Assembly (NCBI GenBank): GCA_020831635.1
Contig: JAFIGC010000002.1
Location: 1 to 64,000, forward strand
Reading direction: 5' to 3'
DNA length: 64,000 nucleotides
Source: Verrucomicrobiota bacterium
GTDB lineage: Bacteria > Verrucomicrobiota > Kiritimatiellia > SS1-B-03-39 > UBA6053
Program-made: the position numbers and the translations under genes
Notes under the pieces: generated by a model
Databases searched by the model: none
What the model saw: only the letters and a program-made list of their open reading frames with translations
Told to the model about the DNA's origin: nothing
Shown here: one piece after another, positions 1 to 64,000 of the stretch
How positions within the stretch are numbered: position 1 is the stretch's first letter
How the letters are laid out: each line of letters begins with the position of its first letter

Positions 1-190
1 ATGTTACTTATATGTAGAGGTTTGTGCGGAATTAGCCCGTGAACTTCAGTCTAATAGTCAAGCGTTTAAGTTCTATTATTTTTATCGAGTATATTTCATG
101 CCTATTATATAAAAAGGAAACCGCAAAACGCGGGAACACGCATTGCGGCAATTCCAATTCGATATTCATTTTCGATAGCAAACATCGATC

Positions 191-2394
191 CTAAAACACC
201 ACCCCGATCATGGCCCGGGTGCCCACGGTGTTTTCAGTGGTGACGGAGACCCCGCCATTGACATAGACATTCCGCTTGCCTTCGCCGCCGTTCAAACGGT
301 GGGTCACCGTCACCCCCACGGCGCTTTCACCTTCGTAGTGTCCCACTCCGGCCATGACCGCGGTCTGGCCTTCGTCCATCGGCGGCACGATCGGCGCCAG
401 CGAAAGGGCGGCGGCCACCCCGCTGTAGGCTTTGCCTTCCACATCGCTCACCCGCCGATCCAACCGCTGGATGGCGGCGGCGTTTTGCTCGATGAGGGCA
501 CGATTTTCGTTGATCAGGTTACGGTTTTGGCTGATGCGGCGGGAATGTGAATTGAGGCGGACCTCATGATCCTGCAGTTTCTGGCTGATGCGGCGGGAAT
601 GTGAATTGAGGCGGACCTCATGATCCTCCAGTTTCTGGCTGTTGGCATTCACCCCGTCTTGAACCCCCTGAAGCTGGTTCACATTCACCGCGTCGGTGCC
701 GTCCACCCCGGGGGCGACGTTGGTGATGCGGCGTTCGGCGCCCGCCGCGCCCACACTCACCGTGTCATCCTGATCCGCCACACTGTTCGCGCCCAGAGCC
801 ACGGAGTTATTGCCGGAGGCGTTGGCGAAATCGCCCACCGCCGTGGTGGTGGGCCCGTTGCCTGCGCCCCCACGCCCACGGCCACCGAGGACAGGGCGGT
901 GGCGCCGTCACCGATGGCCACCGATCCGGCGGAGGCCGCGTTCGCGTTGCGTCCGATGGCGATGGCACCTTCGCTGATGGCAATCGCGGAAGATCCCGCC
1001 GCGAGGCTGAAGTCTCCGGATGCGGCGGAATCAAAGCTGATCGCGGTGCTTTGCTCACCGCTGGCCAAGTTGGAGGTGCCAAAGGCGGACGCTCCATCTC
1101 CCAACGCGTAATTGTAGCCTCCAACCGCAACCGCATTCATCTGGTTGGCCACGTTGTGATGCCCCAAAGCCGCGGTGAAATCGGACGAAGCCTCGTTTTC
1201 AACCCCAATCGCCGTGCTGGTGAAACTGTCAGCGTTATTCCCATATCCAGCCGCGACTGAACGGCTTCCCGACGCGTAGTTCCGGTTGCCCAGGGCCGTG
1301 CTGTTCAGGCCGGACGCGTTGTTCAAATACCCGACGGCACTGCTGTTTTCCCCGGCGTCCAGGAACGGATCCGCCAACCCGGCGTTGGCCCGCTCAATGT
1401 CGTTGTTGTTGCCGAAGCCAAAGGCTGAAGAGCGTATGCCTTGTGTGTGATTCCGGTTCCCCATGGCACTGGCCCACTCGGCAGTGCTTCGATTGAACAC
1501 CCCGAACGCGGATGATTCCTCCCCTGAGCCGAAATTCTCGAATCCCATGGCGTTTGCCAGCCGGCCACTGGTGGTATTTCGGGCCCCAAACGCACTGCTG
1601 AAATTTTCTTGCGCCCGGTTGTCGTACCCAAATGCCTGCGCTCGATCAGCAGAGGCCAGGTTGCCGTCACCCACCGCGACTGCCGCGAGGGCCAACGCGG
1701 AATTTTGTCCTCCCAAGGCAACCGAACGGATATCCGTGGTCCGGTTTCGGTCTCCGACCGCCGTGCTGACTGAACCCAGGGCATAGTTCCGGCTCCCGAC
1801 CGCCGTGCTGTTGTTTCCCCCCGCGTTGTTCACATATCCCACCGCAGTGCTGTTTTCGCCCGGATCCAAAAACGGAACAATCAACCCCAGGTTGTTTCGC
1901 ACGACGTCGTTGTTGTTTCCATACCCCACGGCGGTGCGGATGGAGTCGTTTCCCGAGGCGACGTTTTGCCAACCCACGGCCAAGTTTGAGGCGTTGTTCC
2001 CACTCGCGTCGTTTGTCGTGCCCAGTGCCGTGTTCGCCGCATTCGTTCCGCTGCTACTGTTGCTCCATCCACCTGAAAGGTTCGAAGACGCGTCCCCGGA
2101 AGCGTTGTTGGACCCTCCAACCGAGGTGTTGATACTCAGACCGCCGGAGGCGTTGTTGGAATTGCCCACCGCCGTGTTGGAACCGGTCGTGGGGGCGGAG
2201 GCATTGTTCTCAAAACCCAAAGCCGTGTTGCTGGAGTTCCCCCCCGACGCGTTGTTGTCGGAGCCCCCGGCGGTATTGTTGTTTGTGCCGATGCCGCTCA
2301 CATCGTTGCCTGAGCCACCCAAATCGGTGTCCGCAGCATAAAGCGGGGAAGTGAGTACGAGGCAGGCTAAAAACAGGATCTGGATGGGTTTCAT
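191..2394 (-). pseudogene. YadA-like trimeric autotransporter adhesin; two ORFs (757..2493 and 191..838) joined by an apparent 1-nt frameshift near 850
   Basis: Signal peptide MKPIQILFLACLVLTSPLYAA (start 2394), many YadA head repeats (NNSTAVGSRNYALG-like), coiled-coil stalk and C-terminal YadA anchor ([19 protein letters not shown]...AMIGVVF). The second ORF continues the homology in another frame ([24 protein letters not shown]). Confidence 0.85.
531..638 (-). repeat. 54-bp tandem duplication in the adhesin stalk (18 aa x2)
   Basis: ctgatgcggcgggaatgtgaattgaggcggacctcatgatcct(g/c)cagtttctgg at 531-584 and 585-638; encodes SQKL(E/Q)[13 protein letters not shown] twice. Confidence 0.95.
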
Positions 2395-2544
2395 GAGGGG
2401 TTCCGTTTTGGGTTTGAAAGTACTGATCATAGAAAAACATGACTGGTGCCAATTCCTATGGATGGACGACGACATGATCGGCACAATACGCACATTCCAA
2501 TCCTTCGGGTATCCCCCAAAAGAGGGGGGGACTTTGTTTTCCCG

Positions 2545-3552
2545 TCACATCTTCGACATCGCGGCCAATTCCACCCGGCTGCGCACTCCCCGTTTCCGCA
2601 GCAGTTGTTTCACATGCCCTTTGACCGTGTGCAATCCGATTCCCAGGATCATGGCGATCTCCCCGTCGCTTTTCCCTTCAACCACCCAACTGTACACTTC
2701 AGACTCTCTGGGCGTGAAAGGGTGAGTTGCGGTCCTCTGAACCTGTTCGATCAATATAAAACCTTGTGCGCCCCAATTTCTTCTCAATCTCAAATGGATG
2801 TCCGCACACGGTCCCGACATCACAAACCCTGTAAGCTGCTGTTCCAAACAACCTCGCAGCAAAGCGTCCACTTCACCTTGCACCCAGGCGCGCCCTTTCA
2901 TCCGCAGAGCTTCCAAGCGGCTTCCGGTCAAGCTTTCCCAGCGGGGAAAGTGTAGAAGGAATTGCGCCTGCAGCTCGGACCCCGTTTTCCCGTGGTGAAC
3001 AAGCCGATGCCCGGCGTCCGCCTCTTGTAAATCTTTCTTCACTTGAAAAAGGGCCGCATTGGCAAAGGCCTGCTCTAAATGGGGGCCCAACAGAGACAAT
3101 AAACGCGACTCCTTGTCCCTGAATCCCCGCCGGGAACGAAGAATGCCGATCATCACTTTGTGACCATGTCCACGATCAATATCCAAGGTCAAATGGTCGC
3201 GGACTTCGTCCTTCAACAAATAATCACGGTACAGCGGATGCTCCCGCCAGTCCAAATCTCCCATCATGGTGGACAGCGCTTTGGTTGCATAGGGCTGACC
3301 CGGCACCGCCGCCCAAATGGGATGGTCTTTCGCGGCGCCGGATTCGTTGAGCGCCTCCACAAAATTCGGGGTTGTAAACGGATGTTTCAACCGCAACTGC
3401 ACCGCTTCCTTTGCCTGCGGGTTGTGCAATCCGACGATCGCATTTTCACCCGGAATCAGACTGGGCAATTCCTCCAACAGCCAGAGCGCCAACTCCTCCT
3501 CCGGGCGAAGCTCATACAAATTCATCAGAAAATCATGTAGTGGTTTTTCCAT
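2545..3552 (-). CDS. LuxR-family transcriptional regulator
   Basis: C-terminal LuxR HTH: FTPRESEVYSWVVEGKSDGEIAMILGIGLHTVKGHVKQLLRKRGVRSRVELA. Confidence 0.85.
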   Translation of the reverse strand: MEKPLHDFLMNLYELRPEEELALWLLEELPSLIPGENAIVGLHNPQAKEAVQLRLKHPFTTPNFVEALNESGAAKDHPIWAAVPGQPYATKALSTMMGDLDWREHPLYRDYLLKDEVRDHLTLDIDRGHGHKVMIGILRSRRGFRDKESRLLSLLGPHLEQAFANAALFQVKKDLQEADAGHRLVHHGKTGSELQAQFLLHFPRWESLTGSRLEALRMKGRAWVQGEVDALLRGCLEQQLTGFVMSGPCADIHLRLRRNWGAQGFILIEQVQRTATHPFTPRESEVYSWVVEGKSDGEIAMILGIGLHTVKGHVKQLLRKRGVRSRVELAAMSKM

Positions 3553-3564
3553 GATCTCCCTGAA

Positions 3565-4611
3565 TCAAGACGAAGGAAGCCCCGTGTGCGTCATGGCCCG
3601 GATCGCGGCGGTACGATTTTCCACGCCCAATTTCCGAAAGGAGTGTTTCAGATGGGTTTTCACGGTTTCTGGGCCCATGCCCAAAATGGCCGCGATTTCC
3701 AAGTTGCGTTTTCCCCGCACCACCCAAGCCATCACTTCCTGTTCTCGCGGAGTCAAAAGCGTGGATTCCCGGGGACCCTGCGCGTGATGGATGCGATGGC
3801 CCAAGACATACCCCATGCGCCGGTAATCCCGAAACAGATGAAAACTCAAGCAAGTCCTCCCGATTTCTACCCGCCACCCCTTGGGATCCAGGCAAAAAGC
3901 GCCCCGATTCAATTTGTCCGTCTCCCTGCGCACCCACTGACAAAGCGAGGGGATCCAAGACTCCGTGTTTTCCTCAAAAAGATTGCGCAGCAAATACACC
4001 GCCATGGCTTCCACTTCTTTGACGCGCAAACCCGTGTGATGCGCGCTGTGCAGGTCCCCGTGGGATTCCCGCCGCGCGTCCAATTCATCCATGACGCGCG
4101 CATTGGCAAAGGCCCGATGGAAATGAGGTTGCAGTTCCCTCATGCATTTTTGTTCCGCGTCCGTAAAGCCCGGACGGGAGCGGATCACCCCCACCGAAGT
4201 GAAATCCGCGGAGGATGCTCCAAACTCCACGTTAATATGATCCCGGACCCGGTCCGCCCGCAGCAACTCCCGATAAAACGGATTCTCCCGCCACGTCGGA
4301 CCACTGCACATTTCCGAAAGCACTTTCACCCGGTTCACCGGATCCAGAATCCGCGTCCAGAAGGGATGACATCCCAAGAGGCCGGTTTCATTCGCCTCTG
4401 GTAAAAATTGCGAGGCGTGGAAAGGTGTTTTCAACAAGATGCCCGTCATCTTGCGCCGAGAGGCGTCATGCCGTCCGATCATCACGTTGTCACCCGGAAC
4501 CCATTCGGGCAAACGGGCCATGATGTATTTGGACAAGGCTTCCGTCCCCTGCAACCGATAAAGAGTCGCAAGAAAATTCGAGTGGAGTAGTTTGGATTGA
4601 TAGGTCTTCAT
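3565..4611 (-). CDS. LuxR-family transcriptional regulator (paralog of the neighbouring gene)
   Basis: C-terminal HTH LTPREQEVMAWVVRGKRNLEIAAILGMGPETVKTHLKHSFRKLGVENRTAAI; N-terminal half similar in layout to 2545..3552. Confidence 0.85.
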   Translation of the reverse strand: MKTYQSKLLHSNFLATLYRLQGTEALSKYIMARLPEWVPGDNVMIGRHDASRRKMTGILLKTPFHASQFLPEANETGLLGCHPFWTRILDPVNRVKVLSEMCSGPTWRENPFYRELLRADRVRDHINVEFGASSADFTSVGVIRSRPGFTDAEQKCMRELQPHFHRAFANARVMDELDARRESHGDLHSAHHTGLRVKEVEAMAVYLLRNLFEENTESWIPSLCQWVRRETDKLNRGAFCLDPKGWRVEIGRTCLSFHLFRDYRRMGYVLGHRIHHAQGPRESTLLTPREQEVMAWVVRGKRNLEIAAILGMGPETVKTHLKHSFRKLGVENRTAAIRAMTHTGLPSS

Positions 4612-4720
4612 CGGGACTTGAGTGAAAAATTCACCCAGCGCATCAAAAAGGACATGGGATCCGGACGGTTGGATCCAATGTCATTTGAAAAATCCGATTC
4701 GATCTGTCAATCAATAAAAA

Positions 4721-7165
4721 TCATTCGCCGATGGCGTCGGCGACTTCGGCGGCGAGCTGATACAATTCAAGGGCGCGGGCCTGCCAGCCGGAGCCGGCGA
4801 ACCAGTCCCAGGTGTCTTCCGAACCTTCGCCGATGACAAAGTGGGTGATCCGCTCGATTTTGTTGGCCCGGACACGGTCCAGGAGCGCCTCGTCGAGTTG
4901 GTCGGCATGGTGATGATAGGCCCGATCCAGAAGGAGGGCGGCTTCATTTTCCTGGAGACCGGTCCGCAGGGCCTCATAGCGCACGGAACCCACCGCGCCC
5001 TCGGGGCCGGGATGGGTGAAATAGCGGGGATTGCCCCGGTAGAGATTGTGCCAGCGTTGATAGCGTCCGATGATGGGATTGTTGCCATCCACCGCCCAAA
5101 AATCGAGGGCGATGCGGGAGAGGCCGACAAAACGTTCGGTGGTCATCATCATCTCCATGGCGGTCATGTAGGTGCCGGGATGGGAGGTGTTGCTCATGAG
5201 TGCGCGGGCGGAGGAGAGGTCGTAAAAATGGAAGTCCTGTCCCATGCGCAAAAAGCCGTCCAAGAAACGCTCCTGCGGAAAGCGTCGGAAATCGGGCCAG
5301 TAAGGCAAAACGCGATAGCCGATGTCCCAGCCGTCCACGGTTAATTCGCCATCTGCGGGACGGGGATGTCCGCGCGCGTGGGTGAACATTGCCCAACGGA
5401 TATCCGGGGCGGCTTCCTCGAAAAAGTCGCGGATGGACTGGCTTTGCGCCCAGGAATCCCCGAACACACCGAATTGAAGGGCCTCCTCCGACCAGTCGAG
5501 ATCGTTGACGATTTCCCGTATGCCGTCAAAGACGGGTTTCCAAAACGCAACCGCGCCTTCGCTGCCGTATTGCGGGGCTTGAAACTCCGAGGTGTTTCCA
5601 TTGGCATCCACGCGGGTGACCACGAGGTTGACGGGACGGTTTCCGCCTTCATAGAGGTAGAGCACCAAGGCGGATTGGGGGCCCGCATGACGGTCCACCA
5701 TTTCCAGGTAGCGCCGAAGTACGGACAAGTCGGGTTCGAGGTTGCCGTCGCGTCCTTCCCGCCAACGCACCATGGTCTCCTCGTTGCTGAGGTGGGTGCG
5801 GCGGATGAGCGGGACATAGGTGATGTCGTTGCCGAGTTCGCCGAGTAACTGGATGGAGGGTTCGAGGACTTCGAAATGTTCGTCGGACCAGAGGTCGACC
5901 CGATACTGCGAGGCCACCGTGTCCGGGCTTTGCAGCACGCCGAGGGCGGAAATGAAATTCCGCGGATCGGGAGCCCGCCAAGGACCGACGTCCACTTGGA
6001 CGGGGCGTTCCCGGTCGGGGTGTCCCTCCAATTCGACCGTGAGGGTGCCGCGATAGCGCCCCGGGGCGGTGTCGGGCGGAACGCGGACGGTGAGCATGGC
6101 GGCGGAAGGGGAACTGCGATCCGTCAATTGCGGCTGCAGTCCCGGGCCGGGATAGCGAAGTTGAAACGCATCGGAGGAAAGTCGGTCACCCGATTCGGTG
6201 ACCAGATCGGAGATCGTGAGATTGTAGGAAGGCACGTCACTGCCGTCGTGGGTGGACACCACCACTTGGGCGTTGCCGACCCCGTTCCGAGGGGCGACCA
6301 AGCGGATCGGGGCCCCGTTTTCCAAGGGGTCCGCATAGGGAATGGATTCGCCGACCCGCTCCAAGAGATTGGCACCCCAAACGTTGATACCTTCCGGCGC
6401 GGTCAGGTTGGGTGTGATTGCCGCGGGTCGTTCCGCTTGGAGGTGAACCGCCATCAGCCCGAGGGTGGACCAGTTTGCCCGTCCCCCCGCGTATCGGGCC
6501 CAGTCGGAACGGTAAGCTGCCGGATGAAGTTGCAGGCCGAGCACATTGACGCCTTCGCGCAGATGGCGGGCGGGAATGCGGATTTCCCCGGCATCGCGTA
6601 TGCGGCGATTGACGTTCTCGGTGAAATCCCCGCCCTGCCATTCGCGCGGGGGAGGGATGGCGCTGTCGTCGTGACGGTATACGTCATCGGGATAGTCCTC
6701 CGCCAAAGTTTGCCGGTCCCGTTCCCCGTCTTCCAGATGCCGCCGGGCCACCTCCTCGCCATTTACGAACACCGCGACACCGCCCCGGTAGCGGAGGCGC
6801 AGGATCAGATCCCCGGCATCGTCTGGATCGTCCACTTGAAATTTCCCGCGGAGGGTGAGCAGATTGAGTTGTGCGGGGGCGTTGAAGCCCCATCCTTCGC
6901 CGTCATTGCCCGCAAACCAAGGACCGCTGCGCCGGATCCAATCGGCGTCCTCGAAATCGGTTTCCGCCCATTCCGAATCCGGCGCGGGGGTTTCCGGACC
7001 CGGACGGAAGTCGGGTTCCTCCCGGCTTCCCAGAATGGGGCCGCCCCAAGTGTAATGCACCCGCCAAGGACTTTGCGCATTTAAAATTTCGCCGGCGAAC
7101 AAGCTGACAGGAAAAAAAAGGGCGAACCCCGCGAACACGATAACGAATCTGATGAATCCAAACAT
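4721..7165 (-). CDS. secreted protein, possible GH123/DUF4091-like glycoside hydrolase
   Basis: Signal peptide; N-terminal jelly-roll-like region (LRLRYRGGVAVFVNGEEVARRHL); C-terminal VGSVRYEALRTGLQENEAALLLDRA resembles the C-terminus of GH123-like proteins. Confidence 0.5.
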   Translation of the reverse strand: MFGFIRFVIVFAGFALFFPVSLFAGEILNAQSPWRVHYTWGGPILGSREEPDFRPGPETPAPDSEWAETDFEDADWIRRSGPWFAGNDGEGWGFNAPAQLNLLTLRGKFQVDDPDDAGDLILRLRYRGGVAVFVNGEEVARRHLEDGERDRQTLAEDYPDDVYRHDDSAIPPPREWQGGDFTENVNRRIRDAGEIRIPARHLREGVNVLGLQLHPAAYRSDWARYAGGRANWSTLGLMAVHLQAERPAAITPNLTAPEGINVWGANLLERVGESIPYADPLENGAPIRLVAPRNGVGNAQVVVSTHDGSDVPSYNLTISDLVTESGDRLSSDAFQLRYPGPGLQPQLTDRSSPSAAMLTVRVPPDTAPGRYRGTLTVELEGHPDRERPVQVDVGPWRAPDPRNFISALGVLQSPDTVASQYRVDLWSDEHFEVLEPSIQLLGELGNDITYVPLIRRTHLSNEETMVRWREGRDGNLEPDLSVLRRYLEMVDRHAGPQSALVLYLYEGGNRPVNLVVTRVDANGNTSEFQAPQYGSEGAVAFWKPVFDGIREIVNDLDWSEEALQFGVFGDSWAQSQSIRDFFEEAAPDIRWAMFTHARGHPRPADGELTVDGWDIGYRVLPYWPDFRRFPQERFLDGFLRMGQDFHFYDLSSARALMSNTSHPGTYMTAMEMMMTTERFVGLSRIALDFWAVDGNNPIIGRYQRWHNLYRGNPRYFTHPGPEGAVGSVRYEALRTGLQENEAALLLDRAYHHHADQLDEALLDRVRANKIERITHFVIGEGSEDTWDWFAGSGWQARALELYQLAAEVADAIGE

Positions 7166-7222
7166 GCAAGCACCATAACCGACATGATCAAAGGATGCAA
7201 AGGAAAATCGGGATGAGCGGCC

Positions 7223-7272
7223 TTTTCCGACGCTCGGAACGCCATTGGAAAAGTCTTCCGACGCTCGGAAAA
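7223..7272. repeat. Double-palindrome element copy A (TTCCGACGCTCGGAA - 16 bp - TTCCGACGCTCGGAA)
   Basis: Palindromes at 7225-7239 and 7256-7270, intergenic between two minus-strand genes; same architecture at 28647-28692 and 63645-63690. Confidence 0.9.
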
Positions 7273-7289
7273 CACAATTCAGACGAGAT

Positions 7290-8819
7290 CTATCTGCCGA
7301 TGCCCCTGCGGTCCAGCAGGCTGCCTTCGGCGCGGTAAAGTTCCAGCAGGGCGATGCGGGCGTTGACCTTGGCGTTTTGCTCTTCGATCATGGCGTTGAG
7401 CAGATCTCGCTGGGCCTGGGCCACTTGGAGGGCGGTGACGGCGCCGACATCGAAGCGCTCCACCTCCGAAGCCACCGTGAGTTCTTGCAAGCGACGGGTT
7501 TCGGCGCTGGCGGCCACCTGTTGTTCGGCCCGGTCCAATTCATTGAGGGCCAGGTGAATGCCGGTGCGAATGAGGCGTTCCAGATTGAGGACGGCGGCGT
7601 GGGCCTGGTCTTCCCGAAAGCGGGTTTCCGCGTCCCTGGCGTTTTCCACCCGTTCGCCCAAGCTTCGGCTGAAGCGAAGACCCGCCTGTACGTCGTAGTT
7701 GTCCTCGCTCAGATCGGACCATGCGTCCCCGGTTTTGGGCCCGAAACCGGTTTTAGCCAGGTCCATGAAAAAATCGAGGCGCGGCAGGAGTCCGTTTCGA
7801 CTGAGCTGGGTGTCGAGTGTTCTTTGTTCCAGCCGCAGCCGGGCCTCGCGCAGATCGGGACGATAGCCGAGGGCCAGTTCGATGCGATTGTCCGGGGTGA
7901 CGTTCCCTTCCGGTTCGGGCAGTTCCGGGAGGGTTGCGGCCATCCGCGGGGCGGCGTCGGGATCCAGTTCCGGGGAAATCAGGGTGCCCAGGGACATGCG
8001 GGCGCGGAACAGTTCCGCGCGGGCGTCGATCAGGGCCTGCCGGCGTCGGGCGACTTCGGCGCGGGCGGGAGCGTCCTCGTTGCGGGCCAGTTGGCCGACC
8101 TCGATGCGCTGTTGAATGTCGGACAACTGTTGTTCGGCCACTTCCAGCGCCTGTTCGGTGATGGCGATGGTTTCATTGGCCAGCCAAAAGCGCCAGTAGG
8201 CGGTCTCCACTTCCGCGACCAAGGCTTCGGTGAATCCACGCAATTCCTCTTCGGAAATCTCCAGTCCCAGTTCGGCCCGGCGAATGCCGATCAGGTTGAC
8301 TTCCCTTCCGCGTCCCCGCAGCAGGGACTGGGTGAGGGACAGGGAAAGACGCGCCTCCTCTTGATCCGGGGAACGGTTGGAGGAATCGGCGCCGTGGCTT
8401 GCGGAAAGCTCTGCTTCGGTTCCCGTGGCGAACTCCCTGCGGACACCCGCCGAAAGTCGGGTTTGCTCCACTTCCGCGTCAAACTGCTCACCCGTGGCCC
8501 GCGCGGTTTCACTGCTGCGGCTTTCCCGGTGGGAAATTTCCCCGTAAATTTCCGGAGAGTAGCGCGCCTGTTCACGGGCGAGAAACGTGCCGGCCACCAA
8601 TGGTTCAAAGCGTTGCACCTCCAGATCCGGGTTATTGGAGAGAGCCAGCAAAACCGCGTCTTCCAAGGAAAGTTCGGCATGGGGCGCTTCCATGGGATTT
8701 GTGCGGGGATTTGTGCGGGCCCGTGCCGTACCCGTACCGGATGCGGGGGAGGGGGCGGTCGCACAGGAAGCGAAAAGGAGCATGGAGACGATGGGGTAAA
8801 GAAATTGCGGAATTTTCAT
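7290..8819 (-). CDS. TolC-family outer membrane efflux lipoprotein
   Basis: Lipobox LLFASC; TolC/OEP-like repeat structure (LALSNNPDLEVQR..., LSLSLTQSLLRGRGREVNLIGIRRAELGLEIS, FRARMSLGTLISPEL). Confidence 0.85.
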   Translation of the reverse strand: MKIPQFLYPIVSMLLFASCATAPSPASGTGTARARTNPRTNPMEAPHAELSLEDAVLLALSNNPDLEVQRFEPLVAGTFLAREQARYSPEIYGEISHRESRSSETARATGEQFDAEVEQTRLSAGVRREFATGTEAELSASHGADSSNRSPDQEEARLSLSLTQSLLRGRGREVNLIGIRRAELGLEISEEELRGFTEALVAEVETAYWRFWLANETIAITEQALEVAEQQLSDIQQRIEVGQLARNEDAPARAEVARRRQALIDARAELFRARMSLGTLISPELDPDAAPRMAATLPELPEPEGNVTPDNRIELALGYRPDLREARLRLEQRTLDTQLSRNGLLPRLDFFMDLAKTGFGPKTGDAWSDLSEDNYDVQAGLRFSRSLGERVENARDAETRFREDQAHAAVLNLERLIRTGIHLALNELDRAEQQVAASAETRRLQELTVASEVERFDVGAVTALQVAQAQRDLLNAMIEEQNAKVNARIALLELYRAEGSLLDRRGIGR

Positions 8820-9073
8820 GACTTTGATCTTACTTCGGAATTGGCTTCCTGCCAATGAAAATGAGGAAAAGTCATCCCGCCGCTTTCAAATGAATATTAG
8901 TTTCAAAGAATGCTTTGTGCGGAAGACCGTCTTGTTCTTCAGGCTTGTGTGATTTTGGTCGGACGCGTTGACCCATCCGACAGGTCTGACGGAAAACTTG
9001 CCTTGTCCCCCGCGTGAATTGTAGGTATAGGACACAATCTCACCATTTTCACTCCAAACGCAAGGTAAACCTG

Positions 9074-11293
9074 ATGTCATCCGATTCCGCTTCCGACCCT
9101 TTTCTGCGTCAACGCATTCTTGATCTCACCGACACGCCGATGCAGCGCAAGCTGCGCAAGCTCGCGCCCATGCCCGTGGGGGCGGTGTTTTTACCTTGGC
9201 CGGGAATGACCGAGGCCGCCGCGCGGGCGGAACTGCGCCGCATGCGCGAAACCGGGTTCACCTGTCTGAAGCAAACGATGCCTTTGTTGCCCGAATGGCC
9301 GGAGGATCGCATTTTGAATCTGGCTTTGGACGAGGGTGTGTATCCTTTTTGGTACGCCGAAGGCGGGTGGGAGGATATCACCCCGGAATTGTTGACCCAA
9401 TTGGGCTTGGACCCCGACATGGACATTGACGAGGCCATGGCCCATCCGGATATGATCGCCCACCAAAAGGAGGTCATCCGCGGGCAAATCAAAAGTTTTG
9501 TCGACCAGAAGGAGGCCCAGGCCAAGGCACGGGCGGCCACGGAAAATTTGACGCAGGAAGAACTCCGGGCCAACGCGGAACGCACGCCGGGCGTGGTGGG
9601 GGACATTCGGGGACACGACATTCATCCCGAGGCGGTGCCCGCTTTCGTGGCTTGGTTGAAGGAGCAATACGGTGACGTGGAAACCTTGAAAAAGGCGTGG
9701 AACGTAGAGCACGTGGGGCTGGACGGGAAACTGTTGGACTGGGAAACCTGGTCGGATGTGCTGAATGGGGTCGAAACCGATGTGCATGGACGGGATTATC
9801 GAAATTTGCGGGATAAAATGCGTTTCCGGGCCGACACGTATATTCGGGAATACATCGAAGCGGCGGTAAAACGGACCCAGGCGCGGGATACCAACATTCC
9901 CACGCGGGCGGGCGGGGAAATGGGCCTGTTTTTGCCCTTTGCGTCCCGTGGCACCGACATGGAAGGCATTGCCGAGGCCATGGCCGAGGGCGGCAGTTTT
10001 TATCCGTCCATTCATTTGACCTGGCATTTCGAGGAAGTGCGTTTCGAGGTGGCCCGTCCGGTGTACATGCAGGCGGCGTTGACCACGGACTGGGGCAAGG
10101 GGATCTGGAACGCGACCTGGGAAAGTTCCGGCGGTCCCAGTTGGTTTTCGGGCGGGAAATCGCCTTTCGTCCCCTGGGCGGCGGACAAAACGCCGGGGCA
10201 TACCTGTCATGCCGGGATTCAGTCGATCCTCATGCTGAGTTGGCTGGCGGCGGGATATCGGGGTTTTGGGTTGTGGACCTGGAACGGTCGCACGGCGGGT
10301 TGGGAAACCGGGGAGTTCATGTTGTTGGACCGAAACAACAAGATCACCGACCGCGCCCGTCTGGCCGGCGCCATAGGAAAGGCGGCCCGGAAATACCGTC
10401 GCGAACTCTGGAATGCCGACAAAGAACCGCGAGTGGGCGTGCTGCAGGATTGGGAAAACGAAGCCTTGTGGGCCGCGATGGGGGTCACCGGTCGCGACAA
10501 ATACAAATCCGATCCCATTCGGGCCCGCATTGGCGCGTCCCGGGCACTGATCAATGGCAATATTCCCTGGGAGCACGTGACCGCGAAGCAGGTTCATGCC
10601 GGATTGGGTCCGCGTTATGCGACGATTTTCATCTCGTCGTTCATTTGTCTGACGGAGACCCTGATCGACGATCTCATCGCCTATGTGAAGCAGGGCGGGC
10701 GCGTGGTCATGGACATGCCTTCGGCGTACCTCGACAATTTCGGGCGTTTGCTGCCCACCGGGGCGGGTTCGAAATTCGAGACCCTTTTCGGAGTGGAGCT
10801 CAATGAATACGCGTATTCCCGGACGTCGAACACCTTGTTCCGCCTGCGCGGAGAGGCGCTGGATGGGTTTGTATGCGATTTGACCCCCACTACCGCGAAG
10901 GTGCTGGAAACTTACGATGACCGGGACTGGCCCGCGATCACGGAAAACCGTTTGGAGGACGGCACCGCGGTGTTGTTGGGCGTGGAAGCGGGGGCTGGCT
11001 GTCATTTGCCCGGCAACGACTTTTTGGAGTCCCTGGTCCGGGAGTGGACGGTGGGGGCGGACGGATTGCCGTACCGTTGCGATGAGACCCTTACCTATCG
11101 ACTTGCCGTTCCCGGCGCGGAGCATTATTTCTTTGTCAACGAAGAGAACCGCGAGGTTTTGGCCCGACTGCAACTGGCGAATGCCAAGGTCGGGGAGGTC
11201 GTGGACGCGGTCACCGGCGAGGCGGTAACCTTGAATGCGATCGAGGTCGGCCCCGAAAGCGCGCGCTGGATTCGGGTGGAACGCAACGATTGA
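9074..11293 (+). CDS. GH42-like beta-galactosidase
   Basis: N-terminal GH42-like barrel (MTEAAARAELRRMRETGFTCLKQTMPLLPEWPED...YPFWYAEGGWEDI); GVVGDIRGHDIHPEAVPAFVAWLKEQYGDVETLKKAWN. Confidence 0.75.
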   Translation: MSSDSASDPFLRQRILDLTDTPMQRKLRKLAPMPVGAVFLPWPGMTEAAARAELRRMRETGFTCLKQTMPLLPEWPEDRILNLALDEGVYPFWYAEGGWEDITPELLTQLGLDPDMDIDEAMAHPDMIAHQKEVIRGQIKSFVDQKEAQAKARAATENLTQEELRANAERTPGVVGDIRGHDIHPEAVPAFVAWLKEQYGDVETLKKAWNVEHVGLDGKLLDWETWSDVLNGVETDVHGRDYRNLRDKMRFRADTYIREYIEAAVKRTQARDTNIPTRAGGEMGLFLPFASRGTDMEGIAEAMAEGGSFYPSIHLTWHFEEVRFEVARPVYMQAALTTDWGKGIWNATWESSGGPSWFSGGKSPFVPWAADKTPGHTCHAGIQSILMLSWLAAGYRGFGLWTWNGRTAGWETGEFMLLDRNNKITDRARLAGAIGKAARKYRRELWNADKEPRVGVLQDWENEALWAAMGVTGRDKYKSDPIRARIGASRALINGNIPWEHVTAKQVHAGLGPRYATIFISSFICLTETLIDDLIAYVKQGGRVVMDMPSAYLDNFGRLLPTGAGSKFETLFGVELNEYAYSRTSNTLFRLRGEALDGFVCDLTPTTAKVLETYDDRDWPAITENRLEDGTAVLLGVEAGAGCHLPGNDFLESLVREWTVGADGLPYRCDETLTYRLAVPGAEHYFFVNEENREVLARLQLANAKVGEVVDAVTGEAVTLNAIEVGPESARWIRVERND

Positions 11294-11341
11294 TGCGTCC
11301 GAAACGATTGACTCTGCTCACCATTCGCTTATAAAGTTCCC

Positions 11342-12238
11342 ATGGAATCACAACGACTGCCCCCCTGGATCCGCCGCAAGCTGCAAACCGACAAAGGGTT
11401 TACCAAAGTACATGGTTTGGTGAAAAACCTGAATTTGCACACCGTGTGCGAAGAGGCCAAATGCCCCAACCGCCACGAGTGCTGGAACAGCGGTACCGCG
11501 ACCATGATGATTTTGGGGGACACGTGCACGCGCAGTTGCGGTTTCTGTTCGGTCAAATCCGGACGTCCCCCGGCGTTGGATGCCTTGGAGCCGCGCCGGG
11601 TGGCGATTTCCGCAAAGGAAATGGGCTTGGAGCACATCGTCATCACCAGCGTGAACCGGGACGACCAATTGGATGGCGGGGCCGGGATTTTCGCCGAGAC
11701 CATCGCGGCGGTGAAAGAGGCCTGTCCGGGCATTACCGTGGAGGTGTTGACCCCGGATTTCGAGGGACGGGAGGAGAGTTTGGCCACGTTGTTGCGGGCC
11801 GCGCCCCATGTGTATTCCCACAATATCGAAACCGTGCGGCATTTGCAGGCCCAGATTCGCCCCCAAGCCAATTACGGGCGTTCCTTGTGGGCCTTGCGCC
11901 GGGCTTCGGAGTGGGAAGCGGGGGTGGAAGTCAAATCCGGCATCATGGTGGGGCTGGGGGAAACCGAGGCGCAAATCATGGAAACCTTGGCGGATTTGTT
12001 GGACAACGGCGTGAAAATGCTGACCATTGGGCAATATTTGCGCCCTTCCACGAAGCACGAGCCCGTGCACCGTTTCGTGCCGCCCGAAGAATTTGAACGG
12101 TATGAAAAACGCGCCCGGGAAATGGGCTTTCACGCCGTGGCCTCCGGTCCCTTCGTTCGATCCTCCTACAAGGCGGAGACCCTCTACGCGGAAATGTTGG
12201 CCTGGCGGGAGGGGAAAACAGTCCATGCGGCGGTTTAG
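11342..12238 (+). CDS. lipA: lipoyl synthase
   Basis: Auxiliary and radical-SAM cysteine motifs CEEAKCPNRHEC and CTRSCGFC; VITSVNRDD. Confidence 0.97.
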   Translation: MESQRLPPWIRRKLQTDKGFTKVHGLVKNLNLHTVCEEAKCPNRHECWNSGTATMMILGDTCTRSCGFCSVKSGRPPALDALEPRRVAISAKEMGLEHIVITSVNRDDQLDGGAGIFAETIAAVKEACPGITVEVLTPDFEGREESLATLLRAAPHVYSHNIETVRHLQAQIRPQANYGRSLWALRRASEWEAGVEVKSGIMVGLGETEAQIMETLADLLDNGVKMLTIGQYLRPSTKHEPVHRFVPPEEFERYEKRAREMGFHAVASGPFVRSSYKAETLYAEMLAWREGKTVHAAV

Positions 12239-12971
12239 ATCCCAAGCCTATGCGGTGCTGGACGCGCCGGTGCCGATCGACCCATTGATTCTCCAGAATT
12301 TCCTGGTGATCATTCCCGCGTTCAACGAGTCCAAGCACGTCAAGGATTTGGTGGGGAAATTGCGGGCGATGTCACTCAACGTCTTGGTGGTGGATGACGG
12401 GTCCACGGACGGAACCGGAGACGTGGCCAAGGAAGCCGGGGCCACGGTGATTCGGCTGGAGACCAACCAAGGAAAAGGCGCCGCCTTGGCATCCGGGTTT
12501 GTCCATGCGGAAAAGGAAGGGTACGACGCCGTGGTGACCATGGACGCCGACGGGCAGCATGATCCCGCCGATGTGCTGCGTTTTTTCGACACCTACAACC
12601 GTACCGGGATACCAGTGTTGGTGGGCAACCGCACCATGGATCGGAAGCGCATGCCTTGGTTGCGGCGGGTGACCAATTTTCAGATGAGCCGGGTGATCAA
12701 CCGGCACATGCGGCAATACATCGCCGACACGCAAAACGGGATGCGGCTCTACCAGACCGACGTCATTTCCATGGTGAAATCCGAAAGCAAGGGGTTCGCC
12801 GCCGAATCGGAAATCCTTCTGAAAATCGATGAAATCGGCATTCGCATGGGGTCCGTGCCCGTGGCCGCGATTTACGGCAACGAGAAAAGCCACATTCGCC
12901 CCCTGCACGACACCCACCTTTTTTTCGCCATGTTACGGCGTTATTTGAGAAAATCGAAAATCCGCGCCTGA
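12225..12971 (+). CDS. family 2 glycosyltransferase (dolichol-phosphate mannosyltransferase-like)
   Basis: FLVIIPAFNESKHV...LVVDDGSTDGTGDVAKEAG...VTMDADGQHDP; start overlaps the lipA stop. Confidence 0.85.
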   Translation: MRRFRSQAYAVLDAPVPIDPLILQNFLVIIPAFNESKHVKDLVGKLRAMSLNVLVVDDGSTDGTGDVAKEAGATVIRLETNQGKGAALASGFVHAEKEGYDAVVTMDADGQHDPADVLRFFDTYNRTGIPVLVGNRTMDRKRMPWLRRVTNFQMSRVINRHMRQYIADTQNGMRLYQTDVISMVKSESKGFAAESEILLKIDEIGIRMGSVPVAAIYGNEKSHIRPLHDTHLFFAMLRRYLRKSKIRA

Positions 12972-13011
12972 TTGACATTGATCCTCGCGCCATGGGGTGT
13001 AGGGTGGGCCC

Positions 13012-13623
13012 ATGACAACCACCCAAACATCCGAATTGCGTATTCGCGGGGAATTCACCCCCGATCCGAACATTTGCAGGTTCATTGTTTCCCGGCCCGT
13101 TTTCGAGGATGACTGGACCTTTCAATTCCGCTCGCCCGCGGACGCGCCGGGCAGCCCCCTGATCGCGGCGCTTTTTGACGTGGAAGGGGTCGCGGACGTC
13201 AAAATCCACCAGGACACTTTCACCATCACCAAAAACACGGCGGACGCCTGGCCCAAATTGGCGGGGCGTCTGATTCCGGTGCTGAAAAGCCAGTTGGCGG
13301 CCGAGACCCCGATTCTGGACGAGACCCGTCGCAATGAAATGAAAACCGCGCCGTTGGACGCCGAAGTGCCGGACCTCATCCGAAATCTTTTGGAAGAAAG
13401 CATCAACCCGGCCCTGTCTTCGCATGGCGGGTGGGTGAAGTTGCGGAAAATCGAGGGGCAGGACGTGTATGTGGAGATGGGCGGCGGCTGCCAAGGTTGC
13501 GCCAGCAGTCGGGCCACCATGAAGTTCGGGATTGAACGGGCCATTCGCGAGGCGGTCCCCCAGGTTCGCAATGTGTACGATGCCACGGACCACGATGCCG
13601 GCACCAACCCTTATTATACTTGA
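13012..13623 (+). CDS. Nfu-type Fe-S carrier protein (Nfu_N plus NifU C-terminal domain)
   Basis: Nfu_N-like N-terminus; C-terminal HGGWVKLRKIEGQDVYVEMGGGCQGCASSRATMKFGIERAIREAVPQV with CxxC. Confidence 0.9.
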   Translation: MTTTQTSELRIRGEFTPDPNICRFIVSRPVFEDDWTFQFRSPADAPGSPLIAALFDVEGVADVKIHQDTFTITKNTADAWPKLAGRLIPVLKSQLAAETPILDETRRNEMKTAPLDAEVPDLIRNLLEESINPALSSHGGWVKLRKIEGQDVYVEMGGGCQGCASSRATMKFGIERAIREAVPQVRNVYDATDHDAGTNPYYT

Positions 13624-13635
13624 GACCGAGAAAAA

Positions 13636-14490
13636 ATGGCCGCGAAAAAATCCAAATGGATTCTACATATTGTTTCGGATGCGACGGGAAATCTGGGCAG
13701 TCACATGCTCCATTCCGTTTTGACGCAATTTCCCGAGGATCGCTTTGAACTTCAATACCACCTGTTCGCGGATCGGGAAAAAGAGATCCGGGACCAAATC
13801 GGGCATCTCAAAGGCGAACGTCATCTGGTGTTTCACGGGGTGCTTTCGCCGGATCACAAGGCCTTGGTTCGGGAATTGTGCGATGCCCGGCACATCCCCC
13901 ATTATGATCTCATCGGCGGTTTGGTCGGGTTTTTGGAGAAAGAAACGAAGTTGAAATCCGCCAATGACCTAGAGAAGCTGCATCCGGTGGACGCGCATTA
14001 TTTCGAGCGCATCCGGGCCATGGAGTTCACGGCCCAGCACGACGACAACCGCAGGCTGGAAACCATTGGCGAAGCGGAAATCGTTATCGTCGGTTTAAGT
14101 CGGGTCAGCAAAAGTCCAACCTCGACATGGCTGGGGTCCTTGGGGTATAAAGTCGCCAATGTCGCCATCTCGCGCGAGACCGGGTTTCCCGAGGCCTTGG
14201 ATTACGTGAGAGATCGAACCGTGGCCTTTACCATGCGGCCCAAGGATTTGCATGAAATCCGCAGACGACGGTTCGAAGGCTTTCATGACAAAATTTCCGA
14301 ACAGGACCTGGCGCAACTCCCGTATTACGATTTGCGGAGCATTGTCAGCGAAGTGGCCTGGGTGGAAAAAGAATATCGGGCCAGAAAATATCCCATCATT
14401 GACATTTCCGGGCAGACGGTCGAGGAGGTCGCCGCCCGGGTGATTACCACGTTGAAACCCCAAAAATCCGATTTATTGAATCCGGTTTGA
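13636..14490 (+). CDS. ppsR: PPSR-family pyruvate,water dikinase (PEP synthase) regulatory kinase/pyrophosphorylase
   Basis: DUF299/PPSR features: HIVSDATGNL, IVGLSRVSKSPTSTWLGSLGYKVANV, KYPIIDISGQTVEEVAARV. Confidence 0.85.
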   Translation: MAAKKSKWILHIVSDATGNLGSHMLHSVLTQFPEDRFELQYHLFADREKEIRDQIGHLKGERHLVFHGVLSPDHKALVRELCDARHIPHYDLIGGLVGFLEKETKLKSANDLEKLHPVDAHYFERIRAMEFTAQHDDNRRLETIGEAEIVIVGLSRVSKSPTSTWLGSLGYKVANVAISRETGFPEALDYVRDRTVAFTMRPKDLHEIRRRRFEGFHDKISEQDLAQLPYYDLRSIVSEVAWVEKEYRARKYPIIDISGQTVEEVAARVITTLKPQKSDLLNPV

Positions 14491-14532
14491 TCCGAACCAA
14501 GCTTGAACTTGGCCTGACCATGGAATTTTTTT

Positions 14533-15525
14533 ATGATTGAAGTCGAACATCTCACCAAACATTATCCGGGCGTGCATGCGGTCCGGGACGTGACTTTTTC
14601 CGTGAAAACGGGGGAAGTCGTGGGTTTTCTCGGACCGAATGGGGCCGGCAAAAGCACGACCATGCGCATTTTGGCCGGCTACATTTCCCCCACCGGGGGC
14701 GTGGTGAACATCGGGGGGCTGGACGTGACCCGGGACAGTCTCAAAATCCGGCGGCAATTGGGATATCTGCCGGAAAGCTGTGCCTTGTACATGGACATGC
14801 GGGTAAAAGAATATCTGCGGTATCGGGGTCAGTTGAAGGGCATTCCCGGGCGCCACCTGAAAAGCCGGGTCGAACGGGTCATGGAACAGTGCGGATTGCT
14901 TGAAGTGCGTCGGCGAAGCATCGGCAAGCTTTCCAAAGGGTTCCGCCAACGCGTGGGCATTGCCGACGCCTTGGTACACAATCCCGATTTGTTGATTTTG
15001 GACGAGCCGACCATCGGGTTGGATCCAAACCAAATCGTGCACATTCGAACCCTGATCCAGGAATTGGCCCAGGACCATACCATTTTGTTGTCCACCCATA
15101 TTCTCAGCGAAGTGGAGGCCACATGTGACCGGGTGATCGTTCTCCAGCAGGGGGAGATCGTGGAATCGGCCCGCTTGGACGAGTTGGAATCCCGATGGTG
15201 CAAAGTCTCCAACGTCCATGTCGAAGCCCGCTGCGTGCCGGAAGATTTGAAAACGCTTTGCAAACGGGTGGAAGGGTTGCGTGACTGCAATGTGGTTGCC
15301 GACGGAGACTGGAGCATTGCCGAGTTGACCTTTGCCCGCGGCGAAGATCCCCGGGAAACCCTTTTCCAGTTGATTCGGGAAAAAGGCTGGGACTTGCGGG
15401 AGCTTCACCGGGAAAAACGTAGTTTGGAAGAGGTGTTTGTGAATATGACCAGTGGAAACAGGCCCATGTTGCCCGAAGAGGAAACCGCCGCCGCGCTGCC
15501 CGAGACCTTGGAGGTGTCCTCATGA
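14533..15525 (+). CDS. ABC transporter ATP-binding protein (GldA-like)
   Basis: Walker A GPNGAGKST, signature LSKGFRQRVGIADAL, Walker B LLILDEPTIGLDPNQ. Confidence 0.9.
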   Translation: MIEVEHLTKHYPGVHAVRDVTFSVKTGEVVGFLGPNGAGKSTTMRILAGYISPTGGVVNIGGLDVTRDSLKIRRQLGYLPESCALYMDMRVKEYLRYRGQLKGIPGRHLKSRVERVMEQCGLLEVRRRSIGKLSKGFRQRVGIADALVHNPDLLILDEPTIGLDPNQIVHIRTLIQELAQDHTILLSTHILSEVEATCDRVIVLQQGEIVESARLDELESRWCKVSNVHVEARCVPEDLKTLCKRVEGLRDCNVVADGDWSIAELTFARGEDPRETLFQLIREKGWDLRELHREKRSLEEVFVNMTSGNRPMLPEEETAAALPETLEVSS

Positions 15526-16271
15526 GAGTTTGGCTGACCCTTTGGAAGCGGGAGGTGGCCTCCATTTTTTTCTCCCCGGTGGCCTACATCCTCACCACCA
15601 TGTTTCTGGCGGTGATGGGGGTTGGATTTTGGTCCATTGCCAGTTATCGGCTCACGGACGGCGCGACCATCTATGAGGTCCTCCGCGGCTTGTACGGCGG
15701 GGTGGCGTGGTTTGCCGTCCTCATGGTCATTCCCGTGCTCACCATGCGCAGCTTTTCCGATGAAAAACGATCCGGGACCTTGGAAGCGCTCCTGACCGCG
15801 CCCGTGACCGACCAAGAGGTGGTTTTGGCCAAATTTTTCGGGTTGTTGACCGTGTATGTGATCATGTGGCTGCCCACGGCGGCGTATATTTTGATTCTCA
15901 ACCATCTCAATGACGCCCAGGCCACCGTGGACACAGGAGCCTTGAGCGGGGCCTATCTGGGCATCATGCTCATCGGGAGTTTTTTCCTGTCCATCGGATT
16001 GTTTTGCAGTTCGTTGACCGAAAACGTCATCGTGTCTTCCATTTCCACTTTTGCCATCATCGGGTTGATCTTTTTGTTTGGTTTTCTCCCCGAAGTCAGC
16101 CCGATTCCCGCCTTGCAAACTTTTGCCAGACCCTTTTCCCCGATATTGCATATGCTTGATTTTGCCCGTGGGGTCGTGGATACGCGCCCCGTCGTTTTAT
16201 ATGTGAGTGGCACCGTTTTCATGTTGGTGGCCACCGTGAGTGTTTTGGATTCCAGGAGGTGGCGCTCATGA
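15522..16271 (+). CDS. ABC transporter permease (GldF-like)
   Basis: ABC-2 permease: FFSPVAYILTTMFLAVMG, VIPVLTMRSFSDEKRSGTLEALLTAPVTDQEVVLAKF; 4-bp overlap with the ATPase. Confidence 0.85.
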   Translation: MRVWLTLWKREVASIFFSPVAYILTTMFLAVMGVGFWSIASYRLTDGATIYEVLRGLYGGVAWFAVLMVIPVLTMRSFSDEKRSGTLEALLTAPVTDQEVVLAKFFGLLTVYVIMWLPTAAYILILNHLNDAQATVDTGALSGAYLGIMLIGSFFLSIGLFCSSLTENVIVSSISTFAIIGLIFLFGFLPEVSPIPALQTFARPFSPILHMLDFARGVVDTRPVVLYVSGTVFMLVATVSVLDSRRWRS

Positions 16272-17749
16272 GTCACGCTTCCGATGCCGTTGCCCGCCGA
16301 TTGATTTGGCGTTCGAGATTCCGCAAAGGCTTTTCAGGGCTGCACACGGGCATGGTCGTGCTGCTGTTGTTTTTGCTTTGGGCCATGGTCAATTACTTGT
16401 CGTTCCGCCACTACTTGCGCGAGGATTGGAGCCAACAACAATTGACGGTGATGTCCCGGCAAACCGAAGTGGTGCTGGAAGGCCTGGAGCAACCGGTGCG
16501 ATTGATCGCGTTCACGGGCAAGGAGCACCGCGTGCGAGACATGCTCGAGGATTTGCTCAATGAGTACGACCGGCGAAGCACGAACGTGTCCGTGGTTTTC
16601 GTGGATCCCGACCGGGATCTCGGCGCTTCCACGGATTTGAAACGCCAATACCATCTCACGCAACCGAATCAGGTGGTGGTGGTGTACGGGGATCAGAACG
16701 TAACCGTCTCCATGGACGACATGGTGGAGTTCGAGTCGGACGAAACGCGTCCCATGGGCCAGGCCCCGCGCATGGTCGCCTTTCGGGGCGAACCCCTGAT
16801 CACCTCGGCGCTCTTGCGTCTCACCGGGGAACAGCGCCCCGTGGTGTATTTTCTGACCGGCCATGGCCAAAAAGACATCGATGATTTTGAAGATACGATG
16901 CAGGCCTATTCCAACGTCAGGGAACGCCTGGAAATGGAAAACATCCAGGTGTCCAAGATGCAATTGGAAGTGACCCGCGGCATACCGGAGGATGCCGGAG
17001 CGGTGGTGATCGCCGGACCGACCGCGAGAATTCCCCAGCCCGAGTTGGATCTGTTGCGGGCCTACTTGGACGACGGCGGGCGGATGATGGTCTTGCTCAA
17101 TCCCGCCGCCGATGGAGGCTTGGCCCCCCTGCTGTTGGAATGGGGCATTCAATTGGTGGAGGACATCGTGATTGACAGCGCCACCTTGTCGGGGGCGGAA
17201 GTGTATATTTCCCGTTTTGCCGATCATCCCGTGACCCGCAGTTTGCGCGGAGTGAACGTGCCGTTTCTTCGCCCCCGTTCGGTGCGTCCGGCGGTTGGGG
17301 GAAGCGAACAAACCCCCGGACGTCCCCGATACACGGCTTTGGCGGCATCCTCCGACCAGAGTTTTGCCAAACAGGATTTGACCAACAACATCATGCGGTT
17401 TCAACCGCAGGTGGATGCGCCCGGCCCCATCCCCATTGCGGCGGCCATTGAAAAAATTCCGGGCGAATCCCGGGCCGGAGACCGCAGCACTCGCCTTGTG
17501 GTGATTGGCGACGCGGATTTTGCCTCCAATCGACTCCGGGGGGGAGGGGGCCTGATCCTCTTCCAACATTCCGTCAATTGGCTCTTGGACAGGGGCCATC
17601 TCATTGAAATGCCCCCCAAACCCGTGGAAGAGATCCGCTTGCAGATGGATGGCCAGGGCTTAAACCAGTTGCTGCTCATCGTCTTGGTCCTGATGCCCGG
17701 TTCCGCGGCCCTTTTGGGCATGCTTGTGGCCTGGAGGAGAAGAACCTAA
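16268..17749 (+). CDS. GldG-like ABC-type auxiliary protein
   Basis: N-terminal TM segment, VYFLTGHGQKDIDD, VVIGDADFASN; adjacent to the GldAF-like genes. Confidence 0.8.
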   Translation: MSHASDAVARRLIWRSRFRKGFSGLHTGMVVLLLFLLWAMVNYLSFRHYLREDWSQQQLTVMSRQTEVVLEGLEQPVRLIAFTGKEHRVRDMLEDLLNEYDRRSTNVSVVFVDPDRDLGASTDLKRQYHLTQPNQVVVVYGDQNVTVSMDDMVEFESDETRPMGQAPRMVAFRGEPLITSALLRLTGEQRPVVYFLTGHGQKDIDDFEDTMQAYSNVRERLEMENIQVSKMQLEVTRGIPEDAGAVVIAGPTARIPQPELDLLRAYLDDGGRMMVLLNPAADGGLAPLLLEWGIQLVEDIVIDSATLSGAEVYISRFADHPVTRSLRGVNVPFLRPRSVRPAVGGSEQTPGRPRYTALAASSDQSFAKQDLTNNIMRFQPQVDAPGPIPIAAAIEKIPGESRAGDRSTRLVVIGDADFASNRLRGGGGLILFQHSVNWLLDRGHLIEMPPKPVEEIRLQMDGQGLNQLLLIVLVLMPGSAALLGMLVAWRRRT

Positions 17750-19554
17750 TGAAATCCTTTCGAACCCTGTTTTTGCTGTTTGTCGTCTTGGGGCTGGGGG
17801 GCTACATCTATTTCCACGAACGTCACCTCCAATCCACGGAAGCCCACGCGGAAGAAATGATGCGCGCGTTTTCGGTGGATCTGGAACGCGCCGACCGCCT
17901 GCTGATCCGTCTGCCGGAATATGAGGTCGATATTCGCCGCGTGGGCGGGGAATGGCGCATGTCGGAACCGAGCGGTGCTTTGGCCCAAGAATCCTTGATC
18001 CGCCAGTTGTTATCCCGTTTGCGCGGTCTTCCCCGCGGACAGTTGATCAGCCCCGCCGACATGCGCGCCGGGGGGTATACCCTCGCGGATTTTGGCTTGG
18101 CCACGCCCAAGGCCGTGCTGGCCATTCAGGATCACCGGGGCTTGAAAGAATATCGAATTGGCAATCCGAACCCCTTGGAAACCGAACTGTATATCAAAGA
18201 AGAAGGCTCCCAACACGTGATGTTGGTCTCCACGGATCTTCTGGAAATCCTCCCCAGATCCGCTTCGGATTTGCGGGATCGGCGTATCACGACCTTTGCC
18301 ACGGATCGAATCGATTCCTTTTCCTTGATTCGTCCGGAGGGCGTTCTGCGCATGGAAAAACGAGGCAATGATTGGCGAATGCTGGACCCGGGGCGTCATT
18401 TGGCGGATGCCGCCGCCGTCCAGGAATGGCTCCACAAAATCACCACCGCCCGCATCGAAACCTTTGTAGAGGGACGTGCCGGAGACTTGGAAACCTATGG
18501 TTTGGACACACCCGTCGCGGAAATCCGCATTCATCCTTCCAACGGGGAATCCCCGGTTGAATTGCAACTGGGTCGCCCCGCCGAAGGTCGCCCCGGACAA
18601 CGTTACGCCCGTTTTGCGGGCAAGGAAGGTGTATTCGTGGTTTCGGAAGGGGTGATGGTGCTGGCGTTGTCGGACAGCATGTCTTTTCGCGACCGCAGGG
18701 TGATGACCCTGGACGTGTCCCGGATTGTGCAGGTTCGCATCTCGGAAGAGGGGAGCCAAATGACTTTGCGGAAAAGTGATGATGCGTGGAAGATGGTGAG
18801 CCCGCTGGAGCGCCCGGCTTCCGCGGCCCACATCCAGAGAATGCTCGAAATCTGGGAATCGGGCATGATCGAATCGGTGCTGCCCATGCGGGAGGGTGCC
18901 ACCGCCCTCTATCGGGTCAATTTTCATCACCAGATTACAGATGGGGAAGGCGGCCTGACATTCGATGTGTTGCAACCCTCGGATTCCGTTCAGGGGCGAA
19001 CGTGGTTGAAACCCGTGGGTACGGATGAGATTTGGCAGGTGATTCCCGAAAACATCGCATACACGCCGCGGGATCCGATCGCGTATCTTTCCAGGGACGT
19101 GCTGCGTTTTCAAGCCGACCAAGTCATTCGCATTTCCATTCAGCGCGGAGAGGACACGGTCGTTTTTCACCGAGAGCAGGCGGACAAACCGTGGCGTCTC
19201 TCCGACAATGCCCGGGGACTTCCCAACGAAACCGTGATTGAAAACATGCTCAAACAGGCTTCGAATTTGCGGGCCCGCGAATTGTTGTCCCTCAATGGTC
19301 CCGGCGTGCTGACGCCGGAACAGGAAGCCACCCGGTTGCGGATTTCGTTCGGGCTTTCCGGCGATGCCCAGGCAAACCGGACGCTTTTGATCTATGAGGA
19401 TCCCGCGAACCAACGCAGATACGCCAAAGTCCAAGGCCGGGATTTATTGTTCACCTTGCAAGATGATGTGGAGGATGCCTTGTATGCCTCTCCGGTCATC
19501 CCTTTGTCTTCCGAGGAGTCCGACGATGAAACGTCGAACACGGAAAATCTCTAA
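17749..19554 (+). CDS. DUF4340 domain protein
   Basis: N-terminal TM, repeated units (RLLIRLPEYEVDIRRVGGEWRMSEPSGALAQESLIRQLLSRLRGLPRGQ); operon position downstream of GldG. Confidence 0.75.
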   Translation: MKSFRTLFLLFVVLGLGGYIYFHERHLQSTEAHAEEMMRAFSVDLERADRLLIRLPEYEVDIRRVGGEWRMSEPSGALAQESLIRQLLSRLRGLPRGQLISPADMRAGGYTLADFGLATPKAVLAIQDHRGLKEYRIGNPNPLETELYIKEEGSQHVMLVSTDLLEILPRSASDLRDRRITTFATDRIDSFSLIRPEGVLRMEKRGNDWRMLDPGRHLADAAAVQEWLHKITTARIETFVEGRAGDLETYGLDTPVAEIRIHPSNGESPVELQLGRPAEGRPGQRYARFAGKEGVFVVSEGVMVLALSDSMSFRDRRVMTLDVSRIVQVRISEEGSQMTLRKSDDAWKMVSPLERPASAAHIQRMLEIWESGMIESVLPMREGATALYRVNFHHQITDGEGGLTFDVLQPSDSVQGRTWLKPVGTDEIWQVIPENIAYTPRDPIAYLSRDVLRFQADQVIRISIQRGEDTVVFHREQADKPWRLSDNARGLPNETVIENMLKQASNLRARELLSLNGPGVLTPEQEATRLRISFGLSGDAQANRTLLIYEDPANQRRYAKVQGRDLLFTLQDDVEDALYASPVIPLSSEESDDETSNTENL

Positions 19555-21982
19555 TCCCGCGAAACGGCGGCTTCGAAGACTTAAATTTTCCCTGGGATTT
19601 CTCACGTTGGTCATTCTGGGGTTTCTGGCCTTGGGTCTGTTGGGTCCGCCGGGCTTTTTGGTACGCGCGGTGCTCTCCGATTTGGAAGGCCGGGGTATTC
19701 ATCTCGAAATCGATGAAATTTACTACCGACCCGTTCGTGGCATCGTGATGAAGGGCGTCGATTGGTATTCGCCCAAGGATTTGGTGACGCCCTTTTTCTC
19801 CGCGGACATCATTCACCTGCGTCCCGGCTGGCGTCGCAAGATGCGGCGTGGCATTTGGTCTGCCAAAATACGGGTAATCCGGGGAACGGTGGAAGCGGAA
19901 ACGGGTCTGTGGGCCGACGACTTTCAGACCCGGCAAATTTTCAAAGTCAAGGCATTGAACGCAAACCTTTACGTGCAGGAGGATTTGTTTCGATTGCACA
20001 ATTTCACAGGCAGAATCGGGGATGTGGTCCTGAACATGGCGGGAGAGTTTCCCCTGGGGCCCCTCGACCCGGACGCGGACGACCCGGCGGAGGAGATGGA
20101 CATGGATTGGGTGCCGGGATTTGCGCGGAATTTGGCGCAAATCACCCATAAACTCGAGGCGTTTTCCTTTTCGCCCTTGGCGGAAGCCCAAGTAAGGTTC
20201 CAGCCCTCCGAAACCCCCGGGCACCGCGTCAATGCCAACTTGGAAATGGATTTCAGTGGGGTGGGCATTCACCGCGGATTGTCGTTTTCCCGTCTCCGCG
20301 TGAAGAGCAACTATGACCGGGATGTATTGCGCGTGACCGGATTCGAGTTGATCGACCCCGAGGGGCTGGGGTTGCGGGTGGATGCCCGAATTGATTTTGA
20401 GATGAAAACCGCAAGGATGCGTTTGCGCAACAACTTGTCCCGCAACGCCATCGAACACCTTTCTCCGGTCCCCCTGAGCCGGATGCTTGAAAACCTTTCC
20501 GTCCGCGTGGAAGGACGTTGCCATGTCGACCTCACTTTCGGTCCCTCTTCTTTCGAACGTTTTGGGCAAGAACTCCACGGAACCCTCGACGTTTCCGAAG
20601 CCTATTACCGGGACGCCTATTTTCCAGAGCTGACGTTGCATCTGTCATACCGAAATGAAATTCTCGCATTGAAGGACATTCAGGCGGAAGTGGGGCATCA
20701 TCGCTTTCGCGGTCCGCTTTCCGGTTTCGTTACGTATGACATGAACAACGGCGCGATGGAAATGGAGTACCAGAGCGCTTTCAACCCGATTGCGGTCATT
20801 TCGTTGATCGAGGACGAGACCGCGGAACAGATGGTTCGTGAATGGGAATTTTCGGGTCCGCCTCCCCAACTCACCTTCACGTTGGCGCGTGAAAACAGGC
20901 AACGGCCCTTGCAACTGAACATGGAACTCATGGCCGAAGAAGTGGTCAGCCGCGGCACCTATTTCGAATCGGTCAGGGCAAAGCTTGAAATGGAGAACAA
21001 GCAGTTGCGCTTAACGGAGTTCCATGCCTCCAGGGGGGAAGAAGTTTTGGAAGGATGGTTGAACGTGGACCTGAACGAGGATCTTTACGAAATGGATGTG
21101 ACCTCCACGATTCGCATTCATGATTTGGCGCCGCTGGTTGGGCCCGAAGCCATGGAATTGGTTCGTCCCTATCGCATTCGGGGGGAAACCTGGATCAAAA
21201 TCGCCGGGGTTTTCGATGGAAAAGACGGTTTGCGGCACGACTTGCAAGGCAAAACCACATTGCGCGGGGCTTCGAGGGCTTGGCTGGGGTTTGAAGAAGT
21301 CTCCCTTTCTTTTCATTTGGAGGGCACCACGCTGAAAATTCCCGACATTCACGGAACGTTGAGGGAAGGACAGGCGACGGGCAGCCTCGTGGTCAACGAC
21401 ACCCACAAACCGGAGTCGGCCAATTTCAAACTGAATTTGTCCGGAGAGAAGATTGATTTGTTTGAAATGGTCACCGCGGCCACGGACACCACGGAAACGC
21501 CCTACAGCGGAACGTTGTCCTTCGACCTGCTTTTGGAGGGGCTGATGCAGGATCCGCCCGGGAAATCCCGTTTCGATGCCTACAAGGGGACCGGAAATCT
21601 GAAAATCGAAGAAGGCGAATTGTTCCGCATCCCGCTTTTGTTGGGGTTGAGTCGGATTCTGAGCAAAGTCGTGCGGGGCTTTGGGTATGCGTCGCAAACC
21701 GATTTCAGCGCCGACGTGAAAATTGCCGACGGACAAATCAAATCCGACAACTTGTTTTTGCGAGGGAACCTCATGTCCATCGAAGGGGACGGGCACATTG
21801 CCTTTGACCGCATCATCCGCGCCAACATGCGGGTGCAGTTGTTGAACGAAGGCATTTTGTCGGACGCCCTCAAGGTCGTGCTATGGCCTTTGCGCAAATT
21901 GATTGAAATTCGCCTGACCGGAACCTTGGATGAACCGGATTGGGAACCCCGCAACCTCCCCAAGGAGATATTTGGAAGATGA
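19526..21982 (+). CDS. AsmA-like membrane-anchored protein
   Basis: N-terminal TM; C-terminal AsmA-like pattern SADVKIADGQIKSDNLFLRGNLMSIEGDGHIAFD. Confidence 0.7.
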   Translation: MKRRTRKISNPAKRRLRRLKFSLGFLTLVILGFLALGLLGPPGFLVRAVLSDLEGRGIHLEIDEIYYRPVRGIVMKGVDWYSPKDLVTPFFSADIIHLRPGWRRKMRRGIWSAKIRVIRGTVEAETGLWADDFQTRQIFKVKALNANLYVQEDLFRLHNFTGRIGDVVLNMAGEFPLGPLDPDADDPAEEMDMDWVPGFARNLAQITHKLEAFSFSPLAEAQVRFQPSETPGHRVNANLEMDFSGVGIHRGLSFSRLRVKSNYDRDVLRVTGFELIDPEGLGLRVDARIDFEMKTARMRLRNNLSRNAIEHLSPVPLSRMLENLSVRVEGRCHVDLTFGPSSFERFGQELHGTLDVSEAYYRDAYFPELTLHLSYRNEILALKDIQAEVGHHRFRGPLSGFVTYDMNNGAMEMEYQSAFNPIAVISLIEDETAEQMVREWEFSGPPPQLTFTLARENRQRPLQLNMELMAEEVVSRGTYFESVRAKLEMENKQLRLTEFHASRGEEVLEGWLNVDLNEDLYEMDVTSTIRIHDLAPLVGPEAMELVRPYRIRGETWIKIAGVFDGKDGLRHDLQGKTTLRGASRAWLGFEEVSLSFHLEGTTLKIPDIHGTLREGQATGSLVVNDTHKPESANFKLNLSGEKIDLFEMVTAATDTTETPYSGTLSFDLLLEGLMQDPPGKSRFDAYKGTGNLKIEEGELFRIPLLLGLSRILSKVVRGFGYASQTDFSADVKIADGQIKSDNLFLRGNLMSIEGDGHIAFDRIIRANMRVQLLNEGILSDALKVVLWPLRKLIEIRLTGTLDEPDWEPRNLPKEIFGR

Positions 21983-22866
21983 GTGAAGCCGAAACGTTAT
22001 GGATTCTCGCCGTGCCCACGCGCACACCCGTTGAACGGGAACAACTCATGGATCGCATTACCGAGATCTGTGACGCCTTGCCCGTGGAGTTGGAATCCCC
22101 CGGACAGGTGGTGATCTGGTTGGAGGCCTATTTTGAGGTCGAAATGAACGCCAAGGTCGCCCAGCGGCTATTGCAAACGGAATTTCCCGATGCGGAGTTT
22201 TCCGTGCGGATTTGTCCGGGCAAAGATTGGACCACCTTTTGGCGGCATCATTTCCAAGCCCGCGCCATCGGCAAACGCCTGCACATCGTTCCGGAATGGA
22301 TGCGGGACGAAGTGGTCGCCGAACCGGGACGGGAAGTGGTGTTGGTCAATCCCGGGTTGAGCTTTGGGACCGGGGACCATTTTACCACGCGGTATTGCCT
22401 GGAAATGCTCGACCGGCTGGTGGCGGAGGGACGGCAACCCGAGGCCATGTTTGACGCCGGCTGTGGCAGCGCCATCATCAGCATTGCGGCCCGAAAATTG
22501 GGCTGGACGAACATCCTGGCGGTGGACCACGATCCCGTCGCCCTCAACCAGGCGAAAGAAAACCTGGAACTCAACGGCATCCAAGATGGAATCGATTTAC
22601 AGGTGATGGATTTGACCCGCGAATGGCCCCCGACCACCTTCCCGGTGGTTTTTGCCAATTTATACGGGGGCCTGTTAATGGAACTGGCGCCGCGGTTGTT
22701 GTCCGTCTGCTCGGGGACCCTGATCCTTTCCGGCATCCGAGCGATCGAGTCCGAGGCGGTTTCCACGGTATTTGCCCAATTGGGTGCCGTTGAACGCGCC
22801 TCGGACGCCGACCACGAATGGTGCGGGCTTTGGTTGGAAACGGGTGTTTCTACCAATCCACGCTGA
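21979..22866 (+). CDS. prmA: ribosomal protein L11 methyltransferase
   Basis: NPGLSFGTGDHFTTRYCLEML, FDAGCGSAIISIAARKLG, FPVVFANLYGGLLMELAPRLL. Confidence 0.85.
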   Translation: MSEAETLWILAVPTRTPVEREQLMDRITEICDALPVELESPGQVVIWLEAYFEVEMNAKVAQRLLQTEFPDAEFSVRICPGKDWTTFWRHHFQARAIGKRLHIVPEWMRDEVVAEPGREVVLVNPGLSFGTGDHFTTRYCLEMLDRLVAEGRQPEAMFDAGCGSAIISIAARKLGWTNILAVDHDPVALNQAKENLELNGIQDGIDLQVMDLTREWPPTTFPVVFANLYGGLLMELAPRLLSVCSGTLILSGIRAIESEAVSTVFAQLGAVERASDADHEWCGLWLETGVSTNPR

Positions 22867-24655
22867 CGGAAGCGGAGAAGCGCCGCTCGGCGTAGGTGTT
22901 CTGCCCGGCAAATACCTGGAAGTCGTCGTCAAACAGGTTGCTGCCGGTAAGGCTGAACTGCACGTTTTCCATGTTTTCCGGACGGTAATGCACGGCCAGC
23001 GCCGTCAACCATTGGCTGTCACTTCCTTCACGAAGTTCGTTTTTGGATTGGTTGAGCCAAGATTGGGCGGCTTCGACCCGCAGGAGGTCGGACGCGCGCC
23101 AGTCGAGTTGCACGGTGAGGATTTGCTCGGCATAGTCGAGGGCGTAGCGGCTGGCATAGGGTTCGTTGTCGCCTTCTTTGTCCTGAAGCACCAAGTTGCC
23201 GGTCACATCCAGATTGGGGAGTACCGTTTGGCGGACCAACAGTTCCACGCCCATGGTTTCCACCTTGCCGATGTTTTCGGCTTCAAATCGCGTGGATTGG
23301 GGACTGGCGCGAATCCAGTCCACGGTGTTTTTGCTGGTGTTGTGGAACAAGGCCGCGGAGGCAAACGTGTCTTGGTTGGGTTGCCAGTTGACGCCGATTT
23401 CGAAGTTTTCCCGGGTTTCCGTTTCCAAGCCGCTGTTGCCCAAGCTGCCCGGCGATTCGTAATTCAATTCGGTATAGCTCGGTTGCCGCACGGATTCGTT
23501 GTACTCCGCATAGACGAAAAGGGTGGGGTTGACGGTAAATTCAATGCGGGCCAAGGGCAGAATTTCGTCATCGAAATCTTCGAAAATCTCGGCCCGGATT
23601 CCCGCGTACACCCGCACGCCATCGGTGAGCAGTGCGTCTGGAAGCAAGGTGCCGGAAATGCGATAGCGATCGAAATTGCCCAGGTTGCTGCTTGAAATTT
23701 CCTCTTGTTCCACCGCGCCGCGAATGGTGACGCCAAAATCTTGGGCGAAGGGATGGCGATATCCACTTTGAATCATGCGGATGTCGCTTTTGTGTTGGTT
23801 GCGGAACTCGCCGGTGGGCAAGTCGAGGCGATAATCATCCTTGAATTCGCGGACTGAAAGTCCGATGTCAAAGGGACGTTCGGGATCAAAGGTGCGCCAA
23901 AGGGCGATCGCGTGCATGTCTTCGGTCTTTTCCTCGGAACGGAAATCGGGGTTCACCCCGTAATATCCGGTGGTGCCGAAGGTTTTTTCTTGGAAGCCAA
24001 ACCAAACGTCTGCCTGTCCCAAAGGCGAGTGGTATTGCAGTTGGCCGCCGGCACGAATGGATTCCACGTCATTGCCGAGGTTGTCCACGTTGGGCAGATC
24101 CGAAAAACCGCCGAACACGCCCATGCCGAAAGTGCCCTGATGCAAGGTTTCTTCGGTATGCTGGAACCCGCCCTGGACTTGAAAGCCGCCCTCCTGATCC
24201 ACACCCGCGGACGTGACCCGTCGGGGAGCCTTGATGGGCAAAGGATACAGGGCCACGGTGCCGGCCAGGTGACCTTCGCCATAAGCCATTTGTCCCACGC
24301 CCGTACGCACCACGGGGGCGCTGAGCCACCAGGCGGGGAAACTCAAGTCCGCATGGAAGTGCTCGGTCTGGGGGTTGCGAAGGGCCAATCCGCCCAAACT
24401 CAATCCGGCCCCCGAGAAACTGGACCCACGAATGCTGAGGTCGGCGGATCCGCCGGGAATGCCCTGGGGAATGACCCGAACGCCGGGCGTGTTGGCCAAA
24501 TAGGCGGCCACGCTGGTGTCCAGTCCCGTGATTTGTGAGGAAGCCAATGGACTGTCTTGGACCAAGAGGGGGCTCAACTCGGTTTCCGCGTGAAGGGTGG
24601 TGAAAGCGAAAAGCGATACTGCCGTGAATGTTTGGAGTTTTGTGTGTATTTTCAT
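22850..24655 (-). CDS. TonB-dependent outer membrane receptor (BtuB-like)
   Basis: Signal peptide, plug (YLANTPGVRVIPQGIPGGSADLSIRGSSFSGAGLSLGGLALRNPQTEHFHADLSFP), beta-barrel ending FSASVSVDW. Confidence 0.85.
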   Translation of the reverse strand: MKIHTKLQTFTAVSLFAFTTLHAETELSPLLVQDSPLASSQITGLDTSVAAYLANTPGVRVIPQGIPGGSADLSIRGSSFSGAGLSLGGLALRNPQTEHFHADLSFPAWWLSAPVVRTGVGQMAYGEGHLAGTVALYPLPIKAPRRVTSAGVDQEGGFQVQGGFQHTEETLHQGTFGMGVFGGFSDLPNVDNLGNDVESIRAGGQLQYHSPLGQADVWFGFQEKTFGTTGYYGVNPDFRSEEKTEDMHAIALWRTFDPERPFDIGLSVREFKDDYRLDLPTGEFRNQHKSDIRMIQSGYRHPFAQDFGVTIRGAVEQEEISSSNLGNFDRYRISGTLLPDALLTDGVRVYAGIRAEIFEDFDDEILPLARIEFTVNPTLFVYAEYNESVRQPSYTELNYESPGSLGNSGLETETRENFEIGVNWQPNQDTFASAALFHNTSKNTVDWIRASPQSTRFEAENIGKVETMGVELLVRQTVLPNLDVTGNLVLQDKEGDNEPYASRYALDYAEQILTVQLDWRASDLLRVEAAQSWLNQSKNELREGSDSQWLTALAVHYRPENMENVQFSLTGSNLFDDDFQVFAGQNTYAERRFSASVSVDW

Positions 24656-24743
24656 TGTAAACCTGATTGAAGGATTGAGTTTCCATTAGTAATGAAGTAT
24701 TGTAAGATTTCAAACACAATATGCGATCAAATCAAGAAATCAC

Positions 24744-25724
24744 ATGCCACACAAAATCAAACAATATATCCTGCAAACATTGCGGGCCTCCGAAGGAACC
24801 TGGGTCTCGAGTGAAGCCCTGCGGCAGCCGTTTGATATTTCCAGGGCGGCCATTTCCAAGCAGGTGCGGGGATTGCGGGAGAAGGGCTATCGGATTGAGA
24901 GCAGCCCCCGCAAAGGATACCGTTTGTTTGGGCGCGCGGATGTGCTTGCACCGGAATCCCTGTACTTGCACCTGGAAGGCACGCGCTTTGCCAAGGGAAC
25001 CATCAAGGTTTCCGAGGTGACCCAATCGACCAATGACGATGCCAAACAATTGGCCTTGGAGGGCTGCGCCGAAGGCAGTCTGGTGCTCGCGGACATTCAG
25101 GTGGCGGGCCGGGGACGGCGTGGCCGGGTCTGGTTTGGCAATCAGGGCGATTCGCTGTTGTTCTCCATGGTCCTGCGCCCGCCGCTGGAACCCATGCGTT
25201 GCGGGCTGTTGCCGCTCTTGGTCGCGGTGGCGGTTCGGGAAGCCTTGGATAAGCTGGGCGTCAAGGGCGTGGGCATCAAATGGCCAAATGATCTCTTGGT
25301 GGATGGACGGAAAATCGGCGGGATTCTTTGTGAAATCAGCACCGACTTTGATCGGGTCGAATACGCGGTGGTCGGCGTGGGGCTCAATGTCAACAATGAG
25401 GCGGATTCCTTTCCGGACGAGCTGTCCGAAACCGCGTGTTCATTGAAAATGGCCACGGGGGAGACTTGGAGCCGGTTGGACATCCTCACGGAAATCCTCA
25501 GGAAAATGGATCAAATGCTCCGGCAGGCATGGAGCGGAAATTTCCGAAACATCCTCGAGGATTGGCGACGATCAACCCTGACCTCGGGAAATCGGGTGAC
25601 CACAACCTTGCCCAACGGCAGTAAAATCCAGGGGACCGCTTTGGATATCGATGATTCCGGGGCACTGCTCCTGAAAGACGATCACGGCAAAATCCACCTG
25701 TTGACGAGCGGGGAAATCAGTTGA
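24744..25724 (+). CDS. birA: bifunctional biotin-[acetyl-CoA-carboxylase] ligase / biotin operon repressor
   Basis: N-terminal winged HTH (VSSEALRQPFDISRAAISKQVRGLREKGYRI); ligase motifs QVAGRGRRGRVW, GIKWPNDLLVDGRKIGGILCE. Confidence 0.93.
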   Translation: MPHKIKQYILQTLRASEGTWVSSEALRQPFDISRAAISKQVRGLREKGYRIESSPRKGYRLFGRADVLAPESLYLHLEGTRFAKGTIKVSEVTQSTNDDAKQLALEGCAEGSLVLADIQVAGRGRRGRVWFGNQGDSLLFSMVLRPPLEPMRCGLLPLLVAVAVREALDKLGVKGVGIKWPNDLLVDGRKIGGILCEISTDFDRVEYAVVGVGLNVNNEADSFPDELSETACSLKMATGETWSRLDILTEILRKMDQMLRQAWSGNFRNILEDWRRSTLTSGNRVTTTLPNGSKIQGTALDIDDSGALLLKDDHGKIHLLTSGEIS

Positions 25725-26553
25725 CGCGGGTCATCAAGTCCAAGGCCAAATTGCGGGAGGGCAGGGGCAGATCCAAATGCCAGGCCGAAAAACGATCCAG
25801 ATGCGCGGCAATTTCCTGGACTTGAACCGGCATGAGGCGAAGCCGTTGCAGTTCTAACGGCGAGCGAATTTCCAACAGGCGACGCATCAAGGCCAAAACG
25901 CCACCACTGATCCGCCCGCCCTTGTCCGACCTTTGCGCTGAGCCGGGGGGTGAAGTCGGGGCCAGGTTCGGCACGACGCGACCTTCTTCGTATGCAAAGT
26001 GGGCTTCACCGGGTTTTCCCGCGGACAAATCGGGAGCCAGGCCCAGTTCGCGGAGCAACTGAAGTTCATACCAAAACAGGAGCGCGGGTGTGTTTTCTCC
26101 TTCCGCCAGGCAATCGAGGACCTGGCTGGTCAGGTCAAAAAGTGGCGGGGAGGCCGCAAGGGGAGGTGACACGCGATACAACAGGTCGGCGATGTGGGAG
26201 GCGGCGGCGCAACCGCGCCAGTTTTGCCGGAGTCCCCCCCGCCTTTTCAGCGGCGCGCACTCTTTGAACACGTGCAGATCATCGCTGGACCTCCGATAAA
26301 ACAGCAATTCGCAGGTATAAAAATGATCGTACTGTCCCAGCGTCCAACTTTTGGGCCGCTGGGCCCCTTTGATCAAGGTGGAAAGGCGGCCGTGATGGCG
26401 GGTGAACCAGACCACGACCCGGGAGGAGTCGGTAACGGGAAACCATTTGAGCGTCAGGGCCAAGTCGCGGGCGATGCGGTCATCGACGCATGGGGCCTGC
26501 GCGGAAGTCCGTGGTGGAACGGGCGGTTGCATCGAAGTTGGCGTGACGCTCAC
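25717..26553 (-). CDS. recO: DNA repair protein RecO
   Basis: OB-fold start (ALTLKWFPVTDSSRVVVWFTRHHGRLSTLIKGAQRPKS) and RecO-like helical domain. Confidence 0.75.
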   Translation of the reverse strand: MSVTPTSMQPPVPPRTSAQAPCVDDRIARDLALTLKWFPVTDSSRVVVWFTRHHGRLSTLIKGAQRPKSWTLGQYDHFYTCELLFYRRSSDDLHVFKECAPLKRRGGLRQNWRGCAAASHIADLLYRVSPPLAASPPLFDLTSQVLDCLAEGENTPALLFWYELQLLRELGLAPDLSAGKPGEAHFAYEEGRVVPNLAPTSPPGSAQRSDKGGRISGGVLALMRRLLEIRSPLELQRLRLMPVQVQEIAAHLDRFSAWHLDLPLPSRNLALDLMTRVN

Positions 26554-27326
26554 GGATGGTCTTCACCCTCCGCATCCGTGAGATTCAGGTTGGCGGGACC
26601 TTCCGGTTTCGGGCGGAGATGAAACTTGTGTTTGCTGTCGATCATGGCCTCGAGTTTTTCCAGCAGCGAGGGCACGCGGCCTTCCGAGGGGTCCTCGGGC
26701 CCGGCGGCACCGGCGGAAACAATCAGCCGCATCGCCTCGGTCACGGAAAGGTCCAAACGACGGGTTTTCGCCTTCGGGACCAAGAGCATGAACCCCGAAG
26801 TGGGGTTCGGAGTGGTGGGCAAAAAGACATACACGTGGGGCTCCGTTTCCGCGCCTTGGCAACAGGCTTGGAATTTGAGCGGGACTTGGGCGCTGACAAA
26901 GGCAAGCGCATGCGTCCCCGGCAGGGGGTATTCGATCAGCACCACTTCCCGGAACATGGTTTCCTTTTGGGAGACGATGGATTCACTGACCGTGCGCACA
27001 AACATGTACACCCGATTGATGAAGGGCACCTTTTCCATGATTTTATCGAGGACGCTGTAAACCCGCCGTCCCAGGAAATTGCGGAAAATGAGCCCCACCA
27101 AAAACAGCAGGCTGAGCACCACCGCCAAGCTCACCAGCGCCTTCACGGCGGTGATTTCCCGTCCGGGGATGCGTTCGATCACCGGACTGACCAGCCATTG
27201 GCTGATCTTGGAGTTGGTGAGCATGCTGACGAGCACCAGGATCACCCACATGGTCACGGCCACCGGCGTGACCAAGACCCCGCCAATTAAAATGTGGGTA
27301 CGGATGGAACGGAGAAGCGATTTCAT
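26550..27326 (-). CDS. DUF502 family membrane protein
   Basis: GVLVTPVAVTMWVILVLV, KIMEKVPFINRVYMFVRTVSESIVSQ, VFLPTTPNPTSGFMLLVP. Confidence 0.85.
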   Translation of the reverse strand: MKSLLRSIRTHILIGGVLVTPVAVTMWVILVLVSMLTNSKISQWLVSPVIERIPGREITAVKALVSLAVVLSLLFLVGLIFRNFLGRRVYSVLDKIMEKVPFINRVYMFVRTVSESIVSQKETMFREVVLIEYPLPGTHALAFVSAQVPLKFQACCQGAETEPHVYVFLPTTPNPTSGFMLLVPKAKTRRLDLSVTEAMRLIVSAGAAGPEDPSEGRVPSLLEKLEAMIDSKHKFHLRPKPEGPANLNLTDAEGEDHP

Positions 27327-27375
27327 GGGGTGGGGGGCATCCGGATTTCGTTCATGAAAGGGCTGGCATTGGAAT

Positions 27376-28641
27376 TCATCGGGGGGCGGTCACAAACTCG
27401 GCGAAGCGGCCATAAGAAGATGTAACGCCCCGGGAACTTTCGTGGCTGGCTTTCAAGTAAGCCATGGCCAGTCTACCGTTCCAATTCACTTGGGGCAAGG
27501 CCGGACTCCCGGTGTCGATTTGCCCGAGGTGAATGGGATACACTTCCCAATTGTTGAGCAATCCGGTGATGTCTCCCCTGATTTTATTGATTTCATTTCC
27601 ATCTTTATAGACGGTCAATTCCCCGCTGCGATAGGTGACCATCCAATGTTCCATGCGACCGCCGTCGACCCTGCCCAAGGAAACGCGGTGATATTTCTCA
27701 TTTTCAGGTGGACGGGTGGTCCGCAAATAGAGGAAAAGATTTTGAGCCTCGTGCGTGACGATGAGGTTCGCATTTTCCCGTCTATCCCCGAACAACAACA
27801 ATCCGGAGGGCGCGTTTATCTCCGGGCGGCCTTGTCGGGCGCTGCTCGTGTGAAATCCGAATTCCAAGGTGAACATCTGGTTTTGTTTGGCTTGATAGAC
27901 CATGGCCTCGGTGGCCTCCGCCGGTACCGTCAATCGTCCCGAACGCAAAAGAAAATCCCGTTCCCGAATTTCCACGCGCCCTTCCTCCTTGAAAACAAAG
28001 GGAATTTGGGGCCTGCGGGCGTTGATCCCCGGGGTGGCGCCCAAAACGCGCGGCTCGATGCTCACGGGGTAGGTGTTGGGGTCGGAGGGCGTTCCCAATT
28101 CGCGCGCGTCGCGGGCGGGCGTTTGCTCCTCTTCGCCCAAAGAGGCCCGCAATCGTCTGCGGAGTTCCAGAATCTCCCTGGCGGTAGCAAAATCACCGGC
28201 CCGGGTCAGGTTGCGCATCACCGGCTCCAAGCGGTCCACGAACATGCGGTTGAGATCATCCAATTTCTTTTGGGATTGTTCGCGGATTTCGCTCCGTCGG
28301 GTCTGTAAATCTTCAAGGCGTTCTTTTAACTTGTTCGGATGATCCTCGCGAGGCGCGGGGAATTCCGGTCTTTCCAAGAGACCTTCGCGCAATTGGCGGA
28401 TCAACACCACGCCGTCTAAATCGCCGCCCTCGCGAAATTCCTGCTCCAATCGCACCAAAGAAACGATGAAACGGTTGAGAATCTCGGACTCCTCCGTGCG
28501 GAGTTCCCGCTGGATTTCCTCCACGCGTTCCGTGTAAATGGTCTGCATGCGGCTGTAATCGGACTGTAGCGCGGAGAGGTCCCCGGCCACGAAGGGCAGG
28601 GCAACGGCATGCAAGAGAAACAAAGCTAATCTGGTTTTCAT
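27376..28641 (-). CDS. secreted coiled-coil protein with C-terminal LamG-like region, function unknown
   Basis: Signal peptide; long charged helical region; C-terminal jelly-roll-like segment. Confidence 0.6.
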   Translation of the reverse strand: MKTRLALFLLHAVALPFVAGDLSALQSDYSRMQTIYTERVEEIQRELRTEESEILNRFIVSLVRLEQEFREGGDLDGVVLIRQLREGLLERPEFPAPREDHPNKLKERLEDLQTRRSEIREQSQKKLDDLNRMFVDRLEPVMRNLTRAGDFATAREILELRRRLRASLGEEEQTPARDARELGTPSDPNTYPVSIEPRVLGATPGINARRPQIPFVFKEEGRVEIRERDFLLRSGRLTVPAEATEAMVYQAKQNQMFTLEFGFHTSSARQGRPEINAPSGLLLFGDRRENANLIVTHEAQNLFLYLRTTRPPENEKYHRVSLGRVDGGRMEHWMVTYRSGELTVYKDGNEINKIRGDITGLLNNWEVYPIHLGQIDTGSPALPQVNWNGRLAMAYLKASHESSRGVTSSYGRFAEFVTAPR

Positions 28642-28646
28642 ATGTT

Positions 28647-28692
28647 TTCCGAGGTTCGGAAGGTTTTGGGTCGGGGCTTCCGAGCCTCGGAA
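28647..28692. repeat. Double-palindrome element copy B (TTCCGAGGTTCGGAA - 16 bp - TTCCGAGCCTCGGAA)
   Basis: Same 15-16-15 layout as copies A and C; lies immediately 5' of the 27376..28641 start codon. Confidence 0.9.
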
Positions 28693-28705
28693 GCCGCTTT
28701 TGCGG

Positions 28706-29233
28706 TCAATCCGGCCAGGCTTCGGTCACCGCCGACACCAAGTGTCGGGCAAGATCCCGGGCCGCGTCCGGCAGGGCGGTTCGTTTGGAAGCGGTCAGAT
28801 CGCCCTGTAGGAAAAACGTGGAACGCCCCTCGACGTTACCGCTGCGAACCATCACCACCCCGTCGCTGCCGCGCACAAGCGTGGTGTTGGCCCGAATGGT
28901 CAAGCGGTATTCATCGGGGCGGGTACGATTTTCGGCTTCAAATCGGAGGGGTTCCAAGCGAAAATCGGTGATTTCCAAATACATTTGGCTGTCCGCTTGG
29001 TCTTCGCCCACCACCCGCAAGGACCCGTCGCGTTGCAATTGGGCCAGCACCGCGTTGGTCACATCGGTTTCCAGCAGGGGTTCTTCGGTGTTATTGCGGG
29101 CAATGTGGACATACACGGTACGAATGCCGGGCGGCAATTGGCTGCCCAGCCGATATCCGGCGCAACCGCCGGGGATCACGACGCAAGCGACCATGATCGT
29201 GAAGAGTCGTAAACATTTCCTCAATTTATTCAT
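28706..29233 (-). CDS. LptE-like lipoprotein
   Basis: Lipobox-like VIPGGCAGYRLGSQLPPGIRTVYV; TDVTNAVLAQLQRDGSLRVV typical of LptE-like proteins. Confidence 0.7.
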   Translation of the reverse strand: MNKLRKCLRLFTIMVACVVIPGGCAGYRLGSQLPPGIRTVYVHIARNNTEEPLLETDVTNAVLAQLQRDGSLRVVGEDQADSQMYLEITDFRLEPLRFEAENRTRPDEYRLTIRANTTLVRGSDGVVMVRSGNVEGRSTFFLQGDLTASKRTALPDAARDLARHLVSAVTEAWPD

Positions 29234-30200
29234 GTGAAGGGGCTTCGGGGGTTAATTTTTGTATACGGCTTTTCGCTTTGTCTGTCCATGCCGAATCCGG
29301 AAATTGTTGCGTCAGGGCCTGATAAGCGGCCAAGGCCGCTTCCGGCTGGCGCATGTTTTTTTCGTAAAATTTGGCCATGGCAAAATGACGTTCCGCGAGG
29401 TAATCGCGGAATTCCGTCACGCGCTTGCGGGCTTTTTCCGCCTTATCGGAGTCGGGATAGGCTTCCAGGAAATAACGGTACGCGGCCAGGGCGCTACGAG
29501 CGGGGCCCAAGTCCGTGGGATGGCGGTTGGAAATTTCCGCGAAGGCTTCCGCACGGCGGAACGCGGCCTGAACACTGAATTCGCTGCGGGGATACCGTTG
29601 TTCCAGCAGGTCGTATTCTTGAATGGCCTCGGCGAATTTTCGTTTGGACATCTGGATTTCGCCGATTCGGAACAGCAACTCGGGGGTGATGTCCAAATGA
29701 GGGGCATTGGTGATCAGTTGACGGTACAGCGGCACGGCTTCGAGCGGGTTGTTGTAGCGACCGAAAAGCGCCCAAGAGGTCTGCTTTTCCACTTTTTCGG
29801 CGCAGATGAGCTGCTGGCTGAGGACGGCGTCATAATCAAACATGCCCGCGTATTGGTCGATCAGCACCTGATAGGCATTGAAGGCGCGTTCGTAATTTTC
29901 GCGGGCAAATTCCAAATCCGCGATCAGCCGTTGGGCCTCCACGGCCCGCGGATGGTCCGGCCAGGTGTTGACCAGATAACCCGCATGGCGGATGGCGGGG
30001 CGCAAGCGGTCGGCCTCCACGAAACCCTGGACCTTCTCCCATTGGGCTTCCGGGCCTTCGCGGCTCGGACCGCCAAACAGGCGGAATCCCCGGGATCGGG
30101 AATCGTCAATGGTTTCTTCGTAAGGCGTGCGAGCTTGAGTGAGCGTGGGACCGGTGCCCAAAAGTGCGCCCAGCATCAGGAAATACAAAAATCGGTTCAT
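29226..30200 (-). CDS. BamD-like outer membrane assembly TPR protein
   Basis: TPR pattern: LRPAIRHAGYLVNTWPDHPRAVEAQRLIADLEF, YRYFLEAYPDSDKAEKARKRVTEFRDYLAERHFAMAKFYEK. Confidence 0.75.
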   Translation of the reverse strand: MNRFLYFLMLGALLGTGPTLTQARTPYEETIDDSRSRGFRLFGGPSREGPEAQWEKVQGFVEADRLRPAIRHAGYLVNTWPDHPRAVEAQRLIADLEFARENYERAFNAYQVLIDQYAGMFDYDAVLSQQLICAEKVEKQTSWALFGRYNNPLEAVPLYRQLITNAPHLDITPELLFRIGEIQMSKRKFAEAIQEYDLLEQRYPRSEFSVQAAFRRAEAFAEISNRHPTDLGPARSALAAYRYFLEAYPDSDKAEKARKRVTEFRDYLAERHFAMAKFYEKNMRQPEAALAAYQALTQQFPDSAWTDKAKSRIQKLTPEAPSHE

Positions 30201-30301
30201 AGGGGAATGTTATGACGTGGAATACTTGAGAATCAACCTGAATCCGTGTGATTTTCGTATGAATCTATTCTCTTTTCGGAATTTCGAAAGGGTAAAAAGA
30301 A

Positions 30302-30327
30302 AAACGCCCGCATGGATGCGGGCGTTT
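30302..30327 (-). terminator. Rho-independent terminator downstream of ilvC
   Basis: Minus strand AAACGCCCGCATCCATGCGGGCGTTTTTCTTTTT: perfect GC-rich stem plus T tract. Confidence 0.85.
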
Positions 30328-30345
30328 GAAGGGGAAGGACGGGGC

Positions 30346-31428
30346 TCAGCCCTGGTCCAGGCCGCGTCCGGAAATGCCGCGGGTGCTGGTGGAAGCTTCG
30401 CCTTTGGGGCGGAGCTTGCGGACTTCGCGTCCGGTGGCCCACATTTCGCTTTCGGCCATTTCGGTGAGTTCCTTTTTCAGGATATCCTTGTAGTCGGGAC
30501 GTCCGCCCATTTCCAAGGTACGCGCGGCTTCCTTGCCTTCGCGCACGGATTGGTACAACTCTTTGAAAACGGGCAGGGTGGCGGCCTTGAAGCGGGGACG
30601 CCAGTCGAGAGCGCCGCGCTGGGCGGTGACGGAACAGTTGGCGTACATCCAGTCCATGCCGTTTTCGTCCACGAGGCGGATCAGCGATTGGGTCAGCTCT
30701 TCGACGGTTTCGTTGAAGGCTTCGGAAGGGCTGTGGCCATTGGCGCGCAACACATCGTATTGGGCTTCCATGACGCCGCAAAGCGCGCCCATGAGAATGC
30801 CGCGTTCCCCGGTGAGGTCACTGTAGACTTCGTTTTCGAAGGTCGTGGGGAAGAGGAACCCGGAGCCGACGCCAATGCCGAGGGCGAGGCAACGCTCCAT
30901 GGCTTTGCCGGTGGCGTCTTGCTTGACCGCGAAGGAACTGTTGATTCCGGCGCCGCTGAGGAAGTTGCGACGGACGTTCAGGCCGGAACCCTTGGGGGCC
31001 ACCAGCAACACGTCCACGCCTTCGGGCGCGTATATGCCCATTTGATCATCGAACACAATGCCAAACCCGTGGGAAAACACCAGGGCATTGCCGGGTTTGA
31101 GGTACTGTTTCAAGGTCGGCCAAAGCTGCTTTTGTCCGGCGTCGGACACGAGGAACAGAATGATGTCCCCTTTTTCCGCCGCTTCTTCAATGGAAAACAG
31201 GTCCTTGCCCGCTTCCCATCCGTCCGCGATGGCGCGTTCCTGACTGCGGGCGCCGATGATGACGTTGAATCCGTTGTCCTTGAGGTTCAGGGCTTGTGCG
31301 GGCGCTTGCACGCCGTAGCCAATGACGGCGATGGTTTGGTCGCCAATGGCCTTGCGGGCCTGGTCCAGGGTGAATTCTTCGCGGGTGACGACTTCTTCTT
31401 CGACGCCGCCGAAATTGATTTTTGCCAT
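30346..31428 (-). CDS. ilvC: ketol-acid reductoisomerase
   Basis: IAVIGYGVQAPAQALNLKDNGFNVIIGARSQ; LVAPKGSGLNVRRNFLSGAGINSSFAVKQDATGKA; FENEVYSDLTGERGILMG. Confidence 0.92.
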   Translation of the reverse strand: MAKINFGGVEEEVVTREEFTLDQARKAIGDQTIAVIGYGVQAPAQALNLKDNGFNVIIGARSQERAIADGWEAGKDLFSIEEAAEKGDIILFLVSDAGQKQLWPTLKQYLKPGNALVFSHGFGIVFDDQMGIYAPEGVDVLLVAPKGSGLNVRRNFLSGAGINSSFAVKQDATGKAMERCLALGIGVGSGFLFPTTFENEVYSDLTGERGILMGALCGVMEAQYDVLRANGHSPSEAFNETVEELTQSLIRLVDENGMDWMYANCSVTAQRGALDWRPRFKAATLPVFKELYQSVREGKEAARTLEMGGRPDYKDILKKELTEMAESEMWATGREVRKLRPKGEASTSTRGISGRGLDQG

Positions 31429-31575
31429 GGGATTGTCTCTCCAAAAATTGGGGTTGATGTGAGCCGCTTCCTATATGCCCCACTTTCGGGGTGGTCAATG
31501 TTAAAAGCGGGTTGGATCCGTCTGTTTTCCGGTCTTTGTCCGCAGTCGGACAAATGGCCCGCCGGGCGCTGCGGG

Positions 31576-32367
31576 TTATGCAATGGAATGCAAACCGAAG
31601 AAACGAATGGCGTTTTGGGTGGTGGTTTCGGCGATGTCTTCGGGGGTGGTTTCCCGGCATTCGGCGAGGCAGGCGGCCACGTGGGGGACCAAAGCCGGCT
31701 GATTGCGTTCGCCCCGGAAGGGGTGGGGGGCCAGATAAGGGCTGTCGGTTTCGATGAGGAGACGGTCCGCGGGGACGATTTTGGCGGCTTCGCGTATGTC
31801 GGCGGCATTTTTGAAGGTGACGATGCCGCTGAAACTGATCATGAGGTTCAGGTCCAGGAGTTTGCGGGCGAAGTCGGCGGAGCCGGTAAAACAGTGCAAC
31901 ACGCCGCAGGGGCGGTCGGCATCCGGCCAGCGTTTGCTGAAGTTTGTGAGCATGGCCAGGGTGTCGTCTTCCGCTTCGCGGCTGTGAATGATCATGGGCT
32001 TCGCGGTTTGTGCGGCCAAGTCCAGCATGGCTTCGAACAGGATTTTCTGATCTTCGGGGTCGTTTTGCTTGTGAAAATAATCCAAACCCGATTCTCCCAC
32101 GGCCACGACTTCGGGATGGGATAAGGTTTCCCGCAGCCGGGCGGTTTCCCGGTCCCATCCCGGGGACAAGTCGCGGTCGTATCCGGCGGTGGCCCAGAGG
32201 GTGCCGGGGTATGTTTTGGCGGTTTTCAAGGCCAGGGCATTGGCCTCGTCGCTGCCGCCGATGGCGATCAGGCGATTGACTTGCGCTTCGCGGGCGTGAT
32301 CGATCATCTCGGGGACGTTGCCCTTGAGTTCGAAATGGTCCAAGTGAAAATGGGAGTCGGTGTACAT
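31576..32367 (-). CDS. tatD: TatD-family DNase
   Basis: YTDSHFHLDHFELKG; VAVGESGLDYF; PMIIHSREAEDDTL; GVLHCFTGSADFARKLLDLNLMISFSGIVTFKNA; IETDSPYLAPHPFRGERNQPA. Confidence 0.9.
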   Translation of the reverse strand: MYTDSHFHLDHFELKGNVPEMIDHAREAQVNRLIAIGGSDEANALALKTAKTYPGTLWATAGYDRDLSPGWDRETARLRETLSHPEVVAVGESGLDYFHKQNDPEDQKILFEAMLDLAAQTAKPMIIHSREAEDDTLAMLTNFSKRWPDADRPCGVLHCFTGSADFARKLLDLNLMISFSGIVTFKNAADIREAAKIVPADRLLIETDSPYLAPHPFRGERNQPALVPHVAACLAECRETTPEDIAETTTQNAIRFFGLHSIA

Positions 32368-32513
32368 GGCGGTGGGACATAGACGAGCAGACGGGGGAAG
32401 TCCAGAAAATCGGAATGGATTTGGCGATGATTCCCGTTTTGCTGTTGCCTTCCGGCTTTGGATTTGGCAGAAAGGTGGTTCACCTTTCTCCATTCCAACC
32501 CCGTATTCCTTCC

Positions 32514-34646
32514 ATGCACCCTTATCAAGATTCCACCCAAGACCTCGACACCCGCATTGACGATTTGATTTCGCGCATGACGCCATTGGAAAAAATGCGT
32601 CAGTTGCACTATCAAAGTCCCGCCATTCCGCATTTGGGCGTTCCCGCCTACAACTGGTGGAACGAGTGCCTTCACGGGGTGGCCCGGAATGGCAAGGCCA
32701 CCGTTTTCCCCCAGGCGATCAATCTGGCCGCCACATTTGACGCGGATTTCGTGAAGACGGTGTTTCGGACGATTGCCATGGAAGCGCGGGCCAAATACGC
32801 CCGGTCGGTGCTGGCGGGTCAACGGGGACAGTACCGGGGGTTGACGTTCTGGACGCCCAACATCAATATCTTCCGCGATCCCCGCTGGGGCCGCGGACAG
32901 GAAACCTACGGGGAAGATCCGTTTCTGATGTCGCGCATGGGCTTGGCGGTGGTCAATGGGTTGCAGGGGGATGATCCCGAGAAACTGCTGACCGCGGCCT
33001 GTGCGAAACATTTCGCGGTTCATTCCGGTCCCGAGGAGCAACGGCATGTGTTTGACGCGCATCCGAGTCGCCAGGATTTTCGCGAAACGTATCTGCCCGC
33101 GTTCAAAGCCTTGGTCGAAGGGGGCGTGGAAACGGTGATGGGCGCTTACAACCGGGTGTACGGCGAGCCGGCCTGCGGAAGTGAATATTTGCTGGAGACG
33201 ATTCTCCGCCGGGAATGGAAATTCGAAGGGCACGTCGTCTCCGACTGCTGGGCGCTCAACGATTTCCACCTGCACCACAAGGTCACCAAAACCTCCACGG
33301 AATCGGCGGCCATGGCCTTGAAGAACGGCTGTGACCTGAACTGCGGATGCGTGTACGAGGAGTTGCCCGCCGCGTATCAGGAAGGCATGATTTCGGACGC
33401 GGATTTGGACCGTTCCTTGAGGCGTTTGCTGCGGACCCGCTTCCGTTTGGGCATGTTCGATGAAACCGAAGACGGTTTGATGGAAATGGCGGCCTGCACC
33501 AAGGTTGCGGGCGAGGAAAACGGCCAATTGGCTTTGGACGCCGCCAGACGTTCGGTGGTGTTGTTGAAAAATCAAAACAACATTCTTCCCCTGCCGGCCG
33601 GGGGCGCGAATTATTTTGTTTGCGGCACCTATTCCACCAGCATCGACGTGCTCTTGGGGAATTATTACGGCATGAACGACCGGCTGACCACGATTTTGGA
33701 AGGCGTGACCGGTCAGGTGGAGGACGACACCAACATCGAGTACCATCCCGCGTTTCTGCCCGACCGTCCCAAGCCCAACAAGGTGAATTGGGGGATTGGC
33801 CCGGCCCGAAACCGCAACGCGGTGATCGCGGTGGTGGGGTTGGACCCCTTCATGGAAGGAGAGGAAGGCGACGCGATTTTGTCCGATTACGCCGGAGACC
33901 GCCGCAGCGTGGATTTGTCCCCCACCCAAAAGGAATTTTTGCTGCGTGTGGCCGAGGATGGCAATTCGCCCTTGGTGATCGTGGTGTGCGGAGGGTCTGC
34001 GGTGAGTCTGGGCGAGTTGGTGGACAAGGCGGACGCGATCGTGTGGGCCGGATATCCCGGTCAGGCCGGTGGCCGGGCGGTGGCGGAAGTGTTGTTCGGC
34101 AAAACCAATCCCGCCGGGCGTCTGCCCTTTACCGTGCCCGCCGGAAATGACCAGTTGCCGCCTTACGAAGATTACAGCATGGAGGGGCGGACCTACCGGT
34201 TCCTGAAGGACAAACCCGAGTTTCCCTTCGGATTTGGCCTAGGCTTTTCCGCTTTCACCTACGAAGACTTGGTTTTGGACGCCAAAGAAGTCGAGGCGGG
34301 TCATGACCTGTGCTGCGAAGTCACGGTGCGGAACACCTCAGAACGGGACGGGGACGAGGTGGTGCAGGCGTACTTGAGTGTCGACGCGGCCAGCGTGCGC
34401 ACGCCCATTTATCAATTGGTGGACTTCCAGCGCGTGAGCGTTCCGGCCGGAACCACGAAAAAGGTCCGTCTGACCGTTCCCGCCGACTGGATGCAAATCA
34501 CCCGGGAAGATGGGGCCCGATTGTTCGAGGCCGGGTCGTTTACCCTGCATGTGGGCGGCGCTTCTCCGGGCGCGCGTTCCAGTGAACTGGGAGCCCCGGA
34601 CATGTTGACTTCCTCCTTTACCTTGGTTGCTTTGTCCGATGTCTGA
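32514..34646 (+). CDS. GH3 beta-glucosidase/beta-xylosidase
   Basis: NWWNECLHGVARNGKATVFPQAINLAATFD; GLTFWTPNINIFRDPRWGRGQETYGEDPFL; VVSDCWALNDF; C-terminal Fn3-like domain. Confidence 0.95.
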   Translation: MHPYQDSTQDLDTRIDDLISRMTPLEKMRQLHYQSPAIPHLGVPAYNWWNECLHGVARNGKATVFPQAINLAATFDADFVKTVFRTIAMEARAKYARSVLAGQRGQYRGLTFWTPNINIFRDPRWGRGQETYGEDPFLMSRMGLAVVNGLQGDDPEKLLTAACAKHFAVHSGPEEQRHVFDAHPSRQDFRETYLPAFKALVEGGVETVMGAYNRVYGEPACGSEYLLETILRREWKFEGHVVSDCWALNDFHLHHKVTKTSTESAAMALKNGCDLNCGCVYEELPAAYQEGMISDADLDRSLRRLLRTRFRLGMFDETEDGLMEMAACTKVAGEENGQLALDAARRSVVLLKNQNNILPLPAGGANYFVCGTYSTSIDVLLGNYYGMNDRLTTILEGVTGQVEDDTNIEYHPAFLPDRPKPNKVNWGIGPARNRNAVIAVVGLDPFMEGEEGDAILSDYAGDRRSVDLSPTQKEFLLRVAEDGNSPLVIVVCGGSAVSLGELVDKADAIVWAGYPGQAGGRAVAEVLFGKTNPAGRLPFTVPAGNDQLPPYEDYSMEGRTYRFLKDKPEFPFGFGLGFSAFTYEDLVLDAKEVEAGHDLCCEVTVRNTSERDGDEVVQAYLSVDAASVRTPIYQLVDFQRVSVPAGTTKKVRLTVPADWMQITREDGARLFEAGSFTLHVGGASPGARSSELGAPDMLTSSFTLVALSDV

Positions 34647-35343
34647 AAAAGAACCCACGCCTTTTGATTTCTGGTACGCGGTGCAGAATACCCATATTCT
34701 GCAAATGCCCCGTCGCGATTTGGAAACCTTCGGCACCACCCGCATTCATTATCACTTGCTGACGGAATCCATGGATACCGTGGACAAGGTGCGGGTGCGG
34801 GAGGGGACCTTGAACGCGGCCCAGCCGCAGATTCTCCTGCCGGATCATTTCAAGACCAAAAACATCGAAGGATTCGAGGACACGGAAACCAACCGCTTTT
34901 TGGAATGGCTGAAACAGAATCAGCCGCAAATGCGGTTTCTACAATATGGCTTCACCATTAGCAAACAGGACGTGAGCGACACGCTGTTGAACGATCCTTT
35001 GCACGTGGTGCAGGACAATGTGATGGAAGCGGTCAAACGCAGGGATCAGGCCAACAGCGCCGTGCTCCTGGGGGTGGAGAAACCTTGGGAAGTGTGTTTG
35101 CTGAAACTGATGGTGGATCTTGTAGAGCGGTCCGCCGCAGGTCATGTGAGTGAGTTGCAGGAGCGCAATTTGCTGCCCAACCCCAATTTGGAGGCCCAGG
35201 CCATTGAACAGGACTTTGTGATGGCGGAGCAGGATTTTTCACGCATCCCCTATCTGTACAAGCAATTGCATCGGCGCGGAGTTTTCGAAGAACATCAGGA
35301 TCGTTTTTTCGCCCTGGTCCGCCGTGCGGAACGTCAACAATAG
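34639..35343 (+). CDS. conserved hypothetical protein
   Basis: Intact 234-aa ORF between GH3 and GT1 in the same direction; no recognised motif. Confidence 0.6.
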   Translation: MSEKEPTPFDFWYAVQNTHILQMPRRDLETFGTTRIHYHLLTESMDTVDKVRVREGTLNAAQPQILLPDHFKTKNIEGFEDTETNRFLEWLKQNQPQMRFLQYGFTISKQDVSDTLLNDPLHVVQDNVMEAVKRRDQANSAVLLGVEKPWEVCLLKLMVDLVERSAAGHVSELQERNLLPNPNLEAQAIEQDFVMAEQDFSRIPYLYKQLHRRGVFEEHQDRFFALVRRAERQQ

Positions 35344-35352
35344 GATTCGCCC

Positions 35353-36432
35353 ATGGCCGTGCGCGCCGTACATCAATTGGTTGCCGGATACAGTCATGGC
35401 GATGCCATTTCGAACGAAACCCGGGGGTTGCGGGAGTTGTTTCGTTCCCAGGGCCTGCGCAGCGAAGTTTATTGCGAGGCGGGGCGGATCCTCCCGGAAT
35501 TGCGCAAAGACGCGCGGGATCTGAGCGCGGCGAGAAGCGAAATTGGCGCCGAAGACCTGGTGATCCTGCACTTGTCCATCGGGGCCGAGGTGAACGATCT
35601 GTTTCCCGAACTGCCCGGCGGCAAGGTCATTCGCTATCACAACGTGACGCCCCCGGAATATTTTCGGGCCTTGAACGACCACATCGCCCGGCAGTTGGAA
35701 TGGGGTCGTGAGCAAATGAAGGCCCTCGCGGGGGTGGCCGATCTGAATTTGGCCGTGAGCCGTTACAACGCCTCGGAGTTGGAAGCGGCGGGGTATGAGG
35801 GGGTCGAGGTGCATCCCTTGGTGCTGACCTTGAAGAGGCTGGCCGATGCGCCCGACCCCGAAGTGATGGCCAAGTATTCCGATGGCATGTTGAACGTGTT
35901 GTTCGTGGGACGTTGCGCGCCCAACAAGCGCATCGAGGATTTGTTGCATGCGTTTTATTATTTGCAGAAATACGTGGAGCCCAGGAGCCGGTTGATTCAC
36001 GTGGGCAGTTTCGCGGGAACCGAACAATATTTGTCGATGCTCAAGGCCATTGCCCGGGACCTGAACCTGCGCAACGTCGATTTTGTCGGTTCCGTGCCCG
36101 AGTCGCACTTGGTGGCGTATTATCGGGTGTCGGAGGTGTTCGTTTGCATGAGTGAGCACGAAGGTTTCGGCATCCCGCTGTTGGAGGCCATGCAGGCCGG
36201 ATTGCCCGTGCTCGCGTATGCCTCGGCGGCGGTGCCCGAAACCATGGACGGCGCCGGGGTGGTGTTTCGCGAGAAAAATTTCGATGAAATCGCCGAATGG
36301 ATTCTGCGGGCCGGACGGGATCCCGAGGTGCGGCAGGCCTTGCTGAAAGGGCAGGCGGCGCGTTTGAATCGTTACGAAAACGGCGATGCCCCCGGGCGGC
36401 TGTTGCAGTTGCTTGCTCCTTGGTTGGACTGA
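35353..36432 (+). CDS. GT4/GT1-type glycosyltransferase
   Basis: LFVGRCAPNKRIEDLLHAFYYL; VDFVGSVPESHLVAYYRVSEVFVCMSEHEGFGIPLLEAMQAGLPVLAYASAAVPETM. Confidence 0.92.
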   Translation: MAVRAVHQLVAGYSHGDAISNETRGLRELFRSQGLRSEVYCEAGRILPELRKDARDLSAARSEIGAEDLVILHLSIGAEVNDLFPELPGGKVIRYHNVTPPEYFRALNDHIARQLEWGREQMKALAGVADLNLAVSRYNASELEAAGYEGVEVHPLVLTLKRLADAPDPEVMAKYSDGMLNVLFVGRCAPNKRIEDLLHAFYYLQKYVEPRSRLIHVGSFAGTEQYLSMLKAIARDLNLRNVDFVGSVPESHLVAYYRVSEVFVCMSEHEGFGIPLLEAMQAGLPVLAYASAAVPETMDGAGVVFREKNFDEIAEWILRAGRDPEVRQALLKGQAARLNRYENGDAPGRLLQLLAPWLD

Positions 36433-36435
36433 ATT

Positions 36436-36499
36436 AGGAGAAGGAAAGAGGGAGGAAGGAGAGTATGGAGAGAAGGAGAGAGGGCGCGAAGTAGAGAGT
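36436..36499 (+). repeat. Purine-rich GAGAGAAGG low-complexity tract
   Basis: ggagaaggaaagagggaggaaggagagtatggagagaaggagagagggcgcgaagtagagag, between convergent gene ends. Confidence 0.85.
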
Positions 36500-36500
36500 C

Positions 36501-36734
36501 CTAGCCCAGACTGAAATAGAGATAAGCGCCCAGCAGCAGTCCGAAGAGCAGTTCCACCGCGCCCAGTCTCCTGAATTCGTTCGGGGACATGTCCGCGACC
36601 ATCTTCCCGAATTTCGGAAAAAGCCGGGCGGAGATTTTTTGGCACAATCCGGGTGTAAGAATCACCAGGGTTCCCTCGACAAAGGTCCATGTGGCAATCA
36701 GTACCATTAATTTTTCGTATAGAGTCAGGTTCAT
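36501..36734 (-). CDS. small DUF2065-like membrane protein
   Basis: 77 aa, two TM helices: LIATWTFVEGTLVILTPGLCQK...RRLGAVELLFGLLLGAYLYFSLG. Confidence 0.6.
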   Translation of the reverse strand: MNLTLYEKLMVLIATWTFVEGTLVILTPGLCQKISARLFPKFGKMVADMSPNEFRRLGAVELLFGLLLGAYLYFSLG

Positions 36735-36931
36735 TTTGAAAAGCGAGCAAGATTCAAATCGCGGGAAATTTTTACGTGAAAGGTTATTCTATCGTGAAAT
36801 CAAGAGATTGAACGACAGGAAACGTAAATCTGTCTTGATTCTTTACGATGAAACTGTTTTATCATAAGAGACACAACTTTACCATATCCTTTGGCCAAAA
36901 TTGATTACGCCACATCCCGGAGCATCTTTAC

Positions 36932-39037
36932 ATGTACACTTTTATAAACATTCTCAAGAAAATTTTTCTATTTCCGTTGGACCTGATGTATCTCACCTAT
37001 GATTCGTGGATCATCGGGTTTCGTTATATCCTGACGCTCTTTCGGAAAGAGAAGGACCAGCCCTGTCATTTTTGTCGGGGAGAGGATTATCGTGAGGAAA
37101 ACCATCCGGTCCGGGCGGTGTTGAAGTATCAGAACATGTGGTTGGTTCGGCTGGTGTCTCCCTGCATCCGGGTCAAGCAGACGGGTCGCAAGCGGGTGGC
37201 CTTGTGCAGGCGGGAAGGCGGCTACACGCGGGCAAGCGCCAAAGCTCCCGCCATGGCCTTGTTTCTGACCTTTTTTTGGCTGTTTGGTACCATTCAGGGC
37301 ATGAAAGCCCTCTCTTCGGATCCCGATCAATTTTGGGCCAACTTCATCACCTTTTTCAATCCTTCCCGCACTTCGGGTGTTGAGGAAGATGCGGATTTCC
37401 TCGTCCGCGGCGAGGCCCGGCACAACCCCGAGCGCGCGGAGCGCTATTTCAACATTGGGGTGCGCGAGTTCGAACAGGGGCGTTACAACGATGCCCAGGT
37501 CAATTTCCGAATTGCCATTCAGAGTGACCCCATGCGTTCGGATTTGCATTTTTATCTGGCAAGGTCTCTTTTGGCCGTGGGGCAGCTTGTGCAGGGCGAG
37601 AACAGCATTCGGCGTACCTTGGAATTGAAAGAAGACCATGCGGAAGCTTTGTTGATCATGGCGGAATTGCATGAACGCCGCGAAGAACGTACCCAGGCCT
37701 TGGAAAAAGCGGCCCGGGCATTGGAATTGGAACCGAACAATACCCAGGCGCTTCGCATGAACGCCGGGTTGCGCGCGGCCCTCGGTCAAAGGGAAATAGT
37801 GCGGGATTTGGCCGACCGTCTCTATGAACTGGATGGACAACGTCCCGCGACCCTGGCGTTTTTGGGGCGTTTGGAATTCAATGTGTTTCAAGACGTGGAC
37901 CGCGCCCGGGTGCTTTTGAATCAAGCCTTGGAACTGAACCCGAATTTTGTCGAGGCGCTTTTGGCGATGATCCCCATTTACGCCATGGACGAAGACATTG
38001 AGCGGGTGGACCGAACTTTGGCGCAGGTGATTGAACTACAGCCCGACAATTTGCAGGCCCGCCGATTGGAAGCGGAGTTGTTGATGTCCAGATATGGACT
38101 GCAAGTGGGCTTGCGGGCCTACAGCCGTTTGTTGACCCGCTTTGCGGGAGATTTGGGCATTCGGTTGCGCTACGCGGAATTGCTCATGCAATCGGGACAG
38201 TTGAGTGAAGGCAAACGGGTGGCCCAGCAATTGACCGCGTCCCGGGTCCCCGCCATTGAACGTTCCTCGCACTGGATGCTGGCGCAGATGTACGCGCAAG
38301 TGCGAATGTTGGATGAAGCGGCGGATCACGCCCAACGTGCCTTGGATCGCACCCCGGGCGCCCGGAACATTCAGCAGTTCCTGGGACAGGTTTACTTGCA
38401 AAGCCAGAAACCCGCCGATGCCCGCCGGGTGTTGAGTCGGGCGTTGGTCCAACATCCGGGGGACATTGGGATTCTCAACCTGTTGAGCCAAAGCATGGTG
38501 CAACTGGGAGAAGTGAACCAGGCCCTTGAGCTGTTGCAATCCGAACTGGATAAAAATCCAGAAGCGGACGCCATCCGTTTGCGCATGGTGGAAATCCGCA
38601 TGCAGTCCGATCGCTGGCGGGAAAGTCTGGCCGATACCCGGTATCTGCACGAAAAATATCAGGAACGCCCTGAACTGGCGAACAATCTGGCTTTTCTGTT
38701 GGCCCGCAGCGGGCAGGATTTGGATTATGCCCTGTCGTTGTCGGAAGGGTTGATGGAACAATACGGGGAGAATCCGATTATCATGGACACACATGCTTAC
38801 GTGTTGGCGGCCCGAGGAAAGCACGACGAAGCCGTGCCCTTGCTGGAAGCCGCCTTGGGCAAAGCGCCCGCGAACCCCACCATCCGCTTTCATTTGGCCA
38901 AAAGTCTCCAAGCCGTTGGGCGTAAAGCGGAAGCTCGGCAACACCTGGAAGCCGTTTTGATTATTGATCCCGACTTTGCGCAGGCCGGCGAAGTGCGCAG
39001 TATCTTAAACACCCTGGCCGCAGAGGTATCCTCATGA
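36932..39037 (+). CDS. membrane-anchored TPR protein upstream of exosortase
   Basis: N-terminal CHFC segment and TM, then many TPR repeats; 4-bp overlap with the exosortase gene. Confidence 0.85.
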   Translation: MYTFINILKKIFLFPLDLMYLTYDSWIIGFRYILTLFRKEKDQPCHFCRGEDYREENHPVRAVLKYQNMWLVRLVSPCIRVKQTGRKRVALCRREGGYTRASAKAPAMALFLTFFWLFGTIQGMKALSSDPDQFWANFITFFNPSRTSGVEEDADFLVRGEARHNPERAERYFNIGVREFEQGRYNDAQVNFRIAIQSDPMRSDLHFYLARSLLAVGQLVQGENSIRRTLELKEDHAEALLIMAELHERREERTQALEKAARALELEPNNTQALRMNAGLRAALGQREIVRDLADRLYELDGQRPATLAFLGRLEFNVFQDVDRARVLLNQALELNPNFVEALLAMIPIYAMDEDIERVDRTLAQVIELQPDNLQARRLEAELLMSRYGLQVGLRAYSRLLTRFAGDLGIRLRYAELLMQSGQLSEGKRVAQQLTASRVPAIERSSHWMLAQMYAQVRMLDEAADHAQRALDRTPGARNIQQFLGQVYLQSQKPADARRVLSRALVQHPGDIGILNLLSQSMVQLGEVNQALELLQSELDKNPEADAIRLRMVEIRMQSDRWRESLADTRYLHEKYQERPELANNLAFLLARSGQDLDYALSLSEGLMEQYGENPIIMDTHAYVLAARGKHDEAVPLLEAALGKAPANPTIRFHLAKSLQAVGRKAEARQHLEAVLIIDPDFAQAGEVRSILNTLAAEVSS

Positions 39038-41007
39038 GTACACGTTCATCCGATCCCAACGAAAACGAGAACAAGGAAAACGATAAAAAAATCGCCCCGG
39101 AGACCCAGTCCAGGTCTCGGCGCTCACGCTCCACGCCCTATGAATATGGGTATTCGGTCATGCGTCAGTTGGTACGTGTGCCGCAATTGGATTTCGTGGA
39201 CCTGATTTGGATTGGGGTCGGCACGGTCCTGTGCAATGCCTACATGCTCATTACCCTGTTCCGCTTTTATTTGAACATGGAGGATTATTCCCATGCCATT
39301 TTGGTGCCGGTCATTGCCGCGGCCGCCGCATGGAAAGTCATCGCCAATGCGGAAAAGGATAAAAAGCCCAAGGTGGTGGGGCAATTCTGGGGTTTTCCCG
39401 TTTTAACTTTCGGGCTTTTGCTGCAATTTGCGGCCATGTGGTATGAAATCGGTTTGGTCGCGGGCGGGGTGGTCAGCGAATACGTCACCAGCGTGGGCTT
39501 GGTGATTACCATTTGGGGGCTTTTCATCTGTTTCTTCGGCTTCGGGGCCTTGAAGATGTTTTGGTTCCCTTTGTTGTACCTGATTTTTTTGATTCCCGGC
39601 TTGCCCGGTCCGCCCGAGGTCTGGCTGAAAAACGCCTTGCGCAACACGGTGACCGTGTGGTCTTCCCGGACCTTGGAACTGTTTGGATACAGCGTTCTGG
39701 TCGAAGGCAATGTCATCACCATCCCCGGCGTGGTGCTGGGCGTGGCGGATGCGTGCAGTGGCATCCGCTCCTTGTGGGCCATGCTGGCGGTGGCCCCGGC
39801 GATCGCCTGGTTCCTTCGTCTCCGGCCATTCTTGATTTCGCTGTTCATTCCCTTGGGCATCTTTTTGGCGATTTTTCAGAACATCATTCGGGTGGTGGCC
39901 ACGGCCCTGCTTTGCGACTGGTTTGACATGAGTTGGGCCTCGGGCACCAAGCACGACATCGTGGGCGGCCTCTCGTTCTTCATCGTCTCCATGATCATGG
40001 TCATCCTTTCCCGGATTTTGGCGCCGCCGCCCCAAGGCAAGAAAGACATGTATGGAGACTACGGCACCTATGGCGTTTATGGCCATTATGGCAGTGGTTC
40101 CTACGGATCTTATGGGGCGTACCATTCCGCGAATGACCCCGAAGAAGATGACGAGAAGGCCCCGCAAATGGAAGCCGAAGACCAACGCGAACTTTTCTTT
40201 TCCCGTATTGCGAAGGTCCGCACCGGCGTATTCGTTTGTCTCCTCCTCATGGGACTGGGCCAATTGGCCATCTTCCAGCGCTACGCCGTCCGCAGCCGGG
40301 TTCAATACATGATCTCGCAGAATCGGGATCCCCTGGACGCCTTTCCGGGCGAAGTCGGACCTTTCCGCCGAATTTATTGGGGCGAATTGCCCGAGGACGC
40401 CCTCCGCATTCTTCGTCCCTCCGAAAGTTACGTGGCTTGGTACTCGTCCGAGGATGACCGACTCATCAACGTGATTATCAATTTCTGGGAGCCCGTGATC
40501 GGGTTCCATGGCAACAGTTGGTCATTCCCCCACTCGCCGGACGTGTGTTTCCGGGAAGCGGGCTGGGTGTTGGCCGAAACCCCGGAACTCCCGGATCATT
40601 TGGACAATCCCAATGAGGTGGTGTTCTCTCGCTTGTATAAAAACGAGATCCTCGGGACCACGCAGATGGTGCTCTACTGGTACAACCGGGACCAGATTTC
40701 CATGATGATGAACGAGCAAATCGATGAAAACGTCACTCATGGAAATTTTCACAGCTATTTGGGACGGCTCAGTCACGTGGCCCGTTCTTGGAAGTATCCC
40801 AAGGAATACAGCCGTTTCCAATATTCCGTGGGCATTTACGTGCAAGAGCAGCGCAGCGTGGAAGATACCATCGAATTGGCCCAGGAATTTGCCAAACATC
40901 TTCGTGAAAAAACCTCCCAATTCGGATTGCGTCCCCTCCAAGAGATGGATTTGGACGGAATGGGCATGGATGAAGCGCTGGTTGCCGAACTTGAAGCGAA
41001 TGACTGA
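39034..41007 (+). CDS. exosortase fused to C-terminal EpsI-like domain
   Basis: Multi-TM; catalytic ADACSGIRSLWAML (Cys), FQNIIRVVATALL (Arg), GTKHDIVGGLSFF (His); EpsI-like HSPDVCFREAGWVL. Confidence 0.9.
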   Translation: MSTRSSDPNENENKENDKKIAPETQSRSRRSRSTPYEYGYSVMRQLVRVPQLDFVDLIWIGVGTVLCNAYMLITLFRFYLNMEDYSHAILVPVIAAAAAWKVIANAEKDKKPKVVGQFWGFPVLTFGLLLQFAAMWYEIGLVAGGVVSEYVTSVGLVITIWGLFICFFGFGALKMFWFPLLYLIFLIPGLPGPPEVWLKNALRNTVTVWSSRTLELFGYSVLVEGNVITIPGVVLGVADACSGIRSLWAMLAVAPAIAWFLRLRPFLISLFIPLGIFLAIFQNIIRVVATALLCDWFDMSWASGTKHDIVGGLSFFIVSMIMVILSRILAPPPQGKKDMYGDYGTYGVYGHYGSGSYGSYGAYHSANDPEEDDEKAPQMEAEDQRELFFSRIAKVRTGVFVCLLLMGLGQLAIFQRYAVRSRVQYMISQNRDPLDAFPGEVGPFRRIYWGELPEDALRILRPSESYVAWYSSEDDRLINVIINFWEPVIGFHGNSWSFPHSPDVCFREAGWVLAETPELPDHLDNPNEVVFSRLYKNEILGTTQMVLYWYNRDQISMMMNEQIDENVTHGNFHSYLGRLSHVARSWKYPKEYSRFQYSVGIYVQEQRSVEDTIELAQEFAKHLREKTSQFGLRPLQEMDLDGMGMDEALVAELEAND

Positions 41008-42241
41008 CAACATACGATTGACCACGCACGTGCCGCGACGGCGTTTTGGACGCACGGAACTTCGGATGCCGGTGTTTACCACCGGCGGCATGCGATATCA
41101 GCAGGATTGGAAAGATCTGCCGGAAACGGAAATCACGGCGGAATCCACCGCCCATGTGGGCACCTGTATCGAGACCTCTCTGTCGCATGGCATCAACCAC
41201 ATTGAAACCGCTCGCGGATATGGGAGTTCCGAATTTCAATTGGGTCAGGTTTTCCCCAAATTCGACCGGGACGATCTGATCGTGCAAACGAAAATCGGGA
41301 TTCGGAATTCGCTGGAGGAATTCGTGGATTCGTTCGAAACCAGCATGTCCCGGCTGAAGCTCAAGCATGTGGATTTGCTTTCCATTCACGGGATTAACAC
41401 CGACGAAGACTACCAAAAGGCCTTGGCCTATGGGGTGCCGCAAATGCGGAAGTGGCGGGAGCAGGGCCGGGTGCGTTTTATCGGGTTTTCCACCCACGGA
41501 CCCGCCGATGTCATTGCCAAGGCGGTATTCAGCGGACTGTTCGACTATTTCAATGTCCACTGGTATTTCGTGAACAACGACAACTGGCACGCGATCCAAG
41601 CGGCGGCGCATCAGGACATGGGCGTGTTTATCATCAGTCCCAATGACAAAGGGGGACGTCTTTGGGATCCGCCGCAAAAATTGCGTGATTTCTGTCAGCC
41701 CCTTTCTCCCATGCAGTTCAATGACTTGTACTGTCTGAGCCGTCCGGAAGTCCATACCCTGAGTTTGGGCGCGTCCAGGCCGGGGGATTATGCCGAACAT
41801 GTGGAGGCCATGAAATGGTACGACGACCGCCAGACGATTTCCGAAACCATCGCCGGTCGGATTCGCAAGGAAATCGACGCCTGTTTCATTCCCGGCTGGC
41901 ATCGCAACTATGCCGCCGGCATTCCGCCGCAATCCCTGAGTCCGGGCGGCGTCAATGTGCGCGAAATCATGCGCCTGTACACCTGGGCCAAGGCCATGGA
42001 CATGGTGGAATACGCCAAAGGCCGGTATAATATGTTCAGCAACGGGGGGCCTTGGTTCCCCGGGGATACGCCGGAGGATTACGATGTCGCGGAAATGGAA
42101 AAGGCCTTGTCCGGCGCCCCCGATCCCAAGCGTATCCTGCGATATTTGGAAGAAGCCCACGAACTGTTGAAAGGCGAGGCGGTCCAACGGCAGAGCGTGG
42201 CCGAAAAAGAAGATTCAGAAGAAGAAGAGGAGGGCGCATGA
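41000..42241 (+). CDS. aldo/keto reductase family protein
   Basis: RRRFGRTELRMPVFTTGGMR; GINHIETARGYGSSEFQLG; DDLIVQTKIG; KHVDLLSIHGIN; RFIGFSTHG. Confidence 0.9.
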   Translation: MTDNIRLTTHVPRRRFGRTELRMPVFTTGGMRYQQDWKDLPETEITAESTAHVGTCIETSLSHGINHIETARGYGSSEFQLGQVFPKFDRDDLIVQTKIGIRNSLEEFVDSFETSMSRLKLKHVDLLSIHGINTDEDYQKALAYGVPQMRKWREQGRVRFIGFSTHGPADVIAKAVFSGLFDYFNVHWYFVNNDNWHAIQAAAHQDMGVFIISPNDKGGRLWDPPQKLRDFCQPLSPMQFNDLYCLSRPEVHTLSLGASRPGDYAEHVEAMKWYDDRQTISETIAGRIRKEIDACFIPGWHRNYAAGIPPQSLSPGGVNVREIMRLYTWAKAMDMVEYAKGRYNMFSNGGPWFPGDTPEDYDVAEMEKALSGAPDPKRILRYLEEAHELLKGEAVQRQSVAEKEDSEEEEEGA

Positions 42242-42507
42242 AAGACAACACCTTTGGGGACACCGAAATCGAGTTCCCCGTGACCGTTCACTTCCGGATT
42301 ATTTGCCATGCCGAAGCAGACGTGAGCCTCCGTGTCAAAGAAGCGGCCCAGTCATTGCGTCTGGAAGAACATTTGCAGGATGGCAACACCAGTGGGGGAG
42401 GGAGGTACCGTTCGTACAACCTCAGCCTGGAAGTGGACTCCCTGGAGCGCATGCAGAAAATCGACCGCACCTTTCGCGCCGTGGATGGCGTGAAAATGGT
42501 TTTGTGA
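42238..42507 (+). CDS. DUF493 (YbeD-like) protein
   Basis: FPVTVHFRIICHAEADVSLRVKEAAQSLR...GGRYRSYNLSLEVDSLERMQKIDRTFRAVDGVKMVL; start overlaps the AKR stop. Confidence 0.75.
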   Translation: MKDNTFGDTEIEFPVTVHFRIICHAEADVSLRVKEAAQSLRLEEHLQDGNTSGGGRYRSYNLSLEVDSLERMQKIDRTFRAVDGVKMVL

Positions 42508-42575
42508 CGGTTCGCGCGGAAACAAATTCACCGAATCCATTGGGATGGGATTTTGACCCTACCCTGAGGTCGGTG

Positions 42576-43440
42576 TTACTCCTGAAGATCTTTCATGCGG
42601 CGGAATTCACTGTCGGGTCTGGCGGCCAGTTCCGCATAGGTCCCGGTTTCCACGATACGTCCGTTTTTCATGACCACCACCTGATCCACATTGCGGATGG
42701 TGGAGAGGCGGCGGGCGACGGTCAGGGTGGTGCGTCCTTTGATCAGTTTTTCAATCGCGTCCTGCACCAGTTTTTCGGAGACCACGTCGAGGGTGGAGGT
42801 GGGTTCGTCCAGCACGATGACCCGCGGGTCGCGGACGAGCACGCGGGCGATGGCCAGGCGTTGCCGCTGCCCGCAGGAGAGAAGAGCACCGCCCTCTCCG
42901 ATGCGGGCGTCCAGTCCTTCGGGAAGCGTGTCCACAAACTCCCGGACATTGGCGGCGTCGAGGATGTGTTGAAATTCAGCTTCATTTACGGCGTCGGCCC
43001 CGAAGAGGATGTTTTCCCGGATGGTGCCTTCAAAGAAAATGCTTTCCTGGGGAACCACCGAGATAAAGCGCCGCCAGCTTCGCATATCCACGGTGTTCAT
43101 GTCGGCGCCATCCAGGAGGATCCTGCCGAATGTGGTGCGGCGGAATCCGATGGTCAGCCGGAGGATCGTGGATTTTCCGCCACCGCTGGGGCCGACGACG
43201 GCCACGGATTTTCCCGCCGGAATGTGCAGCGTCACCTCGTCGACCGCGGGCCGGTCCATTTCCCGGTACTGGTAGGACACGTGTTGAAGCTCGATTTCCC
43301 CGGCCACTCCAGAGACGATGGTTTTCCCCTGATTGAGTTCCAGGTCCGGACATTCCAGAATTTCGCCGATGGAGCGAACCGACTCCATGCCTTTCGCCAG
43401 TTGGGGGTACAGGTTCATGACCGTGTTGATCTGCATCCAG
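42576..43440 (-). pseudogene. 3' fragment of an ABC exporter (MsbA-like), TM domain missing
   Basis: Walker A GPSGGGKST and Walker B VIVLDEPTSTLD retained; signature is LSCGQ instead of LSGGQ and the H-loop reads VARRLST instead of xAHRLST; upstream sequence switches to GH95 homology. Confidence 0.85.
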
Positions 43441-43945
43441 TTCCAGTTTGCCCCGCACCGCGCCGGGGCGGTTGCTCCGTACACGGAAATGAATGGTGCT
43501 TGTCACTCGGGACACAAACAATTCGCGGGTAAACTCAAGATCCCCCTCTGTTCACTTCACCCAGGCCCGGCCGGTGTCAAACTCCACTCCGCGCCGGTAC
43601 CCGCGAAACGGAGCGGACGGTGTGGTGTTCAGCGTCAGCCCGCAGAAGGGATGGTAGGGGTCCCGTCCCGCGCTGGTGTGCATCGAAGCCTCTCCACCCA
43701 GGCGCTCCTTGTACACTTCAAACAAATGATTGTCCGCCTCCTGGTTCTTCCCCTCCCGGATCAGACGGCGGACCTCCGGAAGCTGGTCGGACACATCCAG
43801 CTGTTCGGGCACGTCCCGGGGATAGTACAAGTCCTCATGATTGAACAGGAGCCTTTCTTGGCTGATGCGTCCGTACATCATCGCCCCCACCGCGCCGCTG
43901 CCGGTGGGTAAAGCGTCCTGCCAGCGACGGGCGGGGGTTTTTCAG
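43440..43945 (-). pseudogene. 5' fragment of a GH95-like alpha-L-fucosidase with frameshift and in-frame stop
   Basis: (K)TPARRWQDALPTGSGAVGAMMYGRISQERLLFNHEDLYYP...GVEFDTGRAWVK*TEGDLEFTRELFVSRVTSTIHFRVRSNRPGAVRGKLELDAD; TGA where Trp is expected, start codon out of frame by one base in an A5 run. Confidence 0.75.
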
Positions 43946-43947
43946 GA

Positions 43948-45819
43948 TCATTCCGGTTTGCGAGTCTGCTGGGGGCATAAGGTTCGATTTCCTGTTGCGG
44001 GAATGCATTGGGTATTATACACCAGCTCGTGGAAGCCGGGCGTGAGGTTGTCGACGAAGAGGGCATCCCCTTCAAAAAAGCCGCTGACCGGTTTTCCGTC
44101 CACGAGGAGGGTTGGGTCCGCTTGACCGCCTTGCTTCAGCCCGACCTTGGCGCGGACATTCCCGGGGATATTCACCTCAAGTTTCCGCTGACCCGACGGA
44201 TGGACGGAGAGGGAAACGGAGATGGGGCCTTTAGGGCTTGGAACGGTGCCCGAGACCTGCGCAAGGGCGCCGGGTTGAGGGTGGATCAGGACCTTTCGAA
44301 AACCGGGTTCCAGGGGGCGAACTCCCAGAAGAAAGCGGGGAAGGATGTTCGCGGGCGCAGCCCCCCAGGCATGATTCCAGTCCAGATTCTTTTTGTATTT
44401 CAAGTCCCAGGCCTCCCAGGTGATGGTGGTGCCCAGTTCAATCATGTGCCACCAGCCCCGGTCGTGTTTGGCGGTCATCAGCTCCAGGGCAGCATCCTCC
44501 TCGCCATTTAAATAGAGGGCTTCGAGCAGGTACTGGGCCCCATAGACGCTGCAGGCCATGCCGCGTGATTTCACAAAGGCCACGACCGGGGCTTTTCGGG
44601 CATCGGGCACCAGATCAAAGGCCAGCATAAACATGTTGCTGTGCAGGGAGGCGTGTTGCGACCCCTCGCCGTCGATGTAACAGCCCCGGGTTTCATCGAA
44701 GAGGAGTTGGTTGAGGGTGTCACAGACCACGTCCGCCCGGTCCGCAAACAAACGCTGATCGTCGCTTCGGCCCAGAGCGCCGGCAATGTGCGACATGAGT
44801 TTGAGTGCGTGCGCATGGAAGGCGTTGACCACGGTGTTGACGGGCAACATCTCATGGTTGTCCCGCTCGCCGGTGCCGCCCTCGGTGAAGGAGCCGGGCG
44901 GCCAGTCCACAAGATCCCGAAGTCCGTGCTTGGAAAGATAGGTCTCCCCATGCATGTGAAGCCGCTTTTCAAACGCCACGGTGCGGCACTCCGACGCGGT
45001 GCTGATCAGTCCATCGGGACGGGCCAATTCGATCAGGGTTTTTGCACACAGGTCCTCATAAAATTCCTCCAGGGATGACGTCTCACCGGTGTACAGATAA
45101 TCGGCCCAGGCCATCATCACCGAATGCAAATGCCACTCGGTCGGCCAGGTCGGGTTTTGGATGAGGTATTCATGGGTGTAGCGGGCGAGGGCGTATTCGC
45201 TGTCGACCGCATAATGCCCCAGTTGGTTGATGTAGGCGTCGCCCTCGTAGGGAATGCGTTCCCGGTCACCGTCTACGTAGACGCCGCAAAAAGTGGTGGC
45301 CTTGATGCTGTATTTGCAGAGATCCCAGACGCCGTTGAGCACTCCGTCGCTGGAAGAGAAGGCGGAGGCCCCGTCGTCAAAGGGATACTGCACGCGGATT
45401 TGGCGGACAGCCGCGGCGTCGACACCTTCGGTATCTTCGATTTCCGCGTACCGGAACGGAAACACTTCGCCGATTTCAGGAGGCATTTTGATGGCCGCCG
45501 GACCCGTATTGCGTTTGTCGGGCGGGATCACGATCCGGGTTCCGGCTTCGTCCGGACTGATCTCCTGCTCAATGCGGATATATCGGATGGTTCCGGCCGG
45601 GGAACTCTCCACCCGGCCGTCCGCGGTCAATTGCTCCCCCAGGTGAACGACGATGCGGCCCTCTTTTGCAGTCCCCGCAAACGGAACAACCAGGGTCCCG
45701 AACGCGGCTTTGCCGAAATCAAGAAACAGCGTTCCCTCCTCTGTGATGCGTGTATGGGCCGGAGTCGCTTCGATCTGCTGCAGGGGTTTTCTCGTAACGG
45801 TATATCGTTGATTTGACAT
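43948..45819 (-). CDS. GH78-like alpha-L-rhamnosidase
   Basis: FRYAEIEDTEGV; CKYSIKATTFCGVYVDGDRERIPYEGDAYINQLGHYAVDSEYALARYTHEYLIQNPTWPTEWHLHSVMMAWADYLYTG. Confidence 0.85.
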   Translation of the reverse strand: MSNQRYTVTRKPLQQIEATPAHTRITEEGTLFLDFGKAAFGTLVVPFAGTAKEGRIVVHLGEQLTADGRVESSPAGTIRYIRIEQEISPDEAGTRIVIPPDKRNTGPAAIKMPPEIGEVFPFRYAEIEDTEGVDAAAVRQIRVQYPFDDGASAFSSSDGVLNGVWDLCKYSIKATTFCGVYVDGDRERIPYEGDAYINQLGHYAVDSEYALARYTHEYLIQNPTWPTEWHLHSVMMAWADYLYTGETSSLEEFYEDLCAKTLIELARPDGLISTASECRTVAFEKRLHMHGETYLSKHGLRDLVDWPPGSFTEGGTGERDNHEMLPVNTVVNAFHAHALKLMSHIAGALGRSDDQRLFADRADVVCDTLNQLLFDETRGCYIDGEGSQHASLHSNMFMLAFDLVPDARKAPVVAFVKSRGMACSVYGAQYLLEALYLNGEEDAALELMTAKHDRGWWHMIELGTTITWEAWDLKYKKNLDWNHAWGAAPANILPRFLLGVRPLEPGFRKVLIHPQPGALAQVSGTVPSPKGPISVSLSVHPSGQRKLEVNIPGNVRAKVGLKQGGQADPTLLVDGKPVSGFFEGDALFVDNLTPGFHELVYNTQCIPATGNRTLCPQQTRKPE

Positions 45820-45878
45820 GACGGCATTTCCTATGGAACCAGGGGTGAAAATCCAGACCTTATTCATATAGACGACCC

Positions 45879-45919
45879 ATTACGATTACGCGTACGATTA
45901 CGATCACGAAAAAAAAATC
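45879..45919. repeat. ATTACG-type hexamer repeat
   Basis: cattacgattacgcgtacgattacgatcacgaaaaaaaaatcg. Confidence 0.85.
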
Positions 45920-45991
45920 GACCAAGATGCCTGGCGAATCCAATGGGTGAAAATTTTTGTATATCTTTGGAGTTTGACGGGTGGTGTTTTG

Positions 45992-46261
45992 TGTCGCGTA
46001 GCGACAGTCCCAAGCGTAGCCGTGGATTTCAATCCACGGAACCGGGAGCACCATAGAGTGGGCGCCGCGTAGTGTCGCCTGACGGATTTGGGGGTTTCAA
46101 CCCCATCGCGATCAAGGACGATTGCATTACGGCGCATTTCGGGATGAGGGGATTAAAATCCCCGGGTCCGTGAATCGTCGCTACGCGACGGGCTGGCGTA
46201 AGATGGATTGAGACCGTGGGTTGAAACCCACGGCTACGCGTGGGCCTGTCGCTACGCGACA
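45992..46261. repeat. Compound hairpin (REP/BIME-like) element bounded by 48-bp inverted repeats
   Basis: 45992-46039 is the reverse complement of 46214-46261 at 44/48 positions; at least 7 perfect hairpins of two types inside. Confidence 0.85.
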
Positions 46262-46364
46262 AAATAAGGCGTTTGAATTTGCGATGGACTCTTGGAAAAC
46301 AACCTCTCGGATTGAGGTCTGAGCTCCCCAACGGGGTTGCACCCTGTCTAAAACGCCTGTTTTT

Positions 46365-47117
46365 TTGTTGAGGTTGCGAGGGGGCGGTCTTTCCATCGCC
46401 GTGGAAGACATGCGGGCGGTGGGGGCGGACTTTACCCGTTTATGGTATCTGTGGGACGGCACGGAGGGGAACGACCCCGAGCGGTCGCGGCGAATGACGG
46501 AGATGCAGATCGAAAAACTCGGAGGACTGGAGGTTCCGCTCCGCTTTGTGATGGGAAACCATGATCTGGATGGCACCCGGGATCTTCCGCCCGGCACGAT
46601 GCCAGTGCTGACGACCTATGACGCGTTCCGGCAGGTGCCGGGCTGGCGGTCCATCGAGACGCAGCTGGATTATTATTTCACCGAAATCCACGGAGAGTTC
46701 CTGGTGCTGGTTTTGTCGGATCATCATCTCTCCACCGAAAACCGTTGGTTTGCCACCCAGCAACAAATCAATAACGAATTTCCGGAGGAGTATCCGCACG
46801 GTCTGGAGGCCTATCAGGCGCTGCGCCGCCAAATTGCGGACTGGTCCGGCCAGGTGCAGATCGCGGGCCACTACGCCCTTTGCGGCGGCGCGCGGGGGAC
46901 CCCTCCGGGTGGTCCGCTGGAGCGCCTGCTTCCGCTGCCGGACCCGGTGAAGCTGGTGCTGCACGGCCATTCCCATCTGGGCGACTGGCGGAGGGGGAAA
47001 GCCAAAACCTTTCATCGCATCAGTACGTCATGCATGCCGGGAAAAGCTTTTGGTGATGGAGAGGCGGAGACAGGCCGGACCTGGAATCTGCATCACATTT
47101 CAACCAGGAGTGGGTAA
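46365..47117 (+). pseudogene. 5'-truncated calcineurin-like metallophosphoesterase
   Basis: MGNHD and GHSHLG motifs present; N-terminal metal-binding DxH motif absent because homology starts directly after the repeat region. Confidence 0.65.
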
Positions 47118-47785
47118 CCCTGCAACCACAGCCCAAAGGAAATCCAGGAGGTAGAGGTGCGGGCAATTTCGGCCAAAATGAGGGTGGCTTTGGCCCTGAA
47201 ATGGGATTGGTCCGGAGATTGCTCGATGAGAAACCCGACCGGCCTCTGGCCATTGTGAAATCGGCGTACAACGCAAAAAGGGTCGGGTTTTGGAAGACAG
47301 GGGGAGGGAATAATAATGGTTACGCGGCTTTGATAGGGGACACAAAACTCGCGATCGAAAAGGCAAAAGCCCAGGGTATCACCTTGCACCCCCGGGCACT
47401 GGTCTGGTGTCAGGGCGAATCCGACGCGCGTAGTCAGGGGGCGAGTCACGATCCGGTTATGTATAGGGAAACCCTTGAGAGTATGATTCCCGCACTTCGG
47501 AAAGACCTCGATGCGCCGGAACTGATCGCGCTGCTTGGGTTCAATACCAAATTCGGGAAAAGATGGTCAAAAGTATCCTCGCCAAGACCGGGCGTAATGA
47601 AAATACACGGAGCGCAGATCCAAATTGCAGAGAATTGTATCTATACCGAACGGGTCGAGGATTGGGGATGCCAAGTGGTGAATGCCGCGCACTTCGGTGC
47701 CGCAGGAACGCTGGAATTGGGCAAGTGTTATGCAGAAGCGCTTCTCCAGACAGAAGAGAATCTGAAGTGCTCAAAAGAGGAATAG
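47105..47785 (+). pseudogene. 5'-truncated SGNH/sialate O-acetylesterase-like protein
   Basis: LVWCQGESDA and VNAAHFGAAGTLELGKCYAEAL motifs; reading frame extends back through NQEWVTLQPQPKGNPGGRGAGNFGQNEGGFGPEMG into the metallophosphoesterase fragment, without a start region. Confidence 0.65.
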
Positions 47786-47788
47786 CGA

Positions 47789-47846
47789 TGCCCTGATAGG
47801 GCTATCCCTTGTAGCCGGGGGTTCGAGCGTAGCGAAATACCCCCGG
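47789..47846. repeat. REP-like hairpin
   Basis: gtagCCGGGGGTtcgagcgtagcgaaatACCCCCGGgt plus GATAGGGCTATC just upstream. Confidence 0.65.
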
Positions 47847-47886
47847 GTTTGGGGCCAAAAGGAGGCGTATCCCGAAAAAAGTGATG

Positions 47887-48816
47887 TTACCCCTTCACGC
47901 CGCCACTGGTCAAACCGCTGACGAATTCCTTCTGCAAGGCAAAGAAAAGAACCGCCGGGGGGATGATGGCGAGCAAGGTCCCGGCGAGGAAGACGCCGTA
48001 CTGCTGTGTGTAGACACCCATATACTGGTTCAGCACCACGGGAAGCGTAAGTTTCGATTGGGTCTGTATGAAGACCTGCGGCCCGATGAAGCTGTTCCAG
48101 CTGCCGAGGAACGTAATCAGGCAGAACGCCCCCGTAATGGGCCTGACCAGGGGCATGATGATGTTGAAGTAGATTCCGAACTCACTGGCACCGTCGATCC
48201 GGGCCGCTTCGATGAGGCTGTCCGGCACCGATGTCATGGATTGTCGGAACAGGAACATGCCGAAGACGCTGCAGGCTCCGGGTACGAGAAGCGCAAGATA
48301 GGTGTCCATCCAGCCAAAAGCGAAGATCATGCGGTAGACGGGTGCCAGAAACAGCATGCTCGGAAACATCATCGATCCGATCATGAACGCCATGATTCCC
48401 TGGCGCCCGCGGAACTCGTACTTGGACAGGGCGTAGCCGCCCATCGAAGCGAAGAAGAGGTTGATCGAGGTCGCGGTCGACGCCAGGAAGAGCGAGTTGA
48501 TCACGTACTCCTGGAAATAGACCCGGCCTTGGACGGTGTCCTCGCCGGCAAACAACGCCCGGAAGTTATTGAAGTTCAGCGTCTTCGTGCTCCAATCGGA
48601 GACCGCAGGCAGGAAGGTGTATTGCATCAACACGTCTTTGTCCTTGAAAACGGCGCAGACGAGCCAGACAAAGGGGCAGAGAATGAGGAACGCGGCGATT
48701 CCCAGCAATACGTAGCGTAGGTAGCCGCTGGCGATTTCAGCCTTGCGGGGGTAGCCCCAGCGGAGGATGCCGTAGATGGCGACCAAAAATACCAGTGTAA
48801 TATGAATGGTGTTCAT
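47887..48816 (-). CDS. ABC sugar transporter permease (MalG-like)
   Basis: EAA-loop: SVPDSLIEAARIDGASEFGIYFNIIMPLVRP; multi-TM. Confidence 0.93.
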   Translation of the reverse strand: MNTIHITLVFLVAIYGILRWGYPRKAEIASGYLRYVLLGIAAFLILCPFVWLVCAVFKDKDVLMQYTFLPAVSDWSTKTLNFNNFRALFAGEDTVQGRVYFQEYVINSLFLASTATSINLFFASMGGYALSKYEFRGRQGIMAFMIGSMMFPSMLFLAPVYRMIFAFGWMDTYLALLVPGACSVFGMFLFRQSMTSVPDSLIEAARIDGASEFGIYFNIIMPLVRPITGAFCLITFLGSWNSFIGPQVFIQTQSKLTLPVVLNQYMGVYTQQYGVFLAGTLLAIIPPAVLFFALQKEFVSGLTSGGVKG

Positions 48817-49688
48817 TCGACCTTCGCCAGTTTGATTTGGATCGTGCTTATGATGAAGATGACAAAGGCGAGGAGCCAGCCAATGGCGGCGCCCGTGCCA
48901 AGATCACCCGTCTCGAATGCGGTGGAGTAGAGGTAGCCGACGATGGTGAGGCCGGAGTTGTTGGGTCCGAACCCTCCCAGCAGCGCATACGGCAGTTCGA
49001 AGAGTTGGTAGGACCCGATCGTGCTCATCACCACCACGAAGATCGCCACGGCTTTGATCTGCGGAATTATGACATGCCGGAACGTTTGCATCGGGCTCGC
49101 GCCGTCCACATGCGCGGCGTCGAGCAGATTTTTGTCCACGCTCTGCAAGGCTGCCAGGAAATAGATCATGTTGAATCCCACGTACAGCCACATGGATACG
49201 ATGATCAAGGCCGGCATCACCAGGGACGGATTGGCGAGCCAACGCTCCTCCAACCCCCAGCCCACCAATTCCTGCAGGCCACGGTTGAACAGTCCATAGC
49301 GCGGGGTGAAAATCACGGAAAACAGGATGCCGACAAAGATCTGCCCCACCAAGTGCGGGCTGAAGAGGATCAGACGGAACAGATTTCGAACCCGGCTTTT
49401 GCCACTGTTGAGCAACATCGCCAACCCCAAGGAGAGCGGCAACTGGATCATGACCGAGACGACCGCGTAAATGCTGGTGTTCTTCACCGCCGTATAAAAA
49501 TCGGGATCGCTCAGGACAAAGCGGAAGTTGGACAGGCCCACGAAGACGGCGCTGCGGGGACCGTTCGTCTGATGGAAGGCCAGCCAGATGGAGTTGATGA
49601 ACGGGTAAACGAAAAAGACTGCGGTAAGAATAAGGTACGGGCCCAGAAAGACCCATGGTGTTATGGCTCGTTTCCTAGAGCCTTTCAT
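48813..49688 (-). CDS. ABC sugar transporter permease (MalF-like)
   Basis: EAA-loop: SVDKNLLDAAHVDGASPMQTFRHVIIPQIK; multi-TM; 4-bp overlaps on both sides. Confidence 0.93.
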   Translation of the reverse strand: MKGSRKRAITPWVFLGPYLILTAVFFVYPFINSIWLAFHQTNGPRSAVFVGLSNFRFVLSDPDFYTAVKNTSIYAVVSVMIQLPLSLGLAMLLNSGKSRVRNLFRLILFSPHLVGQIFVGILFSVIFTPRYGLFNRGLQELVGWGLEERWLANPSLVMPALIIVSMWLYVGFNMIYFLAALQSVDKNLLDAAHVDGASPMQTFRHVIIPQIKAVAIFVVVMSTIGSYQLFELPYALLGGFGPNNSGLTIVGYLYSTAFETGDLGTGAAIGWLLAFVIFIISTIQIKLAKVE

Positions 49689-51058
49689 TGGGCGCCTCCT
49701 TCGTCTGTCTGGAGAAAGACGTTGCGGTCGATGACCCTGCGAACGTAATCGGCCTGGGCTGTGAGTTCCTTCCTGATGTGTTCCTTCAACCCCGCTTCCC
49801 CGTGGCGGTTGTAGTAAGCCACGGCACCCAGGTACACCTCGGCGAGTTTGTTTTGCGCAAGGTTGCTATAGGGGCTGATGTAGGTTGGCGGTGTTTGCGG
49901 GGCGAGGTCGGCCAAGAGCCGGCCGATCGCCTGACCGCCGTAAAACGCACGCTCCTCGTCCAACACCGGCGCGCTCCACGAATCCTTGAGGGGGGATATG
50001 ATGTTGGTGGCGCGAAACCGTGCGCTGAGTTCCTCTTCATTCAAGTAAAGAAACTTCGCCAATTCCCAGGCCAGCTCCTGGCGTTCGCTGGCCTTTGTGA
50101 TCGCCAGTCCGGTGCCTCCCCAGGTGCTTGTGCGGCGACCGCCCGGCTCCCAGGCGGGGAGCGGCATCAAGCCGAGTTTGCCCTTCAGGTTCGGCACGTC
50201 CATCTCGAACTGCTTCGTCCGCCAGTCTGGACAGAAATAGAAAAGCACCAGTCCGTCGTTCATGGCTTTGGCCAGGCTCTGACCCCAGCCGGCATCGTAG
50301 CCGATCCGATCCGGGCCCGTGGTCTGCCGCACGTACCACGCGATGGTGTCGGCCGTCAGCTCGGTGTCGAACGCCACTCCGCCTTGTTCGTCGAAAAGCT
50401 GGCCGCCCCGCTGAAGGAGAAGGATCCGGATGACGGCGATGCCGCCAAGTGGAGTGTCCAGGGCGTAGCGGTCGAAATTGCCGTCGCCGGTAAGGTCCTG
50501 GACAACGGAGCGCCCCATGGCAACAAAATCATCCCAGGTCTCGATTTGGTCGACATCAATCCCGAGTTCCTCGATCAGGTCGCGGCGGTACGCAAGCGTT
50601 ACCGGATGCACATCGTTGGGCAATGCGAAGATACGTCCGCGGCTGGACCATAAACTGAAGCGCGATGGAACCATGCGGTCATAGATCCCCTCGGCATGCA
50701 GTCGATCTGTGAGGTCAACAAAACCGACGTCCTCCAGCGGACCCCGCGCAAAAAAACCGATCGTGCCTTCGAGCAACTCGACCAGGTCCGGCACATCCGC
50801 CCCGGTCAGTAGCGCCGACTGGAGGCGGCTTTGCAAGGCGCGCTGACTGACCAACTGCAGTTGAACCTTGACCCCGTGCTGTTCTTCGAATTCACCCAGC
50901 ACCGCGCGATAGGCCTCTTCATGGTTGGGTGCAAAGATGGCCATCACCAGATCCGGCTTCTCGACCTGCCGCCGAAACGAGACGGCAAAGTGAGCGGTCC
51001 CGGTGACGAGTGCCATCAGCAGGATAAAAAAAGCGGCTTTTCCGTAGGGATAGTTCAT
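49685..51058 (-). CDS. ABC sugar transporter extracellular substrate-binding protein
   Basis: FEEQHGVKVQLQLVSQRALQSRLQSALLTGADVPDLVEL; PGGRRTSTWGGTGLAITKASERQELAWELAKFL. Confidence 0.9.
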   Translation of the reverse strand: MNYPYGKAAFFILLMALVTGTAHFAVSFRRQVEKPDLVMAIFAPNHEEAYRAVLGEFEEQHGVKVQLQLVSQRALQSRLQSALLTGADVPDLVELLEGTIGFFARGPLEDVGFVDLTDRLHAEGIYDRMVPSRFSLWSSRGRIFALPNDVHPVTLAYRRDLIEELGIDVDQIETWDDFVAMGRSVVQDLTGDGNFDRYALDTPLGGIAVIRILLLQRGGQLFDEQGGVAFDTELTADTIAWYVRQTTGPDRIGYDAGWGQSLAKAMNDGLVLFYFCPDWRTKQFEMDVPNLKGKLGLMPLPAWEPGGRRTSTWGGTGLAITKASERQELAWELAKFLYLNEEELSARFRATNIISPLKDSWSAPVLDEERAFYGGQAIGRLLADLAPQTPPTYISPYSNLAQNKLAEVYLGAVAYYNRHGEAGLKEHIRKELTAQADYVRRVIDRNVFLQTDEGGAQ

Positions 51059-51162
51059 GGTGTTATTTTTTTGATTGTCTGCTTTGACTGCTGAAGTGTT
51101 CCCTTGCATGCGAGGGGTGGGATGCCAAGCGAAAATGAACAGTTTCATGAAAAGGATGAAAG

Positions 51163-51262
51163 GGGAAATCGGTGAACGAGAACGGCGACGAGAACGGGGA
51201 ACGATTTTGTGTTCCTCGACTCGTAATCCGTTCTCGTCGCCGTTCTCGTCAACCGATCTCCC
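51163..51262. repeat. Long imperfect inverted repeat (35-bp arms, 30-nt loop)
   Basis: 51163-51197 vs reverse complement of 51228-51262: 32/35 identical, including a perfect 21-bp core CGAGAACGGCGACGAGAACGG. Confidence 0.9.
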
Positions 51263-51330
51263 ACGCTCGAAGTTTCACCCTACATCATTTCTTGACCCCG
51301 GAGGGGCTGAATCGATGTCTCCATTTTTTT

Positions 51331-51386
51331 CGATTACGATTACGATCAGGATTACGATTAGGATTCAGATGAAGATAAACGCTTTT
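51331..51386. repeat. ATTACG-type repeat with AAGATAAACGCTTTTT end
   Basis: cgattacgattacgatcaggattacgattaggattcagatgaagataaacgcttttt. Confidence 0.9.
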
Positions 51387-51448
51387 TAGTATGCTCTTCC
51401 TTCGGAAAATTTTAAGACGTTCCCGCCGCCGGATTGTGGCGTTGATCT

Positions 51449-53044
51449 CTATTCGTTTTGTTCCGGCCTGGTAAGGGGATAGCCGGAGGATGGATGGACG
51501 GGAGCCGGCAATTCCAGGGGTGTCGTGATCGGCGCGTTGTGGTTGTCCGTATCCACGAAAGCCTTCCAGGCGTTGCGTTTGCCCGCGGCCCCGTCTCCCA
51601 GGAGCGCGCTAAGCTCCGCCACCAGCTCCGGGTTCAGGTCGGCGATGTTGTAGTTCTCGTCCGGATCCACGGAAAGATCATACAGCATTCTCCCCTCAAC
51701 CACATCGTCATTCGAAACAAATTCGGAATAGCTGTAGCGTTCGGTGATGATCGTATCCCCACGAATAAATCTGGCAAATGCCGCCTGTTTCCAAGGCCTC
51801 TCGGGGTTTTCCATCAGCGGCACCAGGCTCGTGCCCTCAAGGTGATCCGTGGCGGGCATGCCTGTGCCCGTGAGTTCGCACAGGGTGGGATAGACATCGA
51901 CAAACTCTGTGAGACGCTGGGTCACCCGGCCCCCGGGCATGCCGGGATGACGGATCACCAGAGGTGCCTGTAGAGACGTCCGGTAGTTCGCGTGCTTGCA
52001 CCAGAGCGTATGCTCTGCAAGATTCCAGCCATGATCGCCCCACAGGACAATGATCGTCTTGTCGTACAGCCGCACGCCATTCTCATCAACCGTATTCTTG
52101 AGCTTGTCGATTACCTTGCCGATTTGTGCATCGGCAAAAGATACCGAAGCGTAGTACCCCCGTATGAGCTTCCTGGCCAGCGCATCATCCAGCGGCCCTG
52201 AAGAGGGTATGCCCTCATAGTTCCTCAACTCGCCCCAGTTGCCCAGCGACTCGGGCGGAGCATTCACAGGCGCAAAATGATTATAGGGGAGGGATATCTC
52301 GTCCTCGGGATATAGATCCCAGTACTTTTGGGGTGCCCAGAACGGCAAATGCGGCTTGTCGATGCCGTAGCCCATAAACCATTTCTTGTTTTTGTTTTCC
52401 TCGATTTTCTCCATCGTGACGTGAGCCCCCCATCCGTCGGGATAGTACTTGTCCTCCGAATTGTTGTACTGCGTGCCGCCCCGGGTGGTTGTCTTGGAAC
52501 CGTCACCGATCTCGTAAGGCACCACATTTCTCCATGGATCTCCAGGGATTCTCAACAAATCATCCCACCTGTCGTCATTCCGGTTGTGATAGATCTTTCC
52601 ACCGACGGAGATGGTTTTAAAGCCATGCTTCCTGAAGTGTGCGACCATGGTGTCACCCGGATGATTGATGCCCGCCGGTTCATTGCCGCTGGCAACATCC
52701 AGGCGCGAGTTGAACGTCCAATGCCTGCCCCAGTTCTCTCCCGGCTGCTTGTAGGGTCGGGTGCCTGTCAGCAGACTCAGACGGGATGCGCCGCAGATCG
52801 GAACCTGGCAGTAATTGTTCGCGAAAAGCACGCTGTCTTTGATCAACGCGTCAAGGTTAGGGGTGACCATCTTTTGAATGCCATGTAGATTCTGACCATG
52901 GGCAAAGATCTGCGGTCTTAAATCATCGACACTAATCATAAGGATATTCATATCCGCCGGTTTGTCAGCGCCATGACCAAGATGCGGCAGCCCCGCCATG
53001 CTCAGCCCTGTCCCCACGTATTTCAATAAGTCTCTGAGTTCCAT
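51449..53044 (-). CDS. sulfatase (iduronate-2-sulfatase-like)
   Basis: NILMISVDDLRPQ; formylglycine-type motif CGASRLSLLTG; TIIVLWGDHGWNLAEH. Confidence 0.93.
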   Translation of the reverse strand: MELRDLLKYVGTGLSMAGLPHLGHGADKPADMNILMISVDDLRPQIFAHGQNLHGIQKMVTPNLDALIKDSVLFANNYCQVPICGASRLSLLTGTRPYKQPGENWGRHWTFNSRLDVASGNEPAGINHPGDTMVAHFRKHGFKTISVGGKIYHNRNDDRWDDLLRIPGDPWRNVVPYEIGDGSKTTTRGGTQYNNSEDKYYPDGWGAHVTMEKIEENKNKKWFMGYGIDKPHLPFWAPQKYWDLYPEDEISLPYNHFAPVNAPPESLGNWGELRNYEGIPSSGPLDDALARKLIRGYYASVSFADAQIGKVIDKLKNTVDENGVRLYDKTIIVLWGDHGWNLAEHTLWCKHANYRTSLQAPLVIRHPGMPGGRVTQRLTEFVDVYPTLCELTGTGMPATDHLEGTSLVPLMENPERPWKQAAFARFIRGDTIITERYSYSEFVSNDDVVEGRMLYDLSVDPDENYNIADLNPELVAELSALLGDGAAGKRNAWKAFVDTDNHNAPITTPLELPAPVHPSSGYPLTRPEQNE

Positions 53045-53216
53045 CGGTATCTCCTGTGTAATCGTTTCATGCACTCTACCGGGACTGCGGCTGAGATGTC
53101 AATGACTTACACTGCCAAACAGTGGCAAAGAATCGCCGAGGGTTTCAGGTGACATGTTTCACGTTTTAAGCACCTTCCGGGGCATAATCCGAGGGATTGT
53201 TCCGATGGAAGATGAT

Positions 53217-53266
53217 ATAAAAAAGCGTTTATCTTGATCGTAATCGTAATCGTAATCGTAATCGAA
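53217..53266. repeat. ATTACG-type repeat with AAAAAGCGTTTATCTT end (inverted relative to 51331-51386)
   Basis: ataaaaaagcgtttatcttgatcgtaatcgtaatcgtaatcgtaatcg. Confidence 0.9.
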
Positions 53267-53525
53267 ATGAGTGTTTTCTTCGAATAAGATTACGAGTACG
53301 AATAAGAGTACGAGGAAAGAGATTCGGTTGAGGGTGTATCTACCTTAGGATAAGATGCTGTTCCTTTCTCCGCTTTCCAAGACACCGAACCCGATCACCA
53401 CACAGCGTCCCAACATTTCTCCATGTTCGCCCCCCCCCTAAAAACCCCGAAACCGCCTCACGCGTGCAAAGCGCGAAAAGCGATTTCCTGCCCATTAACA
53501 TTTGACTTTTTGGCAGTATTTGTGT

Positions 53526-53541
53526 CTGTTTCATGAAACAG
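53526..53541. promoter_or_regulatory. Perfect 16-bp palindrome upstream of the xylanase (candidate operator)
   Basis: CTGTTTCATGAAACAG, 35 bp 5' of the GH10 start codon; core GTTTCATGAAA recurs at 51132-51142. Confidence 0.5.
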
Positions 53542-53575
53542 AATTTATATACTATAAATAACCCCGAGGAATACC

Positions 53576-54688
53576 ATGCACAGATTCAAGTCTCTGGCGA
53601 TAATTGGCGCAATCTTCTTACCCCTTACGTTTCTGGGAGCAGACATGACGTTGAAACAGGCTTATCAAGATCACTTCCATATTGGCGCTGCGCTTGGACA
53701 TCGCGTGGTTGAAGAAAGAGGGGAAACCCTGGCGTTAGTGGCGCGGCAGTTCAACAGCGTGACTGCCGAAAATGCCATGAAATGGCGGTCCATGCAACCA
53801 GAGGAAAACCGTCACACCCCGGAACAGGCTGACTTGTTGGTGTCATTTGGCACAGCGAATGACATGTACGTTGTGGGGCACGTCCTCTTTTGGCACAACC
53901 AGACGCCGGCCTGGGTTTTCGAGGATGAAAATGGGGAACCGGCCAGCCGCGAAATCCTTCTTAAACGTATGCGCGAGCGCGTGCGCTATGTGGCGGAGCG
54001 CTACAGGGGGAGGGTGCATGCCTGGGATGTCGTCAACGAGGCGTTCATGGGGGATGGTTCGCTGCGTGACAGCAAATGGACGCAAATTCTAGGGGATGAC
54101 TTTATCGAGCAGGCCTTCCGCATTGCCGGCGAAGAATTGCCCGCGGATGTTGCGCTCCTGTATAATGATTATTCGATGACCGCCAACGGCAGGCGCAATG
54201 CGGTTGTGGCCATGGTGCGCGATCTCAAGCAAAAGGGTATCCGTATTGACGGAATTGGCATGCAGGGACATTGGGCTCTGAACAGCCCTTCCATCGCGGA
54301 TATTGAGAGAAGCATCCTCGCGTTTGCCGCGACGGGGGTTGAGGTTCACATCACCGAGCTGGATATTGATGTGCTGCCGCGCCACCCCCGCATGTGGGGG
54401 GCAGATGCCGACACCCAACTCAGACTCCAGCAGGACCCCGCGCTGAATCCCTATACCGATGGCCTTCCCGACGAGAAACAGGAAGAACTTGCCCAACGCT
54501 ATGCGGAGATTTTCGGGCTCTTCCTGAAACACAGCGACAAGATCAAGCGCGTGACCTTCTGGGGGCCCAACGACGCGAACACCTGGCTGAACACTTGGCC
54601 GATTCGGGGGCGCACCAGCCATCCGCTTCTCTTTGACCGCCAGAATAACCCCAAACCCGCCTTTCACGCCGTCATCAGTCTGCCGTAG
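53576..54688 (+). CDS. GH10 endo-1,4-beta-xylanase, secreted
   Basis: Signal peptide; FNSVTAENAMKWRSMQPEE; HVLFWHNQTPAWVF; VHAWDVVNEAF; VEVHITELDIDV. Confidence 0.95.
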   Translation: MHRFKSLAIIGAIFLPLTFLGADMTLKQAYQDHFHIGAALGHRVVEERGETLALVARQFNSVTAENAMKWRSMQPEENRHTPEQADLLVSFGTANDMYVVGHVLFWHNQTPAWVFEDENGEPASREILLKRMRERVRYVAERYRGRVHAWDVVNEAFMGDGSLRDSKWTQILGDDFIEQAFRIAGEELPADVALLYNDYSMTANGRRNAVVAMVRDLKQKGIRIDGIGMQGHWALNSPSIADIERSILAFAATGVEVHITELDIDVLPRHPRMWGADADTQLRLQQDPALNPYTDGLPDEKQEELAQRYAEIFGLFLKHSDKIKRVTFWGPNDANTWLNTWPIRGRTSHPLLFDRQNNPKPAFHAVISLP

Positions 54689-54789
54689 CTTTCGGGTGCG
54701 ACGGCCTCGCCGTTGAAGGCGAGCTGAATTCAAAATCAATCATCTTTCTGTCGGCGAACGTCAAACCTAAAAATGGACCGTGTCCGTAG

Positions 54790-54930
54790 TGGGTGGTTCG
54801 TCATCCAATCGCAAAACACGCAGGCGGGGATTTTGGCGGCGGAATACCTGATCGGGCAGGAGTGCGAGGAGCTGGTCTTCGCCTCCCCCACCCAGACGCT
54901 CCGTGGCCCCCACCGTCATTACTTCCGATG
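54790..54930 (+). pseudogene. Possible LacI-family regulator remnant
   Basis: Frame reads MDRVRSGWFVIQSQNTQAGILAAEYLIGQECEELVFASPTQTLRGPHRHYFR*; resembles the LacI effector-domain segment VDN..GG.LAAEHLI..G...I.F. Confidence 0.3.
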
Positions 54931-55034
54931 AAGTCCTGTCTCAACAGGACTCCTTGGAGTATGATTATGGGGATGCGATCCGCCGGGATGACTTTTGATC
55001 GCGGGGTGGATTTCCACCAGGTTTTGAAAAATAA

Positions 55035-55058
55035 AAACCCTTGCATTGCAAGGGTTTA
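55035..55058 (-). terminator. Rho-independent terminator downstream of tRNA-Thr
   Basis: Minus strand AAACCCTTGCAATGCAAGGGTTTTTATTTTT. Confidence 0.8.
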
Positions 55059-55073
55059 TGAAGTGAAAAAAGA

Positions 55074-55150
55074 TGGAGCCGGCAGAGGGATTCGAACCCC
55101 CGACCGATTGATTACAAATCAATTGCTCTGGCCAACTGAGCTATGCCGGC
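55074..55150 (-). tRNA. tRNA-Thr (anticodon TGT), CCA encoded
   Basis: Minus strand GCCGGCATAGCTCAGTTGGCCAGAGCAATTGATTTGTAATCAATCGGTCGGGGGTTCGAATCCCTCTGCCGGCTCCA. Confidence 0.97.
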
Positions 55151-55281
55151 TTCAATAGGCGTCTCCTTTAGCATCGGATCTTGAATTTGGCAAGACCGCT
55201 CCGCTGATGAATTTCCTGCTGCGGATCATGCGCGGATGGGGTACAGTTCGTCGATGATGCTTGTGAGTATGATTCAAAAGG

Positions 55282-55421
55282 ACCTGCGGATGCCGAGACA
55301 CGGCCTGCGGATCTTCCGGCATGACATGTCATTTTCATGTGAGGCAAAAGACTGGTTTTATTGGTTTGAATGGTTTGTGGATTTCAGAGCATCCGCAGGC
55401 CGTGTCCTGGCATCCGCAGGT
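55282..55421. repeat. 31-bp inverted repeat with 78-bp loop
   Basis: 55282-55312 vs reverse complement of 55391-55421: 29/31 identical; each arm contains CCTGCGGAT twice. Confidence 0.9.
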
Positions 55422-55564
55422 TTAAAAATCCAGTCTGTCTTGCGGCGTTGTCCGGCAGTGCCTTCCTTTGGGTTTGCCTCTTTTCGGTTGCGAATAAAAT
55501 CTGCGTTGGGAGAATCTTCCCAAGAAAGAAATTCCTAATCCTAATCGTAATCTTTGCCCGAAGC

Positions 55565-57304
55565 CTATTTTTCCCCAAAGGGCTTGGCATGACAATTCAG
55601 AATCCGCTTGGCCGTGAAGGCGGCTTTGCGGGCGAGGGGGATGCCGTAGGTTTTGGCTTGTTGGATTTCGGCCACGGCGTGTGCGTCCGGACAAATGGCG
55701 GTTTTCAGGCCGACTTCGGCGGCCAAGGCCCCCCAGCGCCAGTCGAGTTCCATGCGTTGCGGGGTGCAGTTGAGTTCAATGCCGACTCCGCGTTCGGCGG
55801 CCAGACGGATGATGGCTTCCATTTGCAGTTTCGCGCCTTCCCGCTTGAGCAACAACCGTGCGGTGGGATGGCCGAGCAGGGTGACGGCGGGATGGCGCAG
55901 GGCGGTTTCCACCCGCGCCTGCATCGCCGAGACCTCTTGGTCCAACTGACTGTGCAAACTGGCGATGACAAAATCAAAGCCTTCGAGAATCTCATCGGGA
56001 TAGTCGAGCCGTCCGTCGATGAGAATGTCGCTTTCCATGCCCTTGTACACGGTGAAATCCACGCCTTCGTCTTTGAACTTTTGGTTGAGCGCGTCGATTT
56101 CCTTCCATTGGGCCTGCACGCGTTCGATGCTCAGTCCGCCCGCGTAGCCCGCGCTCTTGGAATGGTCGGTGATGCCCAAATATTTGTACCCTTGATTGAG
56201 GCAGGCGCGGGCCATGGTTTCGATGTCGTCCGCTCCATCGCTCCAAGTGCTATGGGCGTGTAGAATGCCTTGAAGGTCGTTTTCGGTGACCAAATTCGGC
56301 AATTGATGATTTCGGATGAGCGTTTCGTAGGGGCCTTCGCGCAATTCCGGAGGCGTGTAGGGCAGATCCAAGGCGGCGTAAAGTTCGGCTTCGGTTTCGC
56401 AGGGCAGGGGATGTTCCCGGTCGGCTTCGCCCTCCTTGAGGGGGTAGAGTCCGTATTCGTTGAGGGTGAGATTCTTTTCCCGGGCCCGTCCGCGCAGGAA
56501 AACATTGTGTTCCTTGCTGCCCGTGAAATAGAGGAGGGCGGCGGCGAAGGATTTCGACTCCACCGTGCGCAGATCCATTTGACGTCCATTGCCCACCCGC
56601 ACCGAGCTTTTGGTGGCTCCGGCCGCCAGGACTTCGGTGACTTCGGGGAGGCTTCGAAAGCATGCGTGCAGATCCTCGGGTTCATCGCAGACCGACAGAA
56701 AATCCAAGTCGCCGATGGTTTCTCGACAACGGCGCAGACTGCCCGCGATTTCCAATTTCCGCAGGCCGTCCACTTTTTTCAATTGTTCCCGGGCGGTTTC
56801 GGCCAACGCCAAGGCTTCGTCATATCGGCAACGATCCGCATGTTGGGCCCGCCATTGAATCGCCTCCAGGATTTTTTCGGCGGATTTTTTGCCGAATCCG
56901 GGCAAGTCCGCGACGCGGCCATCCTCGATGGCGGCCTGGAGTTCGGTCAGGGTGGTGATGTCCAAGGCCTTGTGGATTTTCGCGGCCCGTTTGGGTCCCA
57001 ATCCCGAAATGTCCAGCCATTCGATGAGGGCTGCGGGAATTTGGGCTTCCAATTCCTCCAGGGCCGGAAGCCGTCCGGTTTCCATATACGCGTGCAAATC
57101 CTTGGCGATGGAGCTTCCGATGTTCGGAAGTTCTTTGAGCGAGGCTTCCGAGTCACGGTCGCGCAGGGCTTCGCCTTCTGATTCCACGACCGCGGAGGCT
57201 TTTTCGTAGGCAATGGCCTTGAAGTCCGAAGCGCCGGAAAGCCGCAGCAGCTCGGCGGTGCGTTGCAAAAGGTCGGGGAGGCGGTAGAGATCGGGTTTGG
57301 ACAT
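55565..57304 (-). CDS. polX: DNA polymerase X family protein with PHP domain
   Basis: HhH motifs (LPNIGSSIAKDLHAYM, LPGFGKKSAEKILEAI), IAGSLRRCRETIGDLDFL, PHP-domain motifs ILHAHSTWSDGADDIE, LGITDHSKS. Confidence 0.93.
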   Translation of the reverse strand: MSKPDLYRLPDLLQRTAELLRLSGASDFKAIAYEKASAVVESEGEALRDRDSEASLKELPNIGSSIAKDLHAYMETGRLPALEELEAQIPAALIEWLDISGLGPKRAAKIHKALDITTLTELQAAIEDGRVADLPGFGKKSAEKILEAIQWRAQHADRCRYDEALALAETAREQLKKVDGLRKLEIAGSLRRCRETIGDLDFLSVCDEPEDLHACFRSLPEVTEVLAAGATKSSVRVGNGRQMDLRTVESKSFAAALLYFTGSKEHNVFLRGRAREKNLTLNEYGLYPLKEGEADREHPLPCETEAELYAALDLPYTPPELREGPYETLIRNHQLPNLVTENDLQGILHAHSTWSDGADDIETMARACLNQGYKYLGITDHSKSAGYAGGLSIERVQAQWKEIDALNQKFKDEGVDFTVYKGMESDILIDGRLDYPDEILEGFDFVIASLHSQLDQEVSAMQARVETALRHPAVTLLGHPTARLLLKREGAKLQMEAIIRLAAERGVGIELNCTPQRMELDWRWGALAAEVGLKTAICPDAHAVAEIQQAKTYGIPLARKAAFTAKRILNCHAKPFGEK

Positions 57305-57358
57305 GGTTGTTTCGGGTTTTCGGTTGAGATGCGGGGGGATACAGCGTACACTTGTTTC

Positions 57359-58258
57359 ATGACCGATCCAAACAAAAACCAAGCATCGAAAGAAAATGAA
57401 GTGGAAATCCTGGTCTTCGGGGAGGTGTTGTACGATTGCTTTCCCGATGGTCGTCGGATTTTGGGGGGCGCCCCCTTTAATGTGGCTTGGGGCTTGCAAG
57501 GTTTTGGTCACGCCCCCCACATGATCAGTGCCGTGGGGGCGGATGCGGACGGCATCGCGGTTCGCTCCCGCATGGAAGCGTGGGGTATGAACACGATTGG
57601 TTTGCAGACGGATGCCGAACACGGCACCGGGATCGTGGAGGTGACGGTGCGGGATGGCGAGCCGACCTACGAAATTTCCGCGCCCCGCGCCTGGGATTTC
57701 ATTCTCGATCCGGGGATTTCGAATCCCGGCATGCTCTATCACGGCACCTTGGCCCTGCGCGGGGAACGCAGTCGGAAAACGTTCGAAGCGCTTCGTTCGA
57801 GGTCGGACGCCCCCCGCTTTTTCGATGTGAATCTCCGTCCGCCCCACACTCCGGTTTCCTTGGTTCGGGATTTGTTGCCGGGGGCGGCCTGGGTGAAAAT
57901 GAATTTGGACGAGTTGGGCGAGGTCGTCGGGGAGGACGGTTTGACCCTGGACGGGTCGGATGCGGTCATTGACGCATTTTTGGCGGAATACGAGGTGGGC
58001 ACGCTTTTGCTCACCGCAGGGGCCCAAGGGGCCAAATTGCGCGGCGCGTATGGGAATGCCACGGTTTCTCCGGCGCCCGCGCCCAAGAAAATAGTGGATA
58101 CCGTGGGGGCGGGAGACGCGTTTTCAGCCGTGACCCTGAGCGGAATCCTGAGAAACCGCGATGCGGGCAAAATCATCGAAGACGCGGCAAAATTTGCCGC
58201 CAAGATCTGCGGACTCCGCGGCGCGACATCTGATGAGGCCGCCTTTTATGTCCTTTAA
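57359..58258 (+). CDS. PfkB-family carbohydrate kinase (fructokinase-like)
   Basis: FGEVLYDCFPDGRRILGGAPFNVAWGL; KIVDTVGAGDAFSAVTLSGIL. Confidence 0.9.
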   Translation: MTDPNKNQASKENEVEILVFGEVLYDCFPDGRRILGGAPFNVAWGLQGFGHAPHMISAVGADADGIAVRSRMEAWGMNTIGLQTDAEHGTGIVEVTVRDGEPTYEISAPRAWDFILDPGISNPGMLYHGTLALRGERSRKTFEALRSRSDAPRFFDVNLRPPHTPVSLVRDLLPGAAWVKMNLDELGEVVGEDGLTLDGSDAVIDAFLAEYEVGTLLLTAGAQGAKLRGAYGNATVSPAPAPKKIVDTVGAGDAFSAVTLSGILRNRDAGKIIEDAAKFAAKICGLRGATSDEAAFYVL

Positions 58259-58260
58259 CG

Positions 58261-58522
58261 GAAAGGGGGAAAGGATAGAAGGAGAGAAGGAGAGAGGTGA
58301 CGAAGTAGAGAAGGAGAGAAGGAGAGAACTGCGACCAAAAGCCTTGTATGAGACCTCATAATCCTAATCGTACTCGTAATCGATTTACTTTGCACGATTA
58401 CGATAATGGGCACGAGTCCCTTTCCTCAAATTCAGACCTCGGTCGGCGGCAGCACTGACCTCTGACCTCTCTACCTCTTTCCTTCTCTCCTTCTTGGCCT
58501 CTCTCCTTCCCTCCTTCTGATG
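58261..58522. repeat. Compound low-complexity element: GA-rich arm (58261-58328), ATTACG-type centre (58358-58415), CT-rich arm (58452-58522)
   Basis: agaaggagagaaggagagaggtgacgaagtagagaagg ... cctaatcgtactcgtaatcg...cgattacgataatgg ... ctctctacctctttccttctctccttcttggcctctctccttccctcc. Confidence 0.85.
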
Positions 58523-58603
58523 CCTTCAGTTTCCTTTTGATTTTTCCCCTCATTTGGGTAGAGGCAGGCACATTCTTTAACCTTTTCACCCCCGAACCCG
58601 CTT

Positions 58604-60019
58604 ATGTCCCAATTTATACACGACGATTTTCTGCTTCAATCGGAGCCCGCCCGCACTTTGTATCATGAATTTGCCAAGGATATGCCCATCCTGGACTATC
58701 ATTGTCATTTGAGTCCCGAGGAAATCGCCTTGGACAAGCGCTGGGAGAATTTGACCCAGGTCTGGTTGGCCGGGGATCATTACAAGTGGCGGGCCATGCG
58801 CACCAACGGCGTGCCGGAATCCCATTGCACGGGTGAGGCGGGCGATTGGGAAAAATTTGAGAAATTCGCCGAAACTTTGGCCGCCTGTTACCGCAATCCG
58901 TTGTTTCATTGGAGTCATCTGGAACTGACACGCTATTTTGGCATCACCGAATTGTTGACCCCCGCGAACGCCCGGAAAATCTACGATCAGGCCAACGAAA
59001 AAATCGCGGGCGCGGATTTCAGCGCCCGGGGTCTGATGCGTCAGTCCAATGTCAAGGCCGTGTGCACCACCGACGATCCGGTGGATGATTTGGGTTGGCA
59101 CCGGAAAATTCGGGAGGATGGTTTTGAAATCAAAGTCCTGCCCGCCTGGCGTCCCGACAAAGCCATGGCCTGCGAAAACCCGAAGGCGTTTTTGAATTAC
59201 ATCCATCAGTTGGCTTTGATCACCGACATGGAAATCAAGGACATGGACAGCCTGTTCTCCGCATTGCGTCAGCGGCATGACTTTTTCCATGCCGAAGGAT
59301 GTCGATTGTCCGACCACGGGATCGAACGCTTTTATGCCGCCGACTACACCGCGAATGAAGTGGAATCCGCTTTGTCCAAACTCTTGAGAGGTGAATCCCT
59401 CAACCAGGTGGAAACGGAAAAATTCAAGTCCCACATGCTGCATGAATTCGGGCTCATGGACCACGAAAAAGGCTGGGTACAACAGTATCACTACGGCGCT
59501 CTGCGAAACAACAACACCCGCTTGTTCACCGCCTTGGGGCCCGACACCGGCTTTGACAGCATCGGGGATTTCACCGTGGGCAAAGATATTTCCAAATTCC
59601 TGGACCGCCTCGACCAAGACAACCGGCTGAGCCCCACCATCCTCTACAATCTCAACCCGCGCGACAACCATCTGCTGGCCAGCATGATCGGAAATTTCCA
59701 GGACGGTTCCCGTCCCGGCAAGATGCAACACGGCAGCGGCTGGTGGTTTTTGGATCAAAAGGATGGCATGGAACGTCAGATCGAAATTTTGTCCCAACTG
59801 GGGCTGCTCAGTCGCTTCGTGGGCATGCTCACCGACAGCCGCAGTTTCCTCAGCTACACCCGCCACGAGTATTTCCGCCGCATTCTCTGCAACATGCTCG
59901 GCAACGACATCGTCAACGGACTGCTGCCCAACGACATTACCTCCATCGGCGCCATGGTGCGCGACATCAGTTTCAACAACGCTGCCAATTACTTCGATTT
60001 TGGCGTCAATCCCGTTTAA
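58604..60019 (+). CDS. uxaC: glucuronate (uronate) isomerase
   Basis: FAKDMPILDYHCHLSPEEIALDKRWENLTQVWLAGDHYKWRAMRTNGV; VCTTDDPVDDLGWH; MLTDSRSFLSYTRHEYFRRILCNMLG. Confidence 0.95.
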   Translation: MSQFIHDDFLLQSEPARTLYHEFAKDMPILDYHCHLSPEEIALDKRWENLTQVWLAGDHYKWRAMRTNGVPESHCTGEAGDWEKFEKFAETLAACYRNPLFHWSHLELTRYFGITELLTPANARKIYDQANEKIAGADFSARGLMRQSNVKAVCTTDDPVDDLGWHRKIREDGFEIKVLPAWRPDKAMACENPKAFLNYIHQLALITDMEIKDMDSLFSALRQRHDFFHAEGCRLSDHGIERFYAADYTANEVESALSKLLRGESLNQVETEKFKSHMLHEFGLMDHEKGWVQQYHYGALRNNNTRLFTALGPDTGFDSIGDFTVGKDISKFLDRLDQDNRLSPTILYNLNPRDNHLLASMIGNFQDGSRPGKMQHGSGWWFLDQKDGMERQIEILSQLGLLSRFVGMLTDSRSFLSYTRHEYFRRILCNMLGNDIVNGLLPNDITSIGAMVRDISFNNAANYFDFGVNPV

Positions 60020-60040
60020 CCTTTCATTCAAAATATCCCC

Positions 60041-61162
60041 ATGTCATCCAAATCCGACCTGATCGCCTCCGTTGCCGCAAAACTGAAATCCACCCCCGCC
60101 GAAGCAGGGGTGTTGATTGGTTTTGACGGTTTCATTGATGAAATCATCCGCCTCGTGGACACCCGGCAGTCCATCAGCGAGTACACCCCCATTCCCACCA
60201 TCGCCGAATTCGGGAAACGCATCTCCGCCGCCGCCGGTTTGAGTTGCAACATTGAAATGGTCCCCGAACAAGTCAAGCTGGGCGGCAATGGCCCCATCAT
60301 GGCCAACAACCTTGTGGAGCAGGGCTATGCGGTCACCTACTGTGGTGCCATCGGCCCGCATGGTGACATCCACCCCGTGTTCGCGGAGTTCGCGGAACGC
60401 TGCGCCGAAGTCATTCCCCTCTGCGGTCCCGGACACACTGACGCGGTCGAATTTGACGACGGCAAGGTCATGCTCGGCAAAATGAACACCCTCCCCGAGG
60501 TCAACTGGCAAAGCCTCTTGGACCAAGTGCCCTTTGACGATCTGGTGGCCAAGCTCAAAGACATTTCCCTGGTCGGTTGCGTGAATTGGACCATGCTGCC
60601 CCTGATGAACAGCATTCTGAGCGGTTTGGGCGAGGCCTTGGCCAAGGCCGGTGCCCGCAAAAAGCTCTTCATCGACCTCACCGATCCCCGCAAACGCAGC
60701 CGCGCCGACATTGCCGAAGTGTTGGCCTTGCTCACGCGTCTGAACGAAGTCGTGGACGTGGTGCTCGGCTTGAATGAAAACGAATCCGTGCAAGTGGCCG
60801 AAGTGTTGTTCGGGGTTCCCGGGGACGATCTCACCACCCGGGCCCAGAAAATCCGCACCCAACTGAAACTTTTCGAGGTGGTCATTCATCCCACCCGCAG
60901 CGCCGCCGTGGCCACCGCCGATGGCGAATGGTTCGTCGAAGGCCCCTATACCCCCAAACCCAAACTCACCACCGGCGCCGGCGACAACTTCAACGCCGGA
61001 TACTGCAATGGCCTGCTCAGCGGACTGAATCCGGCCCAATGCCTGGTCACCGGCGTTTGCAGCTCGGGCTTTTACGTGCGCAACTGCCGCTCCGCCACCC
61101 GCCCTGAACTCATCGAATTCCTGAACACTTGGGCGGATGTCGACGGAGGGGATCTTCCCTGA
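60041..61162 (+). CDS. PfkB-family carbohydrate kinase
   Basis: GGNGPIMANNLVEQGYAVTYCGAIG; LTTGAGDNFNAGYCNGLLSG. Confidence 0.85.
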   Translation: MSSKSDLIASVAAKLKSTPAEAGVLIGFDGFIDEIIRLVDTRQSISEYTPIPTIAEFGKRISAAAGLSCNIEMVPEQVKLGGNGPIMANNLVEQGYAVTYCGAIGPHGDIHPVFAEFAERCAEVIPLCGPGHTDAVEFDDGKVMLGKMNTLPEVNWQSLLDQVPFDDLVAKLKDISLVGCVNWTMLPLMNSILSGLGEALAKAGARKKLFIDLTDPRKRSRADIAEVLALLTRLNEVVDVVLGLNENESVQVAEVLFGVPGDDLTTRAQKIRTQLKLFEVVIHPTRSAAVATADGEWFVEGPYTPKPKLTTGAGDNFNAGYCNGLLSGLNPAQCLVTGVCSSGFYVRNCRSATRPELIEFLNTWADVDGGDLP

Positions 61163-61246
61163 TTTGCACTCCATTCGAGCTTTAACTTGATTCCGGGCGG
61201 GTTTCCCTTCATAGAGAGGAAAACCCCACTGAATTGACCTCCCACC

Positions 61247-62167
61247 ATGCAAGAAACCTTTGATCCCGACAGCGCCGCCGCTTGGCAGGTGCGCCTTTAC
61301 AAAAAATCCATCCCCAAACGGGAGAAACTCCGCCATTTGCAGCGGTATCTATCTCCCGTGGAAGGGCGAACCTGTCTGGACGTGGGCGGAGAAAGCGGGG
61401 TGATCCCCCATTTGCTCCGCCTGAACGGCGGCTCCTGGGTGAGCGTGGATTCGCGGGAAACCTCGGTCGCTTCCATGAAGGCTCTGCTCGGTGAAGATCA
61501 GGTCTATCTCATCGACGGGCCCGAATTGCCTTTTGACGACCTGACCTTTGACACCATCGTGGTCATCAATTATCTGGAGCGCGTTCGCGAGGACGCCCTG
61601 TTTCTGCGCGAGTGTCATCGTTGCCTCAAACCCAAGGGCGAGCTGATCATCAGCGTGCCCCATGTCAAATCGTTCTCCGTGGTGCGGGGACTGCGCAACC
61701 TGTTGGGCCTCTCGAATGAAAAATTTGGACGGGTGCGCGCCGGATACCGCTTGCGGGACGTGTATGAAATCCTCAAAGACGGCTTTGATATCGTCGAAAA
61801 AGAGACCTACGGCGGGTTTTTCGTCGAATTCTTCGAAACCTGGGTGCAGTGGGGCAGCGGGCTGGCCGGGGAGCGGTCCAACCGCCTGGATGACAAAGGT
61901 CACATGGTGGATCAGCAGGAATTGCGGCGCTTCGCCAAGGCCTGTCATTTGCAAAGCTTCTTTTACCCCTTTCAGACGGTCGGCTCTTGGTTGGACGCCC
62001 TGTTTTCATTCACCAAGGACCACCATCTGGTGATCAAATGTCGCCCCCGTCCCTGGAACCAACGCAAATCGGTGAAATTGCGGGACGGACGTTCCATCGC
62101 CGAAGCCGCCATTCAAACGAAAATCGGATCGGCGGCGGAATTGGTGAAACCCTTGCCCGGGAGTTGA
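61247..62167 (+). CDS. class I SAM-dependent methyltransferase
   Basis: RTCLDVGGESGVIPHLLRL; FDTIVVINYLERVREDALFLRECHRCLKPKGELIISVPH. Confidence 0.8.
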   Translation: MQETFDPDSAAAWQVRLYKKSIPKREKLRHLQRYLSPVEGRTCLDVGGESGVIPHLLRLNGGSWVSVDSRETSVASMKALLGEDQVYLIDGPELPFDDLTFDTIVVINYLERVREDALFLRECHRCLKPKGELIISVPHVKSFSVVRGLRNLLGLSNEKFGRVRAGYRLRDVYEILKDGFDIVEKETYGGFFVEFFETWVQWGSGLAGERSNRLDDKGHMVDQQELRRFAKACHLQSFFYPFQTVGSWLDALFSFTKDHHLVIKCRPRPWNQRKSVKLRDGRSIAEAAIQTKIGSAAELVKPLPGS

Positions 62168-62174
62168 CACTCCG

Positions 62175-63632
62175 GTGAAACCCAACATTCTCTTCCTGAT
62201 GGTGGACCAGTTGCGTCCCGACCATGCCGGATTCATGCCGGAAGCGAAATTTGCCACGCCCAACCTCACCGCATTGGGCAAACAGGGGACGGTGTTCACG
62301 AATTGTCAAAGCGTCAATCCCGTATGCATGCCCGCGCGATCCGCACTGCTCACCGGACGCTACACGCACCAAATCGGCACCTTGGCCATGTCGGGGGACA
62401 TGTCCTTCAATTTGCCCACCTTTCCGCGGGCTCTGCAAAAAGCCGGCTATTGGACCGCGCTGGCGGGAAAACTGCACGTCCTGCAACCTTGGCCCTGGGG
62501 CACCCCGCGGGGGCAGGGCTTGCCGCTTTCCGCCATGCACGCGCAAATTCGAAAACTGGGCTTTGACTGGCTATGGGAATCCGCCGGCAAACAATTGGCG
62601 GTGAAAAACCATTGCGACTGGTGCGAACACCTCCAAAACAGGGGGATTTTGGAGGAAGCCCGCGATTTTCTCTCCAATTGCGGTGCCAACCACGATGTGG
62701 CCGACTCCGAATTGGAACACGATGGCAAACCCTGGCCCTTTGACGAAGCCGACCACGTGGACGTGCTCACCGGCGACAAGGCCCTCGAAGCCCTGCGCAC
62801 GCGCCCGGCGGACAAACCCTTTTTTCTCAAGGTCTCCTTTTGTTCCCCCCACAAACCCTTTGACCCGCCTCAACGCCTGTTGGATGCGGAACCCTATGAG
62901 GAAACCGACGATTTCATTCCCGGCCCCTACGGCGAAGCGCTTTCGCCGGACGTAAAGAAGACTCTTTGGCGGCTTCGGCGCGCCTATCGGGCCACCATTC
63001 GGCTCGTGGACGAACAGGTGGGACGAATCGTCGAAGAACTCAAGGCGCAAAACGTCCTCGACAATACCCTGATTGTGTTCACCAGCGATCACGGGGAAAT
63101 GATGGGCGATCACGGGCGGGTGCAGAAGCAGATCTATTTCCGCGAATCGCTGACCGTGCCCACGTTTGTCCTGCCTCCGGGCAGCGTAGGAGAGGGCGGG
63201 GTCCACCAACATCCCGTGGAACTCACCGACCTCACCGCAACCGTTCTCGCCGCCGCCGGATTGTCCCCCGCCGAAGCCCTGTCCGAAAACTGGCCCGCCT
63301 ACCGCGGTATCATTCCCTGCAAATCGCTCTTGCCCGCCTTGCGTGACGACGCCCCCATCCGCGAGTTCAGCTTTTCCGAATCCGGTTATCACTGGCAGTG
63401 CGTGCAGAGCAACACCCGAAAATATGTCCGCATCCCAGATTTCGAGACCCCTGGTGTGTTTCACGAGGAATTTTACGATCTCGTCAACGATCCCTCGGAA
63501 ATCCGGAACATCGCCCAATATCCCGAAGAGCAAAACGCCCTGCGGCGTCACCGGGATCACCTCGACTGGGTCCTCGCCACCACCCCCGCCGCCCAGGACG
63601 GATGGGCGGCATACGGAGCCTGTTCGGAGTAA
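62175..63632 (+). CDS. sulfatase
   Basis: NILFLMVDQLRPDHAGF; formylglycine motif CMPARSALLTGRYTH; TLIVFTSDHGEMMGDHG. Confidence 0.95.
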   Translation: MKPNILFLMVDQLRPDHAGFMPEAKFATPNLTALGKQGTVFTNCQSVNPVCMPARSALLTGRYTHQIGTLAMSGDMSFNLPTFPRALQKAGYWTALAGKLHVLQPWPWGTPRGQGLPLSAMHAQIRKLGFDWLWESAGKQLAVKNHCDWCEHLQNRGILEEARDFLSNCGANHDVADSELEHDGKPWPFDEADHVDVLTGDKALEALRTRPADKPFFLKVSFCSPHKPFDPPQRLLDAEPYEETDDFIPGPYGEALSPDVKKTLWRLRRAYRATIRLVDEQVGRIVEELKAQNVLDNTLIVFTSDHGEMMGDHGRVQKQIYFRESLTVPTFVLPPGSVGEGGVHQHPVELTDLTATVLAAAGLSPAEALSENWPAYRGIIPCKSLLPALRDDAPIREFSFSESGYHWQCVQSNTRKYVRIPDFETPGVFHEEFYDLVNDPSEIRNIAQYPEEQNALRRHRDHLDWVLATTPAAQDGWAAYGACSE

Positions 63633-63636
63633 CGCC

Positions 63637-64000
63637 ATGGCCGTTTCCGACGCTCGGAACCCCAAAAAGAAAAGCTTCCGACCGTCGGAAGTCACCGCCA
63701 TACGCGGTCCGATGCTCACTTTTCGCACCGACCCATGGATGGTTTCGGAGTCGGAGTCGGTGGACTACGAATCGGACGCCCTTGTGGTCATGGAAAACGG
63801 ATTGATCCGCGAGGTCGGCCCGGCGGATCGCATGTTGCCGCAGCTCGAACCCGGCGTGGAGGTGACCCGGTGGAAAGACCATTTGATTCTTCCCGGATTC
63901 ATTGATTGCCATACCCATTTCCCGCAAACTGACATGATTGCCGCGCGGGGGAATGATTTGCTGGACTGGCTGAACCGCTACACCTTTGTGGAAGAGCAGG
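63637..64000 (+). CDS. guaD: guanine deaminase, 3' end beyond window (true start could be 63712)
   Basis: LILPGFIDCHTHFPQTDMIAARGNDLLDWLNRYTFVEEQ, typical of guanine deaminase. Confidence 0.8.
   Translation, partial: MAVSDARNPKKKSFRPSEVTAIRGPMLTFRTDPWMVSESESVDYESDALVVMENGLIREVGPADRMLPQLEPGVEVTRWKDHLILPGFIDCHTHFPQTDMIAARGNDLLDWLNRYTFVEEQ
63645..63690. repeat. Double-palindrome element copy C (TTCCGACGCTCGGAA - 16 bp - TTCCGACCGTCGGAA)
   Basis: Same 15-16-15 layout as copies A and B; overlaps the first codons of the 63637 ORF. Confidence 0.9.

Follow-up and report, generated by a model that had tools for sequence, protein, structure and literature searches.

A helically phased double palindrome recurs in genomes of the Kiritimatiellae: a candidate site for chromosome organisation

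Background

At three places in the 64,000-nucleotide stretch of DNA analysed here (the window), two palindromes with TTCCGA/TCGGAA arms stand at one fixed distance from each other, which raises the question of whether this arrangement is a structured RNA, a mobile repeat or a site on the DNA itself. A first-pass annotation had read it as a small dispersed intercistronic repeat, possibly an RNA switch, a processing site or a MITE. To my knowledge, few chromosome-wide systems of sequence-specific sites are known in bacteria, and none in which the pairing of palindromes is obligatory, in helical phase and held at the same codons in different genera. A search of open-licence papers on repeats or palindromes in Kiritimatiellota, and on TTCCGA/TCGGAA, found no description of the element, although an earlier mention is possible.

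Results

Copies in the window

Direct reading of the sequence and a pattern scan place the palindromes of copy A, both TTCCGACGCTCGGAA, at 7225..7239 and 7256..7270, 31 bp from centre to centre, around a 16-bp spacer (7240..7255, read directly) that holds the A-tract GAAAAG. The pattern scan returned copy B (TTCCGAGGTTCGGAA at 28647..28661 and TTCCGAGCCTCGGAA at 28678..28692) and copy C (TTCCGACGCTCGGAA at 63645..63659 and TTCCGACCGTCGGAA at 63676..63690) with the same 31-bp step, and all six palindromes lie where the first-pass annotation had put them, with partners exactly 16 bp apart. The scan also found a seventh perfect palindrome (57115..57129), which belongs to a further copy, D, inside a PolX-like gene (55565-58027, minus strand); exactly 31 bp from it lies a degenerate partner with 3 mismatches (57146..57160). 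With at most one mismatch allowed, the scan yields 8 matches in the window against 0.39 expected, and none of 100 shuffles reaches 8; base composition predicts 0.003 single palindromes free of mismatches in 64 kb, and about 2e-10 doublets for any one spacing. The peptide FRASE, which had been seen to recur in unrelated open reading frames, is explained by the repeat, as TTCCGAGCGTCGGAA can be seen by inspection to translate in frame to FRASE.

The copies had also been described as lying between a stop codon and the next start. This is true of A and B; copy C does lie only 12 bp past a stop codon, yet it is overlapped by a short open reading frame that runs off the end of the window. The common strand on which the three spacers had been aligned was a choice of the annotator, and the intergenic spacers of the window's genome show a central A/T run either way.

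Copy number and obligate pairing

The window holds 3 copies of the doublet TTCCGAnnnTCGGAA-N16/17-TTCCGAnnnTCGGAA, and its genome about 169, against 0 for a reversed-pattern control, which bears out the description of a dispersed, multi-copy repeat of strict geometry. More precisely, perfect doublets in this 6.0-Mb draft (G000) number 138 if the spacer is fixed at 16 bp and 169 if it may range over 10-24 bp. All 35 adjacent palindrome pairs less than 400 bp apart in 407 kb of this genome are spaced at exactly 31 bp, in regions that were picked around 31-bp matches; the 32-bp form emerged in later searches. Where 3-4 units follow one another in the window's genome, the 31-bp step is maintained, and those relatives carrying the element that have names are Kiritimatiellota.

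The main test genome was B12222 (CP120722), a complete genome from the Kiritimatiellota. It contains 117 perfect palindromes, all of them in doublets: 98 make up 49 perfect doublets, and each of the remaining 19 is paired, 31 or 32 bp away, with an imperfect copy, as tallied from searches with mismatches. Its spacers measure 16 or 17 bp only, in a search that covered 10-24 bp (reversed control 0). A tolerance of 3 mismatches brings the totals to 47 for the 31-bp step and 40 for the 32-bp step, again with a control of 0. The first-pass annotation had named, as a finding that would speak against it, equal frequency inside genes combined with random spacer lengths; the frequency within genes is indeed high (see below), but the spacer lengths are not random.

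On average a site occurs about every 50 kb in B12222 and every 35 kb in the window's genome. Copy number is uneven, from 3 perfect doublets in G005 to 169 in the window's genome and 1054 of a looser form in G017, and this wide variation sits oddly with a fixed architectural need. Three genomes of the same family (G006, G005 and G010; L118, L123 and L127) have few or no perfect doublets and show degenerate ones at 31 or 32 bp in small samples; their consensus seems relaxed rather than lost. A gene for an Eco29kI-like restriction endonuclease (L094, 1064-1711; also L013) adjoins a 31-bp doublet, and in two species, G002 and that of the window, the orthologous gene is found with a near-identical spacer in this doublet.

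Location relative to genes

In 800 kb sampled from B12222, genes contain 26 of the 46 doublets, with all three frames represented, and 20 are intergenic or at gene edges, with gene positions taken from a simple purpose-written gene caller. The term intercistronic therefore does not fit the element; it arose because the three copies in the window happen to be intergenic or nearly so, unlike the genome as a whole. In the window's genome, location depends on the form: among sampled doublets, 40 of 44 with the 31-bp step are intergenic, whereas all 25 with the 32-bp step are in genes (p = 6e-15). Intergenic copies show no tie to promoters, being enriched neither upstream of genes nor in divergent regions, and in convergent-gene intervals they are neutral to slightly enriched, with a mild excess in G000 and G001.

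Conservation at fixed codons

The in-gene sites can be followed between genomes. All 9 orthologous gene pairs that can be compared between B12222 and B1221 have the element at the identical codon and in the same frame. Synonymous codon identity for these two genomes is 78% inside the elements against 51% in the flanks (60 codons on each side); part of this excess comes from selecting sites that are perfect in both genomes, which leaves the coincidence of codons unaffected. Several of the shared in-gene sites are also present in the window's genus. Of 10 genomes of the family, 8, from three genera, retain the ileS site in full or almost so: three, each of a different genus, carry a doublet free of mismatches, five carry one with 1-3 mismatches, and two have lost it. 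In other families the sequence of this region is unrelated. The site imposes the residues FRxSE...SEHR where the protein could otherwise vary freely. The host genes (IleRS, KdtA, a TRAP transporter, alpha-2-macroglobulin, an amine oxidase) are functionally unrelated. Judged by these comparisons, the in-gene positions are inherited vertically and are under selection at the level of DNA.

Intergenic 31-bp arrays vary more, and are more lineage-specific, than the in-gene 32-bp sites, so that local duplication may be multiplying some of the sites. A triple at 32-bp steps, which is rare, lies in a gene of the window's genome (L218 10040-10118, G000:C138); its ortholog has a doublet in both B12222 and B1221.

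Helical phase

The two spacings differ in the composition of their spacers. AA/TT steps make up 26% at 31 bp (n = 166) against 7% at 32 bp (n = 73; p ~1e-28), and AT content is 53% against 40%. The effect could have been a by-product of coding versus intergenic location, which is ruled out: the AT effect persists in permutations restricted to strata of genome and in-gene status (0 of 5000) and is also present if only genes are considered, and the AA/TT difference is seen among the in-gene sites taken by themselves (p = 6e-11) and within each genus. A-tract DNA is overwound, so a split between 31 and 32 bp is expected if the rotational setting of three helical turns is held constant. The predicted twist from centre to centre is 1065 degrees for the 31-bp form and 1094 degrees for the 32-bp form, values which straddle the 1080 degrees of three full turns. 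Among the doublets listed for other families, all 87 lie at 30-32 bp where 25-39 bp was allowed. No conservation of the flanks was seen beyond 1-2 bases.

Spacing around the chromosome

In B12222, the one complete genome in which even spacing was assessed, the coefficient of variation of the gaps is 0.60 against 0.98 for random placement (n = 77 sites with at most 2 mismatches; P < 1e-4), and the largest gap is 147 kb against 283 kb; the perfect sites alone show only mild regularity (P = 0.02). Density is flat across six bins between the two GC-skew switch points, with no bias to origin or terminus, and sites are present at 2.85-2.98 Mb as well as at 0.50-0.57 Mb. On some contigs of the window's draft genome, sites stand 1-3 kb apart.

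Distribution and dialects within the class

Across 390 genomes of the phylum, the TTCCGA doublet is restricted to the window's family. The element as such is not, since a de novo scan of other families found TTCCAA versions, with TTCCAAnnnTTGGAA doublets at 31 or 32 bp. A loose core, TTCC-N7-GGAA occurring twice, is present in 10 copies or more in 47 genomes, which by my tally belong to 13 families of the same class; one genome has as many as 1054, and no genome outside the class exceeds 8. The inner bases define dialects, namely GA in the window's family, AA in families f8, f17, f22 and f33, and AY in part of f27; the words are thus TTCCGA, TTCCAA and TTCCAY, around a constant TTCC/GGAA core at a spacing of 30-32 bp.

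Some genomes stand apart. The spacers of the arrays in G055 (f27; also L294) are near-identical copies in which AAATCGTAAAAAAGTTT and AAATCGCCAAAAAATCT alternate, a pattern which suggests that these arrays may have grown by tandem duplication. G097 (f47), from another class, has 8 TTCC-N7-GGAA doublets where the control has 0. In G011, of the same order as the window, another doublet, made of two TAGGGCCTGTCCCTA exactly 31 bp apart (L250 658-703), occurs together with GTCCAAGGNCTGGAC pairs at 21 bp; these are possibly further dialects, or else unrelated repeats.

Discussion

I propose, with a probability of roughly 0.6, that the doublets are obligate paired sites for a putative protein acting as a dimer of dimers, set out over the whole chromosome and most likely serving as an architectural or positional mark. 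Each element would be a site on double-stranded DNA in which two palindromic operators with identical arms face the same side of the helix, three turns apart, and a dedicated sequence-specific protein would bind it solely as two dimers in contact with each other. Contacts in the major groove would read the TTCC...GGAA half-sites, the spacer would be constrained in twist and length only, and tandem arrays of 3-5 units could be extensions of the same complex. Sites in and between genes would be kept in place by selection. An architectural or positional role, which I infer from the even, gene-independent placement from origin to terminus, might consist in nucleoid organisation, segregation or the coupling to division rather than in regulation of neighbouring genes, by a logic like that of the Noc and SlmA site sets.

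Those nucleoid-occlusion sites, Noc in Bacillus subtilis and SlmA in E. coli, resemble the doublets in being palindromic and dispersed over the chromosome; the Noc sites (NBS) are about 70 palindromes scattered round the chromosome and served by a dedicated protein (PMC4331003). However, NBS and SBS are absent from the terminus, whereas the doublets in B12222 run evenly from origin to terminus, and the obligate pairing at three turns sets the doublets apart. A ParB homologue is present in each of 24 genomes, and each genome of the family has exactly one ParB-type HTH gene, so a Noc paralogue is excluded. The parS sites of ParB are likewise short chromosomal palindromes, but they are few, lie near the origin and have a different sequence. 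Among the genes that adjoin conserved sites (polA, SNF2, flavin reductase and others) I saw no obvious candidate for the binding protein.

Of the other explanations, a structured RNA was the first to be put forward, as a switch or processing site, and a terminator would be of the same kind. Every copy can be folded into a single long hairpin (z-scores -3.3 to -4.9), but palindromes fold by definition, which is why they fold so well, and their centres do not covary as such a hairpin needs: in B12222 none of 46 are complementary, and in other genomes complementarity is near chance. The long hairpin is under no selection. The many in-gene sites in all frames, their inheritance at the same codon and a spacing that follows A-tracts in the DNA and depends on twist speak against RNA switch, processing site and MITE alike. 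Nothing terminator-like was found at copy A, and an Rfam search gave no match for the element, a tRNA gene (55077-55150) being the sole match in the window. I regard a structured RNA as very improbable. An intrinsic terminator was rejected on the grounds of copy A and because other copies lie in genes; a CRISPR-like array of constant repeat and variable spacer was rejected as well, since the sites are dispersed and in genes and the composition of their spacers is constrained. The doublets might instead be the operators of a global transcription regulator with a large regulon. The closest known geometry is that of the NrdR boxes, which are few per genome, lie in promoters and have a different sequence. 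NrdR box pairs are bound cooperatively, best with a spacer of 15-17 bp that sets the two palindromes three turns apart (PMC12051234), and the doublets, with spacers of 15-17 bp only, match this geometry. Yet the doublets number from tens to more than 1000 per genome, mostly outside promoters, and are not a few copies upstream of ribonucleotide reductase operons; many sit deep in functionally unrelated genes, and those between genes favour neither upstream nor divergent regions, which makes such operators improbable. Selfish palindromes of the REP/BIME type, moved by a RAYT-type transposase and later partly domesticated, would explain the hundreds of palindromic copies, the tandem arrays, the copy numbers that differ between relatives, the near-identical spacers in some arrays (G055) and the mild convergent-gene excess in G000 and G001. 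REPs are often intergenic, though, which does not hold for the in-gene doublets counted above in B12222 and in the 32-bp sample of G000, and I know of no fixed helical spacing or in-gene conservation among REPs. The recurrence of sites at one codon in different species and genera, a spacing fixed at 30-32 bp with compensated twist while spacer sequences are unrelated, and flanks that are unconserved past 1-2 bases likewise argue against this origin, which I consider rather improbable.

The main rival, on account of the lineage dialects, is that the doublets are self-marks for DNA uptake in natural transformation, similar to the DUS of Neisseriaceae and the USS of Pasteurellaceae, and spread and maintained by biased uptake and recombination instead of by a task inside the cell. 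USS and DUS are single asymmetric words that occur about once per 1-2 kb. They share with the doublets a genome-wide distribution both in genes and between them, and the dialects around a constant TTCC/GGAA core in 13 families parallel the DUS dialects, which share a core in the same manner (PMC3630211). Even spacing has been claimed for USS too, by Karlin as cited in PMC1939737, and a drive through uptake would help to account for the change of dialect over whole genomes. On the other hand, the doublets are palindromes paired on one helical face rather than dense single words, obligately so at three turns (117 of 117 in B12222) and often in tandem arrays, and they are sparse in some genomes; at one site per 50 kb, as in B12222, most fragments would bear none. 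I therefore consider an uptake mark unlikely, and favour paired sites for an architectural protein.

Conclusion

A broader proposal, which I make tentatively and at slightly less than even odds, is that the doublets belong to a previously undescribed chromosome-organising system of the class (Kiritimatiellota, Kiritimatiellae), in which an abundant putative protein would occupy obligate three-turn pairs at roughly even intervals, override codon choice and change dialect as a whole set between lineages. The thousands of sites, with their natural 30-, 31- and 32-bp variants, are a ready-made helical-phasing experiment in vivo. Should the doublets turn out to be related to uptake, they would be a palindromic, phased uptake signal with no parallel known to me, and would show how dialects spread. 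If their role is architectural, they would provide a readable map of chromosome domains in a phylum with few genetic tools, and a route to a new nucleoid protein.
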